Positions 1 through 64,000 of a stretch of 64,000 nt of DNA are shown here, piece after piece (position 1 is the stretch's first letter; every line of letters begins with the position of its first letter). Position numbers and translations under genes: made by a program. The stretch is from contig JASMLZ010000015.1 in the NCBI GenBank assembly GCA_030748435.1, forward strand, positions 1-64,000. Reading direction: 5' to 3'. The stretch is from Gammaproteobacteria bacterium. Lineage in GTDB: Bacteria; Pseudomonadota; Gammaproteobacteria; Pseudomonadales; Balneatricaceae. The notes beneath the pieces were generated by a model. The model did no database searches and was not told the origin of the DNA. It saw only the letters and a list, made by a program, of their open reading frames with translations.

Positions 1-1775
1 TGGTCCGGTGCTGGCATTTCCGCTGCGGCTACTTCTGGTACCGGTGGGCTAAAGGCTAACTGGCGCTGCTGGCAACCGGGGCATACGTGATCAGCAAAGC
101 GTCCTTGCAGACGCTGTAAGGCAACAGACTTATTGGCAAAGATATTGGGCTTGCCGATAGCTTGTAGATGGCCGTTGCGAATAATAGGTTTGATGACCTT
201 GCCTTTGAGATTGCACAGGTATAAACCACCCCCAGCTGCGCGCAAGCGTTTGGCTTCTTTAGCCAACAGCTCAGTGCCTGACAAGTCGATAAAGTTGATA
301 CCACTGGCAATAATCAGAATGTGCTTTTGCTGCGCTGCCAGTAAGCGTGTCTGCACATAGTCAATAGCGCCAAAGAACAGGGAACCATCGATACGGATAA
401 TTTTCAGATTATCGCACTCGGGTAAGGCAGAGCGGTCTGCTGCAATCAGCAGATTAGAGTTATCTTTGCTCGCCATAGCCGTCATGGCAGGTTTGGAGGT
501 GCGGCGCAGGTATAGTACCAAAGACAAGAGTACGCCCAGGTAGATAGCAAACTCCATGGGTAATAGTAAGGTAGCAAAAAAGGTGACGACAAATACCATA
601 TGCTCATTACGACCGGCGCGAAAAATAACCTCAATATGATGCCAGTCAACCAGATTCCAGGCGACAACCAGCAAAATGGCAGCCATACTGGGTAAAGTGA
701 TATAGGCAGCCAAGGGTGCAAATAGCAGAATAATAACCGCCAGTGCCAAGGCAGCAAAAATCGCTGCCAGAGGGCTGGTGGCGCCCGTTTCATAGTTAAC
801 ACCAGTGCGCGTAAAAGACCCAGATGCAGCATAACTGGACATAAAACTACCGACAATATTGGATAAGGCCTGGCCACGAAGCTCCTGATTGCCGCGAATG
901 CGCTGCCCTGAACGGGTGGCCACGGAACGCGCAATAGAAACCGCTTCAACCAGACCAAGCAGACCAAGTGCCATGGCGCCAGGGGCTAGGTCACGAATGA
1001 TTTGGGAATCTATGGGTGGCATGGAAAAAGGGGGTAAGCTGGCAGGAATTTCACCTACCAAGCGAACATTTTGCGCCGCCTCCCAGCCACTGGCCTGCAG
1101 GGCGACGGCAACTATGCTACCAACCGCCATGGCAAGCAACATATTGGGCCAGTTTGGGCGGTAGCGGCGGATGGCAATAACGGTTGTCAGAGTAATGGCT
1201 CCAACCAGTAAGCTGGGGATATGGGTATGCAACACATTGTAATACAATGACACCCAGTTACCGACAAAATCACCACTATTGGCAACGGGTAGATTTAACA
1301 CATTTTTTAACTGGCTGGTGGCAATCACCACAGCAGCACCAGAAGTAAAACCAACCACCACGGCATGGGAAACAAAGTTCACCAGTGTGCCCATGCGGGC
1401 CAGTGCTAAAGCTAACTGAAATAAGCCAGCCATTAAAGTGAGCGTTAACACCAGACCGATAAACTGTTGGCTGCCGGGCTCAGCCAAGGGACTAATGGTG
1501 GTGAACACCACAATTGACAGAGCTGCCGTTGGGCCAGAAATAAGGTGCCATGATGAACCAAATAAAGCGGCAATAACGGTAGGAATAATAGCGGCGTAAA
1601 GGCCATACTCAGGTGGCATGCCAGCGATTAAAGCGTAAGCGACACCTTGCGGTAAGACAATAATGGCACCGGTTAGGCCGGCTAAAGCATCAGCGCGCAG
1701 GCTGGCGGGGCTGATCTGCTGCGCCCAGACTAGGAATGGAAAAATACGGGCCAATAGTGAATGATGGTTGGGCAT
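1..1775 (-). CDS. SulP-family anion transporter with STAS domain (3' end cut by window edge)
   Basis: The ORF track misses this gene because it runs off the left edge; I translated it by hand from the ATG at 1775 (MPNHHSLLARIFPFLVWAQQ). About 591 codons are visible, close to the full length of the family. The SulP core is clear: LPQGVAYALIAGMPPEYGLYA and LISGPTAALSIVVF near the N-terminus, followed by many hydrophobic segments. A C-terminal STAS domain follows (IRIDGSLFFGAIDYVQ, then INFIDLSGTELLAKEAKRL). The family moves sulfate, bicarbonate or other anions across the inner membrane, usually by proton or sodium coupling; the substrate cannot be read from sequence. The tail carries a CPGC pair and a Pro-rich stretch. 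An AT-rich palindrome lies just upstream. Confidence 0.93.
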   Translation of the reverse strand, partial: MPNHHSLLARIFPFLVWAQQISPASLRADALAGLTGAIIVLPQGVAYALIAGMPPEYGLYAAIIPTVIAALFGSSWHLISGPTAALSIVVFTTISPLAEPGSQQFIGLVLTLTLMAGLFQLALALARMGTLVNFVSHAVVVGFTSGAAVVIATSQLKNVLNLPVANSGDFVGNWVSLYYNVLHTHIPSLLVGAITLTTVIAIRRYRPNWPNMLLAMAVGSIVAVALQASGWEAAQNVRLVGEIPASLPPFSMPPIDSQIIRDLAPGAMALGLLGLVEAVSIARSVATRSGQRIRGNQELRGQALSNIVGSFMSSYAASGSFTRTGVNYETGATSPLAAIFAALALAVIILLFAPLAAYITLPSMAAILLVVAWNLVDWHHIEVIFRAGRNEHMVFVVTFFATLLLPMEFAIYLGVLLSLVLYLRRTSKPAMTAMASKDNSNLLIAADRSALPECDNLKIIRIDGSLFFGAIDYVQTRLLAAQQKHILIIASGINFIDLSGTELLAKEAKRLRAAGGGLYLCNLKGKVIKPIIRNGHLQAIGKPNIFANKSVALQRLQGRFADHVCPGCQQRQLAFSPPVPEVAAAEMPAPD

Positions 1776-1789
1776 AAATCGCTGACAGC

Positions 1790-1820
1790 TAAAATAGTAC
1801 ATTTATTGTACACTATTTTA
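1790..1820. promoter_or_regulatory. AT-rich inverted repeat upstream of the SulP gene, operator candidate
   Basis: Perfect 9-bp arms TAAAATAGT and ACTATTTTA are separated by 13 bases (ACATTTATTGTAC). The repeat lies 15 bp upstream of the SulP start codon. The arms are A/T-rich with no GC core, which fits a repressor/activator site or promoter better than a terminator for the upstream ybbP-like gene. The binding protein is unknown. Confidence 0.4.
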
Positions 1821-1889
1821 ACCAGTTCAGGTGATTCTGACAGGGGGCAGTCAGTGGCCGACAATGGTGCCAACCACCTTCAGTTGGCT

Positions 1890-4364
1890 CTATATCTGGC
1901 GCAATGTGCGTAGAGGCGGTGCCTGTACCACCCGGCGGTTAAACCACCAGCCTGCCAAGCCTATCAATAGTGCACCACTAGTTGGTGCTAATAGCCATAG
2001 TTCCCAATGCCATTGTAAGGGTAGGTCAAATAACCGGGTTTGTAACACCCCCAGTAGAATTTCGGCCCCAGCACTGGCCAGTAAACCAGCAATAATGCCC
2101 ATAGTTATATACTCGATCAGCAGCATTTTTTGAATCAGGATTTTGTTGGCTCCCAAAGCTCTGAGGATGGCACTTTCGTGCATCCGTTCGTCGCGACTGG
2201 CTTGTACACTGGCTACTAAAACCAATATTCCTGCGGCTAAAATCAATAGCAAAATACTCTCTACTGCCATAGAGAGTTGGGCTACCACCTTTTGGACTTG
2301 TTTTAAGATCTGATCAACGTCAATCATGGAAATTGTCGGGTGAGCACGTAATAACGCGCTCAGTTGTGGTCGGTGCTCCGGCGCTACATACATGCTCGCC
2401 AGATAGGTAGTGCTATAGGGATCCGTTAGCGGTTTGGAGAATATCAGAAAGAAATTGGGTTGTAAGCCGCCCCATTCAACCTTACGCAGACTGGTAATAG
2501 TGGCGCTGTGTTCAATGCCGGCCACGTTATATACCAGTTGGTCACCCAGTTGCCAGCCATAGCGAGTGGCATAGTCCAGCTCGACTGACACCTGTAAATC
2601 AGTATCGTCTGCGCGCCACCAATTACCTGCGACTATGTCATTGTCGGCTGGTAAATTTTGGCTCCAGGTCAGGTTGCGTTCCCGGTCGGCCCTTGGCCCA
2701 GGTTGGTCTCGGGTAAGTTCGCTTAAAGCTTGTGGGTCCGGGTAAATCAAGCGGCCGCGGGTCATGGGATAGAAATTGAGCCCATTATTGTTAATACCAT
2801 TGGACACAACAAACATATCTAACTGGTCTCGTTGCTCACCGAATATATTTAGCATAAAGACATTGGGTATGCCGCTTTGCAAGCGCTGTTGCCAGTCACT
2901 TAGCAAAAAATTTCGTACCCCAAGCAGGCTGAACAAGAGCATCAGTGCCAGGGCAAAGATCATCATTTGCATGCTGTTTTGACGCCGTCGGCGATGCAGG
3001 TTAGCGATGCCTAGCTTGCCTGCTTGGCCGAGATATTGGCGCATCCGCGCAGTGAGCCATAAGATGCTTCGACTTAGCACCCATAATAAGCCTAGAAGCC
3101 CACCAATAGCAGCTATCAGACCTAAAGTAATAAGCCAGGATTGGCTATGCCAATAAACCAGTCCTAAGGTAGCCATAAAACCGATCATTAAATGGCTAAT
3201 GGGCTGTGCACTTCTGGCCACAGCCTGACGCAAAGCTTGTGCTGGAGCCACCTTGGCCAGCCCCAACATGGGTGGCATAACAAAGGTCAACAGACACAGT
3301 AGGCCGGTTAAGCCTCCCAACACAAAAGGCTGCAATGGCAGACCAGTGGGTGCTTGGATATAGTCGGCCAGTAGGGCTAGCAGGCCTGTGTATAACAGCC
3401 AGGCCAAGGGTAAGCTGAGCAGCAAGGCGGCTAACGCCAGTAGGAGCATTTGTGTAAGATAAAGCCAGCGTAACTGCCGCGGGCGCAAACCCAGACACTT
3501 GAGCAGGGCCACATGATTAGCTTGCCGCAGACTATAGCGCCGTGCCGACAGCACCAATGCTACACCCGCCAGAATAACCGTCAGTGAGCCGGCCAGCAGC
3601 AGGAACTGCTCGGCTCTTTCCAGGGTATCACTTAAATTATCGTTAGCGTCATCAGGCGTTTGCCAGCGCTGAGCCTGATATAGCATGGGGGTAACCGTCT
3701 GGCGCAGATCCTGAAGTTGTTGGGCTGAACCGGCTAGCAACCAACTGCGGTTAATACGACTGCCAGTTTGCACCGCCTGGGTAGCTGACAAATCATTCAG
3801 ATGCATCATAGCCCGTGGTGCAAAACCGGCAAAGCCGCCACTTTGGTCTGGTTCGCTAATTAATACCTGAGTGAGTGTGAGAGTCGCTTCACCAACGTCA
3901 ATTTGGTCGCCAACTTTAGCATCAAGGCTGGCCAGCAAACGTGAATCCAACCATAGTTCGCCAGACTTGGGGCCTTGTTGTGTGGCTGTAGCAATACCAA
4001 AAGCCTGTTGACTAACCTGTAATTGTCCCTTCAGTGGATACTGGTCGCTGACAGCTTTAATGCTGGCCAATTGCATCAGCTCATCATTAAACAGCATACC
4101 CTGAAAACTATGTACTTGAGCCTGTTGCAGGTTGCGCTCTGTAGCGAGTTGCTGCCATTGTGGTGCTATTTTGGCACTACCGTTAAGACGCAGATCTGCA
4201 GCTAGAAGACTTGCCCCTTCAGCCACCATGGCTTGCTGTACCTGAGTGGTAAACAGGCTGATGCTGGTAAGACTGGTAATAGCCAGTAGCAGTGCCACTA
4301 ACAGCAGTTGCAATTCGCCACCGCGCCAATCGCGCCAGGCTAGCCTGGCCGCCAGTTTAAACAT
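1890..4364 (-). CDS. ybbP: FtsX-family ABC permease, YbbP-like
   Basis: Inner-membrane permease of an ABC system of the MacB/LolC/FtsX superfamily, about 824 aa with two FtsX-type blocks: an N-terminal TM (LLLVALLLAITSLTSISLFTT), a periplasmic region, TM clusters around residues 250-500, a second periplasmic region and three C-terminal TMs ending in a short cytoplasmic tail. The ORF-track start (852 aa) is too early; [19 protein letters not shown] at 4364 overlaps the stop of the ATPase gene by 8 bp, typical of translational coupling. Gene order ATPase-permease, divergent from tesA, matches the E. coli ybbA-ybbP/tesA locus. The substrate of YbbAP is not established; a role in hydrophobic compound or lipid handling has been suggested from its neighbour. 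Confidence 0.92.
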   Translation of the reverse strand: MFKLAARLAWRDWRGGELQLLLVALLLAITSLTSISLFTTQVQQAMVAEGASLLAADLRLNGSAKIAPQWQQLATERNLQQAQVHSFQGMLFNDELMQLASIKAVSDQYPLKGQLQVSQQAFGIATATQQGPKSGELWLDSRLLASLDAKVGDQIDVGEATLTLTQVLISEPDQSGGFAGFAPRAMMHLNDLSATQAVQTGSRINRSWLLAGSAQQLQDLRQTVTPMLYQAQRWQTPDDANDNLSDTLERAEQFLLLAGSLTVILAGVALVLSARRYSLRQANHVALLKCLGLRPRQLRWLYLTQMLLLALAALLLSLPLAWLLYTGLLALLADYIQAPTGLPLQPFVLGGLTGLLCLLTFVMPPMLGLAKVAPAQALRQAVARSAQPISHLMIGFMATLGLVYWHSQSWLITLGLIAAIGGLLGLLWVLSRSILWLTARMRQYLGQAGKLGIANLHRRRRQNSMQMMIFALALMLLFSLLGVRNFLLSDWQQRLQSGIPNVFMLNIFGEQRDQLDMFVVSNGINNNGLNFYPMTRGRLIYPDPQALSELTRDQPGPRADRERNLTWSQNLPADNDIVAGNWWRADDTDLQVSVELDYATRYGWQLGDQLVYNVAGIEHSATITSLRKVEWGGLQPNFFLIFSKPLTDPYSTTYLASMYVAPEHRPQLSALLRAHPTISMIDVDQILKQVQKVVAQLSMAVESILLLILAAGILVLVASVQASRDERMHESAILRALGANKILIQKMLLIEYITMGIIAGLLASAGAEILLGVLQTRLFDLPLQWHWELWLLAPTSGALLIGLAGWWFNRRVVQAPPLRTLRQI

Positions 4365-5073
4365 TGGCAGCATCCTCTGCGGTGTCAATGATTCGTCCAC
4401 CTTGCAAGTGCAGTGTGCGTTGACAGCGTGCAGCCAGTTTGGGGTCATGGGTAACCAGTATTAAGGTGGTGTTAGCGGCATGGTTTAGCTCAAATAGTAA
4501 ATCGGTAATGTAGTTGCCCGTGTCACTGTCAAGATTGCCGGTGGGCTCATCGGCAAACAGAATGGGCGCTTGGGCGGCAAAGGCCCGGGCAATAGCAACC
4601 CGCTGTTGTTCGCCTCCGGAAAGTTGATTAGGGTAGTGGTGGCCACGCTCACCCAGTCCGACTTTTTGCAGGTACTGATCAGCCCTTTGTCCGGCATCTT
4701 CATTACCTTTGACCTCGAGTGGCAGCATGACATTTTCGCGGGCATTTAGGCTTGGCAACAATTGAAAGTTCTGAAAAATAAAGGCTACTTGTTGCTTGCG
4801 TATATCAGCGCGACCTTCTTCGTCCAAGGCGGTAATCTCTTGGCCCGCTAGATACACTTTGCCGTGGCTGGGTGTGTCCAGCCCTGCCAGCATACCTAAA
4901 AGGGTCGTTTTACCGGAACCTGAGGCGCCTATTATGGCGACACTCTCGCCGGGTACAATGTTTAGATCAACTTGGTCAAGAATGCGTAAATTGGGTTGAT
5001 CTGCTTGACCGTTTGGGCTATTTATTACCTGGCACAGGCCTGCAGTGGCCAGAAACGGTGCGCTATTAGACAT
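4357..5073 (-). CDS. ybbA: ABC transporter ATPase, YbbA-like
   Basis: Cytoplasmic ATPase partner of the adjacent YbbP-like permease (238 aa). Walker [11 protein letters not shown]-loop [10 protein letters not shown], signature [14 protein letters not shown], Walker [13 protein letters not shown] and the switch His in LVTHDP are all present, in the LolD/MacB type of ATPase. The start is taken as [15 protein letters not shown] at 5073; the longer ORF in the track would run through the divergent tesA promoter and signal-peptide region. The permease ATG overlaps its stop. Confidence 0.93.
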
Positions 5074-5134
5074 AGGATTACCAATGATAAAATCAATCAA
5101 GCTCGGATTATCGCAATTTATACCCAAATTAGGT

Positions 5135-5740
5135 ATGCCAAAACGCAGCCTTTGCACTATTTTTACATTCTTAAGTATCAGCTTTCCGGTGCCGGCTGAC
5201 ACTGTGCTGGTGCTGGGTGATAGTCTTAGTGCTGGCTATGGCATGGCATTAAAACAGGCTTGGCCTGCCTTGTTGGAAAAACGTTTGCAGCAAGAGTCGC
5301 AAGACACCGATTGGCAAGTTATCAACGCTAGTATCAGTGGTGAAACAACTGAGGGTGGGCTGCGTCGTTTACCTTCTTTAATGCAGGAATTTAAGCCAGA
5401 CTGGTTGCTGTTGGAGTTGGGTGCCAATGATGGCTTGCGCGGTTATCCAGTGTCGATCATTAGCGCTAATTTGGGGCGTATGATTGGCATGGCTCAGGCG
5501 GCTGATATTAAAGTGGTGATACTGGGTATTCGTATTCCACCTAACTATGGGGCACGTTATAGTGAGCCTTTCTTTGCTCAATATGCGCAATTGGCACAGA
5601 GCTTCAATACCCAATTGGTGCCCTTTATTCTGCAAGATGTAGCGGTCAATCCCGAGCTGATGCAGGCTGATGGTCTGCATCCCACAGCAGAGGCGCAGCC
5701 GATTGTGCTGGCTAATGTATGGCGACATATTCGTTGGTAG
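5135..5740 (+). CDS. tesA: TesA-like SGNH hydrolase (acyl-CoA thioesterase I / lysophospholipase L1)
   Basis: Secreted esterase of the SGNH family, expected in the periplasm, hydrolysing acyl thioesters and lysophospholipids. Start chosen at MPKRSLCTIF because it gives a clean signal peptide ending PVPA-DT just before the catalytic block GDSLSAGYGM (nucleophile Ser). Block III GANDGLRG and the C-terminal catalytic Asp/His in DGLHPTAEAQP are intact. The mature protein lines up over its whole length with E. coli TesA, and the divergent ybbAP neighbours are conserved. About 201 aa with the signal. Confidence 0.94.
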   Translation: MPKRSLCTIFTFLSISFPVPADTVLVLGDSLSAGYGMALKQAWPALLEKRLQQESQDTDWQVINASISGETTEGGLRRLPSLMQEFKPDWLLLELGANDGLRGYPVSIISANLGRMIGMAQAADIKVVILGIRIPPNYGARYSEPFFAQYAQLAQSFNTQLVPFILQDVAVNPELMQADGLHPTAEAQPIVLANVWRHIRW

Positions 5741-5777
5741 TCTTGAGCCTGCAGGATATTGATTTTAGGGCACAAAA

Positions 5778-5798
5778 AAGGCAGGGTTTACCTGCCTT
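5778..5798 (-). terminator. Rho-independent terminator of rpoH
   Basis: Stem AAGGCAGG/CCTGCCTT with loop GTTTA. Read on the minus strand it is followed directly by TTTTTT, so it ends rpoH transcription; it lies between convergent tesA and rpoH and may also stop tesA messages. Confidence 0.85.
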
Positions 5799-5819
5799 AT
5801 AGTGTAGCTGGTGTACTAG

Positions 5820-6668
5820 TTAACTCATTGCGACTTTAAGCTTTTTCATGGCATTTTTTTCCAATTGGCGAATGCGCTCAGCAGAAACCTGATATTGGTC
5901 TGCCAGGGTGTGTAAAGTGGACTTGGAGTCGCTCAACCAACGTTGTTGCAGAATATTGCGGCTACGCTCGTCCAGATCAGCCATAGCATTGGCCAAACGC
6001 TTATTGGAGTCTTGTTCCCAGTCACTGGCCTCTACTTGCAAGGCTGGGTCTGCACTGTGGTCTTCCAGAAAATAAGCTGGCGCCTGATAAGCGTTATCGT
6101 CGTCACTCTCTGGTGCATCAAAGGCCATATCTTGAGCTGCCATACGGCCTTCCATCTGCTCAACCACCTTGGGGTCTACACCCAGATCAGCAGCTACTGA
6201 GTTGACTTCATCCTGAGTCAGCCATGCCAGTTTCTTTTTGGCGCTACGCAGGTTGAAGAATAACTTGCGTTGACTCTTGGTGGTGGCGACCTTAACGATA
6301 CGCCAGTTACGCAGAATATATTCGTGCATTTCGGCCTTGATCCAGTGCACAGCAAAAGATACCAGACGGACACCCACTTCAGGATTAAAGCGTTTTACCG
6401 CTTTCATTAGACCAACGTTACCTTCCTGCACCAGATCAGCTTGAGGCAGGCCATAGCCTGAGTAACTTTTCGCTATATGTACGACAAAACGCAGGTGCGA
6501 CATTACCAGCTGGCGTGCAGCTTCCAAATCATTTTCGTGATATAGACGGTTGGCAAGGGCGCGCTCTTCTTCCACCGTCAGTACTGGAATAGCACTAACA
6601 GTTTGCAGATATGCCTCATGGCTTTGGCCCGGTGTTAAGGCATCAATGGCAAGTAATTGCTTACCCAT
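5820..6668 (-). CDS. rpoH: RNA polymerase heat-shock sigma factor sigma-32
   Basis: Directs RNA polymerase to heat-shock promoters (chaperones, proteases). 282 aa, usual size. Region 2 is intact ([44 protein letters not shown], then [27 protein letters not shown]), followed by the RpoH-box region ([13 protein letters not shown]) and a region-4 HTH ([23 protein letters not shown]). In related bacteria it follows ftsY-ftsE-ftsX, as here, but a 242-bp mobile element has inserted between ftsX and rpoH in its upstream region. GGAGATAT precedes the ATG as a ribosome-binding site. Confidence 0.97.
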
Positions 6669-6897
6669 ATAATATCTCCTTCATTCTGGAGGCCTTTGGC
6701 AAGTTGTTGTAGACAGTCTTTGCCGGTGCATCTCCAACCTCACAATATGTGTACAATTATATCATATTTAGAGGGTTTTTATAGCTCCACCCCTTGTCAT
6801 AAGGGCAATTTAAAGAATGACTAATGTATATCAATAAACCTTGGGAGACTACTTCGAGGCAGTAATAATAGTCAGGCTTGTTAGCAAGTGCAAGCCT

Positions 6898-7149
6898 ATT
6901 ATCCTAAAAACCTCAGTTGAACACAGAATTTGCGTTGAGAGGCAGGGCCGCAACACAAGGCGCCGCTCGCAGGCAATGGCCGTAGCCCTTGGCAAGAGCG
7001 GCAACGATGGTTTGTGGTTTTGGATTCAGCGCAAAACAGTGTAGCGTTCTTGCACTCACCCACTGGGTGAATAGAACAGCTCGCCATTGTATTTACATTT
7101 CAATGTCTTACGCAAGATATAAGCGATCAACTGAGGTTTTTAGGATTAT
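6898..7149. mobile_element. 242-bp MITE-like element, copy 1, with ATTAT target duplication
   Basis: Element proper 6903-7144. Terminal inverted repeats are CCTAAAAACCTCAGTTGA and its exact complement (18 of 18). It is flanked on both sides by ATTAT (6898-6902 and 7145-7149), a 5-bp target-site duplication. The same 242-bp element recurs at 25687 and 56863 with only scattered substitutions. It encodes no transposase. It lies between ftsX and rpoH, about 235 bp upstream of the rpoH start, so it could alter rpoH transcription. Five-bp A/T-rich duplications and CCTA ends resemble IS1380-type (ISEcp1-like) elements, but that assignment is only a guess. Confidence 0.93.
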
Positions 7150-7207
7150 TGGCCAAGCTTGGTAAAGCTCTGTAAAGATGGGCTGGATCAGGGGCGTATT
7201 GATACCA

Positions 7208-8170
7208 TTAGGGCGCTATTTTACGGAGCTGGCTTTGCACAGTAAGTAGCGCTGCCAGCATGGCCAGACAACAACTGCCAACCAAGGTAAGCAGCCCATG
7301 CCAGGCTTGCAGATTGTGCAACTGCCATTGGCTATTGAAGCTGATCGCCAGGTTGGTTAGAGAGGGTTTTAACGTGGCCAAAGCTATACTCATCATAGCA
7401 GTGGCGATGATGCCGGCTAACAGGCCGGTCCAAAATGCCGCATAAAGGAAGGGGCGTCGCAGGTAAGCATTGGTGCCACCCACTAGCTGGATAACCAGAA
7501 TTTCTGCGCGGCGTTTTTCCATTTGCATGCGCATGGTATTACCCATGACCAGCAATACGCCCAGAGCGAGCATAACTGCCAGCACCCAGATGGCGCGTTG
7601 GCTGGATTGTACCAGTGCCTGCAAACGCTGTAGCCACAGTTGGTCAATGAGTACTTGGTCTATATGCTCTTGCTGTTCCAGTTGTTCAGCTAACTGAGCA
7701 ATGGCATTGGCTGCATTTAGCTTTGGCTCCACCAGTATGGTAGCGGGTATTGGATTGTCTGTCAGACTATCAAGAATATTCCCTAAGCCACTGGCCAGAC
7801 TGAACTCTTGCAGCGCCGCAGTGGCGGGTATAAAGGTGATATGCTTAATATCAGTCCGTTGCTGCAGTTGTTCAGCCACAGTTTGGGCTTGTGTCGGATT
7901 GGTTTCCAAGCTTAAAAAGACGCTAATATGGTTGTTGGTATTGAGCTGGGTAGCCAGACTCTGCACTTGACTGAGCATAACCATCAAGGTGCCGGGCAAA
8001 GCCAGAGCAACGGCCAGAGTGAGCCAGGTAAGTAAATTGGTAACCGGGTTAAGCCAAAGGCGTAACCAGCTACTAAGGGCCACTTCATAATGTTCACGTA
8101 GTAGGCGTTTGCCTATCGTTTCCGGGCGACTGCGTTGTGCTTGACTGGTTGTTTTCTCGCTACCTGCCAT
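7208..8170 (-). CDS. ftsX: Cell-division ABC-type protein FtsX
   Basis: Integral-membrane partner of FtsE in the divisome; FtsEX controls septal peptidoglycan hydrolases through periplasmic activators. 320 aa: a cytoplasmic N-terminus, TM1 (LTWLTLAVALALPGTLMVML), a periplasmic domain of about 110 residues, then three C-terminal TMs with the FtsX core (MEKRRAEILVIQLVGGTNAYLRRPF). The ATG abuts the ftsE stop codon (TAG-ATG), so the two are co-translated. A MITE lies just downstream. Confidence 0.96.
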   Translation of the reverse strand: MAGSEKTTSQAQRSRPETIGKRLLREHYEVALSSWLRLWLNPVTNLLTWLTLAVALALPGTLMVMLSQVQSLATQLNTNNHISVFLSLETNPTQAQTVAEQLQQRTDIKHITFIPATAALQEFSLASGLGNILDSLTDNPIPATILVEPKLNAANAIAQLAEQLEQQEHIDQVLIDQLWLQRLQALVQSSQRAIWVLAVMLALGVLLVMGNTMRMQMEKRRAEILVIQLVGGTNAYLRRPFLYAAFWTGLLAGIIATAMMSIALATLKPSLTNLAISFNSQWQLHNLQAWHGLLTLVGSCCLAMLAALLTVQSQLRKIAP

Positions 8171-8839
8171 CTAGCTGCCTCCTGCATAGGCACCACTAAT
8201 ATGGCCTTGGTGTAGATGAATTTTGGGGTGTGGCAAACGTTCAATAAGGTTCAGGTCGTGACTGGCAATCAATACGGTCACGCCAACCTGATTAAACTGC
8301 TCGAATAATTGCATAATTTCTGCCGATAATTTGGGGTCCAGATTACCGGTCGGTTCATCGGCTAGTATCAGGCGAGGTTTGTTGACAATTGCGCGAGCGA
8401 TGCCTATACGTTGTTGCTCGCCTGTTGATAGCACTTTGGGAAGTTGTTTTTCCTTGCTTAGCAGACCTACCTTATCCAGAGCAGCACGTACTCGCCGACC
8501 TGCGTCACGATTGTTGTAGCCACTCACTTTTAAGGGCAGGGCAATATTGTCATATACACTGTAATCTTCCAGCAGTTGGTGATGTTGAAATACCAGGCCT
8601 ATCTTGCGCCGATGCAGGGCAATCTGGTTACCATGGAGTTTGCTTAAATCTTGCTGGTCGACAATAACTCGGCCAGACGAAGGCTGCTCCATAAGCATAA
8701 CCAGTTTTAGCAGGGTACTTTTGCCAGCCCCGGAATGTCCCGTAAGAAAGGCCATGGCGCCACGTGGCATATGCAAACTGGTATGATCAAGAGCCGTCTT
8801 GTCGGCATAGCGTTTGCTGACCTGCTCAAGCTGAATCAT
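8171..8839 (-). CDS. ftsE: Cell-division ATP-binding protein FtsE
   Basis: ATPase partner of FtsX at the division site. 222 aa, normal length. Walker [15 protein letters not shown]-loop VFQHHQLL, signature [14 protein letters not shown] (T replaces the usual G at the third position), Walker [13 protein letters not shown], and switch His in IASHD. It starts 6 bp after the ftsY stop in the same operon. Confidence 0.96.
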
Positions 8840-8845
8840 GGTGAC

Positions 8846-9964
8846 TTATTTACCTTGGTCCGACGGTTCGAATAAGGCGTCGATAAATTGTTCAGCATCA
8901 AAGGGGCGTAGATCATCAGCTTGTTCACCTACCCCGATAAAGCGGATGGGTAGACGGGCCTGTTTGGCGAGCGCAAAAATAATCCCACCCTTAGCTGTAC
9001 CGTCGAGTTTGGTCAAGGTTACCCCGGACACTCCCACAGCTTCACCAAACAAGGTGGCCTGACTGAGGGCATTTTGGCCAGTGCCAGCATCCAGTACCAG
9101 CATAACCTCGTGGGGAGCGTTGGCATCAAGTTTCTGTATCACGCGCACGACTTTGCGCAGCTCATCCATCAAATGGCCCTTGTTTTGCAAACGCCCAGCA
9201 GTATCGGCAATGACTATATCAACCCCTTTGGCTTGCGCGGATTGCACGGCATCAAAGATTACCGAAGCACTGTCGGCCCCGGTATGCTGAGCAACAACGG
9301 CAACATTATTGCGTTCGCCCCAGGTTTGCAATTGCTCTACGGCAGCCGCACGGAAGGTGTCTCCAGCTGCCAACAAGACAGATTTGCCCTCGGCCTGAAA
9401 GCGTTTAGTCAGCTTACCAATAGTAGTGGTTTTACCGGCGCCATTGACGCCAACCATCAAAATAACAAATGGACTGGTTTGCTTAGGGATGGTCAACGGC
9501 GCCGTGCAAGGTTGAATCAGATTAGCCAAACATGTACGCAGAGCGCTATACAGTGCCTGTGGGTCCTGTAAATCTTTGCGTGCCACTGTCTCAGTCAGTT
9601 CGGTCATAATGGCTGCGGTTGCCTCAACTCCAATATCGGCCATTAAGAGTTGGGTCTCAAGCTCTTCAAATAGCTCATCGTCGATGGTCTTGGCGCCCAT
9701 AAACAGACTGGCCAGGCCATCACCCAGTTGGGAACGTGTGCGTGCCAAACCTTGGCGGATGCGAGCAAAAAAGCCGCTACTGGAAGGCTTTTGTTGGGGT
9801 TGTGCTTGCGGCGTGACGATTGCTTGGTCTGGTATCTGTGCAATGGCGTCTGGTTGAGCGGCCATCGCCTCGGCATGAAGGTCAGTGTCGCTTGCGGTTG
9901 TTGCCGTGGACTCGACTTTAGCGGATTGCTTGTCCTGTTTGCCAAATAGATTAAATAGAGCCAT
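8846..9964 (-). CDS. ftsY: Signal recognition particle receptor FtsY
   Basis: GTPase receptor that docks SRP-ribosome complexes at the inner membrane. I take MALFNLFGKQDKQS (372 aa) as the start; the track ORF begins 25 codons earlier in the intergenic region shared with rsmD. After a charged, low-complexity A domain of about 75 residues come the helical N domain and the NG GTPase: VGVNGAGKTTTIGKL, DTFRAAAVEQL, DTAGR and TKLDGTAKGG. First gene of ftsY-ftsE-ftsX(-rpoH), divergent from rsmD, a common gammaproteobacterial order. Confidence 0.96.
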   Translation of the reverse strand: MALFNLFGKQDKQSAKVESTATTASDTDLHAEAMAAQPDAIAQIPDQAIVTPQAQPQQKPSSSGFFARIRQGLARTRSQLGDGLASLFMGAKTIDDELFEELETQLLMADIGVEATAAIMTELTETVARKDLQDPQALYSALRTCLANLIQPCTAPLTIPKQTSPFVILMVGVNGAGKTTTIGKLTKRFQAEGKSVLLAAGDTFRAAAVEQLQTWGERNNVAVVAQHTGADSASVIFDAVQSAQAKGVDIVIADTAGRLQNKGHLMDELRKVVRVIQKLDANAPHEVMLVLDAGTGQNALSQATLFGEAVGVSGVTLTKLDGTAKGGIIFALAKQARLPIRFIGVGEQADDLRPFDAEQFIDALFEPSDQGK

Positions 9965-10109
9965 GGTTTCTGGCATCCTCCAGTATTTTTCTGAGCCGCA
10001 TTCTATCATGATGGTAAGTGGGGTTATACCCTGATCCACCAGAACAATCCCTGTTGTTGCCTCGTAAGATGCCCTACAATAGGCCTTTCTATTTTATGTT
10101 TGTAGACCT

Positions 10110-10766
10110 ATGACTCGCAACCGTCGCCCATCAAAAAGTAAAGCACACAACCCCTTTAAGGCTATTACAGGTCAGGATAAGGTGGTGGACTTTGCCAAGC
10201 CAGCGCGGCAGGAGCTACGTATTATTGCGGGACATTGGCGTGGTCGCAAAGTGCCTTTTACCGCTGTGGCTGGACTGCGGCCAACCTCAGACCGGGTGCG
10301 TGAGACGGTATTTAATTGGCTAGCACCAACCTTGCCTGGCGCCTGTTGTCTGGATTTGTTCGCTGGCACTGGTGCTTTAGGCCTAGAAGCCCTGTCACGG
10401 GATGCTTCTGTGGTAGATATGGTGGAGTTGTCACAGGTGGCGATGCAGCAATTGCGCAATAATCTGGCGCTGTTGCCCATGCAGGAAAACCAGGTAGCCA
10501 AGGTGCATAATATGAGCTGCTTTGATTGGCTACGGCAAGCCCATAAAACCTATGATATTGTGTTTTTGGATCCGCCCTTTGCCTTGTCTTTGATGGATGA
10601 TGTGCTGGCCCTCTTGCAGGAGGGCCAGTTATTGCGTCAAGGTAGTCTAATCTATATTGAACAGCCCACGCCCTTGGCCAGTTTATCTTTGCCCGAACAT
10701 TGGCATCTGCATCGCCAAAAGAAGGCTGGGCAGGTGCACTATGGTGTGTTGAGAGTAGAGGCTTAA
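10110..10766 (+). CDS. rsmD: 16S rRNA (guanine-966-N2)-methyltransferase RsmD
   Basis: Methylates G966 of 16S rRNA using SAM. 218 aa with a basic N-terminal tail, then LRIIAGHWRGRKVPF, RPTSDRVRETVFNWL, the SAM-binding loop CLDLFAGTGALGLEALSR and the catalytic FLDPPF (the DPPF/Y motif of N2-methyltransferases). Divergent from ftsY as in many relatives. It ends 7 bp from the convergent argD-like gene. Confidence 0.95.
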   Translation: MTRNRRPSKSKAHNPFKAITGQDKVVDFAKPARQELRIIAGHWRGRKVPFTAVAGLRPTSDRVRETVFNWLAPTLPGACCLDLFAGTGALGLEALSRDASVVDMVELSQVAMQQLRNNLALLPMQENQVAKVHNMSCFDWLRQAHKTYDIVFLDPPFALSLMDDVLALLQEGQLLRQGSLIYIEQPTPLASLSLPEHWHLHRQKKAGQVHYGVLRVEA

Positions 10767-10773
10767 GAGCCGG

Positions 10774-11988
10774 TTAGCTCACCACCTTGGCTACTGCTTG
10801 CTCGAATAGTTCCAGACCAGCATCGATGTCAGTGTCTGGGATCAACAAAGATGGGGCCATACGCACTACATTTGGCCCTGCTACCAGCACCATTAGGCCG
10901 GCATCAGCTGCCGCCTGTTGGAAGACACCAGCCTGTCCTTGATATTGTTCCGTCAGGGCACAGCCCAGTAGGAGCCCACGACCACGTATTTCAGAACAAA
11001 AATCATAGCGGCTATTGATGGCAGCCAAGCCGGCTTTAAAACGTGCAGATTTGGTGTTTACTGCGCTTAACACCTGTGGCTGGTTGATTAGGTCCAGTAC
11101 CTTGCCAGCAATGGCGCAAGCCAAGGGGTTGCCCCCATAAGTACTACCATGGGTGCCGATACCAAGGTGCTTGGCAATAGCTTGTGTGGTTAGCATGGCG
11201 GCTACCGGGAAGCCGTTACCCAGGCCTTTGGCGCTGGTCATAATGTCTGGAGTGATGCCCAGTTGTTCATAGGCATACAGGGTACCCAAGCGACCGACGC
11301 CCGTTTGTACTTCGTCCATTACTAGCAAGGCTTGATGCTGGTCACAGAGTTCCCGCACGCGTGTGGCAAAAGCTGGATCAGCAGCTATGATACCGCCTTC
11401 TCCTTGCAAGGGCTCCATAACGATGGCACAGGTTTTATCGGATACGGCGGCTTCCAGTGCCATGATATCGTTGTAAGGCAGGTGGGTAATGCCTTTAATG
11501 GCAGGGCCAAAGCCCTCCCGGTATTTGGCTTGGCCACCAACGCTGACAGTAAATAATGTGCGGCCGTGGAAGCCTTGCTCAAAGGCAATAATTTCATGTT
11601 TTTCTGGGCCAAACTCATTCTGGGCATAACGACGTGCCAGTTTAAAGGCCGCTTCGTTAGCCTCAGCGCCAGAGTTGGCAAAGAATACCCGCTCGGCAAA
11701 GGTGGCAGAGGTTAGTTGCTGGGCTAGTTTTAAGGCGGGTTCATTCGTCATGACATTGGACAGATGCCAGATTTTCTCACCTTGCTGCTGCAGGATGGCC
11801 AGCATTTCAGGATGAGCATGCCCTACGCTGGTTACCGCAATACCGCCGGCGAAATCAATAAATTCGCGACCTTCCTGATCCCATATGCGAGATCCTTCGC
11901 CGCGCACTGGGATCATGGTTGCAGGTGCATAGTTGGGCACCATAACTTGCTCAAAGAGTTCGCGTTTAAGTGATTTTTTGGCCATCAT
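10774..11988 (-). CDS. argD: Class III PLP aminotransferase, ArgD/AstC type
   Basis: Acetylornithine / succinylornithine (or N-succinyl-diaminopimelate) aminotransferase. 404 aa from the ATG at 11988; the next codon is also ATG (11985) and could be used. [42 protein letters not shown] (PLP Asp) and the Schiff-base Lys in [11 protein letters not shown] are intact. It starts 7 bp after the NAD-glutamate dehydrogenase stop, so the two are probably one unit. The product of this enzyme class and glutamate oxidation would fit arginine/ornithine catabolism (AstC), but ArgD biosynthetic use cannot be excluded; the two subfamilies are hard to separate by eye. Confidence 0.88.
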
Positions 11989-11995
11989 ATATTCT

Positions 11996-14900
11996 CTATC
12001 CCGGGTTAACTGTATAGCTCTCATGTTGCAGATTGGTGATCGCCCCCACTGCCACGGACAATTTCGCCAGATCCAAATCCTGGCTATTGTGCAATTCATC
12101 AAATAGCCCACCTAAGCGGGTCAGGGCTATATGTTGTTGCTCTTGCCAGTCGGCTAGGCTGGCACACTGTAAAACTTTAGCTGTGAGACTGGTTAGCGTA
12201 GTCTCCAGTTCCTTTTTCAGGCTATTGCGAGCCTTACGTTGCCAAGCATCGGCGCTGGGCAGTGCGTTGATGGCTTGGCACAACCAATCAGCCTGAAAAT
12301 GCTCATACAGAGCAAACCAAAGCTTACCAGCCTCAGCCACTGAATGCTGATGACGTTTGGCCGCACTGGCAATATCAAGGCCATAGTGGATAAATTCCAG
12401 TTGGCTTAATTGTAAGCTGGCGTCTTTGTTGAGGCCACTTGCCGTGTAAGTTTTTTGGTGTTTGCGTAGCCGCGCCTGAGCTGGTTTGGGCAACCATTTC
12501 ATCAGGTTGATAGCATAGCTTTGCAAGGCCTCGCTGTATAGATCAATCATACTATTTATGCTGTTGCCAGCGTGCTGTTGTAGTAGCCATTGCACCATGC
12601 CTTCGAGCAGCGATTGAATCTGCCCGTGCAGAGCCATAGCTTGGCTGTAATTTAGCTGCAAAGTGACCTGATCCAGTTGTTGCCACATGTTGGGTGCCTG
12701 CAGAATATGACTGGCTGCCATAAAGGCACGGGCTATATCACCGGCCCCAGCACTGGTTTCCTCTTGTAGCAAGTGGAAAAAGCTTGCGCCCATGCGGTTG
12801 CCAATCTGGTTGGTGACATGGGTGGCTATGATTTCCGAACGCAGTGGGTGGTTGCCCATAGGTGCAGCGAATTGCTTTTGCAGCGGTTGCGGGAAGTAAT
12901 CACTCAGGGCCTGACTTAGATAGGGGTCATCGGCAATACCGGCTAACATTAGCTCATCAAACAAATGCATCTTGCTATAAGCTAACAAGACCGCAATTTC
13001 AGGCCGGGTCAGGCCTTCCTGCTGCCGCATACGTTCGTCTATTTGAGCATCGCTTGGCAAGCCCTCCAAAGAGCGATTAAGACGCCCCAGACTTTCCAGA
13101 TGGTGTATCAGGCGCTTATGATTGTGCAGGTTGGCAGGTGCAGTGTGATGAGCAATACTTAATACCAGACTTTGATGATAATTGTGGTTTAGCACCAGAT
13201 CAGCTACTTCATCGGTCATGCTGGCCAGCAATTTATTACGCTGCTTTAGGGTCATGTCGCCGTCTTCGACTACCTGACTAAGCAGAATCTTGATATTTAC
13301 CTCATGATCAGAGCTGTCGACACCGCCAGAATTGTCGATGGCATCGGTATTTATCAGACCGCCATGTTGGGCAAATTCAATGCGGCCAGCCTGAGAGCAA
13401 CCCAGATTGCCGCCTTCACCAACAATACGGGCGCCAAGTTCGCAACCATTGACCCGCAGGGCATCATTGGCAGGGTCGCCAATGTCGTTGTGGGTTTCAC
13501 TGCTAGCCTTAACGTAGGTACCAATACCGCCGTTCCAGAACAGGTCGACTGGCATTTTCAGCAAGGCTTGGATGAGCTCGTTGGGTGTGAGTTGAGTTGC
13601 TTGCGTAGCTAACATAGCCTGCATTTGTGGACTGAGATCAATATGCTTGGCGCTGCGCTCAAAAATACCACCACCTGCGGAAATAAGTTGGCTATCATAG
13701 TCCGCCCAACTGGAACGGGGCAACTTGAATAAACGTTCGCGTTCAGCATAGGATTGGCTCGCCTGTGGGCTGGGATCAACAAATATATGTAGATGGTTAA
13801 AGGCGGCTTGCAAGCGGATATGTTTGGATAGCAACATGCCATTGCCGAATACGTCGCCAGCCATATCACCTACCCCAATGGCGGTGAAATCCTGATGCTG
13901 GCAGTCGTGGCCGGTTTCGGCAAACAAGCGCTTTACCGACTCCCACGCACCACGCGCGGTAATGCCCATCTTTTTGTGATCGTAGCCATTGGCACCACCA
14001 GAGGCAAAGGCATCGCCCAGCCAGAATTGATTATTGGCGGAGATATCGTTAGCGATATCGGAGAAGGTGGCCGTACCCTTATCAGCTGCAACCACCAGAT
14101 AGGGGTCGTCATCGTCGTAACGTACCAGTTGTGCTGGGGGTGTGACCTGTTGATCAATAATATTGTCAGTTAAGTCTATTAGGGCCTGAATAAAGGTAGA
14201 ATAGCTGCGCATCACTTCTGCCATCAGTTCCTCACGACTGGCATGCTCTGGCAATTGCTTACATACAAAGCCACCTTTGGCCCCCAATGGCACTATGACG
14301 GCGTTCTTTACCATCTGGGCTTTTACCAGCCCCAGTACCTCTGTGCGATAGTCCTCATGGCGATCAGACCAGCGCAAGCCGCCTCGGGCCACCTTGCCAC
14401 CGCGCAGATGGACACCTTCTACCCAGGCCGAAAACACAAAGATTTCGAACTTGGGTAAAGGTAAAGGCATACCTGGAATATGCTTTGGGTCTATCTTCAT
14501 GGCCAGATAAGCTTGGGCCTGACCCTGTGTGTCAGTCTGGTAGTAATTACATCGCAAGGTGGCTGTAATCGTTGCTAAAAAGTATTTAACGATGCGGTCT
14601 TCGTTGAGATTGCTGACCTGATCCAGGGCCTGATTGATCTCCTCAGTAATCTGGTTCTGACTTTGCTGAGTGTGTGACTGTGGGTCAAAGCGGGCGGCAA
14701 ATAGAGCCACCAGCAAACGCGCAATATGGGCATTTTTATTGAGTGTAGTTTGTATATAGCTTTTACTAAATGGCACTTGAATTTGATGCAAATAGGCGCT
14801 GATGGCGCGCATTAGTTCAGCCTCGCGCCAGCTTAAGCCTGCGGTAAGTACCAGGCTGTTAAAGCGGTCGCTGGCAATGCGGCCAGTGTAGGCCTGAGCA

Positions 14901-16813
14901 AAGGTTTCCTGAAATAGCTCTTTAATAGCATCTACGTCAAGCTCACTGTTGGCGGTAAATTGAATGGCGAAATCAATAATCCATAAAGCCTTCCCCAAGG
15001 CTGGTTTGACCGTATAGGGATGAGCACTGATTACCTTTACGCCCATATGCTCTAATATTGGTAAAACATCTGACAGGGTCTTGGCATGGCCTAGTCCAAA
15101 GACTTTAAAGTTCAGGCAATCCGGTGCTTCTTGCAAGTTCTGGTACAGATGCGTCGCTAAGGGTGCTGCTGCTGTCAGTTGTTGCAGACGTAAAAGATCC
15201 TTAAGGGCAACGTTGGCACTATGATTTTCCTGATAAGCCAGAGGGAAAGCATGCTCATACTGACGCCACAACTGGCGGCCTTGTGCGTCACCCAGTTTGC
15301 TTTGTAAAACGTTGAGTAGGTGGTCTTGCCAGGACAGCATAGCACGCCGCATTTTTTGTTCGAGCTGGTCACTGTCATAGGTCACAGCATGCATATTGTG
15401 ACCATGTATGGTGATATGTACTCTGGCCATGGTCTGTTCAGCGAAGGAAACACTGAATTCAGAGCTGCTGCCATTAAATTCCTGCATAAGGATATTTTGC
15501 AGTTGCAGGCGCAGTTCTGTATGGAAGCGCTCACGTGGTACATATACCAAGGCTGTAAGAAAGCGGTCATACGTATCAAAGCGCATAAACAGCCGCAGGC
15601 TGTTGCGTTCTTGCGTTTCCAAGATGCCTTTGACAATGGGGAGTAACTCCTCCACTGGTGTTTGTAACATTTCATCCCGTGGATAGCTGTTCAGAATATG
15701 TAATAAAGCTTTACCTTTGTGGCTGGCGGGCAATACCTGTATGCCTTCTTGAATGTGCTTGGCTTTGTGGCGTAAGACGGGGATTTCATGTACCCGCGCC
15801 ACATAAGCAGCCGAAGCGTAGAGACCAAAGAATCGATGCTCACCTGTCACCTCACCATGCTGGTTAAACTGTTTAACTCCCAAATAGTCAAACTTGACTG
15901 GGCGGTGGACAGTGGAACGACTGGTAGACTTGGTAATAACCAGCATCTGTTGCTGTTTTGCCAACTCGGCTTGATAGGGACTTAATACCGAGGGCTGTAG
16001 TTGCTGCTTACTGCTGTTGTCAGCACGGAAGGTGCCCAAGCCACTGTTAGCATTGGGTACCATTGAACATTGTTGCTGGTTTTGTTGCAGGTCGTAATAG
16101 CGGTAGCCCATAAAGGTAAAGTGGTTGGCTTCAGCCCAGCGCAAAAAGGCCAGATTTTCTGCTTTAATATCGTCCTGGACAGGTAGTTGCTGGGCTTCCA
16201 GTTGTACAATCAAATCTGCCATCGTCTTACGCATGGCCTGCCAGTCATCAACGACCAGACGCACATCATGCAGCACCGCTAGCAAATTGTTCTGCACAGT
16301 ATCAATATCTTCACGCTCGGTGAGGTGGTCAATTTCAAACCGCATAACAGCTTCCAGATGGGGCTCATCCGGGTCGCCAGAAAATGGCATGATGCTTTCA
16401 ATCAGGCCTTGCTGGTCACGTTGTATGGCCAGCACTGGATGTGTGGTCATATGGATGGTATGGCCCAACAGTGCCAGCGCGCTGGTGATTGAAGACACCA
16501 GAAATGGCCGATCCTTGCAGACGATATCGATAATGGTATGACGGCTTTCCCACTCATGCTCTTCATGGTTGGGGTGGTAGATGATCACCTTGTCTTCATC
16601 GGCCTGGCGCTGATAAATGTGTTGCCATAGACAGTTGATGGCGCCCAGCATATCGTCTGGCTTACACTGCAGCAGTTCTTTGGGGATGCTTTCGGCAAAA
16701 TAGAGGTGGGCCAGATTCTGTCGCTGCTGACTTGGCTGTTGGCCAAATTGCGTGACAATTTGCTCGCAAATCTGGGCAATGGCGTCTTGCTTTTTTTGTT
16801 CATGGCTGCGCAT
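11996..16813 (-). CDS. gdhB: Large (180-kDa type) NAD-specific glutamate dehydrogenase
   Basis: Oxidises glutamate to 2-oxoglutarate and ammonia with NAD. About 1605 aa, the normal size for this class. Start at [14 protein letters not shown] (16813), preceded by CAGGAG at good spacing; the longer track ORF adds 20 unlikely residues. The N-terminal half carries ACT-like segments ([22 protein letters not shown]); the catalytic domain includes [24 protein letters not shown] and [17 protein letters not shown]; a long helical C-terminal domain follows. First gene of a two-gene unit with the ArgD/AstC aminotransferase. Divergent from the marC-like gene. Confidence 0.96.
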
Positions 16814-17011
16814 GTTCTGCTCCTGCTGTGGTCGTTCCTGAGAGTGGAATCTGCATAAGCTATTATCAAGCAATAAAAACCTTGGGGCTACCCGCTAATT
16901 TCAGCTACAGCGACCTAAATAGCCTTGGTTTGGACATAAGTGATTAATTCAGCTTGAGTATACGCTTGTGGCATGCTTTTATTCAGTGCCTCAATATCAA
17001 TGTGGAATGTT

Positions 17012-17611
17012 ATGGATATTTTTGCTTCGGCAACCTTGCTGTTTTTGGTTATGGATCCCTTGGGAAATGTGCCGTTATTTATGTCGGTACTAAAGACGGT
17101 GCCAGATGAACGCCGTAATTGGGTGTTGCGTCGGGAGTTGCTAATTGCTTATGCCGTTCTAATATTGTTTTCACTGATTGGCCCCTATGTGTTGGGCTTT
17201 TTGCAGTTGTCACAGGAAGCCATCAGTATTGGCGGAGGTATCGTACTGTTTTTAATCGCTGTGAAAATGATTTTCCCTACTGAGCAGGGCTTATTGGGAA
17301 CGGTGCATAAAGGTGAGCCCTTGGTTGTGCCCTTGGCTATTCCGTTGGTGGCAGGCCCATCAAGTTTGGCTATGATTATGCTAATGCGTGAGCAGGCAGC
17401 AGGCGACTGGTTCAGTATGTGGCTGGCCGTGACTTTGGCTTGGGCCGCCAGTGCGCCTATTTTGCTGGCCTCCAAACGTTTGTTTAAGTTACTGGGTGAG
17501 CGTGGTTTGACCGCCATAGAACGTTTGATGGGTATGGTGCTTATTATCATGTCCGTGCAAATGTTGTTACAAGGGATTGCTGAGTATCTGCGTCTGGGTG
17601 CTGTCGCCTAA
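17012..17611 (+). CDS. MarC/YhgN-family inner-membrane protein
   Basis: Six-TM membrane protein of the MarC (UPF0056) family, 199 aa from MDIFASATLLFLVMDPLGNVPLFMSVLK, which aligns with the start of E. coli YhgN; the track ORF begins 13 codons earlier. The family motif MDPLGN and the later GPSSLAMIM are present. No transport function has been firmly shown for the family; the link with multiple antibiotic resistance has been withdrawn. Single gene, divergent from gdhB, with about 130 bp before sdaA. Confidence 0.88.
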   Translation: MDIFASATLLFLVMDPLGNVPLFMSVLKTVPDERRNWVLRRELLIAYAVLILFSLIGPYVLGFLQLSQEAISIGGGIVLFLIAVKMIFPTEQGLLGTVHKGEPLVVPLAIPLVAGPSSLAMIMLMREQAAGDWFSMWLAVTLAWAASAPILLASKRLFKLLGERGLTAIERLMGMVLIIMSVQMLLQGIAEYLRLGAVA

Positions 17612-17743
17612 CTGGGTCACAAGTGGGGTAAATGCGGTACATAGGGTCGTTTCCTGACAGGCTAAAGTGTCGTCAATAGGCGATAGTGTCGCTTATTTGT
17701 GGCGTTGGGGTTGTTGGCCCGAGCAAATGAAGATGGTAGAAGA

Positions 17744-19135
17744 ATGAGCCTAAGTGTATTTGATTTAATGAAGGTGGGTATTGGTCCATCCAGTTCCCAT
17801 ACGGTTGGTCCTATGCGTGCCGCGGTGGCCTTTGTAAAGCAATTGCAAAAGCAGGGTATGTTGACTCAGGTAGCCCGTGTGGAAGGTGAACTATATGGTT
17901 CTCTGGGGGCCACAGGTAAAGGCCATGCCAGTGATATCGCCGTGGTCTTGGGGCTGTTAGGTGAAGCCCCTGAAACCATAGAGCCGCGGATGGTGCAGCC
18001 GGTGTTGGATAAGGTGGCAACTGATGGTCAACTGCCCTTGGGCGGCAGTGATCATCTTATAGACTTTGACCAGCGGCGTGATGTTATCCTCAATTTGCAG
18101 GAATCTTTGCCCTATCATCCTAATGGCATGACCATGCGCGCTTTTGCAGAAAATAATGATTTACTGTGTGCTGTCACTTACTATTCGGTGGGTGGTGGAT
18201 TTGTGGTTGATGAGGCGTCGGCTATGGCTGATGAACTGCATATGGATGATGACTCACCCATTGTGCCCTACCCATTTGCCACGGGAATGGAACTGCTTGC
18301 CCATTGTGATGCCACGGGTATGAGTATCAGTCAAATCATGATGGAAAATGAAAAAACCTGGCGTACGGAAGAGGAAGTGCGGGCTGAATTGCTGCATATG
18401 TGGCGCGTTATGCAAGATTGTGTTACCCATGGTTGTCATACGGAAGGTGTGTTGCCTGGTGGCCTGAATGTGAAACGGCGGGCGGCGAACTTGTATGCCA
18501 AGCTGAATTCTCTGGGTTCGGTCAAGGTTATTACGCCCCAGCTATCAGCTATGGATTGGGTAAATCTGTATGCTATGGCGGTAAATGAAGAAAATGCGGC
18601 TGGTGGTCGTATTGTTACCGCCCCCACTAATGGTGCTGCGGGTGTGATTCCGGCGGTTATGCATTATTATGATAACTTCTACCCCGGTGCCAATGATGAT
18701 GGTATTGTTAAGTTTATGCTGGCCGCTGCCGCGGTGGGTATTCTGTGTAAACTTAATGCCTCCATTTCAGGGGCTGAAGTAGGCTGTCAGGGTGAAGTAG
18801 GCAGTGCCTGCGCTATGGCAGCAGCTGGTTTGGCAGAAGTAATTGGTGGTACTGCCATGCAAGTGGAAAATGCGGCTGAAATTGGTATGGAGCATAATTT
18901 GGGCCTTACTTGTGATCCGATTGCGGGTCTGGTGCAAGTGCCCTGTATCGAGCGTAATGCTATGGCGGCTATCAAGGCAATTAATGCTGCCCATATGGCT
19001 TTGCGTGGTGATGGCGAGCACTTGGTGTCACTTGACGATGTGATCAAGACGATGCGAGATACAGGTGCCGATATGCAGGAAAAATACAAAGAAACCTCCC
19101 GGGGTGGTCTGGCGGTAAACGTGATTAACTGTTAA
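17744..19135 (+). CDS. sdaA: L-serine ammonia-lyase (single-chain, Fe-S type)
   Basis: Deaminates L-serine to pyruvate and ammonia using an oxygen-sensitive [4Fe-4S] cluster. Start at [24 protein letters not shown] (463 aa), the canonical N-terminus; the track start is 15 codons earlier. The beta domain ([18 protein letters not shown]) precedes the alpha domain ([59 protein letters not shown]) with cluster-ligand Cys residues. The next gene, 15 bp on, is an XRE-cupin regulator, a plausible local controller. Confidence 0.96.
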
Positions 19136-19150
19136 GCAGGTAACTAAATA

Positions 19151-19762
19151 ATGACTGATCAGCATCCTCAAGCTGGAATTTTGCCACCGGTAGCAAAATC
19201 AGCAAAACAAAATATGGGGTTTGGGGAACGTCTGCGCCATCTGCGTTTACAACGGGGGATGACCTTGCAGCAGGCTAGTAAAACCACGGGGGTTGCTCAA
19301 TCCACCCTCTCCAAAATGGAAAATGAGCAGTTGTCGCCAACCTATAATCTGATGCAAAAGCTGGCGCTTGGGTTGGATGTAGAAATGCCGCAGCTCTTTA
19401 TGCCCATTACTGAGCCACAGATTTCTGGCCGTCGGGTGGTGACTCGTAAAGGCCGTGGCCGAGCCCATGCTACGGCCACCTATAACCATGAATTAATTGC
19501 TATGGACCTGGAATCCAAGCGTATGGTGCCCTTTAAAAGTCGTGTGCGTGCTCGCAGTATGGATGAGTTCAGTGATTGGGTGCGGCATGATGGTGAAGAG
19601 TTGTGTCTGGTGCTGGAAGGTCAAGTAACCGTGTATACTGAGGAATATGAACCTCTGGTGCTAAATGAAGGCGACAGTTCCTACTTTGACAGCACTATGG
19701 GGCACGCCGTGGTATCTTCCAGTGAGGAGGATGCCCTCGTCTTTTGGGTATGTTTACCGTGA
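19151..19762 (+). CDS. XRE-family regulator with C-terminal cupin sensor domain
   Basis: 203 aa. An N-terminal helix-turn-helix (GERLRHLRLQRGMTLQQASKTTGVAQSTLSKMENEQLSPTYNLMQKLA, roughly residues 24-75) is joined to a cupin domain (HDGEELCLVLEGQVTVYTEEYEPLVLNEGDSSYFDSTMGHAVVSS). Such proteins usually sense a small metabolite through the cupin and control neighbouring catabolic genes; position directly after sdaA suggests serine or a derivative, by inference. Its end overlaps the start of rdgB. Confidence 0.9.
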   Translation: MTDQHPQAGILPPVAKSAKQNMGFGERLRHLRLQRGMTLQQASKTTGVAQSTLSKMENEQLSPTYNLMQKLALGLDVEMPQLFMPITEPQISGRRVVTRKGRGRAHATATYNHELIAMDLESKRMVPFKSRVRARSMDEFSDWVRHDGEELCLVLEGQVTVYTEEYEPLVLNEGDSSYFDSTMGHAVVSSSEEDALVFWVCLP

Positions 19763-20355
19763 ATAGAAAAGTTGTACTTGCCAGTGGTAATGCTGGCAAA
19801 TTGGCCGAGTTTGGTCAGAGCTTAGCGCCCCTGGGCATTGAACTTATCCCCCAAAGTCAGTTTGTTGTCACAGAAGCTGAAGAAACGGGGTTAAGTTTTG
19901 TGGAGAATGCCATTATTAAAGCCCGCCATGCCTGTGCAGCATCTGGTTTACCAGCTCTGGCGGATGATTCCGGGCTTGAAGTAGATTATTTGAGTGGTCA
20001 GCCAGGCATCTACTCGTCACGTTTTGCCGGGCTGGTCGGCCCGCACAAGGATGCTGCCAATAATGCCAAGTTATTAGCGGAGTTAGCAAGGGTGGCAGAG
20101 CCGCAACGCAGTGCGCGTTTTCAATGTGTACTGGTGTATATGCGCCATGCCAATGATCCAGTACCATTGATTTGTCAGGCCGCATGGGAGGGTAGTATTT
20201 TAAAGCAGGCACAGGGCCTTGACGGCTTTGGTTATGATCCGCTGTTTGCGGTAGCGGGCATGCAGTGCAGTGCCGCTGAACTAAGCAAAACAGAGAAGAT
20301 GGCAGTCAGCCATCGTGGGCAAGCCCTAAAGCAACTTATTGTGGCCCTAAAGTAG
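19750..20355 (+). CDS. rdgB: XTP/dITP pyrophosphatase (RdgB/HAM1)
   Basis: House-cleaning NTPase that hydrolyses ITP, dITP and XTP to monophosphates. ASGNAGKLAEF, EETGLSFVENAIIKARHA, ALADDSGLEVDYL, GFGYDPLF and SHRGQALKQL match the family along its length. The start is uncertain: ATG at 19744, ATG at 19750, or the GTG at 19759 that overlaps the upstream TGA as GTGA. All give coupling with the XRE-cupin gene and none has a strong Shine-Dalgarno. hemW follows after 7 bp. Confidence 0.95.
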   Translation: MFTVNRKVVLASGNAGKLAEFGQSLAPLGIELIPQSQFVVTEAEETGLSFVENAIIKARHACAASGLPALADDSGLEVDYLSGQPGIYSSRFAGLVGPHKDAANNAKLLAELARVAEPQRSARFQCVLVYMRHANDPVPLICQAAWEGSILKQAQGLDGFGYDPLFAVAGMQCSAAELSKTEKMAVSHRGQALKQLIVALK

Positions 20356-20362
20356 CATTGTT

Positions 20363-21517
20363 ATGGTTGTTTCGCCGGTACCGCAGTTGCCGCCATTAAG
20401 TCTGTATATCCATGTGCCCTGGTGTCTGCAGAAGTGTCCTTATTGTGATTTTAATTCCCATGCTATGGGGCCGCAGCCTGTGCCCGAGCAAGCCTATGTA
20501 GACAAGCTTTTGGCTGACTTGGAGACTGAGGCAGTGTGGGCACAGGGTCGACCTTTGCAGAGCATTTTTATTGGTGGTGGTACGCCTAGTCTGCTATCAG
20601 CTGAAGCCCTGACGCAGTTGTTGCAGGGCGTGCGTCAGCAACTCGATTGTGAGGCTGCCATGGAGGTTACTCTGGAAGCCAACCCGGGAACTTTTGAGGT
20701 GGCGCGTTTTGCCGGGTTTCGAGCAGCTGGTGTAAACCGACTTTCTATTGGTGTGCAGAGTTTTGATGATGGCTGTTTGCAACGTCTGGGGCGGGTCCAT
20801 AATGCCCAACAAGCACAAACTGCTATTACTGCTGCGCAAACTTTGGGCTTTGAGCATATCAATGTGGACCTTATGCATGGTTTGCCCGGGCAAAGTCTGG
20901 CTATGGCTGAGGCTGATCTGGAGCAGGCCATAGACTGTGCGACGGATCACCTATCCTGGTATCAGCTGACTCTGGAGCCAAATACCTTATTTTATAGCCA
21001 GCCACCGGTATTGCCCGATGAAGATGCGTTGGTGGATATTCAGGATCGCGGTCAAGCACTCTTGCAGTCTGCAGGCTTTGCTCAGTATGAAGTATCTGCT
21101 TGGTGTCAGCCAGGTAATACAGCACGTCATAATCTTAATTATTGGCAGTTTGGAGACTATCTGGGTATTGGCGCTGGTGCCCATGGCAAGGTGTCCAGTA
21201 TTAACGATGGGCACCTTGAAGTACAGCGGCGGGTTAAGCTGCGCCAACCCAAGGCCTATCTGCAAAGTATGCAACCATTGGCCGCAAATGATTATGTAGC
21301 AGTAGCAGATTTGCCTCTGGAGTTTTTTATGAATGTGCTGCGTTTGCGCCAAGGGGTGCCAGAGAACCTGTATGCCCAGCGCACAGGTTTGGCTCTACAC
21401 CATGTAGGTGCTTTAAACAGGCTTAGGCAACGTGGCTTATTGGTTGCCGAACGCCTGCAAACCACCGCTCTGGGCTGGCGTTTTTTAAATGAAGTGTTAG
21501 CCGATTTTGAGAGTTAG
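20363..21517 (+). CDS. hemW: HemW-like radical SAM protein
   Basis: Radical SAM heme chaperone, formerly annotated as an oxygen-independent coproporphyrinogen oxidase. 384 aa. The cluster motif CLQKCPYCDFNSH (CxxxCxxC), GGGTPSLL, GVQSFDD and LMHGLPGQ are present. The CxxxCxxC followed by D-F-N-S matches HemW rather than HemN. Same transcriptional direction and close spacing as rdgB, an arrangement kept in many gammaproteobacteria. Confidence 0.94.
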   Translation: MVVSPVPQLPPLSLYIHVPWCLQKCPYCDFNSHAMGPQPVPEQAYVDKLLADLETEAVWAQGRPLQSIFIGGGTPSLLSAEALTQLLQGVRQQLDCEAAMEVTLEANPGTFEVARFAGFRAAGVNRLSIGVQSFDDGCLQRLGRVHNAQQAQTAITAAQTLGFEHINVDLMHGLPGQSLAMAEADLEQAIDCATDHLSWYQLTLEPNTLFYSQPPVLPDEDALVDIQDRGQALLQSAGFAQYEVSAWCQPGNTARHNLNYWQFGDYLGIGAGAHGKVSSINDGHLEVQRRVKLRQPKAYLQSMQPLAANDYVAVADLPLEFFMNVLRLRQGVPENLYAQRTGLALHHVGALNRLRQRGLLVAERLQTTALGWRFLNEVLADFES

Positions 21518-21521
21518 TAGA

Positions 21522-21968
21522 CTATTGTTCAATATAGAAAGTTTGGCTGAATTTTAGCGGTATGGCTGGAGCATGTGGGTCAGGCTGTATACGGATATCA
21601 AATTGCCACATTTCGGCCTCACTAAAGCGCAGTTCTGCAATATAGTAAATAGCCCCTGGTTCGACAATTTGCTGGAACTCCAGAGGGTAAATTTGCCCCA
21701 CCAGATTCTTACGCTGCCCCGCAACCATGGCCATTAAGGGTTTGTTGTCGTTACTATCCAATACCGATATATTTACCAGAGCGCGGTTACGTGCCCGGGT
21801 AAAACCCAGTGCTTGAGCTATTTCTGGTGTCACCAGCATGGTGTTAAAGGCGTTGTAGTGAATCTGGTAGTCCCTTGTTTCCAGTAGCTGTTCGGCATGG
21901 GTGAGGCTACCAGCCAAGCTGCTGACACAGACCATAAGAGTAATAAGCAAGGCACGAAACAAGGACAT
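21522..21968 (-). CDS. DUF4426-family secreted protein
   Basis: About 148 aa from MSLFRALLITLMVCVSSLAGSLTHAEQ, a clear signal peptide with cleavage expected after THA. The mature part (YQIHYNAFNTMLVTPEIAQALGFTRARNRALVNISVLD) resembles DUF4426 proteins, which lie near rdgB/hemW/yggT/metW in pseudomonads. Function is not known. It is convergent with hemW, only 4 bp apart. Confidence 0.8.
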   Translation of the reverse strand: MSLFRALLITLMVCVSSLAGSLTHAEQLLETRDYQIHYNAFNTMLVTPEIAQALGFTRARNRALVNISVLDSNDNKPLMAMVAGQRKNLVGQIYPLEFQQIVEPGAIYYIAELRFSEAEMWQFDIRIQPDPHAPAIPLKFSQTFYIEQ

Positions 21969-22168
21969 GGGCAACTCTGAAGTGATAAAATGAGGCTTCT
22001 ATTTTCCTAGAAAAGGTGGTCTATTGGCAAGGGCAGTATGTAACTCCAATAATGCTACCAGACCAAGCTATCAGTGCCTAACTGCGGAATTTGGGTTTCA
22101 GGTTTTGTGTGGTTGTGAGAAACTAGGCCTGTGTATTCGAGTTATCAATATAAGTTGAGTTTTAATCC

Positions 22169-22750
22169 ATGCATCAAGCCGCTGTTTTTCTAGTGCAAAC
22201 CCTGCTGGGCTTGTACGTTATGATTTTACTGATCCGTTTTTTATTGCAACTGACACGAGCAGACTTCTATAACCCCATCTCGCAGGCATTGGTAAAGATT
22301 ACCCAGCCAGTGGTGAACCCGTTGCAGAAGCTGTTGCCCCGTGCCGGGCGTATCAGCTTGCCAACCCTGATTATGGCGCTGGTGGCCCAGGCTATTTTGA
22401 TTGCCTTGGTGTTTATGTTATCCGGGTTGGGTTGGCCCGAGCCAATCAGTGTATTGATTTGGAGTCTGATTGGCTTGGCTTCACAGTTGTTGGATATTCT
22501 TTTCTTTGCGGTTTTGGCTGGCATTATATTGAGTTGGGTAGCGCCTCAGAGTTACCATCCAGCCACCCTGCTATTGCACCAGATAACGGCACCAGTAATG
22601 GCGCCGGCACGGCGTCTATTGCCTAATTTAGGCGGCCTGGATTTTTCACCCATTGTGGTGTTTATTGCGATCAATTTAATTGAAATGATGGCCATTTACC
22701 CATTGGCCCGGGCTTTTGGTATGCCGCGTGGGCTGATTGTTGGTCTTTAA
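22169..22750 (+). CDS. yggT: YggT-family membrane protein
   Basis: 193 aa with two YggT repeats, each a pair of hydrophobic segments: LLGLYVMILLIRFLLQLTRADFYNPISQALVKITQPVVNPLQKLLP and later DILFFAVLAGIILSWVAPQ...LLHQITAPVMAPARRLLPNLGGLDFSPIVVFIAINLI. YggT proteins are linked to cell-shape or osmotic functions but have no settled mechanism. About 200 bp of upstream sequence separates it from the divergent DUF4426 gene; xseB follows after 18 bp. Confidence 0.92.
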   Translation: MHQAAVFLVQTLLGLYVMILLIRFLLQLTRADFYNPISQALVKITQPVVNPLQKLLPRAGRISLPTLIMALVAQAILIALVFMLSGLGWPEPISVLIWSLIGLASQLLDILFFAVLAGIILSWVAPQSYHPATLLLHQITAPVMAPARRLLPNLGGLDFSPIVVFIAINLIEMMAIYPLARAFGMPRGLIVGL

Positions 22751-22768
22751 CTGCTAGGATAGTTAAGT

Positions 22769-23023
22769 ATGAGTGCAGAAGATTTTAATTTTGAAGCCTC
22801 CTTGCAACAACTGCAGCAGTTGGTGCAGCAAATGGAGCAGGGTAAATTGTCGCTGGAAGAATCCATGCAGGCTTTTGAACAGGGTATAGCCCTTACTCGG
22901 CAATGCCAGCAAGCACTGGATAAGGCTGAGCAAAAGGTGCAGACGCTGATGCAGGACGCGACAGGCAAGCTGGTAGAGCAGCCTTTTACTGCTCAGGCAG
23001 ATATTGACAAGGAACAGGGATAA
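22769..23023 (+). CDS. xseB: Exodeoxyribonuclease VII small subunit
   Basis: 84 aa helical small subunit of ExoVII, which trims single-stranded DNA together with XseA (not in this window). FEASLQQLQQLVQQMEQGKLSLEESMQAFEQGIALTRQCQQALDKAEQKVQ is diagnostic. First gene of the conserved xseB-ispA-dxs operon; 9 bp to ispA. Confidence 0.95.
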   Translation: MSAEDFNFEASLQQLQQLVQQMEQGKLSLEESMQAFEQGIALTRQCQQALDKAEQKVQTLMQDATGKLVEQPFTAQADIDKEQG

Positions 23024-23032
23024 GGACGAACC

Positions 23033-23920
23033 GTGTCGGGAGCCATGTTTTTACAACGGGCACAGGTCCGTGTTGAAGAAAGCCTGCAACAAGCCATTGC
23101 GCAGTGTCAGACCAGCCCCCGTTTGGCGGAGGCTATGGCATACAGCTGTTTGGGCGGTGGCAAACGTATTCGTGCGGCACTGGTTTATGCGGCGGCCCAT
23201 GCTTGTCAGGCGGGCCCTCAGCAACTGGACCAGATAGCGGCGGCTGTCGAGGCTCTGCATGCCTATTCTTTGATACATGATGACTTGCCGGCTATGGATG
23301 ACGATGATCTGCGGCGCGGTAAGCCTACCAGCCATATTGCCTTTGACGAGGCGACGGCCATTTTAGCGGGGGATGCCCTGCACAGCCTGGCCTTTGAATT
23401 ATTGGCTGCCTGCGCTGGTGAATATATCAGCTCTAAGCAAGCTCTACAGATGGTACAGGCTCTGGGCCAAGCAGCTGGTGCCAAGGGCATGGTAGCTGGA
23501 CAAATGCTGGATATGGCTGCCGAGCGGCAAGCCGTGGAATTGCCTGCATTGGAATTGCTACATACCCACAAAACCGGCGCTTTGATTAATGCCAGTATTC
23601 AGTTGGGTGCTCTGGCAGCAGGTGACGTTAGCCAGCAACAGTTAACCGCCCTGCAAACCTATGGGCAGGCTGTTGGTTTGGCTTTTCAGGTGCAGGACGA
23701 TATTCTGGATATTGAAAGTGATTCAGCAACTCTGGGTAAATTACAGGGTGCGGACTTGGCCCGAGGTAAGTCTACCTATCCGTCTTTATTGGGCATGGAG
23801 GCGGCCAAGGAACTGGCTCAGGAGTTGCTGGAAAAAGCCCTGCTCAGCTTGGATATATTTGCTGAACGGGCAGTCTATCTGGAATATCTGGCGCGTTTAA
23901 TTGTGACCCGTAAGAGCTGA
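23033..23920 (+). CDS. ispA: Farnesyl diphosphate synthase
   Basis: Condenses IPP with DMAPP/GPP to farnesyl diphosphate. 295 aa from a GTG at 23033, preceded by AAGGA; an ATG four codons later (23045) is an alternative. First Asp-rich motif DDLPAMDDDDLRRGKPT and second QVQDDILDIESD are intact, with GGKRIRAAL and GQMLDMAAE in place. It sits between xseB and dxs, so isoprenoid supply and synthesis are co-expressed. Confidence 0.95.
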   Translation: MSGAMFLQRAQVRVEESLQQAIAQCQTSPRLAEAMAYSCLGGGKRIRAALVYAAAHACQAGPQQLDQIAAAVEALHAYSLIHDDLPAMDDDDLRRGKPTSHIAFDEATAILAGDALHSLAFELLAACAGEYISSKQALQMVQALGQAAGAKGMVAGQMLDMAAERQAVELPALELLHTHKTGALINASIQLGALAAGDVSQQQLTALQTYGQAVGLAFQVQDDILDIESDSATLGKLQGADLARGKSTYPSLLGMEAAKELAQELLEKALLSLDIFAERAVYLEYLARLIVTRKS

Positions 23921-23925
23921 TTAGC

Positions 23926-25686
23926 ATGCCACCTGCCGCCCGCAATATTCCCACTTCGCGACCCTCGACCCCCTTACTTGATAAGATTCAGAATGTGGTT
24001 GATCTGCGTGCCTTGCAGATGCAGCAATTAGCGCAATTGGCCCATGAACTGCGCCAGTATTTATTATATTGTGTTGGTCAGACAGGTGGTCATCTGGGTG
24101 CTGGCTTAGGTGTCGTAGAGCTAACTATTGTTCTGCACTATGTGTTGGATACGCCTAATGATCGTCTTATCTGGGACGTTGGCCATCAGGCCTACCCACA
24201 TAAAATCCTTACCGGCCGCAAAGATGCCATGCTTGGCATGCGTCAGGCGGGTGGTTTAGCACCTTTCCCCAAGCGTGATGAAAGCCCTTTTGATTGTTTT
24301 GGCGTAGGTCACGCCAGTACTGCCATCAGCGCCTTATTGGGTATGTCCCTGATCGATGGGCAGCAATTGCAGCACGTGGCTGTGGTTGGTGATGGTGCTC
24401 TAACTGGCGGTATGGCTTTTGAAGCGCTGCATCATATGGCCCATAGTCAAGCCAATGCCTTGGTAATCGTTAATGATAACGACATGTCGATTAATGCCAA
24501 TCAGGGCGGTGTAGCTAAGTTTCTCGATGAAACCGGTGCGGATGGAGGGCCCAAGGCCTGGTTTACTGCCCTTGGTTTTACTTATGCCGGGCCAGTGGAT
24601 GGTCACGATATTGACAGCTTGCTGAAACATATACAGGACTTGTTGCGGTTACCTGGACCCAAGTTGCTACATATACACACTATTAAGGGTAGAGGTTATG
24701 TGGCGGCGGAGCAGGACCCAGTGGGTTATCATGCCATCGACAAAATAGACCCTATTCATCACCAGCCAGCAGATGTGGGTGCCAGTTATGCTCAGATATT
24801 TGGTGACTGGGCTTTAGGCTTGGCCGCCAAGGATCCGCGTTTACAGATGATCACTCCAGCCATGGTTGGTGGTTCCGGTTTGTCAGTTTTTGCTGATCAA
24901 TATAATGAGCGTTTACATGATGTGGCCATAGCCGAGCAGCATGCAGTAACTTTGGCAGCGGGTATGGCTTGTGCTGGGGCCAAGCCGGTGGTGGCGATCT
25001 ATTCAACCTTTTTGCAGCGTGGTTATGATCAGTTGGTGCATGATGTGGCACTACAGAATCTGGATGTGTTATTTGCTATAGACCGCGCTGGCGTAGTAGG
25101 TGAAGATGGTGCCACACACACAGGGGCCTATGATATTGGCTACTTAGCCTGCCTACCGAATATGCTGCTGATGGCACCCAGCAGTGCTCAGGAAGCCACA
25201 GCTATGTTGCAGTTGGGCTATGATCATGAGGGCCCTGCAGCCGTACGCTATCCGCGAGGAGCGGCGCCAGAGGGTGCGATGGTCGCAGATCTTACTATTG
25301 GCCAATCGCATGTGCTGCAGCAGGGTAGCAGAGTAGCCATACTTAACTTTGGTGCTCTATTGGCAGCGGCGGCAGAGGCTGCTGCCAGCCACCATGCCAC
25401 GCTGATTGATATGCGCTTTGTTAAGCCATTGGATTACAACAGGCTGCAGCAGCTACTGGACTATGATCTTTGGGTAACAGTAGAAGACCATGCTGTAACT
25501 GGCGGAGCTGGCGCTCTAGTGGCCCAGTGGCTGGCCCAACAAACATGTGCTGAACAACCAAAATTGATTAATCTGGGGCTGCCAGATAAGGTTTTGGCTC
25601 ATGCTACTCGGCACCAAATATTGGTTGAGTCGGGATTAACTTCTGCTGGTATAGCAGCAGCTATTAGTCATACCTTGACGGTTTAA
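23926..25686 (+). CDS. dxs: 1-deoxy-D-xylulose-5-phosphate synthase
   Basis: First enzyme of the MEP isoprenoid pathway; thiamine-diphosphate enzyme joining pyruvate and glyceraldehyde-3-phosphate. 586 aa, somewhat shorter than the usual 620 or so, yet all key parts are visible: HLGAGLGVVELTIVLHYV, WDVGHQAYPHKILTGR, GVGHASTAISALLG, the ThDP motif GDGALTGGMAFEAL...NDN, KGRGY, and DRAGVVGEDGATHTGAYD. Its TAA stop lies inside the TTTAA target duplication of MITE copy 2, which starts at the next base. Confidence 0.95.
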   Translation: MPPAARNIPTSRPSTPLLDKIQNVVDLRALQMQQLAQLAHELRQYLLYCVGQTGGHLGAGLGVVELTIVLHYVLDTPNDRLIWDVGHQAYPHKILTGRKDAMLGMRQAGGLAPFPKRDESPFDCFGVGHASTAISALLGMSLIDGQQLQHVAVVGDGALTGGMAFEALHHMAHSQANALVIVNDNDMSINANQGGVAKFLDETGADGGPKAWFTALGFTYAGPVDGHDIDSLLKHIQDLLRLPGPKLLHIHTIKGRGYVAAEQDPVGYHAIDKIDPIHHQPADVGASYAQIFGDWALGLAAKDPRLQMITPAMVGGSGLSVFADQYNERLHDVAIAEQHAVTLAAGMACAGAKPVVAIYSTFLQRGYDQLVHDVALQNLDVLFAIDRAGVVGEDGATHTGAYDIGYLACLPNMLLMAPSSAQEATAMLQLGYDHEGPAAVRYPRGAAPEGAMVADLTIGQSHVLQQGSRVAILNFGALLAAAAEAAASHHATLIDMRFVKPLDYNRLQQLLDYDLWVTVEDHAVTGGAGALVAQWLAQQTCAEQPKLINLGLPDKVLAHATRHQILVESGLTSAGIAAAISHTLTV

Positions 25687-25933
25687 CCTAAAAACCTCAG
25701 TTGAACACAGGATTTGCGCTGAGAGACAGGGCCGCAAAACAAGGCGTCGCTCGCAGGCAATGGCCGTAGCCCTTGGCAAGAGCGGCAACGATGGTTTGTG
25801 GTTTTGAATCCAGCGCAAAACAGTGTAGCATTTTTGCACTCACCCACTGGGTGAATAGAACAGATCGCCATTCTATTTACATTTCAATGCCTTACGAAAG
25901 ATATAAGCGATCAACTGAGGTTTTTAGGTTTAA
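25682..25933. mobile_element. 242-bp MITE-like element, copy 2, with TTTAA target duplication
   Basis: Element proper 25687-25928, same 18-bp terminal inverted repeats as copy 1 and roughly 95% identical to it by eye. The 5-bp duplication TTTAA (25682-25686 and 25929-25933) supplies TAA to dxs on the plus strand and TAA (from TTA) to ribA on the minus strand. Before insertion the two convergent genes must have shared these bases. The element now forms the whole dxs-ribA intergenic region. Confidence 0.94.
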
Positions 25934-26517
25934 TCCAGTAGATGATCGAGCTTGTCGGCTTTAGTGGCCAGATAAGCATTATTGTGGCTGTTTTTACCCA
26001 CTTGAATTGCTTCGCGGGCTGTCACAGGTATGCCCAAGTTGGTTAAGGCGTTTATCTTACGTGGGTTGTTGGTCATTAGGCGCACTGATTGTACGCCCAG
26101 ATGATCCAGCATAGCCTTGGCCATTTCATAGGTGCGTTCGTCAGCATTAAAGCCCAGCTTTTCATTGGCCTCTACGGTATCGGCTCCCTGATCCTGCAAG
26201 TTATAGGCTTTGATCTTGTTGATCAAGCCGATGCCTCGGCCTTCCTGACGCAGGTAAAGCACTACTCCCTGGCCTTGGTCGGCGATGCGTTTTAAGGCTT
26301 CGTTAAGTTGAAAGCCACAATCGCAGCGCATGCTAAACAAGGCATCACCAGTTAGGCACTCAGAATGCATACGCATAAGTACGCCTGTTTGTGCCTGCAG
26401 GTCGCCCATAGTCAAAGCAATATGTTCTTTGCCAGATTCACTATCGGCAAAACCGTGCATGTCAAAGGTACCAAAAGGCGTTGGCAATTTCGATGTGGCA
26501 ACGTGTAAAACTGACAC
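25930..26517 (-). CDS. ribA: GTP cyclohydrolase II
   Basis: First step of riboflavin synthesis from GTP. 195 aa, stand-alone (not fused to RibB). Zinc-binding Cys cluster [20 protein letters not shown], catalytic [20 protein letters not shown] and MTNNPRKI are intact. Stop codon lies in the right-hand target duplication of MITE copy 2. I see no FMN riboswitch in the 316-bp upstream region. Confidence 0.96.
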
Positions 26518-26833
26518 TGGCGAGCCTCTGCTATATTTAGTTGGGATTATTCCGGGGGAACCCTGTCACATCATTATATACGACGATTTTTTGCCTTGTC
26601 TTGTTGGTGCTCAAGATTTGGCCCAGCAGTTCCCTGAATTATAGGGTGGCATACAATAGCATAATTGCCAAATGGGGAAAATATTTGCCAGTGTCATTTC
26701 CTTGAAAAATGTACCATGTGAAGTGGTTTTTTCGACTAAATAGCATTTTTCCCTGCCAGTGACTCAATTTACGCATTAGAAACCGTTATAATTGCCCGCA
26801 ATAATTTTTCCTTTGTCTTTATATAGGTGCTGA
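26518..26833. promoter_or_regulatory. Divergent ribA/ettA intergenic region with a TATAAT box
   Basis: 316 bp between divergent starts. A perfect TATAAT at 26787-26792 lies about 42 bp before the ettA start; a TCAATT 17 bp upstream is a weak -35. No riboswitch, tRNA or repeat is evident in the remainder. Confidence 0.35.
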
Positions 26834-28492
26834 ATGGCTCAATTTGTCTATACCATGAACCGCGTAGGGAAGGTGGTGCCTCCCAAACGAGAGATCCTCA
26901 AAGATATCTCTTTGTCGTTTTTCCCCGGCGCCAAGATTGGTGTGTTAGGCCTGAACGGCTCGGGCAAGTCTACATTGCTGAAAATCATGGCAGGAGTGGA
27001 TCAGGAATATAATGGTGAGGCGCGCGCGCAAGCGGGTATTAATGTCGGCTATCTGCCCCAAGAACCACAGTTGGATGACAGCAAGACGGTGCGTGAAGAG
27101 GTTGAAGAAGCCCTGAGTGAAGCCACTGATGCCTTGGTAAAATTGGATGAAGTCTATGCTGCCTACGCTGACCCAGATGCCGACTTTGATGCCTTGGCGG
27201 CGGAGCAGGCCCGTTTGGAAAATATTATCCAAGCTACTGATGCCCATAATCTGGAGCGTACTTTGGAAGTGGCGGCGGATGCTCTACGTCTGCCAGACTG
27301 GGAGGAGAAAATTGCCCACCTCTCAGGTGGTGAGCGCCGTCGAGTGGCCTTGTGTCGTTTGTTGTTGAGCAAGCCGGATATGCTCTTGCTGGACGAGCCT
27401 ACCAACCATCTGGATGCTGAGTCTGTAGCCTGGTTAGAACGTTTCCTGGTGGATTATAATGGCACTGTGGTAGCGATTACCCATGACCGTTACTTCCTCG
27501 ACAATGCTGCCGGCTGGATTCTGGAGCTGGATCGTGGCCACGGTATTCCCTATGAGGGTAACTATTCCTCATGGTTAGAACAGAAAGAACAGCGTTTGCT
27601 GCAAGAGGGCAGGCAGCAGGCTTCCCATGAAAAGGCTGTAAAATCTGAATTGGAGTGGGTACGCAGTAATGCCAAGGGCCGGCAGGCCAAATCCAAGGCC
27701 CGTCTGGCCCGTTTTGATGAATTAAATTCGCGCGAATTTCAGGCCCGCAACGAGACTCAGGAAATCTATATTCCACCTGGCCCACGTCTTGGTGACAAGG
27801 TTATTGAAGTGCAGGGTGTTAGCAAAGCGTTTGGCGACAAGGTGTTGGTAGAAGACCTGAGCTTTAGTATGCCTGCTGGCGCCATAGTGGGCGTTGTGGG
27901 TGGTAACGGAGCCGGTAAATCCACACTGTTTAAGATGCTCACGGCTACAGAACAGCCAGATAGTGGCACTATTGATATAGGTAGCACTGTAGAGCTTGCC
28001 TATGTGGATCAGATGCGTGAGCTGGATGGCTCCAAGACCGTATGGGAAGAGCTGTCCGATGGGCAGGACATTATTACCGTAGGTAATTATCAGGTGCCTT
28101 CTCGCGCCTATGCCGGACGGTTTAACTTTAAAGGTTCGGATCAGCAAAAATTTGTACAGGACCTGTCTGGAGGTGAACGTAATCGCTTGCATTTGGCCAA
28201 GTTGCTAAAACAAGGCGGCAATGTGCTGTTGCTGGATGAGCCAACCAACGATCTGGATGTGGAAACCTTGCGTGCTCTGGAAGAGGCTTTGTTAGCTTTC
28301 CCCGGCGCTGCTATTGTTATCTCCCATGATCGCTGGTTCTTGGACCGCATTTGTACCCATATTCTGGGTTATGAAGGTGATTCCAAAGCCACCTTCTTTA
28401 CTGGTAACTATACGGAATATGCTGAAGACTATAAGCAGCGTACGGGCAAAGACCACCAGCCAACACGGGTTAAGTACAAGAAACTGGCCTAG
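26834..28492 (+). CDS. ettA: Energy-dependent translational throttle protein EttA (ABC-F)
   Basis: Ribosome-associated ABC-F ATPase that gates the first translation cycle according to ATP/ADP. 552 aa, normal length. Two ABC domains: Walker A GLNGSGKST with signature LSGGERRRVALCRLLL and Walker B LLLDEPTNHLD; then GGNGAGKST, LSGGERNRLHLAKLL and LLLDEPTNDLD. The P-site-tRNA interaction linker (KSELEWVRSNAKGRQAKSKARLARFDEL) lies between them. No membrane segments. Convergent with proC. Confidence 0.96.
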   Translation: MAQFVYTMNRVGKVVPPKREILKDISLSFFPGAKIGVLGLNGSGKSTLLKIMAGVDQEYNGEARAQAGINVGYLPQEPQLDDSKTVREEVEEALSEATDALVKLDEVYAAYADPDADFDALAAEQARLENIIQATDAHNLERTLEVAADALRLPDWEEKIAHLSGGERRRVALCRLLLSKPDMLLLDEPTNHLDAESVAWLERFLVDYNGTVVAITHDRYFLDNAAGWILELDRGHGIPYEGNYSSWLEQKEQRLLQEGRQQASHEKAVKSELEWVRSNAKGRQAKSKARLARFDELNSREFQARNETQEIYIPPGPRLGDKVIEVQGVSKAFGDKVLVEDLSFSMPAGAIVGVVGGNGAGKSTLFKMLTATEQPDSGTIDIGSTVELAYVDQMRELDGSKTVWEELSDGQDIITVGNYQVPSRAYAGRFNFKGSDQQKFVQDLSGGERNRLHLAKLLKQGGNVLLLDEPTNDLDVETLRALEEALLAFPGAAIVISHDRWFLDRICTHILGYEGDSKATFFTGNYTEYAEDYKQRTGKDHQPTRVKYKKLA

Positions 28493-28504
28493 GCTACAGA
28501 TGGC

Positions 28505-29329
28505 CTATGTAAACAGCTTTGCCAACTCCTGTGAGCGCTGATAGGCAGCGCCCATGGCGTTGGCAATGGTAGCCTGATAATCACTTTCGGCAAAGCTGCG
28601 CAGGGCTTGTTCAGTCGTGCCCTTGGGTGAAGTGACGGCCACCCGCAACTGGGCTGGGGATTGATCACTATGCTGTGCCATAGTAGCTGCCCCAAGGGCT
28701 GTTTGTAATACCAGAGCCTTGGCCTGTTGCTGATCCAGACCCAACTTCTCTGCACCGGCAATCATGGCTTCCATCATCAAAAAATAATAAGCCGGGCCAC
28801 TGCCTGATACAGCAGTTACCGCATCAATAAGTGTTTCCTCCGGTAGCCAAATACTAATGCCGACGGCCTGCATAATCTGCTCTGCCATAGCCTTTTGCCG
28901 GTCACTTACCTGCCCATTGGCATATAGACCACTGGCACCCATGCCGACCAATGCTGGTGTATTAGGCATGCAGCGGACGGTGGCGCAGTCACTGCCTATC
29001 CAGCCAGTGATGGTGTTGGCAAGAATACCGGCTGCAAGTGAAATTATAAGGTGTCGCTGGGGCTCGATAGCGCTAGCCAGTTGGCTAATAGTGGTCTGCA
29101 TCATCTGTGGTTTAACCGCCAGAATAATAATATCAGCCTGCTGGCAGGCGGCCTGATTATCCATGCTGGTGCCAATACCTGTGTCAGCGGCCAGTACTGC
29201 CAGCTTACTGGCAGTACGGCCAGTAGCAATAATCTGCTTGGCATCATAGCCTTGCTGCAGCAGGCCTTTAATAATGGCTTGGGCCATATTACCGGCACCA
29301 ATAAAAGCCAGAGTTGGCGCTTGTGACAT
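28505..29329 (-). CDS. proC: Pyrroline-5-carboxylate reductase
   Basis: Last step of proline synthesis, NAD(P)H-dependent. 274 aa. N-terminal Rossmann motif FIGAGNMAQAIIKGLL, LAVKPQMM, RCMPNTPALVGMGASGLY, and the C-terminal signature with VTAVSGSGPAYYFLMMEAM and VTSPKGTTEQAL (SPGGTT in many homologues; Lys here at the second Gly). Follows yggS by 11 bp. Confidence 0.95.
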   Translation of the reverse strand: MSQAPTLAFIGAGNMAQAIIKGLLQQGYDAKQIIATGRTASKLAVLAADTGIGTSMDNQAACQQADIIILAVKPQMMQTTISQLASAIEPQRHLIISLAAGILANTITGWIGSDCATVRCMPNTPALVGMGASGLYANGQVSDRQKAMAEQIMQAVGISIWLPEETLIDAVTAVSGSGPAYYFLMMEAMIAGAEKLGLDQQQAKALVLQTALGAATMAQHSDQSPAQLRVAVTSPKGTTEQALRSFAESDYQATIANAMGAAYQRSQELAKLFT

Positions 29330-29340
29330 AATTAAATCCT

Positions 29341-30048
29341 CTACTTTATTGGGGTGGCTGACGACCGGGCGGCACGCGCACCAAATATATCTGTACCGAT
29401 ACGCACCATGGTAGCACCATGGGCGATAGCCAACTCCAGATCAGCAGACATACCCATGGATAGCTGGGTAAGCTGCGGATACTCTGGCTGCAACTGATCT
29501 CGAGCCTGGGCCATAGCGGCAAATGCCTGTGCCTGTACAGACACAGGTTGATTGGCAGCAGGAATACACATCAGCCCTGCCAGTTCAAGTTTGGGTAAAG
29601 TGTTTACTGTGGCAGCTAGAGCGGGTAAGTCTGCCAGACTAACGCCGGATTTATTGGCTTCATTACTAATATTAACCTGTATACAAACCTTTAATGGTGG
29701 CAGTTCCTCAGGACGCTGATCATTAAGGCGTTGGGCGATTTTTTCCCGTTCCAAAGTATGCACCCAGGCAAAATTTTCCGCGATGGCCCTGGTTTTGTTA
29801 CTTTGCATAGCACCGATAAAGTGCCAGACAATATCGGTATGGGTATTGGCGGCAATTTTATCCAGAGCATCCTGTAGATAATTTTCACCAAAATCACGTT
29901 GCCCCTGAGCATAGGCTTCCAGCACCATGCTTAGAGGTTTGGTTTTGCTGACCGCCACCAGTCGCACCTGCTGTTGTGGACAGGCAGCTTTTATACAGGC
30001 GCGATAAATACGTTGCTTGACTGCTAATAACTGTTGGGTAATGCTCAT
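29341..30048 (-). CDS. yggS: YggS/PROSC-family PLP homeostasis protein
   Basis: 235 aa PLP-binding protein that keeps free pyridoxal phosphate in balance; no enzymatic activity is known. The PLP Lys is in LVAVSKTKPLSMV; FGENYLQDALDKI, WHFIGAMQSNKTR, CIQVNISNE, LMCIPA and LSMGMSADLELAIAHGATMVRIGTDIFG follow in family order. Paired with proC as in most gammaproteobacteria. Confidence 0.95.
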   Translation of the reverse strand: MSITQQLLAVKQRIYRACIKAACPQQQVRLVAVSKTKPLSMVLEAYAQGQRDFGENYLQDALDKIAANTHTDIVWHFIGAMQSNKTRAIAENFAWVHTLEREKIAQRLNDQRPEELPPLKVCIQVNISNEANKSGVSLADLPALAATVNTLPKLELAGLMCIPAANQPVSVQAQAFAAMAQARDQLQPEYPQLTQLSMGMSADLELAIAHGATMVRIGTDIFGARAARSSATPIK

Positions 30049-30384
30049 GGTAATGTGCTAGTGCAAAGCTCTTATTGAGGCTTATTGTAACCTTTCTGCA
30101 GTATATATTAAGCATTTTCACTATAGTTTTCAGCCGCCAAGCGGACAGTGATGCATATATGGGTTTGAAACTGAGTAGGTAATCTCTTGTCCATACGCTT
30201 GATTTTAGGCTCTGCGACATGCATTTTCGAATTTAGCGTCTTTTACTTGTAGTTATTAGTTATAATCACTACCATGCAGACTAGATAAAAAGTGTTATGG
30301 ATTGTGCTGTTCAGGCTTATATTTGCCCAGATCAGCCGACTCAATCCTGATTAAAAGAATACCAGATCCAAAGAGTGTGTCACT
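30049..30384. promoter_or_regulatory. Divergent region between yggS and the amino-acid ABC operon
   Basis: 336 bp with no credible gene. TATAAT at 30261-30266 on the plus strand is the best -10 candidate for the ABC operon; the -35 is weak. Nothing else stands out. Confidence 0.3.
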
Positions 30385-31164
30385 GTGAATCAAGCTAATA
30401 GACCCGTTATTGAAGTCCGCGGATTGCATAAATCTTATGCTGATTTGGAGGTGCTTAAAGGGGTTGATCTGGTGGCTCCGCGAGGTCATGTTATAAGCCT
30501 TATTGGTTCTTCAGGTTCAGGCAAGTCAACGCTTCTGCGGTGTATCAATTTGCTGGAATTCAGTCAGCTTGGCAATATACTTTTTGAAGATGAAAGTGTT
30601 GAGTGGGGTGGCACTGGAGCCGATCGTCACCCTGCTAATGCGGCCCAGTTATTGCGTATGCGCACTAATCTGTCCATGGTGTTTCAGCAGTTTAACCTGT
30701 GGTCGCATATGACTATTTTGCAGAATGTTATGGAAGCTCCGGTAACGGTATTGGGGCGTAATAAGGCTGAAGTAGAAGAGCGTGCTCGCCAATATCTTGA
30801 TAAAGTAGGTATTGGTGATAAGTGTGATGTTTATCCTGCCCAGCTTTCTGGTGGTCAACAGCAGCGTGCGGCTATTGCGCGTGCCCTGTGTATGGAGCCA
30901 AGGGCTCTGTTGTTGGATGAGCCTACATCGGCTCTCGATCCAGAACTGCAACAGGAAGTGATTAAGGTTATAAAAGATCTGGCAGCAGAACATCGTACCA
31001 TGATCTTGGTAACTCATGACATGAGTCTGGCCCGTGATGTATCAGATCATGTTATTTTTCTACACCAAGGGAAAATTGAAGAACAAGGCCCGCCGGCTGA
31101 GTTGTTTAGTAATCCTGAAACCCAACGTTTGCAACAGTTCTTAAGCGCAACGATTGCAGCGTAA
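30385..31164 (+). CDS. Polar amino-acid ABC transporter ATPase (HisP/AotP type)
   Basis: 259 aa, GTG start at 30385. Walker A LIGSSGSGKSTLLRCINLLE, Q-loop VFQQFNLWSHMTILQNVMEAPV, signature LSGGQQQRAAIARAL, Walker B LLLDEPTSALDPEL and switch His VTHDMSLARDVSDHVIFLHQGKI are typical of the histidine/arginine/lysine/ornithine importer ATPases. First gene of a four-gene importer operon (ATPase, binding protein, two permeases), so the substrate is probably a basic amino acid; not proven by sequence. Confidence 0.92.
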   Translation: MNQANRPVIEVRGLHKSYADLEVLKGVDLVAPRGHVISLIGSSGSGKSTLLRCINLLEFSQLGNILFEDESVEWGGTGADRHPANAAQLLRMRTNLSMVFQQFNLWSHMTILQNVMEAPVTVLGRNKAEVEERARQYLDKVGIGDKCDVYPAQLSGGQQQRAAIARALCMEPRALLLDEPTSALDPELQQEVIKVIKDLAAEHRTMILVTHDMSLARDVSDHVIFLHQGKIEEQGPPAELFSNPETQRLQQFLSATIAA

Positions 31165-31195
31165 ATAATAACGTAAAAAAAAGAGGACTCATTTC

Positions 31196-31903
31196 TTGAA
31201 AAAGCTACTATTAACAGCTGCCCTGATGGCAGCAACCAGTCCGGTTTTGGCCGGTGATGTGGTACGTATGGGCACCGAAGGTGCATACCCTCCGTACAAT
31301 TTTATTAATGATAAAGGCGAAGTGGATGGTATGGAGCGCGCCTTGGGCGATGAGCTTTGCCGTCGTGCCCAGCTAACCTGTGAGTGGGTTACCAACGACT
31401 GGGATTCCATTATCCCTAATCTGGTTTCTGGTAACTATGACACCATTATTGCTGGTATGTCCGCTACTGCTGAGCGTGATCAGGTAATTGATTTCTCTGA
31501 AGCCTATATTCCACCTGAGCCATCTGCTTATTTGGCTATGGATGCTGGTTTGGATGTAACCAAAGCAGTTATTGCTGCTCAGACTTCCACTATCCAAGCC
31601 GCTTTTGTTGCCGATAAAGGTTGGACTCTGGTGGAGTTTGCTACGCCGGAAGAAACTATTGCCGCCGTACGCAATGGCGAAGCTGATGCCGTTCTGGCTG
31701 ACAGCTCCTTCCTGGACAGCCACGCCAACGATGGTCTGCAGTTCCTAGATCGTAAAGAATCAATCGGCGGTGGTGTTGCCATTGGTTTACGTGAATCCGA
31801 TGGTGACTTACGGGCCAAGTTTGACGCCGCTATCAAGTCTATGAAGGCTGACGGCTCCCTGAACAAGCTGATTGTTGAGTGGGAGGTTGGTTCTACCTGG
31901 TAA
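31196..31903 (+). CDS. Periplasmic amino-acid binding protein of the ABC importer
   Basis: 235 aa. TTG start at 31196 with GAGGA upstream; MKKLLLTAALMAATSPVLAGD is a good signal peptide cut after VLA. The SBP family 3 fold is seen in VRMGTEGAYPPYNFINDKGEVDGMERALGDELCRRA, WDSIIPNLVSGNYDTIIAGMSATAERDQVIDFSEAYI and GVAIGLRESDGDLRAKFDAAIKSMKADGSLNKL. It delivers the ligand to the HisQM-type permeases encoded downstream. An inverted repeat follows the gene and may set the ratio of this protein to the permeases. Confidence 0.92.
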   Translation: MKKLLLTAALMAATSPVLAGDVVRMGTEGAYPPYNFINDKGEVDGMERALGDELCRRAQLTCEWVTNDWDSIIPNLVSGNYDTIIAGMSATAERDQVIDFSEAYIPPEPSAYLAMDAGLDVTKAVIAAQTSTIQAAFVADKGWTLVEFATPEETIAAVRNGEADAVLADSSFLDSHANDGLQFLDRKESIGGGVAIGLRESDGDLRAKFDAAIKSMKADGSLNKLIVEWEVGSTW

Positions 31904-31923
31904 GGCCAGAACCGCAAGCTCTC

Positions 31924-31946
31924 TTGCCTCTTATTGGCAACCTTTT
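31924..31946 (+). terminator. Small intercistronic hairpin after the binding-protein gene
   Basis: TTGCC, loop TCTTATT, GGCAA, then CCTTTT. A weak terminator or mRNA-stabilising hairpin, common between binding-protein and permease genes. Confidence 0.35.
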
Positions 31947-31987
31947 ATATAAGCGTTAGGGTATGAGGTAAGGGAGCAGTATTTATC

Positions 31988-32854
31988 ATGTTTGAATTTT
32001 GTGCAGATCCGGCGTCCTTAGAGGGCGCGTCTTGGCTTGCTTGTTATTTGACTACTGGCAAGCATATGAACCTCTACTGGTCCATTTTAACAGTATTGTC
32101 ACTGTTGTTAATTACCGCCCCTACTGCTCTGCTATTTGGTTTCGCAGGTGCTTCGGCGGCACGTAGCACATTTATGCCAGTGCGCTGGGTTGGTCAGGTT
32201 TACGTAGCGATTGTGCGTGGTGTGCCTGATATTGCTTTCTTTTTGTTTTTTGTTATTGCTCTTGACCAGGGATTTGAATACCTGCGTCATCAGGTTTTTT
32301 GTCCAGACTGGGCAGAACCGATTCGTCAGGGTAATGATTTTATTGTTTGTAAGGCCGCCAAATTGCCCCTGTCTACTTCACCCCAGTGGGTACATGAGGT
32401 GTATGGTTTTATGTTGGCGGTGATAACCTTTGCCATTGTCTTTGGTGCCTTTGCGGCCAATGTCCTGCTGGGTGCTATGCGCGCAGTACCCCATGCCCAA
32501 CTGGAAACGGCTGAGGCTTATGGGATGCATCGTCGCCAGGTATTCTGGCGCATACTGGTGCCACAAATGTGGCTCTATGCTTTGCCCGGCTTGTCTAATC
32601 TATGGGTGATTCTGATTAAGGCCACACCGTTACTATTTTTGCTGGGTGTCGAAGATATTGTTTATTGGGCGCGTGAACTGGGTGGTACCAAACATGCCCG
32701 CTATACAGATTATCCCCATGGGGACTGGCGGATATGGTATTTCTTGGGCTTGTTGGTGTTTTATTTGGTGTTTACACATATTTCGGAACGGGTGCTGGCA
32801 AAAGTCAACCGCCGCTTATCCCGTGGACAAGCTACAGTGGGGGCGACCCCATGA
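31988..32854 (+). CDS. Amino-acid ABC transporter permease 1 (HisQ type)
   Basis: 288 aa, about 50 residues longer than E. coli HisQ. The extra length includes a segment rich in charged and Cys residues (LRHQVFCPDWAEPIRQGNDFIVCKAAKLPL) between TM2 and TM3, probably periplasmic. The permease EAA-type loop ETAEAYGMHRRQVFWRILVPQMWLYALPGLSN is intact. TM segments start near residue 30. Its stop overlaps the second permease ATG as ATGA. Confidence 0.9.
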   Translation: MFEFCADPASLEGASWLACYLTTGKHMNLYWSILTVLSLLLITAPTALLFGFAGASAARSTFMPVRWVGQVYVAIVRGVPDIAFFLFFVIALDQGFEYLRHQVFCPDWAEPIRQGNDFIVCKAAKLPLSTSPQWVHEVYGFMLAVITFAIVFGAFAANVLLGAMRAVPHAQLETAEAYGMHRRQVFWRILVPQMWLYALPGLSNLWVILIKATPLLFLLGVEDIVYWARELGGTKHARYTDYPHGDWRIWYFLGLLVFYLVFTHISERVLAKVNRRLSRGQATVGATP

Positions 32855-33654
32855 GTTGTTTGACCACTATTCAAGACTACGCGCTGCGTTCTATAGGGAT
32901 TGGCAAACGTATCTTGCCCACCACTGATATTAGCGTTTGTGAACAGTTCACTTTGATTGGTTCCGGTTTGATTTGGAACGTGTATTTTGGTGTTTTGGCT
33001 TTGTTGGCCGGATTTTTTCTGGCCTGTATTTTGGCGTTAGGCAAGAATTCAAATACGGCTGCGTTACGCCGTCCAAGTGAATGGTTTATCTTTTTATTTC
33101 GCGGCTCACCATTATTTATACAGTTCTTTTTCGCCTATTTTGCTTTTTTGGCGTTGAAAAAGGCAGGTCTGGTTCCTTGGCTCACATCTGCGCAAGCGGG
33201 AGCCTTACTGGTATTAGTATTTAATACTGCAGCTTATTCTGCCGAAATCTTTTATGGCGCCTTGCGGGCTATTCCCAAGGGTGATGTAGAGGCTGCCGAT
33301 GCTTATGGGTTTAGTGGCTGGAAGAAATTTAGACGTATTGTATGGCCTAGCATGTTGCGTTTGTCCTGGTCCGCTTACACCAATGAGGCTATCTTTCTTA
33401 TGCATGCCACGACTCTGGTGTTTTTCAGTGGTTTTCCGGCTTGGCAGCAGAAGGGTGATGCTTTGTATTATGCCAGTTACTTTGCAGACAAGACCTTTAA
33501 TCCCTTTGTGCCTTATCCCATTTTGGCTGCCTATTTTATTCTGCTCACCTTGGTGGTGATTGGTTTATTTGGTTTGGTTAATCGGCGCTTGAATAAGCAT
33601 TTGCCTAGTAATCAACGTCAGAAGATAAAGTTAAAGCTGAACTTGATACGCTAA
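32851..33654 (+). CDS. Amino-acid ABC transporter permease 2 (HisM type)
   Basis: 268 aa from MSCLTTIQDYALRSIGIGKRIL; the track start 39 codons earlier lies inside the first permease gene. ATGA overlap with permease 1 implies coupling. An N-terminal 45-residue extension precedes TM1. FRGSPLFIQFFFAYFAFL and the EAA loop DVEAADAYGFSGWKKFRRIVWPSMLRLSWSAYTNE are typical of polar amino-acid permeases. Last gene of the importer operon. Confidence 0.9.
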   Translation: MSCLTTIQDYALRSIGIGKRILPTTDISVCEQFTLIGSGLIWNVYFGVLALLAGFFLACILALGKNSNTAALRRPSEWFIFLFRGSPLFIQFFFAYFAFLALKKAGLVPWLTSAQAGALLVLVFNTAAYSAEIFYGALRAIPKGDVEAADAYGFSGWKKFRRIVWPSMLRLSWSAYTNEAIFLMHATTLVFFSGFPAWQQKGDALYYASYFADKTFNPFVPYPILAAYFILLTLVVIGLFGLVNRRLNKHLPSNQRQKIKLKLNLIR

Positions 33655-33715
33655 TTTAGATATGCCAGCACGGCTGTAATGGCTTAACCGCTGCAGCACG
33701 CTGCTGGCAATATTG

Positions 33716-33744
33716 TGACCCCTTTCTTGCTCACCAAGGGGTCA
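33716..33744. terminator. Probable bidirectional terminator after the ABC operon
   Basis: Perfect 9-bp stem TGACCCCTT/AAGGGGTCA with an 11-base loop, placed between two convergent genes. No long T-run follows on either strand, so strength is uncertain. Confidence 0.55.
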
Positions 33745-33779
33745 ATTTCGTAAACTTTCCTTATCTAACCGTCCTGCTG

Positions 33780-34343
33780 TTAGAATTTAAACCGCATACC
33801 TAAAGAAATACTCTCAACAAGGTCTTCATTTGAGGCCTTAATAGCAATCATCATATTGTCAGCCACCTCAAAGTCTGCACCAAGCTGAGTGACCATGCTT
33901 GCACCAGCACCTGTGGAGTTAAGCAAAGCAAAATTCAGATTCACTTTATCGTTAACCTCTGCCTGCATACCAACACCATAAATAGTTGAGGTGCTGTCAA
34001 GTGATGCTGAATAACCAGCCCAGATGGCTGTCAGACCTTGATTGCGACTGCCAAGGGTAAACTTTGCGTCAACTGTCTCACTGATATTGGTAGTGTAGCC
34101 TAGGCTTACGGATGTTTCTTCATACGAGACATCCACACTGCTAATGATATTACTGACTGATCGACTCTCAACTTCTAAAGAAATATTATCGTGAAGTGCA
34201 AGGGAGCCACTTAGATCAACACCTGTGAAGGACACGCCGTTTACATTCATACTGGCATAGCTAACAGTGGCTGAATTGGCCGCAGCTAAAGGTGACATGG
34301 ACAAGGCGGCTGCGCTAATAACTACAGGTAAGAACTTCTTCAT
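33780..34343 (-). CDS. Small outer-membrane beta-barrel-like protein
   Basis: 187 aa from MKKFLPVVISAAALSMSPLAAANS (signal peptide; AGGAG upstream). The mature chain alternates short polar and hydrophobic strands (TVSYASMNVNGVSFTGVDLSGSLALHDNISLEVESRSV; SVSLGYTTNISETVDAKFTLGS; LGADFEVADNMMIAIKASNEDLVESISLGMRFKF) and ends in Phe (RFKF), the classic C-terminal signal for barrel insertion. Length suggests an eight-stranded barrel (OmpW/OmpA-like size). I do not recognise a named family. Confidence 0.75.
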   Translation of the reverse strand: MKKFLPVVISAAALSMSPLAAANSATVSYASMNVNGVSFTGVDLSGSLALHDNISLEVESRSVSNIISSVDVSYEETSVSLGYTTNISETVDAKFTLGSRNQGLTAIWAGYSASLDSTSTIYGVGMQAEVNDKVNLNFALLNSTGAGASMVTQLGADFEVADNMMIAIKASNEDLVESISLGMRFKF

Positions 34344-34527
34344 ATTTGCTCCTAAATTTATAAAAGGTGGCAAGGCACATCTTGGGCGCCACCGTGGCTA
34401 TAAATTTAGTACAGGTTTTGCAGTTTGCAGGTAAATTTTTTCTATGGGTGACTGCGTGGTTTAGCAGTTTTTAACTGCCGCCAGCAGTGGCTGGTTAGCA
34501 GATGGTTTTTTGACATTATCTGATGCA

Positions 34528-35397
34528 CTAGTTTTGGCTATGCCAGAATTGATATAAATCTGCTAATGCCGATGCGTTGGCTTCCAGCAGGCTTAATAAC
34601 TGCGGGTCAAATTGTCCCGGCCATAGATAGCCGTCCCCCTGCATCAGTTTTTGTATACTTATTTCGTGACTTTGGGCTTTGGCATAAGTTTTATGGCGAC
34701 GTAGCCCCAGGTAGCTATCATAAAGTTTTGCCAGTCGGGCAAAAGGATGAATCTGGCTAGCGCGCAACTGTGACGGGTAACCACTGCCATCAAAATGTTC
34801 ATGGTGTTGTTGAATTATCTGGCTTGTGAAAGTGTCATTGGGTGCTAACAATTGTGCCCCGGTTATTGTATGGCAGGCTAATTGGGCCTGTTGCAGGGGG
34901 TTGAGTTTGTGCCCTTCTTGTAGTTGCTTGAACTGCGGCAATTGCAAGGCAATATCACGCCAGATAATCACCCGCTTGGCCTGGTCGCGCTTGTCCTGAT
35001 CCCAAATAGCCGTAGTCAGAAGATCGACAAAGGGGCCGATAAATGGGTCTGCCTCCGGGGTGAGCTGGTGGTGCCGGTTGATGCTAAACATATCCTCCAA
35101 AGGGTGTGTGCCGGCCAACCAGTTGTCCAGAGTCGAGCGTTGCAGGGGTGCTGTGGTTATATACCCACACCGTCGTTGCAGGGCTTGAATAGTTTGTGCG
35201 GTATTGAGTTGGCTGTCCAATAACAGCCAGTAGCGGGGTTCTAGATCGGTCTTGTGGGCAGCTTGTGTTAAATGTCGGTAGTCAAGAACCAGTCGCTCAG
35301 CACCGGTCGGGTCAGTGCTGACTTTATGCCCAATAGCGCTTAGCCAGACTTCCAGTGCGCTGGTCAGTTCCGTGCTTAACAGGCTGGCTATATGCAT
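34528..35397 (-). CDS. Degenerate HD-GYP-type response protein
   Basis: 289 aa from MHIASLLSTELTSALEVWL. The C-terminal half is recognisably HD-GYP (GHKLNPLQQAQLACHTITGAQLL, IIQQHHEHFDGSGYPSQL, FARLAKLYDSYLGLRRHKTY, FDPQLLSLL), but the HD dyad that should read LHDIGK is replaced by IIWRDIALQLP, so the key His is gone. The N-terminal part (RYWLLLDSQL, GYITTAPLQRSTLDNWL) looks like a worn receiver domain. Active HD-GYPs hydrolyse cyclic-di-GMP; this one is likely to bind or signal rather than cut. Third gene of an operon with a histidine kinase and an HTH-receiver protein; 13 bp from the kinase stop. Confidence 0.72.
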   Translation of the reverse strand: MHIASLLSTELTSALEVWLSAIGHKVSTDPTGAERLVLDYRHLTQAAHKTDLEPRYWLLLDSQLNTAQTIQALQRRCGYITTAPLQRSTLDNWLAGTHPLEDMFSINRHHQLTPEADPFIGPFVDLLTTAIWDQDKRDQAKRVIIWRDIALQLPQFKQLQEGHKLNPLQQAQLACHTITGAQLLAPNDTFTSQIIQQHHEHFDGSGYPSQLRASQIHPFARLAKLYDSYLGLRRHKTYAKAQSHEISIQKLMQGDGYLWPGQFDPQLLSLLEANASALADLYQFWHSQN

Positions 35398-35410
35398 GGT
35401 GATATGGGTC

Positions 35411-36400
35411 TTAAGTGGTGCCGTTATTTTGGGGCAAAGCAATGGTGAAGCAGGTTTGCTCTGGGTTTGATGTCAGGGTTAATTTGCCTCCCAGTTCCTC
35501 GACGAAGTCGCGGCATAAGGCCAGGCCGAGCCCCGTGCCTTGATGTTGTTTGTTGGTGAAATAGGGAGAAAAAATCTTTTCTTGCAAGGCGTCGGGAATG
35601 CCAGGCCCATTATCGATAACCTGTAGTTGGTAAGTGTTATCTGTATGAGTCAGGGTAAGGCTGATTTGGCCTTGGTCAGCCTGCTCCAGGATAGCATCCC
35701 GGGCATTATTAATAAGATTGATAAGCACCTGTTCAAAGCGTTGCGCCTGACCGAATAGCAGGCTTTTTGGCAAGGGTGCTCGCAGGACAAGTTCAATGCC
35801 TTGCTGGTGTAGTTGGCTAGCGAGCAGCTTATAAATCTGTTGTATACTGTCTGCCAGGTCGAATTGATGGTGGCTGATAGGTTGATGGCCCACCAACTGG
35901 CGCATATTGACCAGTGTGCTGGCACAGCGCTCTATTTGATTATCCAGCTCTTGTAGGTGGTTATGCAGATCACTTACAGGACCTAAGGTAGCCAGTTGTT
36001 GTAGCCCGTACAAGCGCAGGCGCATGGCGTTTAATGGCTGGTTTATTTCGTGGCAAATACCAGCCATTACTTGTCCGACCGAAGCAAGACGGGCCTCATG
36101 TTGCCATTGTTCAATTTGTCGCTGCAGATTTGGTTGTGGGGAGATAATCCAGACTATGGTGTCATTGTCCCGCTGCCCAAGCCAAATACAGTTTGGTTGC
36201 TTGTCCAGTGCCACAAACACAGCCTGACCAGATGTAGCAGCATATTTTAGGTGTTGCCATTGCTCCTGGCCGAGTAGTTCTATTAGTTCACCTTCTTTGC
36301 CTTGCGCTGCCAGACCCAGCAAACACTGGGCCTGGGAATTGGCAGAAAATGTTTGGCTGTGCGTCTGGTAATGTAGCTGATTAAAGGGTAGTGAAGTCAT
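35411..36400 (-). CDS. Soluble sensor histidine kinase
   Basis: 329 aa with no TM segment or signal peptide. A roughly 110-residue N-terminal region resembles a PAS-type sensor. The transmitter follows: H-box GICHEINQPLNAMRLRLYGLQQL, N-box LINLINNARDAI, G1 VIDNGPGIPDAL, F KIFSPYFTNK, G2 GTGLGLALCRDFVEELGG. The H-box is of the EINQPL type. Encoded between the HTH-receiver gene (22 bp upstream) and the degenerate HD-GYP gene, so these are its likely partners. Confidence 0.88.
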   Translation of the reverse strand: MTSLPFNQLHYQTHSQTFSANSQAQCLLGLAAQGKEGELIELLGQEQWQHLKYAATSGQAVFVALDKQPNCIWLGQRDNDTIVWIISPQPNLQRQIEQWQHEARLASVGQVMAGICHEINQPLNAMRLRLYGLQQLATLGPVSDLHNHLQELDNQIERCASTLVNMRQLVGHQPISHHQFDLADSIQQIYKLLASQLHQQGIELVLRAPLPKSLLFGQAQRFEQVLINLINNARDAILEQADQGQISLTLTHTDNTYQLQVIDNGPGIPDALQEKIFSPYFTNKQHQGTGLGLALCRDFVEELGGKLTLTSNPEQTCFTIALPQNNGTT

Positions 36401-36422
36401 TAAATCGGCTAGTCGCTAATGG

Positions 36423-37016
36423 TCAGTGTATGGCTTGAGCAATCAGGCTCTTTAATTCTTCCACGGGTATGGGCTTGTGTAATAGTGGAATACCTTGAGG
36501 CAAACCCCGAGCGTTGATTTCATCATCGCTCATACCGGTAATAACAATAGGTTTGATAAAGTCATATTGTTCATTATTTTGTAATCTATCCAGTATAGCA
36601 AAGCCATCCAGTTGTGGCATTTGCAGATCGGTAATAAGCACACAAGGGCGCATGGAACCAATTTTTACCAGAGCATCCACGCCATTGACTGCAGTTTCAA
36701 TATGCAGGCTGGGGTACCAACTGCTTACCAGCATTTTGTATAGCAGCAGGGTGTCCTGATCATCGTCGACAATAAGCACAGCGCTTTTTTGACTGGCGCC
36801 AAAGGGACGAGGAATGGGGGTTTGCCTGTCTTGTTTTTCTTCCAGTAGCTGTTGCACTGAGCCGACACTGATACGGCGGTGCCCGCCAATGGTCTTCCAA
36901 GCTTGTAACGTACCGTTTTCCACCCATAACTGCACTGTGCGCACAGATACATTTAGCAGTTTTGCCGTTTGTCGAGTAGTAAGCTCTGACATTTTGTTTA
37001 ATTCAGCAGCATCCAT
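36423..37016 (-). CDS. Fused excisionase/MerR-type HTH and receiver domain regulator
   Basis: 198 aa from MDAAELNKMSELTTRQTAKLLNVS. Residues about 9-60 form a helix-turn-helix of the excisionase/MerR class (TTRQTAKLLNVSVRTVQLWVENGTLQAWKTIGGHRRISVGSVQQLL). A Pro/Gln linker leads to a receiver domain (AVLIVDDDQDTLLLYKML; phospho-acceptor Asp in VLITDLQMPQLDGF; Thr/Lys VITGMSD, LLHKPIPVEEL). The order HTH-then-receiver is the reverse of most response regulators. First gene of the kinase operon. The longer ORF in the track adds an unlikely 17-residue leader. Confidence 0.88.
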   Translation of the reverse strand: MDAAELNKMSELTTRQTAKLLNVSVRTVQLWVENGTLQAWKTIGGHRRISVGSVQQLLEEKQDRQTPIPRPFGASQKSAVLIVDDDQDTLLLYKMLVSSWYPSLHIETAVNGVDALVKIGSMRPCVLITDLQMPQLDGFAILDRLQNNEQYDFIKPIVITGMSDDEINARGLPQGIPLLHKPIPVEELKSLIAQAIH

Positions 37017-37297
37017 TGTATAACCTTTTTGCCAAGAGTCTGTTATTAACAGTGTCAATATTATCAAAATTGCTAATTTTTGATAGTGTTATTTTGAAAT
37101 AACTATTTGAACCAGTGTTTTTTTTGCATTTTCAATGAGCAGTATAAGCATTTCTGCTGCAATACAGAGGGATAGCGGCAATGATGTGCTGGTTGTTTGG
37201 TGATTACACCCAAAATCTTCAACCGATCGCTTATACCTTGCGTAACCGGTTGAAATTAAATTAGATCTAAGCTCGTCAATATAGCCTAGTTGGATAA
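37017..37297. other. Intergenic region downstream of pyrC' with hairpins and a MITE-end relative
   Basis: 281 bp holding the HTH-receiver promoter on the minus strand and the 3' flank of pyrC'. At 37218-37254, arms TTCAACCG/CGGTTGAA enclose GATCGCTTATACCTTGCGTAA, which matches 20 of 21 bases of the MITE right-end sequence on the opposite strand. Confidence 0.6.
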
Positions 37298-37304
37298 CTA
37301 GGCT
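37283..37304 (-). terminator. Hairpin overlapping the pyrC' stop codon
   Basis: Perfect 9-bp stem AGCCTAGTT/AACTAGGCT with a four-base loop. The stem includes the TAG stop of pyrC'. Only ATATTGA follows on the minus strand, so it is a candidate terminator without a strong U-tract. Confidence 0.5.
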
Positions 37305-38566
37305 TGCCAGGTGATGTGGCCATCACGCAGAGTAAGCACCACGCGACCTTTAAGCTCGCTATTATTGCGGCATTGGTTGGCACCATGACTTTGCTGGCTA
37401 TGTGCTGTTAGTTGCCAACACTTATGTGGGTCAATAAGGCACAGATTGGCCTTGGCTCCTATGGTCAGACCCATATGCTCAAGCCCGGCGATGGCAGCAG
37501 ATTGTTTGCCAAGGGCGGCAATTAACTGCATCAGGCTTAAGTCAGCTTGGTCCTGTAGGCTGAGCAGCAAGGGTATAAAGATATCATACATGGCCATCCC
37601 CGTTGCTGTGTCGGCAAAGGGCGCCTGTTTGGCGGCCGCTTCATGTGGTTGGTGGGCTGAAACAATGGCGTCAATTGTGCCATCGGCCAAACCTGCCAAC
37701 AATGCCTGACGATCCCGCTCATGCCGCAAAGGTGGTTGCACGTGATATTGGCTGGCATAACCTTGTATTTGTTGTTCGGTAAAGCATAAGTGGGCCAGAT
37801 CAACGTCAGCACTAATGGCAAGGCCCTGGGCCTTGGCTTGACGCACCATTGCTACGCCGGCAGCACTACTAAGTTGCTGAAAATGGCAGCTTACACCCGT
37901 ATGTTGCATAATTTGCAAATGGCGCCCAATAGCCAGTGTTTCGGCAATCACAGGGATGCCATTAAGACCTAACTGAGTGGCCAGAATGCCGTCATGCATA
38001 TGGCCATTTGATAGTGCTGCATCACGCGCTTGCACAAAAATCTTCAGGTTATAGGTGGCGGCATATTCGTAGCAGCGTACTAGTACGGTGTTGTCGGCAA
38101 AGTCATAACCGGCATTACTAAAGGCGATGGCACCGGCTTTGTTCAGCCCCAACATATTGCTTAAGTGAGTGCTCTGCAGACCTTGGGTCAGGGCCGCTAC
38201 TGGCAATATTTGGCAGTAGCCTGCTTGCTCCGCACGGTCCTGTACCAATTCCAGTACCGCTGTGCTATCGCTGGCTGGCTGCGTGTCTGGGCTGGCTAGC
38301 AAAGTGCTAAAGCCGGCACTGGCTGCTGCCCGGGTTTCTGAAGCAATAGTGCCTTTTTGCGCATTGCCCGGTTGGCGCAAGTAGGTCAACAGGTCAGTAA
38401 AGCTGGGACAAAGAATATGTCCCTTGGCATCTATTATCTGAGCATCCGCTATATGCAGGTCAGCTGCCATGGCCTGAATCTTGCCATCGGCAATATGCAC
38501 ATCCATGATGGTGTCCAACTGCTGCTGTGGATCCAGCACACGGGCCTGACGCATAATCATACTCAT
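37298..38566 (-). CDS. pyrC': Inactive dihydroorotase-like subunit PyrC'
   Basis: 422 aa amidohydrolase-fold protein that lacks the catalytic metal site: the usual DxHVHxR motif is replaced by [11 protein letters not shown], and later His ligands are also altered. In Pseudomonas such a pseudo-dihydroorotase is needed to assemble active aspartate carbamoyltransferase, and a separate active PyrC does the chemistry elsewhere. The same role is inferred here from its 4-bp ATGA overlap with pyrB. The C-terminal part ([19 protein letters not shown]) is normal for the fold. Confidence 0.9.
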
Positions 38567-39561
38567 TGGCCGGCCTCCATCACCTGACGCTGTTGCATTT
38601 GACCACTCATGGCCATGGACATGACTGCCATGCGAATAGCAATGCCATAGCCCACCTGATTGAGGATTAGGGAGTGTGCACCATCAGCAACCTCGGATTC
38701 AATTTCTATGCCACGGTTAATCGGCCCCGGATGCATAACAATAGCATCCGGTTTGGCTTTGCTTAAGCGCTCGCGTGTTAGCCCGTAGGCTTGATAATAC
38801 TCGCTTGCAGAAGGCAGAAAAGCAGAGTCCATGCGCTCTGTTTGCAAGCGCAACATGATGATTACATCAACATCTTCGAGGCCGGTATCAAGATCACAAT
38901 GAATGCTGACACCCATGTTGCTTATGGCTGTTGGTAGCAGGGTATTGGGGCCAATCAGGCGCACGTCCTGACAACCCAGGGTGGTTAATGCATGTACCTG
39001 ATCCCGGGCCACCCGGGAATGTAAGATATCGCCAACGATAGCAACCTTAAGTTGGTCAAAGGATGCTTTGTGACGATGGATGGTGAGCATATCCAACATG
39101 GCCTGAGTTGGGTGCGCATGACGGCCGTCGCCAGCGTTAATAATGGCAACATTGGGGGTCACCTGCTCGGCAATAAAATGGGGCGCTCCGGATTGATTGT
39201 GGCGTACCACAAACATGTCACTATGCATGGCGCGCAGGTTCCGCAAGGTATCCAGCAGTGATTCTCCCTTACTGGTGGCAGAGGTATTTATGTCGAGGTT
39301 TAGTACATCGGCCGACAGGCGCTTGGCAGCTAATTCAAAGGTGCTGCGAGTACGAGTGGAGTTTTCAAAGAATAGATTTACCACTGTTTTGCCGCGTAAC
39401 AGGGGCACTTTTTTCACTTCTTGATTGCCAACTACAACAAATGAATTGGCGGTGTCGATGATCCGTTCCAGCAGTGCCTTGGGAAGCCCGTCAATGCTTA
39501 GAAAGTGGCGTAATTCGCCAGTTTCGGTAAGTTGCAATTGGGCGCTAGGAGACAGATTCAT
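38563..39561 (-). CDS. pyrB: Aspartate carbamoyltransferase catalytic subunit
   Basis: Joins carbamoyl phosphate and aspartate in pyrimidine synthesis. 332 aa from ATG at 39561; the track uses a TTG five codons earlier. [19 protein letters not shown] (carbamoyl-phosphate loop), [30 protein letters not shown] and [11 protein letters not shown] are intact. Its start overlaps the pyrR 3' end and its stop overlaps pyrC', as in pseudomonads. Confidence 0.96.
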
Positions 39562-40072
39562 CGGTAGCTCGCTCAATAAGGGTTAGCAGCAAAGGCTCTG
39601 GGCCTTGCAGTTGCAGATATTGGTTGGCTGTCAGTTGTAACTGCAGAGCACAGGCGTCTGCCTGAATCGGGAGTTGGCGGCCATTGATAGTACACAGGGT
39701 GGCAAGCTTGATGCTTGCCGGGCGACCATAGTCAAAGATTTCATTGAGGGCGGCACGCACTGTGCGGCCACTCATCAGCACGTCATCTACTAGTATAATG
39801 TGACGATTGTTAATATCAAAAGGCAGGTTTGATGGATTAACCTTGGGGTTTAACCCCTGTTGGGTAAAGTCGTCGCGATAAAAGGAAATATCAAGCTTGC
39901 CCAGAGGGGCGTCAAGCGTGCGAGCCAAAGTTGCTGCCAACCAGGCGCCGCCTGTATGAATACCTATGACCAGAGGGTCTTTAATCTGTTGGCTGGAAAT
40001 TAATTGGCTGACTTGCTGCACCAGATCAGCGACGAGGGAGGGTGTGTCGGGTAGCTGAGGCGACTTTGCCAT
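39545..40072 (-). CDS. pyrR: PyrR-type phosphoribosyltransferase/regulator
   Basis: 175 aa phosphoribosyltransferase-fold protein of the PyrR family. The PRPP-binding loop [21 protein letters not shown] and [13 protein letters not shown] are clear. In Pseudomonas, PyrR sits ahead of pyrB and influences pyrimidine gene expression; weak uracil phosphoribosyltransferase activity is also known in the family. Starts 3 bp after ruvX and overlaps pyrB by 17 bp. Confidence 0.92.
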
Positions 40073-40075
40073 TGC

Positions 40076-40534
40076 TTATCCTTGCTCCTTAAAAGGTTGT
40101 GATGCCAGTCGATGTTCGGGTTCAACGAACCAGGACTGCAAAATCAGTTGCGCTGCGATGCCGTCAACGCCATGTTTTTTCCAGTTGCTGCTACCACCTT
40201 GGGATAAGTGCACCTGTTTGGCTGCGTAGGTCGAGAGCCTTTCGTCCACCACGTAGCTGGGCAAAGCAAAGCGGTTGCTCAGGCGGTTGGCAAATTTTCG
40301 CGCCCGGTGAGCCATCTCTCCCACAGAACCGTCCATATTATAAGGAATTCCGACAACAAATGCTTGTGTTTGCCACTCTTTTACCAGTTTATTTATTTGT
40401 TCCCAGTCCGGAATGCCGTCGCGCGCGCTGATTGCCTGCAGAATAACTGGTTCGGTACTGGCCTGACTGGCAAAAGCGATACCAATACGTTTACTGCCAA
40501 AATCAAAGCCGAGCAGGTTTATAGGTTCAGCCAT
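40076..40534 (-). CDS. ruvX: YqgF/RuvX putative pre-16S rRNA nuclease
   Basis: 152 aa RNase H-fold nuclease from MAEPINLLGFDFGSKRIGIAFA. Catalytic Asp in GFDFGSKRIG, FVVGIPYNMDGSVGEMAHRARKFANRL, VVDERLSTYAA and HGVDGIAAQLILQSW match the family. It is implicated in 16S rRNA 5' maturation and was named as a Holliday-junction resolvase by homology. Its ATG overlaps the yqgE stop by 8 bp. Confidence 0.94.
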   Translation of the reverse strand: MAEPINLLGFDFGSKRIGIAFASQASTEPVILQAISARDGIPDWEQINKLVKEWQTQAFVVGIPYNMDGSVGEMAHRARKFANRLSNRFALPSYVVDERLSTYAAKQVHLSQGGSSNWKKHGVDGIAAQLILQSWFVEPEHRLASQPFKEQG

Positions 40535-41102
40535 GACCAACCTGGGTGGAAATAAGATTGATATCGATGCCCAATAATTGGGCCGCTGCAGTAAAACGTT
40601 TACTGGCTGGCATGGTAAACATAATATCGGCATCAAATGGGCAGCATAGCCAGGCGTTGTTGGCTATTTCATGTTCCAATTGACCTGGCCCCCAGCCCGC
40701 ATAACCCAGAGCAATCAGACTATGTTCGGGGCCGGCATCATGGGCAATGTCATCAATCACATCCACTGAGGTAGTGAGGCACAGGTTACTGGCCACCTGA
40801 ATACTTGATTGCCACTTTTTATTGGGTAGTGGAGTATGCAGTACAAAACCATGCTCTGGCTTGACTGGACCACCGGTGAAAATAGGTTGCTCAAGGTTGG
40901 TAGCCAAGTTCTCGGCAATATTGAGTTGTGGCAAAATATCGGTAAAGGCAACTTCGGTCTCATGGTTGATAATCAAACCCATGGCACCTTGCTCATTGTG
41001 TTCGCAGATATAAATCAGGCTACGGTGGAATGGTCCATCATCCAGTTGTGGCATGGATATAAGCATAGAGTTATGCAAACTGCCTTGATTCTGCTCGTTC
41101 AT
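40527..41102 (-). CDS. yqgE: YqgE/AlgH family protein
   Basis: 191 aa of the UPF0301 family: NSMLISMPQLDDGPFHRSLIYICEHNEQGAMGLIINHETEV, then FTGGPVKPEHGFVLHT, and ALGYAGWGPGQLEHEIANNAWL. AlgH was linked to alginate regulation in Pseudomonas; biochemical function is unsettled. Position between gshB and ruvX is conserved. Confidence 0.94.
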   Translation of the reverse strand: MNEQNQGSLHNSMLISMPQLDDGPFHRSLIYICEHNEQGAMGLIINHETEVAFTDILPQLNIAENLATNLEQPIFTGGPVKPEHGFVLHTPLPNKKWQSSIQVASNLCLTTSVDVIDDIAHDAGPEHSLIALGYAGWGPGQLEHEIANNAWLCCPFDADIMFTMPASKRFTAAAQLLGIDINLISTQVGHG

Positions 41103-41163
41103 AATATTCCCTTTAACAAGGTTTCAATAGGCTCTATACCGTAAGTTTAGCACATACTGGCAC

Positions 41164-42129
41164 TTAGTCTCTTGTGTTAGATTTAGCTAACAATGCCTGT
41201 ATATATGACATCAGTTGGCCGGCAATATCGGAGCCTGTTTGCGCGTCCAGCTCACGCATACAGGTTGGGCTGGTGACATTGATTTCTGTAAGGTAATCAC
41301 CGATTACATCGAGACCAACAAAATGCAGGCTTTTGGCGCGCAGGGTGGGGCCTACCTGGGCGCATATCCAGCGGTCGCGGTCGCTCAAGGGGCGCGCTAT
41401 GCCTGAGCCGCCAGCAGCCAGATTGCCCCGGGTTTCTCCAGCAGAGGGTATGCGGGCCAAGGCGTGATCAACGGGTTCGCCATTAATCATTAAAATACGT
41501 TTGTCACCGTGTTTGATATCAGGCAAAAAGCGTTGTGCCATAATTTGCTGTTGACCAAACTGGGTTAGGGTTTCCAGAATCACGTTAACATTGGCATCGT
41601 CTGGTTTGACACGAAAAATGGATGCGCCACCCATGCCATCCAGAGGTTTATAAATAACATCTCCGTGGTGTTTATGAAAATCTTTCAAGATAGTGGGGTC
41701 GCGGGCTACCAAGACTTCTGGGCAGCATTGAGGAAAATGAGTGGCAAAGAATTTTTCGTTACAATCGCGCAGGCTTTGAGGCTTATTTATAATCAGGGTT
41801 CCAGTCTGTTCGGCCAGCTCCAGCATATAAGTGGCATAGAGAAACTCATTATCAAAGGGCGGATCCTTGCGCATCAAAATGACATCAAGGTTAGCCAGAG
41901 GTTGAGCGCTAGCTGCGCCCAGAGTATAAAAGTTTTCTGGTTCGCGGCGCACTTGTAAGGGGGCCATATTACCCATACCAATACCTTGGCGTGCAAATAG
42001 GTCCTGCGGTTCCATATAAAACAATTGCCAGCCAAGATCCTGAGCTGCCCAAAGCATGGCCAAAGAGGTGTCTTTTTGGTAATTAATGTTGGCGATGGGG
42101 TCCATAACGATGCCAAGGCGAATAGACAT
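41164..42129 (-). CDS. gshB: Glutathione synthetase
   Basis: ATP-grasp ligase adding glycine to gamma-glutamylcysteine. 321 aa. LGIVMDPIANINYQKDTSLAMLWAAQ, MRKDPPFDNEFLYATYML, NEKFFATHFP, VIYKPLDGMGGASIFRV (ATP-grasp glycine loop), RILMINGEPVDHALARIPSAGETRGNLAAGGSG and LTEINVTSPTCMREL are all typical. First gene of the gshB-yqgE-ruvX-pyrRBC' run, with 188 bp upstream for a promoter. Confidence 0.97.
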   Translation of the reverse strand: MSIRLGIVMDPIANINYQKDTSLAMLWAAQDLGWQLFYMEPQDLFARQGIGMGNMAPLQVRREPENFYTLGAASAQPLANLDVILMRKDPPFDNEFLYATYMLELAEQTGTLIINKPQSLRDCNEKFFATHFPQCCPEVLVARDPTILKDFHKHHGDVIYKPLDGMGGASIFRVKPDDANVNVILETLTQFGQQQIMAQRFLPDIKHGDKRILMINGEPVDHALARIPSAGETRGNLAAGGSGIARPLSDRDRWICAQVGPTLRAKSLHFVGLDVIGDYLTEINVTSPTCMRELDAQTGSDIAGQLMSYIQALLAKSNTRD

Positions 42130-42317
42130 ATTTTTATCCTGTAAGATAGGGGCGACTCGGTAAGTGAGTACCTAAGCTTCTAATATAGAGTTTTTGGCCC
42201 CAAATTCAATGGCAGTCCGGGTTATTCATGCAATAACCAGCCCTTGTCTCAATCATATGATATTGATCGTTGCACTAGTCGCGCCGAGATACATAGACAG
42301 ATGTGATGCCAGATGCC

Positions 42318-43043
42318 TTAATAATCGCCCCATAAGTGCTGCAGTATACCAAGCGCTGTTACAGGTGCCGTTTCGGTGCGCAGAATTCTGGGGCCAAGGC
42401 AGATGGGCTGAAAATCCTGCTGCTCCGCCGTTAAGACTTCGGTGTTTGTCAAACCGCCTTCCGGGCCAATTAATAAGGCACAGGAGGCAGGTGTTACCAT
42501 CGCCTTTAGTGGCACCGTGTTATGGGGGTGTAGGACCAGCTTTCGCTCAGCCTTAACCTCATGTAGCCAGTCATTGAGGGTCGAGGGAGGGTTGATTACC
42601 GGTATTTCACTACGGCCACTTTGTTCACTGGCACTAATCGCTATTTGGCGCCAATGCAGCAGGCGCTTTGACAGGCGCTTGGGGTCCAGCTTTACCTCGC
42701 AGCGCTCGCTGTATAGGGGGCTAATCAGGTTAACGCCCATTTCCGTTGCCTTTTGTATGGCGTAGTCCATACGGTCACCACGAGACATAACTTGACCCAG
42801 ATGGGTATGCAGTGGCGAAGCTGGCAAGCCGGCTTGGCTGGATACTATGGTGACAGATACACTTCTTTTGCCCACCTGATTAATCAGACCAGTGTATTCC
42901 TGACCATCGTCATTAAACAGATTAACGCTCTGACCCGGTTTAGCACGTAATACTTTACCCAAATAATGGCTGGCTTCCGGCGGCAGGTCCATAGTCGTCC
43001 CTGTCGCCAGAGCAGAGGGTATATAAAGGCGCGCAGTACGCAA
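42318..43043 (-). CDS. rsmE: 16S rRNA (uracil-1498-N3)-methyltransferase RsmE
   Basis: 241 aa SPOUT-class methyltransferase. An N-terminal PUA-like domain (RLYIPSALATGTTMDLPPEASHYLGKVLRAKPGQSVNLFNDDGQEY) precedes the trefoil-knot domain with DRMDYAIQKATEMGVNLISPLYSERCEVK, LLIGPEGGLTNTEV and LGPRILRTETAPVTAL. Starts 2 bp after metK, so translation is likely coupled. Confidence 0.95.
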   Translation of the reverse strand: MRTARLYIPSALATGTTMDLPPEASHYLGKVLRAKPGQSVNLFNDDGQEYTGLINQVGKRSVSVTIVSSQAGLPASPLHTHLGQVMSRGDRMDYAIQKATEMGVNLISPLYSERCEVKLDPKRLSKRLLHWRQIAISASEQSGRSEIPVINPPSTLNDWLHEVKAERKLVLHPHNTVPLKAMVTPASCALLIGPEGGLTNTEVLTAEQQDFQPICLGPRILRTETAPVTALGILQHLWGDY

Positions 43044-43045
43044 GT

Positions 43046-44209
43046 TTAGATGCCTGCAGCAGCGCGCAGTGCACTGGCCTTATCGGTTTTTTCCCAAGTA
43101 AAGTCCGGGTTGTCGCGGCCAAAGTGGCCGTAGGCCGCGGTGGCACGGTAGATCGGGCGTTTCAAGTCCAGCATGGCGACCAGACCGCCAGCTTTAAGGT
43201 CAAAGTGCTCGCGTACCAGTTGTTCTATCACTGCGTCGCTTACCTTGCCGGTACCAAAAGTATTGATACTGATAGAAGTAGGCTCGGACACACCAATGGC
43301 ATAGGAAACCTGAATTTCGCAGCGTTCGGCCAGGCCTGCAGCAACAATGTTTTTGGCTACATAGCGACCGGCATAGGCGGCGCTACGATCCACCTTGGAA
43401 GGATCCTTGCCAGAGAAAGCGCCTCCGCCATGGCGGGCCATGCCGCCATAGGTGTCAACAATGATCTTGCGTCCGGTAAGGCCGCAGTCACCCACTGGTC
43501 CGCCAATAACAAAGTTGCCGGTGGGATTGATATGGTATTGGGTATCATCACTCAGCCAGGCCTTGGGTAGCACGGGCTCAATAATATGCTGCATAACAGC
43601 TTCACGCAGAGCATCCAGCTTAATGTCAGGGCTGTGCTGGGTGGACAAGACCACAGCATCTATACCTGCAGGGCGACCGTCAGGACCATAACGGAAGGTA
43701 AGCTGGCTTTTGGCATCTGGACGCAACCATGGCAAAACGCCGTTTTTACGCACTTTGGCTTGTTGTGCGACTAGCTGGTGAGCATAATGAATAGGGGCTG
43801 GCATAAGTGATTCGGTTTCGTTGCTGGCATAGCCAAACATCAAGCCCTGATCGCCGGCACCCTGCTCTTTGGCAGCGCTTTCGTCAACGCCCATGGCGAT
43901 ATCAGATGACTGTTTGCCAATGGCGTTGAGGATGGCGCACGAATCGCCATCAAAACCCATATCAGATGAGGTATAACCAATGTCCTTGACAACTTCGCGC
44001 ACCAGTTCTTCTATGTCGACCCAGGAGTTGGTGCGAACTTCGCCGGCAACCAGCACGATACCGGTTTTGATTAGTGTTTCTACTGCTACCCGGGAGTTGG
44101 GATCTTTGGCCAACATGGCATCCAGAATGGCATCGGAAATTTGATCCGCGATCTTGTCCGGGTGACCTTCGGAAACGGATTCAGAAGTAAAGAGAGTATA
44201 TTCGTTCAT
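43046..44209 (-). CDS. metK: S-adenosylmethionine synthetase
   Basis: Makes SAM from methionine and ATP. 387 aa. [63 protein letters not shown] and [23 protein letters not shown] are intact. The product feeds the SAM-dependent methyltransferase encoded next door (rsmE). A TATAAT box sits on the minus strand about 165 bp upstream; I find no recognisable SAM riboswitch in the leader. Confidence 0.97.
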
Positions 44210-44838
44210 GAATGTGCCTCGTAATTGAATACTGTGTTTGGCGTTGTTGCCTTAATACAGCAGTGACTTAATTACCAGCCTAGGGGTGAACCTTGGCGAG
44301 TGCCGTATGGCTAGTTGACTAATCGGATACAAGCGCAATTGCTGATTGGTAGCAACTAAAACCAGGCGAGCATTATACCCATGACTGGTGCTCTGTGACC
44401 ATGCTTTTTGTAGCAAATAGATGCACAATATCAAGTATTGTAGTAGTGCTTAAGCACAGGTGTCTAAGGCAGGCTCTTACGGCATAACCATATTGACAAC
44501 TGAGGTTGGTCACCTGACGCACGCCTGCTGATTGTAACGGCAGATAATTGACTCATATATGGATAGCGAGTACCATGGCGCGCCTATGGTGTGTTCGAAC
44601 CATAGTTATAAATAAAATAATAGACTGACACTTGAAAATATGCATACCGCATCTGCAAACTATTATCGGCTGTTACCACGAGCTCTATATTGTGGCTCAA
44701 TGGTAAGCTGTGTCTGTTTTACCCTGTCTATCGCCGTATTTTTATCCAACAGTGTCCGAGGCATTTGTATACCCCCACCCCGTTAAGTCACCACCCAATT
44801 AAACGCTTGATAAATAACGAATCAATTGAAGGTGATTT
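44210..44838. promoter_or_regulatory. Divergent metK/hpd intergenic region
   Basis: 629 bp with no gene. TATAAT at 44372-44377 (minus strand) is the likely metK -10. A 7-bp hairpin CTATGGT/ACCATAG occurs at 44584-44605. At about 44497-44507, CAACTGAGGTT equals the inner part of the MITE terminal repeat and may be a remnant. The hpd start has AAGGTGATTTATG as ribosome-binding site. Confidence 0.4.
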
Positions 44839-45915
44839 ATGTCTGACCTATTTAGTAATCCAATGGGCCTTGATGGCTTTGAATTTGTTGAATATTCGGC
44901 ACCTGCTAAAGGTGTCCTTGAACCTGTTTTTGAAAAAATGGGTTTCATTCAGGTAGCGACTCATCGCTCCAAGGATGTGACGCTTTACCGTCAGGGTAAA
45001 GTAAATTTTATTATTAACTACGAGCCTGACAGTTATGCCTATTTCTTTGCTCAGGAGCATGGCCCTTCCGCCTGTGGTCTGGGTTTCCGGGTTAAGAACG
45101 CCAAGCACGCCTATGAGTATGCCCTGGCCAATGGGGCCCAGGCTATGGTTATCCCAACGGGGCCTATGGAGTTGCGTCTGCCAGCCATTAAGGGTATTGG
45201 CAGTGCGCCAATTTATCTGATTGACCGCTATGAGGATGGTTCTTCCATTTATGATATCGACTTTGAATATATTGCTGGTGTTGAGCGCTATCCTCAGGGC
45301 TTTGGTTTTCACACCATTGATCATCTGACCCATAATGTTTACCGAGGCCGCATTAATCATTGGGCAGAATTCTATGAGCGTATTTTTGGTTTTCGGGAAT
45401 TACGCAGCTTTGATATAAAAGGCGAATATACCGGGCTATTCTCTCGTGCCATGACGGCCCCAGATAATAAAATCCGCATACCGCTAAACGAAGAGGCTTC
45501 TCAGGGTAGTGGCCAGATAGAAGAATTTCTGTTGGCTTTCAATGGCGAAGGTATTCAGCATATTGCCTTGTTAACTGATGATTTGACGGCGGCCTTGGAT
45601 CAGATGAAGGCGGCTGGTATTCCTCTGATGACGGCCCCTAAGGATACCTACTATGAAATGTTGGATGAACGCTTACCTGGCCATGGCGAGCAGGTGACTG
45701 AACTGCAGTCGCGCGGCATACTGCTTGATGGTACCACGGATGGCGAGCAGCCAAGATTGCTGTTGCAAATCTTTTCTGAATGCCTGTTGGGTCCTGTGTT
45801 CTTTGAATTTATTCAGCGTAAGGGCGATGAAGGGTTTGGTGAAGGTAATTTCCAGGCTCTGTTCGATTCCATGGAACGTGATCAGGTCCGCCGTGGCCTA
45901 GTTGGCAACGCTTAG
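44839..45915 (+). CDS. hpd: 4-hydroxyphenylpyruvate dioxygenase
   Basis: Fe(II) dioxygenase turning 4-hydroxyphenylpyruvate into homogentisate in tyrosine breakdown (also the route to pyomelanin when homogentisate accumulates). 358 aa. Iron ligands are visible in the two VOC-fold halves: His in [14 protein letters not shown], His in [11 protein letters not shown], and Glu in [28 protein letters not shown]. No other genes of the homogentisate pathway are in this window. It interrupts the metK...tkt order usual in pseudomonads. Confidence 0.96.
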
Positions 45916-45931
45916 ACTTGCCGATTCAAAT

Positions 45932-45964
45932 TGCCGGGTATGGGTATTAATTCTGTACCCGGCA
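45932..45964 (+). terminator. Hairpin after hpd
   Basis: Perfect 9-bp stem TGCCGGGTA/TACCCGGCA with a 15-base loop, 17 bp after the hpd stop. It lacks a T-run, so it may be a weak terminator or an mRNA 3' stabiliser. Confidence 0.5.
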
Positions 45965-46060
45965 TGCCAATTCAGTGTTCAGCTATAGGCTTTGCAGTGA
46001 CCATGTTCGAATACCGGATCCTGTCTATCAAGGCTGCGCATATATTTATAAACCCAACCA

Positions 46061-46088
46061 CCTCAGTTGGTCGCTAATATCTTGTGGC
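46061..46088 (-). repeat. Degenerate MITE right-end remnant
   Basis: CCTCAGTTGGTCGCTAATATCTTG (46061-46084) matches the complement of the MITE right end in 22 of 24 positions, spanning part of the terminal repeat and the adjoining sub-terminal module. No partner end is seen. The rest of the 417-bp hpd-tkt gap holds no gene; the tkt ribosome-binding site is AACAGGAG. Confidence 0.55.
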
Positions 46089-46332
46089 AGATACTGCCAG
46101 ACCACCACAATAGCAACCTGTTCTATGTTAGCGATGCAACAATTCAAGCATAATGGATGATAAAAATATGCTGAGTTGGCTGCCGGATGACCTGCCAGTG
46201 TGAACACCCCCAGTCAATTCTAACAAATTCGGCTTAATCCGGTTGTGCCGAGCGCTCGAGTGCGAGACAATATGCGCCAGCTTTTAAGGCCGCTTTGCGC
46301 TGCCCCATTTACCTTTTAACAGGAGTAGTAAC

Positions 46333-48327
46333 ATGCCTTCCCGTCGCGATTTAGCCAATGCCATTCGTGCTTTGAGTATGGACGCAGTCCAGCAAGCCAA
46401 TTCTGGTCATCCAGGCGCCCCCATGGGTATGGCCGATATTGCCGAAGTCCTGTGGAATGATTTTCTCAAGCATAATCCTGGCAACCCGGAATGGCTTAAC
46501 CGTGACCGTTTTGTCTTGTCTAACGGCCATGGTTCCATGTTGTTATACTCCTTGCTGCATCTAAGTGGCTATGATGTGTCGCTTGATGATTTGAAAAACT
46601 TCCGTCAATTGCATGCCAAGACTGCTGGTCACCCTGAATACGGTTATGCTCCGGGTATTGAAACCACCACCGGCCCTCTGGGACAGGGTATTACCAATGC
46701 TGTTGGTATGGCTATTGCGGAAAAAACTTTGGCGGCTCAGTTTAACCGTGACGAACACCAGATTATTGACCATCACACCTACACCTTCCTGGGCGATGGT
46801 TGCTTGATGGAAGGCATTTCTCATGAAGCCTGCTCTCTGGCTGGCACTTTGGGTCTGGGCAAGCTAATTGCTTTCTATGATGACAATGGTATTTCTATTG
46901 ATGGTGATGTGGAAGGCTGGTTCAGCGACGACACACCCAAGCGTTTTGAAAGTTACGGTTGGCAGGTTATTCCAGCTATCGATGGTCATGACCCTGATGC
47001 CATCTTTGCTGCTGTGGAAGCAGCCAAAGCTAATACTGATCAGCCCACCCTAGTCTGCTGCAAAACCATTATTGGTTTTGGCTCACCCAACAAAGAAGGC
47101 AAGGAAGACTGTCATGGTGCCCCGTTGGGTGCTGACGAAATTGCGCTTACCCGCAAGCGTCTGGACTGGAGCTATGGCCCGTTTGATATTCCGGCAGATA
47201 TTGCTGAAGAATGGGATGCTAGTGATGCTGGTTACGATGTAGAACAGGTCTGGAATCAAAGTTTTAAGGCCTACAGTGAAGCCTATCCAGAATTAGCGGC
47301 TGAATTATTACGGCGTATTGCTGGTGATCTGCCAACAGATTTTGCGGCTCAGGCTGATGCTTATATTGCTGACTTGCAAGGGCAAGGCAATACCATTGCC
47401 AGCCGTAAAGCATCCCAAAATACCCTTAATGCCTTTGGTCCTCTATTGCCTGAAATGCTGGGCGGGTCAGCGGACCTGGCCGGTTCTAACCTGACCTTAT
47501 GGTCTGGTAGCAAGGGCATCAGCAAAGACGATGCCAGCGGTAATTACGTGTTTTATGGGGTACGCGAATTTGCCATGTCTGCCATAATGAATGGTATGGC
47601 CCTGCATGGCGGCTTTGTGCCCTATGGCGCCACCTTCCTGGTATTTATGGAATACGCCCGCAATGCCGTACGTATGGCGGCCCTGATGCGCCAACGGGTA
47701 TTGTTTGTGTACACCCACGACTCCATTGGTTTGGGTGAAGATGGTCCTACTCACCAGCCTATTGAGCAAATTGCCAACCTGCGTTTGACACCACATTTGG
47801 ATACTTGGCGGCCCTGTGATGCGGTTGAGTCTGCCGTGGCTTGGAAAACGTCCTTGCAACGTTTGGATGGCCCTTCAGCGCTGATCTTCTCACGCCAAAA
47901 TCTGGCTCATCAGGAGCGTAATCAGGATCAGGTAGCTGCCATTGCCAAAGGTGGCTATGTGCTAAGTGATTGTGCGGGTGCGCCTGAAGCGATTATTATT
48001 GCTACTGGTTCTGAGGTAGGTATTGCGCAAGCGGCGGCAGCACAATTAACGGCGCAGGGCCGCAAAGTACGGGTTGTTTCCATGCCCTGTACAGAAGCCT
48101 TTGAACGTCAGGATGCCGCCTATCAGGAAAGTGTATTGCCAGCGGCAGTAACAGCTCGAGTAGCAGTGGAAGCCGCCCATGCGGACTATTGGTACAAGTA
48201 TGTAGGCCTGCAAGGTCGGGTCGTCGGGATGACTGATTTTGGTGCTTCTGCACCTGCCAATGAGCTGTTCGAAATGTATGGCTTTACGGCTGACAATGTG
48301 GCGCAACAGGTTAACGAACTGCTGTAA
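46333..48327 (+). CDS. tkt: Transketolase
   Basis: Thiamine-diphosphate enzyme of the pentose-phosphate pathway. 664 aa, normal. [49 protein letters not shown], the ThDP motif [18 protein letters not shown]...DDNGISIDG, and the C-terminal [17 protein letters not shown] and [30 protein letters not shown] are intact. Leads the tkt-epd-pgk-fba run linking pentose-phosphate and glycolytic steps. Confidence 0.97.
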
Positions 48328-48364
48328 CTATATTCTCCAAGAGACTGACTTTGCGCTGATCTAG

Positions 48365-49396
48365 ATGCCAAAAAAACTTGCTATCAACGGCTATGGCCGT
48401 ATTGGGCGCGCGGTATTGCGGGCCCTGTTTGAGCGTGGCCTGCAGGAGCAACTGCAGCTAGTCGCTATTAATGACGTGGGCATCGCCGAGTCGCTATTGT
48501 ATGAGACTCGCTATGATTCCGTGCATGGCCAATTTCCCTTGCCGGTAGAGGCCACTCAAAGTGGTATGGCCATTACTGACCAGCAAGGTCATAAGCATCT
48601 TGTGGCCTTGCACAGTAAGGCTGATGCACAAGCCTTGCCATGGCAGGAGCAGGCTATTGATTTGGTATTGGAATGCTCTGGCAAGTTAACCAGCCGGCAA
48701 TTATCAGAACAACATTTGCACGCCGGTGCAGACAAGGTGCTGATTGGTGCCCCGGCTGGTGACGAAGTGGATTTAACTGTGGTCTATGGTATTAACCACC
48801 AGCATATTCGGCCCCATCACCGAATAATTTCCAATGCCTCCTGCACTACCAATTGCATGGCACCAGTGCTGGCGCCGTTGCAAGCCGAAGTGGGCATAGA
48901 AGATGGCTTGATGACTACCATTCATGCCTATACCAATGGTCAGGTACTGACGGATACGGTATTGGATAAGATGGACTTGCGGCGTGGACGAGCAGCCACC
49001 CAGTCGATGATTCCTACAACTACCCATGCTACTCAGGCTTTGGGATGGGTGTTGCCAGAACTAGCCGACAAGATCACTGGCTACAGTATGCGGGTGCCCA
49101 CCATTAATGTCTCGGTGGTGGATTTGGTATTTCGCCCAAGTCGGGCCACCAGTGGGGCAGAAATCAATGCCATTATGGCGGCAGCCTACGATCAGGATCC
49201 TTATGGTGTGCTGGGTTTCAACCAGGAGCCACTAGTGTCTGTCGATTTTAATCACTGCCCGAAATCAGCCGTATTTGATGCCACTCAGACCATGCAAATG
49301 GGGCAGCTGATAAAAGTTTTGGCTTGGTATGATAACGAATGGGGTTATGCCAACCGTATGCTGGATGTGGCTTTAACCATGTTGTCTGATCAATAA
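48365..49396 (+). CDS. epd: Erythrose-4-phosphate / glyceraldehyde-3-phosphate dehydrogenase family
   Basis: 343 aa NAD-dependent dehydrogenase. NGYGRIGRAVLRALFERG, catalytic Cys in SNASCTTNC, TTIHAYTNGQ, LRRGRAATQSMIP, RVPTINVSVVDL, PLVSVDFNHCPKSAVFDATQT and WYDNEWGYANRMLDV are present. PLVSVDFNH and the tkt-pgk-fba context point to Epd, which oxidises erythrose-4-phosphate toward PLP synthesis; but THAYTN and LGWVLPEL are GAPDH-like, so the substrate is not settled. Confidence 0.85.
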   Translation: MPKKLAINGYGRIGRAVLRALFERGLQEQLQLVAINDVGIAESLLYETRYDSVHGQFPLPVEATQSGMAITDQQGHKHLVALHSKADAQALPWQEQAIDLVLECSGKLTSRQLSEQHLHAGADKVLIGAPAGDEVDLTVVYGINHQHIRPHHRIISNASCTTNCMAPVLAPLQAEVGIEDGLMTTIHAYTNGQVLTDTVLDKMDLRRGRAATQSMIPTTTHATQALGWVLPELADKITGYSMRVPTINVSVVDLVFRPSRATSGAEINAIMAAAYDQDPYGVLGFNQEPLVSVDFNHCPKSAVFDATQTMQMGQLIKVLAWYDNEWGYANRMLDVALTMLSDQ

Positions 49397-49414
49397 CCAA
49401 CTACAGGAAGACCT

Positions 49415-50575
49415 ATGCCTATTATCAATATGACTGATCTGGACTTGGCTGGTAAGCGAGTGCTGATTCGTGAAGACTTAAATGTGCCGGTAAAGGATGG
49501 CGTAGTCACCAGCGATGCCCGCTTACGAGCCTCTTTGCCAACTATTAAATTGGCCTTAAATGCTGGTGCTATGGTTATGGTTACGTCACATCTGGGGCGT
49601 CCCCAGGAGGGTCAGTATGATAGCCAGTTTTCCCTGCAGCCTGTAGTAGATTGGTTAGCGGCTCGCCTGCCCAATAAAGTCAGTTTGCAAAAAGACTGGC
49701 TGCAGGGTGTAGAAGCTGCTGCCGGGACTCTGGTGGTGCTGGAAAATTGTCGTTTTAATGTCGGCGAAAAAGCCAATGACGAGGCCTTGTCCAGACAAAT
49801 GGCAGCCTTGTGCGATATTTATGTGAACGATGCTTTTGGCACGGCACACCGGGCGCAGGCCAGTACCCATGGGATAGCCCAATTTGCCCCCGTGGCCTGT
49901 GCTGGCCCCTTACTGGCGGCGGAGTTGGATGCTTTGGCCAAGGCTCTGGATAACCCCCAGCGCCCTCTGGTGGCGATAGTGGGTGGCGCCAAGGTGTCAA
50001 CCAAATTGACCGTGCTGGAATCCCTGTCCGATAAGGTGGACCAGTTAATCGTTGGCGGCGGTATAGCCAACACTTTTCTGGCGGCAGCGGGCCACCCGGT
50101 GGGCAAATCCCTATACGAAGCCGATCTGGTGGCTAATGCCAAAGCCCTGATGGCCAAAACCAGTATTCCCATACCCACAGATGTGGTGACTGCCACTGAA
50201 TTTAGTGAAACGGCTATGGCTACTACCAAGGGCGTGGCAGAAGTCACAGCCGATGATATGATAATGGATGTGGGTCCTGAATCGGCTGCTGCCTTGGCCG
50301 AAATTCTGGCTACGGCCGGCACCATTATCTGGAATGGTCCTCTGGGGGTGTTTGAATTTGATCAGTTTGGTGGCGGCACAGAAGTCTTGTCCCGTGCTAT
50401 TGCCAAGGCCGATGGATTTTCTATCGCCGGCGGTGGTGATACACTGGCAGCCGTTGATAAGTACAAGATCAGCGAGCAGGTATCCTACATTTCCACAGGT
50501 GGTGGCGCCTTTTTGGAATTTGTAGAAGGTAAGCCATTGCCAGCGGTGGCAATTTTGCAACAACGCGGAAACTAA
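49415..50575 (+). CDS. pgk: Phosphoglycerate kinase
   Basis: 386 aa glycolytic kinase. Signature [91 protein letters not shown] and [13 protein letters not shown], then [19 protein letters not shown], cover both lobes. 18 bp after epd and 11 bp before fba. Confidence 0.97.
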
Positions 50576-50586
50576 GGAGCACTATC

Positions 50587-51630
50587 ATGGCGCTAATCAG
50601 CATGCGACAACTACTTGATCATGCCGCCGAATATGGTTATGGCATTCCAGCTTTTAACGTCAATAACCTCGAGCAGATGCGAGCCATTATGCAGGCGGCT
50701 GACAAGACCAACAGCCCGGTTATTGTGCAAGCTTCTGCGGGAGCGCGAAAGTATGCAGGTTCCAACTTCCTTAAGCATATGATTCTGGCAGCTATTGAGG
50801 AATTTCCACATATTCCAGTATGTATGCATCTGGATCACGGTAATTCACCCAGCACTTGTCAAAAAGCCATTGCATTGGGCTTTTCTTCAGTGATGATGGA
50901 TGGTTCTTTGGGGGAAGACTCCAAGACACCTACAAGCTATGAATATAATGTGGAAGTGACTCGGCGTACAGTAGAAATGGCCCATGCCTGTGGTGTTTCT
51001 GTGGAAGGGGAATTGGGCTGTTTGGGCTCTTTGGAAACCGGTGAAGCGGGTGAAGAAGATGGTGTTGGTGCTGCCGGCAAACTAACCCACGAGCAGATGC
51101 TTACAGACCCGGAGGAAGCCGCCGATTTTGTCGCCAAAACTCAGGTAGATGCCTTGGCCATTGCCTGTGGTACCAGCCATGGTGCCTACAAGTTTACCCG
51201 CCCGCCAACGGGCGATATTCTAGCTATCGACCGCATTGCTGAAATTCATAAACAGATTCCCAATACCCATCTGGTCATGCATGGCTCGTCTTCTGTGCCT
51301 CAGGAGTGGTTGGCTGTGATTAATGAATTTGGTGGCGCCATTCCGGAAACCTACGGCGTACCCGTTGAGCAGATAGTGGAAGGTATTAAACACGGTGTGC
51401 GCAAGGTGAATATCGATACGGACCTGCGTTTGGCTTCTACCGGTGCCGTGCGCCGCTTTATGGCTCATAATCAGGCTGAATTTGATCCACGTAAATACCT
51501 AAAGGAAACCATGGCGGCCATGCAGCAGGTATGTGAAGATCGCTATAACGCCTTTGGCACCGCAGGTAACGCTGATAAGATCACAGCTACTAGTCTGGAA
51601 AATATGGCTGGCCAATACTACGGTATATAA
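50587..51630 (+). CDS. fba: Class II fructose-bisphosphate aldolase
   Basis: 347 aa zinc aldolase. [31 protein letters not shown] (metal-binding His), [47 protein letters not shown] and [21 protein letters not shown] are those of the Calvin/proteobacterial class IIB type. A Shine-Dalgarno (AAGGAG) precedes the ATG. Last gene of the carbon-metabolism run; a strong terminator follows. Confidence 0.97.
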
Positions 51631-51657
51631 GCCCCAAGCGCGTCAAAAAACACCTAC

Positions 51658-51690
51658 AAAACCCCACCTCTTGTTGTGGGGTTTTCTTTG
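51658..51690 (+). terminator. Rho-independent terminator after fba
   Basis: AAAACCCCAC, loop CTCTTGTT, GTGGGGTTTT, then CTTTG: a 10-bp perfect stem with T-tract. The same stem read on the minus strand could end the toxin-antitoxin operon. Confidence 0.88.
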
Positions 51691-51717
51691 TCTAGGTGTT
51701 TGAGGTTAATAAAATAT

Positions 51718-51999
51718 TTATCTTGGTGTCAGCCCCAACACCAGATTTAAGTTGGCTGCCTGCGCCGCTTTACTAAGGGTTTTTATGGTCACTCCGGTAT
51801 TACCGTTGAGTACGCGACATACAGTGCTGCGGCTGGTATTCATGCGTTTGGCCAGTTCGGTTTTGGTAACACCCTGTGCGGCCATGGCCTGTTGCAGTTT
51901 CCAGCCCAAAACGCGTTGCAGGGCGGCTTCTGAACACTCACCCAGGATACCCTGTTCAGCCAGAAAGTTATCAAATGTTTCCCCTATATGATCATGCAT
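51718..51999 (-). CDS. HigA-like XRE antitoxin
   Basis: 93 aa. HTH region LQQAMAAQGVTKTELAKRMNTSRSTVCRVLNGNTGVTIKTLSKAAQAANLNLVLGL. Second gene of a toxin-first pair, overlapping the toxin 3' end by 8 bp. HigA-type antitoxins bind the toxin and repress their own promoter; a palindrome upstream of the toxin is the likely operator. Confidence 0.85.
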   Translation of the reverse strand: MHDHIGETFDNFLAEQGILGECSEAALQRVLGWKLQQAMAAQGVTKTELAKRMNTSRSTVCRVLNGNTGVTIKTLSKAAQAANLNLVLGLTPR

Positions 52000-52333
52000 T
52001 ACCTTGTACCTCTTTTAATCGCTGTTGGGTAGTTTCTAAATCGCCTAAAGGAATTTTCTGGCTTTTTTTAATAATCCCATGGAGTAATACCATTTCGTTG
52101 CCAATCACAGTAAACAGAACGCGGGCTATGCCATTAGATACATGACATCGCACTTCCCATAAATCCCTTTTAATTTTTCGTACCAGTGGCATACCTATAG
52201 GCCAGCCAAATTCAACGGTTTTAACTTCAGTGCCAATGATTTTCATATCAACAGGATTGAGTGAGTAAAGCCAGTCCCTTACAGGTTGATTACCACTGGC
52301 CGATCGATAAAACCGGGCGGTAATTTTTTTCAT
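51992..52333 (-). CDS. HigB/Gp49-like toxin of a type II toxin-antitoxin system
   Basis: 113 aa of the RelE/HigB-related Gp49 family: ARFYRSASGNQPVRDWLYSLNPVDMKIIGTEVKTVEFGWPIGMPLVRKIKRDLWEVRCHVSNGIARVLFTVIGNEMVLLHGIIKKSQKIPLGDLETTQQRL. Family members cleave ribosome-bound mRNA; activity here is inferred. Toxin gene first, then antitoxin, as in higBA. Lies at the border of the accessory stretch after fba. Confidence 0.87.
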   Translation of the reverse strand: MKKITARFYRSASGNQPVRDWLYSLNPVDMKIIGTEVKTVEFGWPIGMPLVRKIKRDLWEVRCHVSNGIARVLFTVIGNEMVLLHGIIKKSQKIPLGDLETTQQRLKEVQGNA

Positions 52334-52345
52334 GATTGTAACCGT

Positions 52346-52357
52346 ACCATATATGGT
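52346..52357. promoter_or_regulatory. Palindromic operator candidate for the toxin-antitoxin operon
   Basis: ACCATATATGGT, a perfect 12-bp palindrome, ends 13 bp upstream of the toxin ATG. Placement fits autoregulation by the XRE antitoxin. Confidence 0.5.
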
Positions 52358-52606
52358 TCATAAAGTGAATTGCCTGATGCTAAAGCCATTACCAAAGTTG
52401 TGATCCGTCCATGGGCTTGCTGGCTGTAAAAGCTTGAGGTCAGTCGATGGCTTACCCATATGTCAATAACCTCACAGTTAACAGAATTATAGTTAAACAT
52501 TCGCCTTTTTGCCGGGCAGGAAAAATCTGATAGGCTTATGGTTATGAGGGACTGATAAATGGCTTCTGGGAAAAGTAAAGCACTGTCACGATAATCATTA
52601 TTATGC

Positions 52607-52754
52607 CTAGGGAACCTCTGCAAAACTATTACGCTTGCCGATACGGCGTTAAAAATTGGCTCAATATCCACATTTATTATTTATAAACTGCGGTATTTCG
52701 CCAATTTTTGTCTTGTCTCGGCTTCACTCATTACATTTTTCAGAGGTTCCCTAG
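52607..52754. mobile_element. 140-bp MITE-like element with CTAG flanks (second family)
   Basis: Element 52611-52750 begins GGAACCTCTG and ends CAGAGGTTCC (10-bp perfect inverted repeats; AAAA and TTTT follow inward). CTAG on both sides (52607-52610, 52751-52754) is a likely 4-bp target duplication. Unrelated to the 242-bp family. Ends and a CTAG-type target resemble IS5-group elements; this is an inference. No coding capacity. It occupies part of the 456-bp gap between the toxin and the DUF2007-like pseudogene. Confidence 0.75.
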
Positions 52755-52789
52755 GGGCGTTATAAACTTACTGTTAGAGCTAGTGAAAC

Positions 52790-53211
52790 ATGGCAAAATT
52801 TGAGACGGTTGCTTCATTTATGTCACCGATAGAAGCACATATTGCTAAAGAGCGCTTAGAGTCTGAAGAAATACCAAGTTTTGTGGCTCACGCCAATCAC
52901 GTTTGGGCAAACTGGAGCTATGCAAATGCACTTGGCGGAGTCAAGATAAAGGTGCTTGAAAAAAATGCTGATAACGCCAAAAAATACTGGATAAACATCT
53001 TAATGGCGAATATGAGTCCGATATCTAAGAAGTGTTTGCAGATTTAGAAACAAACTTCTGCCCTCAATGTGGATCAACAGATTATAAGATTCGGGTACCA
53101 TGGTTGTCGACTATATTAGTGATCATGTCATTAGGGCTATTTTCTATTATTTATCCGCCTCGTAATAAGAGACATAAATGTTCAAGTTGCAAATATAATT
53201 GGAAATATTAG
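52790..53211 (+). pseudogene. DUF2007 / zinc-ribbon membrane protein, frameshifted and interrupted
   Basis: The first 66 or so codons read KFETVASFMSPIEAHIAKERLESEEIPSFVAHANH...GGVKIKVLEKNADNAKK, a DUF2007-type domain. At an A6 run (about 52978-52984) one missing A breaks the frame; restoring it gives KKILDKHLNGEYESDI, an in-frame TAA, then EVFADLETNFCPQCGSTDYKIRVPWLSTILVIMSLGLFSIIYPPRNKRHKCSSCKYNWKY. The original was thus DUF2007, a CPQC/CSSC zinc ribbon and a TM segment. Two separate lesions argue for decay. Only an 85-aa N-terminal product can be made. Confidence 0.8.
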
Positions 53212-53245
53212 CTCTAACTAGTGCAAGTAACAGGAGAGTATTTTT

Positions 53246-53494
53246 ATGCCAGAACTAAGGCCTAATTGTGAATGTTGTAATTAAGATTTGCCTCCTGTAT
53301 CCGCGGCAGCGGTTATCTGTACTTTTGAATGCACATTCTGCCTGACGTGGGCAGAGAGTTTGCTACAACATATCTGCCCGAACTGTGGTGGCAACCTCGT
53401 GCTACGGCCAATACGCCCGGCAGCTGCTTTAATCAATAACCCGGCTTCTACCGAACGTATACTCAAAGAGGGTGGATGCAAAGCGAATGTATAA
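53246..53494 (+). pseudogene. DUF1272-like Cys-rich protein with an in-frame stop
   Basis: MPELRPNCECCN, then TAA at 53282-53284, then DLPPVSAAAVICTFECTFCLTWAESLLQHICPNCGGNLVLRPIRPAAALINNPASTERILKEGG in the same frame. Joined, this is a complete DUF1272 protein (family pattern NCECCxxDLPP...CTFECTFC...CPNCGG). A single nonsense change is enough to explain it. Translation could in principle restart downstream, but the first Cys pair would be lost. Confidence 0.85.
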
Positions 53495-53560
53495 CAGGAG
53501 ATAGTGCTTGGTTGTAAATAAGCTGGTTTATTAGCCAAAGGTTCAGTTAACGGAGAAACT

Positions 53561-54052
53561 ATGCCCTTTACACCAATACATATGGGCCCAGGCATTTTGG
53601 TAAAAGCCATTTTACAAGGTAGTTTTAGTTTGCTGGTTTTTGGCTGGACCCAAATCCTTATGGATATTCAGCCTTTATTGGTTATGCTGACGGGTGAGGG
53701 ACATTTGCACGGTTTTTCCCATACCTATATTGGTGGATCCCTAATCGCTGTATTTGCTGCTCTAACTGGCAAATATTTGGCCGAGTTAGGCCTAAAAATT
53801 TTACGCATAGACAAACAGCGACTCACAATTCTCTGGCCTGTTGCCTTTTTAAGTGCCTTTATTGGCAGCGTTAGTCACGTCCTGTTAGATAGTATTATGC
53901 ATACGGATGTGGAACCGTTTTACCCTATTTCCCTTGGCAACCACTTTTATGGTTTGGTTTCTGTTGCGGTCTTGCACAAGTTTTGCCTGTATAGTGGTTT
54001 AATTGGCACAGCCATATACTATGTGGTTAGTTGGCGTGCCAGCAAAACTTAA
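53561..54052 (+). CDS. YdjM-like integral membrane protein
   Basis: 163 aa with about four hydrophobic segments. PFTPIHMGPGILVKAILQGSFSLLVFGWTQILMDIQPLLVMLTGEGHLHGFSHTYIGGSLIAVFAAL and FIGSVSHVLLDSIMHTDVEPFYPI carry the His/Asp pattern (HMGPG, GFSHT, SHVLLDS) of the YdjM-type membrane-bound metal-dependent hydrolases. Substrate unknown. Stand-alone gene with its own GGAG site. Confidence 0.75.
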   Translation: MPFTPIHMGPGILVKAILQGSFSLLVFGWTQILMDIQPLLVMLTGEGHLHGFSHTYIGGSLIAVFAALTGKYLAELGLKILRIDKQRLTILWPVAFLSAFIGSVSHVLLDSIMHTDVEPFYPISLGNHFYGLVSVAVLHKFCLYSGLIGTAIYYVVSWRASKT

Positions 54053-54129
54053 TTTGGGTGGGGCAGACGGGGTTAGCTGTCAAGTAATATAAAGTGCGTG
54101 AGGGATCATATGCCAAGGAGTAACTGCCG

Positions 54130-54609
54130 ATGATAAGGGCGATGACAAAATCTGATTTTGAGTTATTTTGGCCTTGTTTTAAACGGGTAATCAACGCTCA
54201 GGAAACCTATGCATTTGACCCCAATATAAGCTTTGACGAAGCATTTCAAATATGGTGTGTTACGCCACGCAAGACATTTGTTTTGCAGGAAAATAATCAA
54301 ATATTGGGTTCCTATTATATTAAGCCCAATGCTCAGGGGCCCGGTGCTCATATATGTAATTGTGGCTATATGGTTGACGAAGCGGCAAGAGGTAAAGGTG
54401 TTGCGCAACAACTGTGCGAACATTCTCAGCAAATAGCCATCGAGTTAGGCTTTGCAGCTATGCAATTTAATGCTGTGGTATCAACCAATAGGTCGGCTGT
54501 TAGACTGTGGTTGAAATTGGGCTTTACTGTCATTGGTACCATTCCAGAGGCATATTATCATGCTAAATTAGGCTATGTTGACAGTTATATTATGTATAAA
54601 AAGCTGTGA
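54130..54609 (+). CDS. GNAT-family N-acetyltransferase
   Basis: 159 aa. Starts MIRAMTKSDFELFWPCFKRVINAQETYAFDPNIS. The acetyl-CoA site is NCGYMVDEAARGKGVAQQLCEHSQQIAIELGF, followed by QFNAVVSTNRSAVRLWLKLGFTVIGTIPEAYYHAKLGYVDSYIMYKKL. Substrate not predictable. Its 3' end is close to the next gene (43 bp). Confidence 0.9.
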   Translation: MIRAMTKSDFELFWPCFKRVINAQETYAFDPNISFDEAFQIWCVTPRKTFVLQENNQILGSYYIKPNAQGPGAHICNCGYMVDEAARGKGVAQQLCEHSQQIAIELGFAAMQFNAVVSTNRSAVRLWLKLGFTVIGTIPEAYYHAKLGYVDSYIMYKKL

Positions 54610-54652
54610 ATTTAAACCAACCCCGTATAGCAACCATATACTGAGGCAATAT

Positions 54653-55345
54653 ATGAAAACGATTGGTTTACTCGGCGGTATGAGTTGGGAAAGTACTCTG
54701 GACTATTATCGTGCAATAAACGAGGGTATCAAGGATAAGCTGGGTGGTTTACACTCGGCGCAAATTGCCATGTACAGTGTTGACTTTGCAGCTATCGAAA
54801 AATTACAGCATGCTGGTGACTGGCAGGGAACGGCAAAAATACTTATTACAGCCGCCACCAATATTCAGGCGGCGGGGGCTGACTTTTTGCTTATCTGCAC
54901 CAATACCATGCACAAGGTGGCGCCAGAAATTGAGGCGGCTATTGATATTCCCGTATTACATATTGCTGATGCAACAGCAGAAATACTTGTTGATCAGGGG
55001 ATCCAGACGGTGGGTTTGTTAGGCACGGCTTTTACCATGGAACAGGACTTTTATAAAGGTAGACTCAGCGATCACTATGGTCTTAAAGTGTTGGTGCCCA
55101 AGCAGCAGGACAGGGACATTATTCATAAAGTGATTTATCATGAGCTTTGTCTGGGCAAGATTGCATCGGATTCCAAGGCTGAGTATTTGCGTATTATAGG
55201 CAGTTTGGCAGACCAGGGGGCGCAGGCGGTGATACTTGGTTGCACAGAAATCGGCATGCTGGTTAAGCAGGCCGATACAGACACTCAGCTTGTTGATACC
55301 ACAATGATCCATGCGGAACAGGCAGTGAAATATGCCATAATGTAA
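54653..55345 (+). CDS. Aspartate/glutamate racemase family protein (YgeA-like)
   Basis: 230 aa from MKTIGLLGGMSWESTLDYYRAINEG, with GAGG before the ATG; the track ORF begins 26 codons too early. The two catalytic cysteines are in LLICTNTMHKVAP and VILGCTEIGML. PLP-independent racemase fold; E. coli YgeA has broad amino-acid racemase activity, so the exact substrate is open. Confidence 0.9.
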   Translation: MKTIGLLGGMSWESTLDYYRAINEGIKDKLGGLHSAQIAMYSVDFAAIEKLQHAGDWQGTAKILITAATNIQAAGADFLLICTNTMHKVAPEIEAAIDIPVLHIADATAEILVDQGIQTVGLLGTAFTMEQDFYKGRLSDHYGLKVLVPKQQDRDIIHKVIYHELCLGKIASDSKAEYLRIIGSLADQGAQAVILGCTEIGMLVKQADTDTQLVDTTMIHAEQAVKYAIM

Positions 55346-55395
55346 TTATCGTGCAAAGCTCTCAAAATATAGAAAGTAAAATAAAGGGCATATAG

Positions 55396-56598
55396 ATGAC
55401 AGAGCAGGATAAGAGCTTTCAGGCGGATGCCGGGTTGGAATATGCCCTTGATCTGCTACGCCATCCACCTTCAGACGCCCTGGCATTGCCTACTGCTTTG
55501 GCTGAACAGGGTATAGGTGAACAGGCTACTTTGCAGCTATTGGCGCCTTATGTGCTGGGTCAGGCCAGTTATCTTGACAGTGCTGCAGCCTGTGCCCATA
55601 TGGACCCACCAACGCCTTGGATTACCTGGGCAACAAGTCTTTGGAATGCGCGCTTAAATCAAAATCTGCTACATCCGGCTACGGCACCCTTTGCCAGACA
55701 GGCCGAGGAGAAAGTGATAGATTGGTTGGCCCCTGTGTTTGGTATGCACGGAGGGCATATGTGCTCCGGTTCTACCCTTGCCAATCTTACGGCCTTGTGG
55801 GCAGCACGGGATAGCAAGCAGGTTGACAAAATTATTGCCTCAACAGCGGCCCATATTAGTATAGCCAAAGCCGCCCGTATTCTGGGCTTACCCTATAAGC
55901 AGATTGCCACTAATCCAGATGGCCAGATTGATTGCGCCCAACTGGGTAATATCAGTAATGCCTGTTTGGTGCTCACCGCTGGTACAACCGCCACAGGCGT
56001 TATTGATTCGCTGGCGCTGGCTGGTCAGGCTAAATGGACACATATTGATGCGGCATGGGCGGGCCCATTGCGCTTGAGTGCCAAGCATGCTGACTTACTT
56101 GCTGGCATAGAGCGGGCCGATTCTGTGGCGGTTTCTGCACATAAATGGCTATTCCAGCCGAAAGATTCAGCCCTGATTATGTTTCAGCAACCAGAACTGG
56201 CCAATCCAGCCATTAGCTTTGGTGGTGGCTATTTGGCAGCGCCCAATATTGGCGTGCAAGGATCTCGTGGGGCCGCTGCCATATCCTTGCTGGCGACCCT
56301 GATGGCGTGGGGTAAAAAGGGTATGGCGGCACGTATCGATCAGGCTATGTCAATGGCGACCATATTGGCTGAGGCGTTGAGTAAAGAGGACAAGCTTTCA
56401 GTGTGGGCTATGCCGATAACAGGAGTAACCGTATTTCGGCCTCTACATATAAGTACGCAACAACTTTATCAGCGCTTGCCGGAGGGCATAGTTTCCACCT
56501 GTATGTTGGATAATCAACAATGGCTGCGTTCAGTGGCGGCCAATCCATTGGCTGATATGGAGACCATTATTGCTGCTATTCGAGGGGCCATAAAATGA
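55396..56598 (+). CDS. Group II PLP-dependent decarboxylase-like enzyme
   Basis: 400 aa, shorter than typical 450-500 aa decarboxylases of this group. HMDPPTPWITWATSLWNARLNQNLLHPATAPFARQAEEKVIDWLAPVFG, HGGHMCSGSTLANLTALWAAR, THIDAAWAGPLRLS (PLP Asp) and the Schiff-base Lys in VSAHKWLFQPKDSALIMF are clear. Probably decarboxylates an amino acid, or cleaves a related substrate; specificity unknown. Neighbour of the racemase gene. Confidence 0.86.
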   Translation: MTEQDKSFQADAGLEYALDLLRHPPSDALALPTALAEQGIGEQATLQLLAPYVLGQASYLDSAAACAHMDPPTPWITWATSLWNARLNQNLLHPATAPFARQAEEKVIDWLAPVFGMHGGHMCSGSTLANLTALWAARDSKQVDKIIASTAAHISIAKAARILGLPYKQIATNPDGQIDCAQLGNISNACLVLTAGTTATGVIDSLALAGQAKWTHIDAAWAGPLRLSAKHADLLAGIERADSVAVSAHKWLFQPKDSALIMFQQPELANPAISFGGGYLAAPNIGVQGSRGAAAISLLATLMAWGKKGMAARIDQAMSMATILAEALSKEDKLSVWAMPITGVTVFRPLHISTQQLYQRLPEGIVSTCMLDNQQWLRSVAANPLADMETIIAAIRGAIK

Positions 56599-56670
56599 GC
56601 TGCTATGTCAATTTAGTGCCAGGTGGCAATAATAATTATTGTATAAAGTTCTCAGTTTATATAAATATAA

Positions 56671-57322
<652 letters not shown>

Positions 57323-57392
57323 TAAGCGGTAGTGAAAGGCATGGTAATCATGCCGCTATGCAGTATATTTAAGAGAGTAAAGGAGAATAATA

Positions 57393-57953
57393 ATGATACA
57401 AATGATAGCTGGACTCCTGTTATGGTCCTTGGTGCACTTGATGCCTTCACTGAGCCCGGGATTAAGAGAGAAATCCGTCGTCAGCCTTGGGCAAAAGGGT
57501 TATAAGATCACTTTTGCGCTATTAATACTAGTGGCCCTAGTGCTGATTGTGCTGGGCTGGCGTAGCACCGTGCCTGTGCATATCTATACCTTGCCAGAAA
57601 TAGTGAGACTGATTGCCATACTGCTTATAGTAATGGCGTTTTTGCTGATGGGGGCTGCCAATTACCCAACCCGAATTAAGCAGTTTGTGCGCCACCCACA
57701 ATTAACGGGTGTGATTTTTTGGTCAACGGCACATCTGCTTTTAAATGGGGATAGTCGCTCTGTATTGTTATTTGGCTGGTTGGGTATCTGGGCGCTGCTG
57801 GAAATAGTGCTAATTAGTCGCCGCGAGGGAGAATGGATAAAAGCTGTGTCACCTTCCTGGAGTAGAGAAGCCAGAGGTGCTTTTATTAGCTTGATAGTAC
57901 TGGCTGTAGTGGTGTTTGTGCATCCCTATCTAGCTGGTGTGCCGGTTAGTTAA
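57393..57953 (+). CDS. NnrU-family membrane protein
   Basis: 186 aa with about five TM helices. LLLWSLVHLMPSLSPGLREKSVVSLGQKGYKITFALLILVALVLIVLGWRST, then ANYPTRIKQFVRHPQLTGVIFWSTAHLLLNGDSRSVLLFGWLGIWALLEI, is the NnrU pattern (VRHPQLTG, AHLLxNGD). NnrU was first noted near nitric-oxide/nitrite reductase genes; no denitrification genes are seen here, so its role is open. Confidence 0.9.
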   Translation: MIQMIAGLLLWSLVHLMPSLSPGLREKSVVSLGQKGYKITFALLILVALVLIVLGWRSTVPVHIYTLPEIVRLIAILLIVMAFLLMGAANYPTRIKQFVRHPQLTGVIFWSTAHLLLNGDSRSVLLFGWLGIWALLEIVLISRREGEWIKAVSPSWSREARGAFISLIVLAVVVFVHPYLAGVPVS

Positions 57954-58315
57954 TGCATGCTGTCATGGCAACGAGCGCAGGGACGCGGCCAGCTCTGAAC
58001 TATTGGCTTGATTAGTCAGAAACTTCTGAGCTGCGTTTGCAATAACAGATTTGTAGGTTTTTATAATTGGAAAAAAAGACCAAAATAAAAATTTGGTTCT
58101 GACATTGATTAATTCTGCTATTAATATCAAAAATTTATATATAAATAAAAATGGTAAAGTAAAAAACCTCTGCTAATCTTTAATTCACAAATGGCGAACA
58201 GTCATTAATGTAATAATCAAGATGTCACCACTTTAATACCTATAATGTTGTTATAAGCATGAATTGTTGGTTATGGACATCATAGGTAAATGTCTAGACT
58301 CTACGGAGAGTATAT
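57954..58315. other. AT-rich intergenic region
   Basis: 362 bp, notably A/T-rich around 58060-58180, with no gene. A small stem ACCAAA/TTTGGT (58079-58097) could follow nnrU. An AT-rich 5' region and a GGAG site (CTACGGAGAG) precede the next gene. No repeat recognised. Confidence 0.4.
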
Positions 58316-58702
58316 ATGTATACAAATAAAGATTTGGATTTGGCCGTAGCCGAAGGTATTTTCTCAGATACAGCTATTAATAAGTTCCGCAGTTTAAGGT
58401 TATTATCGGATAGTGCGCCAGTACCTACCGAAGCCAAACCCACACAAGTTGCTGATGCCAGAGCCAATGATATTTTTGTTGTTATGGGCTGTATGCTGTT
58501 GGTTTTTGGTTCCCTGTGGACGTTAAAAACCATTACAGATGCAGAGGGCGTTAGCGTTCTTATTGTCTTTATCAGTGCTATGTTTGGCTTTGGTTTAGCG
58601 AAGGTTTTTTCACTTAAGAGGCAGTTTGCTATTCCTGCCATCGCCTTGTTACTGGCTTGTGTCAGTGGTGTGCTTACACTATGTATCGTGGCTTTGTTAT
58701 AG
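58316..58702 (+). CDS. Small membrane protein resembling the N-terminus of DUF2157-type proteins
   Basis: 128 aa. A short cytoplasmic part (YTNKDLDLAVAEGIFSDTAINKFRSLRLL) is followed by about three TMs (DIFVVMGCMLLVFGSLWTL, VSVLIVFISAMFGFGLAKVF, FAIPAIALLLACVSGVLTLCIVALL). The start of the chain is like larger DUF2157-related membrane proteins, but here the gene ends 3 bp before the convergent wzz-like gene, so it may be a truncated member. Function unknown. Confidence 0.65.
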   Translation: MYTNKDLDLAVAEGIFSDTAINKFRSLRLLSDSAPVPTEAKPTQVADARANDIFVVMGCMLLVFGSLWTLKTITDAEGVSVLIVFISAMFGFGLAKVFSLKRQFAIPAIALLLACVSGVLTLCIVALL

Positions 58703-58705
58703 TCG

Positions 58706-59659
58706 TTATCTGTTGCTGATTGCTATCCTTATTAGGGCCTGAGTGCAGCCAATTACCAAGCCTAATAAAAGTCCCAAGGAGGTAATGGGCGCGCTTCTGG
58801 GGCCAACTGCGGTCTCAGGAGCAAAAGCAGGATCAATAACTTTGAAAGCATATTCTTTTTGTACTTTGGCCAGCATAATATTACTGGCCTCGGATTCGAT
58901 CATTTTGTATAAAATAGACTGAAATTCAACCAGTGATGTCTTGCTTATCTCCTGCTCCAGATAGCGCATATTTGCTTTTGATTCAGCAATTGCTTCATTT
59001 CTTAAATATTCATTTAAACCACTAACCAGCTTATTAGCTATATTGGCAGCCACCTCGGGATCGTCTGATTTAACAGATACTCTTACCAAGCCTGATTTTT
59101 GCAGAGTTGACACCTTGAGCATGTCTTTTAATTTTAGATAAGATGCCGTATCACTCGGTATTAGCGGTACTGGTTGATTGGAATCTTCCGTCGTAAACAG
59201 GTCCTGTAAACAGCAGGAATAATCGGTCTCTGGCTCTTGCCAAGTGCTGGTATTGGATTCCCACAATTGTGGGAATAAAACCGGCTTTAATTCTTCCTCT
59301 TTGATTAAGGATAAAATAAATTTCCGTGACTCCAGCAAAGCCAATGAAGATTCAATATTGGTATCATGATAGGCGACATTAATACCCGCAATGGTTGCAA
59401 GCCCGGCATATCGGCTGGCAAAAGAAGACAGTTGGCTATTATCACTGTCGCCCTTGGTACTGGTAATTAACACATCAGCTTGATAGGTTTTGGATGTAGT
59501 GAGAGCGGTTATACAGGCAGTACAGCCAAACATCAGGGTACATAAAAAGATACTGATTTTATATTGATAAAGTGACCGAAATAATTCAATCAGATCGATT
59601 TCATTACTATTGATTGCTTGGTTCTCTGCCACAATATAAATCTCGTTATGGTTAATCAA
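58706..59659 (-). CDS. Wzz-family polysaccharide chain-length determinant
   Basis: 317 aa inner-membrane copolymerase. N-terminal TM (KISIFLCTLMFGCTACITALT) after a cytoplasmic lead with the Wzz pattern IDLIELFRSLYQYK; periplasmic domain with a coiled-coil stretch; C-terminal TM with PxxP-type lead (VIDPAFAPETAVGPRSAPITSLGLLLGLVIGCTQAL). No C-terminal tyrosine kinase domain. It lies 12 bp downstream of the Wza-like gene and is probably its export partner. Confidence 0.88.
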   Translation of the reverse strand: MINHNEIYIVAENQAINSNEIDLIELFRSLYQYKISIFLCTLMFGCTACITALTTSKTYQADVLITSTKGDSDNSQLSSFASRYAGLATIAGINVAYHDTNIESSLALLESRKFILSLIKEEELKPVLFPQLWESNTSTWQEPETDYSCCLQDLFTTEDSNQPVPLIPSDTASYLKLKDMLKVSTLQKSGLVRVSVKSDDPEVAANIANKLVSGLNEYLRNEAIAESKANMRYLEQEISKTSLVEFQSILYKMIESEASNIMLAKVQKEYAFKVIDPAFAPETAVGPRSAPITSLGLLLGLVIGCTQALIRIAISNR

Positions 59660-59671
59660 TGTATAAATAAA

Positions 59672-62600
59672 CTAAAAAATACCAAGTGTGTTAAGCGCTT
59701 CGGCAGCCAGAGCAAATCGGTAGGTGATTTGACTGATATCGGTCCACTTGGCCAAGTCAGATACATGCTCCAGATCCATTGGCACCATAATCACATCCCC
59801 AGCTTCAATAACAACCTGTCCACTATGAAGACTAAATAAGTTTGTTGTTGCCGGTTTGGTGGTTACCACGGCTCCATTCGATTTCACTACATAGATTCTG
59901 CTTTGATCTGCCTTGCTGGTTAATCCACCACTGGCTTGAATATATTCTTCTAGCGTGATGGTGGGGGTATACAATACCGAGGAGGGATTCATCACCTCCC
60001 CTACCACAGCTATTTCCTGGATTTGCTGTGGTATATATAGCATATCGCCATGTTTTAAGATGATATCCTTTTCTTGTTTGGCCAGAATGCCCGGTAAATT
60101 AATAACCAAACGACCAATAGAGCCAGATTGTTTAACCTGGCTAACGGCGTACTGCATCGATAACAGGGCCGAGGATGTCTTTTTGTCGTATGGTTCAACT
60201 GCTTCTACCGGGTAATTGGCAGACTGCTCCAGTATGGCTATATCCCTTTCCATTTCTTCTATCAGCTGTTGTTTTTTCTCGTCTTCCCGATCTCTTAATG
60301 ATTGTCTGGAAAAAACTGCTGCCTGCATATCACCCAAATCAGCAATACCCCCTGCCCGCATTACTACTTGCGATAAGGTTTCGCCTTTGGTTATTGGATA
60401 AACGCCGGGAAAGCTGACCTCTCCGGAGATAGTTATATATTTCTCCTCACTCCAGTCCGGTGCCTGTTTAATGGTGACTGTATCGTGGGGTTCAAGCAGC
60501 AGGTTCTCACTCAAGTCGCCTGCCATTGCCAAGCCCAGATTGATGGTTTGGTGAGAGGCATTAAGTTGGCTGTCTTGCCCGATAACGTAGCGGGTTATTT
60601 CGGCTGTCATGGTGTAAGCCGCTTCTTCAAGCCCGCCAGCTGCCAGTATAAGGTCAGATACTCGCATGCCTGTGGTTAGGGGGTAGGCACCCTGTTCCTC
60701 CACCATGCCATTAATCTTTACTACTAGGGCTGGTTGGCCAAGCCTTGCCTGTCGATTTAGATCATTTACCAGACTGTCAATTGCTATACGGCGATTGGTG
60801 TTTTTAGTAAATACCAAAAGCTTGTCTCGCGGACGTAGTATGACATTCGTTTTATGGTCCCCATTGGACAATATTTTATGCAATTCTATGGGGATAATAG
60901 TAGTTATATCATCTTCAGATAAACGCTGAAGTAGCGCATATTGCCTATCCGTTTCTGGTAATAGATCTAGCGCTGCCCGGACCAGATCACCAACTCTCAT
61001 ATTGGCTGCAAGAGGATAGTCGCCTGGATACCTAACGTTGCCTTGAATAGTGACAATGGGTTCGGGTTGATTCTGTCGTGCTTGTCGTCGCAGCTCTGTG
61101 ATATATTCGCCAATAAGCTCATTGCGCTGATCTGTTAGTGACAAAACGATGAGTTGGTCGCGTGGTTGCAGCCTTGGGTTTAGTGCCTTTGGGTTGCTAT
61201 GCATGACCTTATCTAAAGACAGAGGCAGCAAGGTCACCCCCTCACGACCTGGCGATTCTCTACGTAGCAGTGCATATTGCATATCTGTGTCTGGTAATAA
61301 ATCCAAAGATGCTCGGACCAGGTCGCTGACTTTCATATTGGCTGCCAGAGGGTAAGCGCCTGGATATTTCACATTACCCTTAATTGTGACAACGGGTTCA
61401 GGCTGGTCATAACGGGCTTGATCCTTAAGGCTGGTGACGATATTGGCAATTAATGACTGACGTTCTTGAGACAGCTTAAAAATGGTCACTTCGTCACCGT
61501 GTTGAAGTTTTAAATCAGCGTCTGTGCCTTTGTGGTTGAGCACATCTTGAAGGGCAAATGACAATACTTCAATATGGTTCTGTGCTTGATGGTGGCGCTT
61601 TATAAGCGCGTATTGCATATCGGTGGCTGGCTGGAAATTCAGTGCAGCGCGCAGCAGATCACTGATACGCATATGTGGCTGGTAAGGATAATCTCCGGGC
61701 AAGCGCACATTACCAGCAATGCTCACATAGTGTGCTGGCTGATTAAACTGGGCTTGCATTTTTAATTCATCAACTAGTCCTTTGATAATGGGCATGCGGT
61801 CATTGTTATTGGCAAAAACCATTATCTGGTCACGGGGCGATAGCAGTATATTGGCCGGTCCAAATGGCTGGTTGATGGCTTCTTGCAGGTTGATTCGGAG
61901 CACGGATATTTTGCCATTGGGTGCTTGTTCTCTGCGGATTAAGGCATAATCTGTGTCGGCTCCCGATTTAAACTCATCCATTGTCTTAAGTACATCCTGC
62001 AGTCGTAGCCCTGGTTGCCATTTGGTGCCCCCGGGTCTTCTGACATGTCCCGAAACGGTAATGATGTCATTCATGCGATCTAGGACCGAAAAAATATGTA
62101 CAGTATCGCCGTCAGTTACCGGCTTTAAGAAAGCGGATTTATTGGACAAGTCGAGTTCAACCAGAGTGCGGCGGCCATGCTTATCTATCCTCTCTATTTG
62201 CGAAATTCTAGGGAAAGCGGTTGGCAACATGCCACCGGCATAGGTTAATAGATCATCAATGGTGTTCTCTTGTGGATGAAGTTCATAGATAGCTGGCCGG
62301 CGCACTTCACCGCCTATACCCACGGTCTGGCCTACTGGTTTTACAAAGATTACATCGCCAGGCAATAACCTGATATCTTTGCTGGTGTCCCCGCGCAATA
62401 GCAAATCATATAAATCAAAACTAACGGCTACTTTGCGATGGCGCTTAACCTCGATATCTCGTAACGTACCTATGGGCTTAATGCCACCACTGGCAAAGAG
62501 TGCGTTGGTTAAAGTAGACAGGGAACTAACGGTATAGGAGCCTGGATGATTGACATCACCCAGCACAAACACACGAATTGACCGCAAAGAACCCAAAGTA

Positions 62601-63103
62601 ATATTGGCCTTCACGCCTATTATCTGGGCAGATATTCTGGAATTAAGTAACTCTTTCAACTCTTTGAAGGTTAAACCAGATACTGCTATGGGGCCAATGC
62701 GGGGGAAATTTACTACGCCTTCACGCGTGACCACCAAAGAGAACTCAAAGTTTTCTGTACCAAATAGCAATATATGAATTTCATCTCCCGGGCCCACAAT
62801 ATATTCGTTGGGTATAGGGATATCGTCTACTGGGGAAAAGGTAGTAGGCGCTTGCTGAAACAGGGAGTAGCCAAATTGTTTTAGTGGTGGGGTGCCTATT
62901 CTTAGGCTACCAGTATTTAATTTGGTTGTATCGACATCTTTCTCCGGGTCAAAAGATGTACTCAAGTTGTTTGGGGCTGCTCGATCTCCTGTAGTTAAGA
63001 CCTGTGGAGTTGCGGCATGGGCAGTATGTATTATCGACATTATGTCGAAAATCATTGCTATAGCGATGATCCAGATGGACTGTCTGATACCAAAAATGTA
63101 CAT
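59672..63103 (-). CDS. Giant Wza-like polysaccharide export protein with tandem SLBB repeats
   Basis: 1143 aa, two to three times the size of E. coli Wza. A signal peptide or N-terminal anchor (IWIIAIAMIFDIMSIIHTAHA) is followed by the poly-export domain (YIVGPGDEIHILLFGTENFEFSLVVTREGVVNFPRIGPIAVSGLTFKELKELL) and SLBB domains. From about residue 348 to 910 the SLBB unit recurs about every 112 residues (SGHVRRPG, GNVRLPGDYP, GNVKYPGAYP, GNVRYPGDYP, GMVEEQGAYP, then GEVSFPGVYP), with LxDLxRAxLxxxPxTDxQYALxxR inside the core units. I see no lipobox Cys. It should form an outer-membrane/periplasmic channel for an exopolysaccharide; glycosyltransferases are not in the window. Confidence 0.9.
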   Translation of the reverse strand: MYIFGIRQSIWIIAIAMIFDIMSIIHTAHAATPQVLTTGDRAAPNNLSTSFDPEKDVDTTKLNTGSLRIGTPPLKQFGYSLFQQAPTTFSPVDDIPIPNEYIVGPGDEIHILLFGTENFEFSLVVTREGVVNFPRIGPIAVSGLTFKELKELLNSRISAQIIGVKANITLGSLRSIRVFVLGDVNHPGSYTVSSLSTLTNALFASGGIKPIGTLRDIEVKRHRKVAVSFDLYDLLLRGDTSKDIRLLPGDVIFVKPVGQTVGIGGEVRRPAIYELHPQENTIDDLLTYAGGMLPTAFPRISQIERIDKHGRRTLVELDLSNKSAFLKPVTDGDTVHIFSVLDRMNDIITVSGHVRRPGGTKWQPGLRLQDVLKTMDEFKSGADTDYALIRREQAPNGKISVLRINLQEAINQPFGPANILLSPRDQIMVFANNNDRMPIIKGLVDELKMQAQFNQPAHYVSIAGNVRLPGDYPYQPHMRISDLLRAALNFQPATDMQYALIKRHHQAQNHIEVLSFALQDVLNHKGTDADLKLQHGDEVTIFKLSQERQSLIANIVTSLKDQARYDQPEPVVTIKGNVKYPGAYPLAANMKVSDLVRASLDLLPDTDMQYALLRRESPGREGVTLLPLSLDKVMHSNPKALNPRLQPRDQLIVLSLTDQRNELIGEYITELRRQARQNQPEPIVTIQGNVRYPGDYPLAANMRVGDLVRAALDLLPETDRQYALLQRLSEDDITTIIPIELHKILSNGDHKTNVILRPRDKLLVFTKNTNRRIAIDSLVNDLNRQARLGQPALVVKINGMVEEQGAYPLTTGMRVSDLILAAGGLEEAAYTMTAEITRYVIGQDSQLNASHQTINLGLAMAGDLSENLLLEPHDTVTIKQAPDWSEEKYITISGEVSFPGVYPITKGETLSQVVMRAGGIADLGDMQAAVFSRQSLRDREDEKKQQLIEEMERDIAILEQSANYPVEAVEPYDKKTSSALLSMQYAVSQVKQSGSIGRLVINLPGILAKQEKDIILKHGDMLYIPQQIQEIAVVGEVMNPSSVLYTPTITLEEYIQASGGLTSKADQSRIYVVKSNGAVVTTKPATTNLFSLHSGQVVIEAGDVIMVPMDLEHVSDLAKWTDISQITYRFALAAEALNTLGIF

Positions 63104-63177
63104 ACATTTGCCTAAGCCACTTTTATCTTTGCGATGTTCCTATCCGTGTTGATTAGGTGTTATACGCCATATCTGTC

Positions 63178-63462
63178 CTACCATGCTGACAAGGGTTTAC
63201 TATGGATGTGCTGCAAGAGCATACTCAAAGCATGGGCAATCAACATATAGATCCCATACAACCAGATGACAAACAGCAGGCTATAATATTCAGTCAAAAG
63301 ATAGATACATATGACGATGGCTATTTGTAAAAAGTGTAGTGCCAAGAAAAATCGGGGTCGTTTGAAAAATAATAAGCTGGGACTAAACAATACAAATAGC
63401 GTTATCATAGCAACGGCCCATTTAGGGATTAGCGTGGTTTGGCTTGCCTCTATTGGTTTCAT
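63178..63462 (-). CDS. Small two- or three-TM membrane protein ahead of the export genes
   Basis: 94 aa: MKPIEASQTTLIPKWAVAMITLFVLFSPSLLFFKRPRFFLALHFLQIAIVICIYLLTEYYSLLFVIWLYGIYMLIAHALSMLLQHIHSKPLSAW. AGGAGCGGAGCT precedes the ATG. Family not recognised. It is co-directional with the Wza/Wzz genes and may be part of the same transcript. Confidence 0.65.
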   Translation of the reverse strand: MKPIEASQTTLIPKWAVAMITLFVLFSPSLLFFKRPRFFLALHFLQIAIVICIYLLTEYYSLLFVIWLYGIYMLIAHALSMLLQHIHSKPLSAW

Positions 63463-63511
63463 AGCTCCGCTCCTAATTAATCACACTAACTATAAATAAA
63501 TATTAAAAAAA

Positions 63512-63592
63512 GGGCCCCAGTTTCATCAAACTATATCCACTCGTGCCGAACTAAAGCAGGGTTCGTTACTTACATTCGGCTCACTGGGGCCC
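63512..63592 (-). ncRNA. Nested stem-loop ending in a U-tract: sRNA, attenuator or terminator
   Basis: Outer arms GGGCCCCAGT (63512-63521) and ACTGGGGCCC (63583-63592), 10 of 10 paired; inner arms GCCGAA and TTCGGC. On the minus strand the structure is followed by TTTTTTT, 50 bp ahead of the small membrane gene. A 60-base interior is unusual for a simple terminator. Confidence 0.5.
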
Positions 63593-63597
63593 AAAAG

Positions 63598-63641
63598 ATC
63601 AATCAGTTAAAGGCAGGCTTTCATAACCTAAACCGATTGAT
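63598..63641 (-). other. Second hairpin just 5' of the nested stem-loop
   Basis: On the minus strand ATCAATCGGTT pairs with AACTGATTGAT (one G-U pair), loop of 22 bases, then CTTTT. Together with the following stem it forms a compact two-hairpin RNA candidate. Confidence 0.5.
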
Positions 63642-63801
63642 GCGCCACACTAGGCTTGCACTCATACTAAAATCTGTTACAGCTAAATCGTGCTGATTTG
63701 GATGCTACAGCCTTGCTCAAAATCTACTTACCAGTTATCTTATGTATTGCCACAAAACATCTCTAACTAATTAATTTAAATATATATTATACTTATATAT
63801 A

Positions 63802-64000
63802 TCATTTTAAAATATTGGTTGGTTGAAGATTAAGGGCTTTGGCTATTTGCTCTACCTTATCTAAGGTAGGGCTTTTTGTGCCGCGTTCAATATGTCCCAT
63901 ATAGCCCCTATCAATGTTAGCCATATAGGCTAATTCTTCTTGGGTGATATTGGCAGCAGAACGTATTTCTCTAACTCTATTACCAAAAAATTTAGTAAGA
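63802..64000 (-). CDS. XRE-family HTH regulator (5' end cut by window edge)
   Basis: Not in the ORF track; translated by hand. The visible C-terminal 65 codons read LTKFFGNRVREIRSAANITQEELAYMANIDRGYMGHIERGTKSPTLDKVEQIAKALNLQPTNILK-stop. This is nearly a whole small HTH protein (VREIRSAANITQEELAYMANIDRGYMGHIERG). Such short regulators occur with restriction systems, phages or surface-polysaccharide loci; its link to the Wza genes downstream is only by position. Confidence 0.85.
   Translation of the reverse strand, partial: LTKFFGNRVREIRSAANITQEELAYMANIDRGYMGHIERGTKSPTLDKVEQIAKALNLQPTNILK

Follow-up and report, generated by a model that had tools for sequence, protein, structure and literature searches.

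We analyzed a 64,000-nucleotide stretch of a marine bacterial genome (the window), in which three closely packed minus-strand genes lie directly after pyrR-pyrB-pyrC (34528-37016). The host genome (G000) is 2.6 Mb, and its nearest public relatives are uncultured Oceanospirillaceae/Pseudomonadales metagenome-assembled genomes (MAGs). The coordinates and open reading frames that a preliminary description of this DNA had assigned to the three genes were correct. The genes and features are as follows.

36423-37016, minus strand: RR, 197 aa, an HTH_17/MerR-like helix-turn-helix (HTH) followed by a complete receiver (Pfam and alignment); found after pyrC in the genus
35411-36400, minus strand: HK, a 329-aa soluble histidine kinase (Pfam, alignment, an AF2 model of moderate quality, and Foldseek)
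34528-35397, minus strand: HDG, 289 aa, a predicted pseudo-receiver plus a degenerate HD-GYP domain (HD_5, alignment, AF2, and Foldseek)
35107-35397, minus strand: predicted pseudo-receiver of HDG, residues 1-97 (AF2 strand-helix order, alignment, and Foldseek)
34954-34959, minus strand: R147-D148 of HDG, at the position of the HD dyad (HMMER alignment to PmGH and orthologues)
34774-34806, minus strand: intact HHEHFDGSGYP of HDG (H198, H199 ... G206-Y207-P208), invariant in eight orthologues
37057-37090, minus strand: candidate operator 5' of RR, an imperfect inverted repeat (repeat search; conserved in relatives)

The ATG at 35397 that begins HDG is common to the orthologues; a longer frame from a TTG at 35442 runs into HK. 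In the orthologues, the coding regions of HK and HDG run into each other or almost touch. We found no evidence for a role of the flanking amino-acid transporter and flavoprotein genes, because such genes also adjoin RR where HK and HDG have been lost. Between HDG and the transporter, a 197-aa open reading frame (33780-34373) resembles a small outer-membrane beta-barrel protein; it is absent from the close relative G003 (locus L026), where the gap between HDG and the transporter is 1 bp. On the other side, active dihydroorotases carry an HxH metal motif, and the dihydroorotase-like gene after pyrB (37298-38566) reads '[10 protein letters not shown]' at that position. With the motif replaced, its product resembles the inactive PyrC' found in pyrBC' arrangements.

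RR combines an HTH_17 DNA-binding output domain (residues 12-61, window 36834-36983; Pfam E = 3.4e-12) with a Response_reg domain (residues 80-192; Pfam E = 3.4e-14) whose site is complete, consisting of D84, D85, the acceptor D130, T160, and K181. The HTH thus stands ahead of the receiver, as the preliminary description had it. The further claim that this order of domains is unusual was not supported. Many genomes of this family and order encode HTH_17-receiver proteins, full-length relatives at 28 to 37% identity are found in many genomes of other genera, and profile matches below 1e-25 were obtained in 5 of the 16 family genera sampled. Regulators of this type are common in the order.

Upstream of RR, a conserved core, TAGCAATTTTGATAATA (37059-37075), lies inside the imperfect inverted repeat at 37057-37090. 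An element with the core TRGYAAWTTTGATAATA is recognizable 5' of the RR gene in the majority of a set of 13 genomes, and matches to it with zero mismatches occur in eight genomes, every one upstream of RR and nowhere else. We read six one-mismatch matches in search of a wider regulon and found no conserved second target among them. The element and the HTH of RR both persist in genomes that have neither HK nor HDG. The element could be an operator or simply part of a promoter; RR likely regulates its own expression through it.

HK has the Pfam domains HisKA and HATPase_c (E = 2.3e-25; residues 218-325), with H117 within CHEINQP and intact N and G boxes. The corresponding motifs HE.NQPL, NLI.N.RDA, DNGPGI, and GTGLGL are invariant. 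The highest Kyte-Doolittle mean over 19 residues is 0.73, which bears out the earlier observation that the kinase has no membrane segment. Its AF2 model is weaker than that of HDG (pLDDT 69) and has a PAS-like order in about residues 7 to 87; LOV/PAS kinases were among its top Foldseek matches.

The third protein, HDG, belongs to the HD-GYP fold family. It has an HD_5 match that starts only at profile position 61 (E = 4.2e-13), and its AF2 model (best of five, pLDDT 95.3 and pTM 0.90; range over the five, 75.6 to 95.3) matched the HD-GYP proteins PA4781, PmGH, DvhD, and Bd1817 in Foldseek (E = 6e-9 to 8e-4). We compared eight full-length orthologues, seven of them from MAGs in the species collection that was scanned and one from the window's own genome, at 36 to 68% identity to the window protein, which is counted among them. 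The two motifs reported from the window alone, a retained HHEHFDGSGYP and IIWRDIAL at the site of the HD dyad, are both there. phmmer set the "wRDIA" of HDG on the "mHDIG" of PmGH (4mcw), so that the dyad corresponds to R147-D148. Neither of the two outcomes that would have refuted the preliminary description was observed: none of the orthologues keeps HD, and an alternative alignment that recovers the dyad was found in none of them. All eight have Arg at position 147; at position 148, three have Asp and the other five Asn; and position 151 (K225 of PmGH) is an invariant Leu. The first-helix ligands E185 and H189 of PmGH likewise have no conserved equivalent. Invariant are H176, H198, H199, and D227 (H250, H276, H277, and D305 of PmGH), Tyr207 of the GYP motif, and Ile216. 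Measured against the full ligand set of an active HD-GYP phosphodiesterase (E185, H189, H221, D222, H250, H276, H277, and D305, plus K225), HDG therefore has no match to E185, H189, H221, or K225. PmGH loses its activity when H221, D222, or K225 is changed to alanine (PMC4159591). Based on these substitutions, HDG is very probably dead as a phosphodiesterase.

Selection has nonetheless maintained the protein. In close pairs, dN/dS was 0.18 to 0.23 for HDG and 0.16 to 0.24 for HK; in more distant pairs, synonymous sites had reached or approached saturation. HDG is under purifying selection, a maintained pseudoenzyme. Its retention of residues near GYP makes a state that binds but does not cut plausible, and the c-di-GMP complex of PmGH was captured in a subunit in which only the G-site Fe was retained (PMC4159591). 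Which of the kept residues of HDG would hold a metal is a matter of inference. Loss of the catalytic residues is compatible with a receptor of the DvhD type. The guanine contacts are altered, K236 and A239 aligning with R314 and K317 of PmGH, so that c-di-GMP is not secured as the ligand; we put a nucleotide ligand at slightly under an even chance. In residues 250 to 265 (window 34603-34650), all eight orthologues have an invariant GDGYLxP stretch, which exceeds the corresponding segment of other HD-GYP domains by about four residues and is possibly a lineage-specific contact surface.

The N terminus of HDG had been described as looking like a receiver without acceptor residues. In the AF2 model it follows the strand-helix order of a receiver minus helix 2, and the receivers PhoP and RssB appear lower in the Foldseek list of HDG (E of about 0.03 to 0.04). 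A sequence-profile search found no receiver match in this region, and comparison with the receiver of RR gave no match either, so the assignment as a pseudo-receiver rests on the predicted fold. The receiver Lys is indeed lost, its position being A or T in all eight orthologues. All eight, on the other hand, share D39, which ends strand 3 and occupies the acceptor position, and to that extent the earlier description does not hold. D39 is all that is kept of a receiver phosphorylation site (acidic pair, Asp, Thr/Ser, and Lys): every orthologue has Asp (D61) where the Thr would be, and the acidic pair varies. With these three features lost, ordinary phosphorylation of HDG is unlikely.

We then compared the locus across the genus. 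RR is present in 14 of the 15 genomes searched and follows pyrC in all 13 whose gene surroundings were examined; in G010, which is 72% complete, no orthologue of RR, HK, or HDG was found. HK and HDG occur together in G000, G001, G003, G006, G011, G012, G013, and G014 (where the locus is split over two contigs), and in G005 a contig end falls inside HK. In G002, G004, G007, G008, and G009, HK and HDG are absent and RR is followed within about 6 to 150 bp by the next flanking gene; G009 retains a scrap of the HDG C terminus. A tree of RR, PyrB, and PyrC places about three joint losses of HK and HDG (G009; G002 with G007; G004 with G008), RR staying each time, a count that is approximate because several deep nodes are weakly supported.

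The fate of the RR receiver follows that of HK. We examined D84, D85, D86, D130, G138, T160, G161, M162, and K181. Among the eight RRs with HK (in G005, with only the start of HK), these residues differ only by T or S at 160. In the five genomes without HK and HDG, each RR has at least one change among D85, D86, D130, G161, and M162: D85E in G002, G007, and G009; D130N in G002; D86N in G004; G161 changed in G002, G004, and G007; and M162 changed in G002, G004, G007, and G008. The difference (5/5 versus 0/8) gives a Fisher p of 0.0008, and restriction to the canonical Asp sites (3/5 versus 0/8) gives 0.035; both values ignore kinship, and the positions were picked after the alignment had been seen. 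Positions invariant in the HK-bearing genomes were changed at 12 of 62 in the receiver and at 4 of 48 in the HTH. Because HK and HDG are lost jointly and the receiver site of RR erodes only in their absence, HK most likely phosphorylates RR and HDG probably works with HK; for the phosphotransfer itself, we are fairly confident. Where HK has been lost, the simplest reading is that RR persists as a DNA-binding protein that would depend less on phosphorylation.

Loss of HK and HDG showed no link to loss of c-di-GMP signaling, since all 15 genomes have GGDEF and EAL matches, and the presence of PilZ does not follow that of HK and HDG. Canonical GG[DE]EF motifs occur in most genomes examined, so c-di-GMP is probably available; its role at HDG is a guess. 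The only HD-GYP matches in the genus beyond HDG are the scrap in G009 and a 178-aa frame at L166 (G011:C4:66557-66799) in which an HD-GYP domain of canonical appearance is represented by its C-terminal half alone, apparently a truncated remnant.

To account for these observations, we propose that the three proteins form a self-contained two-component switch in the cytoplasm, with a pseudoenzyme as input, a reading to which we give even weight for and against. HK would set the phosphorylation state of RR, guided by its PAS-like domain and by HDG as its partner, and RR would probably act on the conserved inverted repeat upstream to control its own operon, if not more. HDG, its HD-side metal ligands lost (HD to R[D/N]) and H176, H198, H199, D227, and the GYP loop kept, could hold a ligand uncut, perhaps c-di-GMP or another nucleotide, and pass the ligand state to HK through the pseudo-receiver. 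That HDG acts through HK we favor by a small measure.

The preliminary description had suggested a cytoplasmic phosphorelay with the dead HD-GYP protein as its c-di-GMP-binding or protein-binding output. A cytoplasmic two-component cassette is present, and the dead-looking HD-GYP protein is conserved and under purifying selection; a relay that ends in HDG is not supported, and binding of c-di-GMP or of a protein is so far a prediction. The nearest reading now would have HDG as an output parallel to RR, its pseudo-receiver taking the HK signal or binding phospho-HK and its HD-GYP domain binding a target protein. The invariance of D39 at the acceptor position leaves room for such a role, PA2572 acts by the binding of its REC domain to a partner (PMC3411652), and joint loss, which would be expected of an output too, cannot alone separate input from output. 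Against it stand the incomplete phosphorylation site of HDG and the neighboring RR, which already has a complete site that is kept with HK and erodes without it, and we regard this alternative as rather unlikely. Since HDG has no receiver Lys, a role as input adaptor is more probable for it than one as phosphorelay output. We favor it as a noncatalytic partner that tunes HK, given that HDG lacks part of the receiver chemistry whereas RR has all of it and the fate of the RR site tracks HK. The adjacency and shared direction of the genes would suit direct binding and antagonism of RR by HDG, by analogy to the degenerate-EAL protein BluF acting on the MerR-like BluR in Escherichia coli, a precedent for a dead c-di-GMP-type domain acting on such a regulator (PMC3509220). 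Five genomes keep RR without HDG, however, and the HTH of RR is conserved in the genus whether or not HDG is present; such antagonism is distinctly unlikely.

Two further alternatives concern HDG itself. Three His and one Asp of the metal site and the GYP motif are invariant, and binuclear HD-GYP enzymes without equivalents of E185 and H189 have been discussed for RpfG, so that a mononuclear or altered metal site might still hydrolyze a nucleotide or phosphoester. The PmGH residues H221, D222, and K225 are each essential, however, and HDG has Arg, Asp or Asn, and Leu in their places, which makes residual enzyme activity improbable. Decay into a functionless relic would explain the repeated losses of the HK-HDG segment and the C-terminal scrap left in G009, but it is disfavored and very improbable given full-length frames in 8/8 orthologues, many residues invariant at 36 to 68% identity, and the dN/dS of about 0.2 in close pairs. 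A more specific form of the input model, in which HDG would be a metal-poor nucleotide receptor with R147 replacing the HD-site metal ions, gating HK via the pseudo-receiver and so coupling a second messenger to an autoregulated RR, is speculative, and we consider it doubtful.

If R147 does stand in place of metal, Arg-bearing proteins could form a convergent class of arginine-substituted HD-GYP receptors. Arg at the position of the HD His also occurs in other Pseudomonadales, as LRHIGK, LRNIGK, and LRHIGL, and the recurrence of this His-to-Arg change points to a rule, open to testing, by which dead HD-GYP proteins might be distinguished from active ones. We observed HD-GYP-like proteins with Arg for this His (LLRDIG[RK] or LLRDLGR) and an intact HHEHYDG[SG]GYP in MAGs of Nitrospirota type (L034, L035, L039, L057, L058, L062, L100, L104, and L105). 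Spirochaete proteins have MD at the HD site (L050, L055, L068, L082, and L091).

Several known systems resemble the operon in part. PA2572 of Pseudomonas aeruginosa (REC plus "YN-GYP") shares with HDG a receiver-type domain, the loss of HD, and a nearby kinase, PA2571; it has no detectable c-di-GMP hydrolysis, and in two-hybrid assays it interacted not with PA2571 but with the chemotaxis sensor PA2573 (PMC3411652). HDG differs in that its pseudo-receiver has no Lys, its HD site reads R[D/N], and its gene run also encodes an HTH-receiver. The window thus has a kinase beside a degenerate HD-GYP protein as in PA2571-PA2572, an analogy of arrangement and not orthology. DvhD of Desulfovibrio vulgaris (Foldseek E = 1e-6) is also an HD-GYP protein without catalytic residues, and it is structurally proven to bind c-di-GMP without metal and without hydrolysis (PMC13090378). 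It has SQ for HD and MN for the HH pair and is a membrane protein with PAS, whereas HDG keeps HH and is soluble, and its ligand binding is hypothetical. The BluF/BluR pair of E. coli resembles HDG and RR in joining a dead c-di-GMP-type domain to a MerR-like HTH regulator and differs in having EAL rather than HD-GYP, no kinase, and no receiver. Bd1817 is a known degenerate HD-GYP protein, as are several Leptospira proteins (PMC12943098).

A kinase beside a REC-HD-GYP protein recurs in Pseudomonadales, in G028, G034, and most of 13 further loci, which were found with a degenerate query, so that proportions among them are biased. In these loci (L150, L159, and L202-L214), a kinase gene adjoins a REC-HD-GYP gene as at HK-HDG, and the HD site reads RH, RN, YM, YN, HE, or HQ, two loci keeping HD; unlike HDG, their proteins have ordinary-looking receivers and low overall similarity and are not orthologues. 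Three of the loci also carry an HTH_17-receiver. At L150:4652-9075, L159:3452-6922, and L213:5596-9191, in other genera of the family, an HTH_17-receiver, a kinase, and a degenerate REC-HD-GYP lie close together, in clusters unrelated in detail to the window operon. The best matches of HDG outside the genus, among relatives, align in the HD-GYP domain only, and those that we read keep HD.

Dead HD-GYP proteins, HTH-receivers, and kinase/degenerate REC-HD-GYP pairs were thus already known, and to call the operon unusual was overstated. What sets the operon apart is that an HTH-receiver and a soluble kinase occur together with a protein that has invariant Arg at the HD site and a predicted pseudo-receiver without Lys, a combination seen so far in one genus only. 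Within that genus, genomes with and without HK-HDG form a natural comparative series in which the apparent phosphorylation dependence of RR is kept or lost, and the small, soluble components of the operon would suit studies of communication between dead HD-GYP proteins and kinases, a matter unsettled for PA2572 and PA2571. The new evidence is evolutionary, consisting of the joint loss of HK and HDG and the erosion of the RR receiver site that goes with it.
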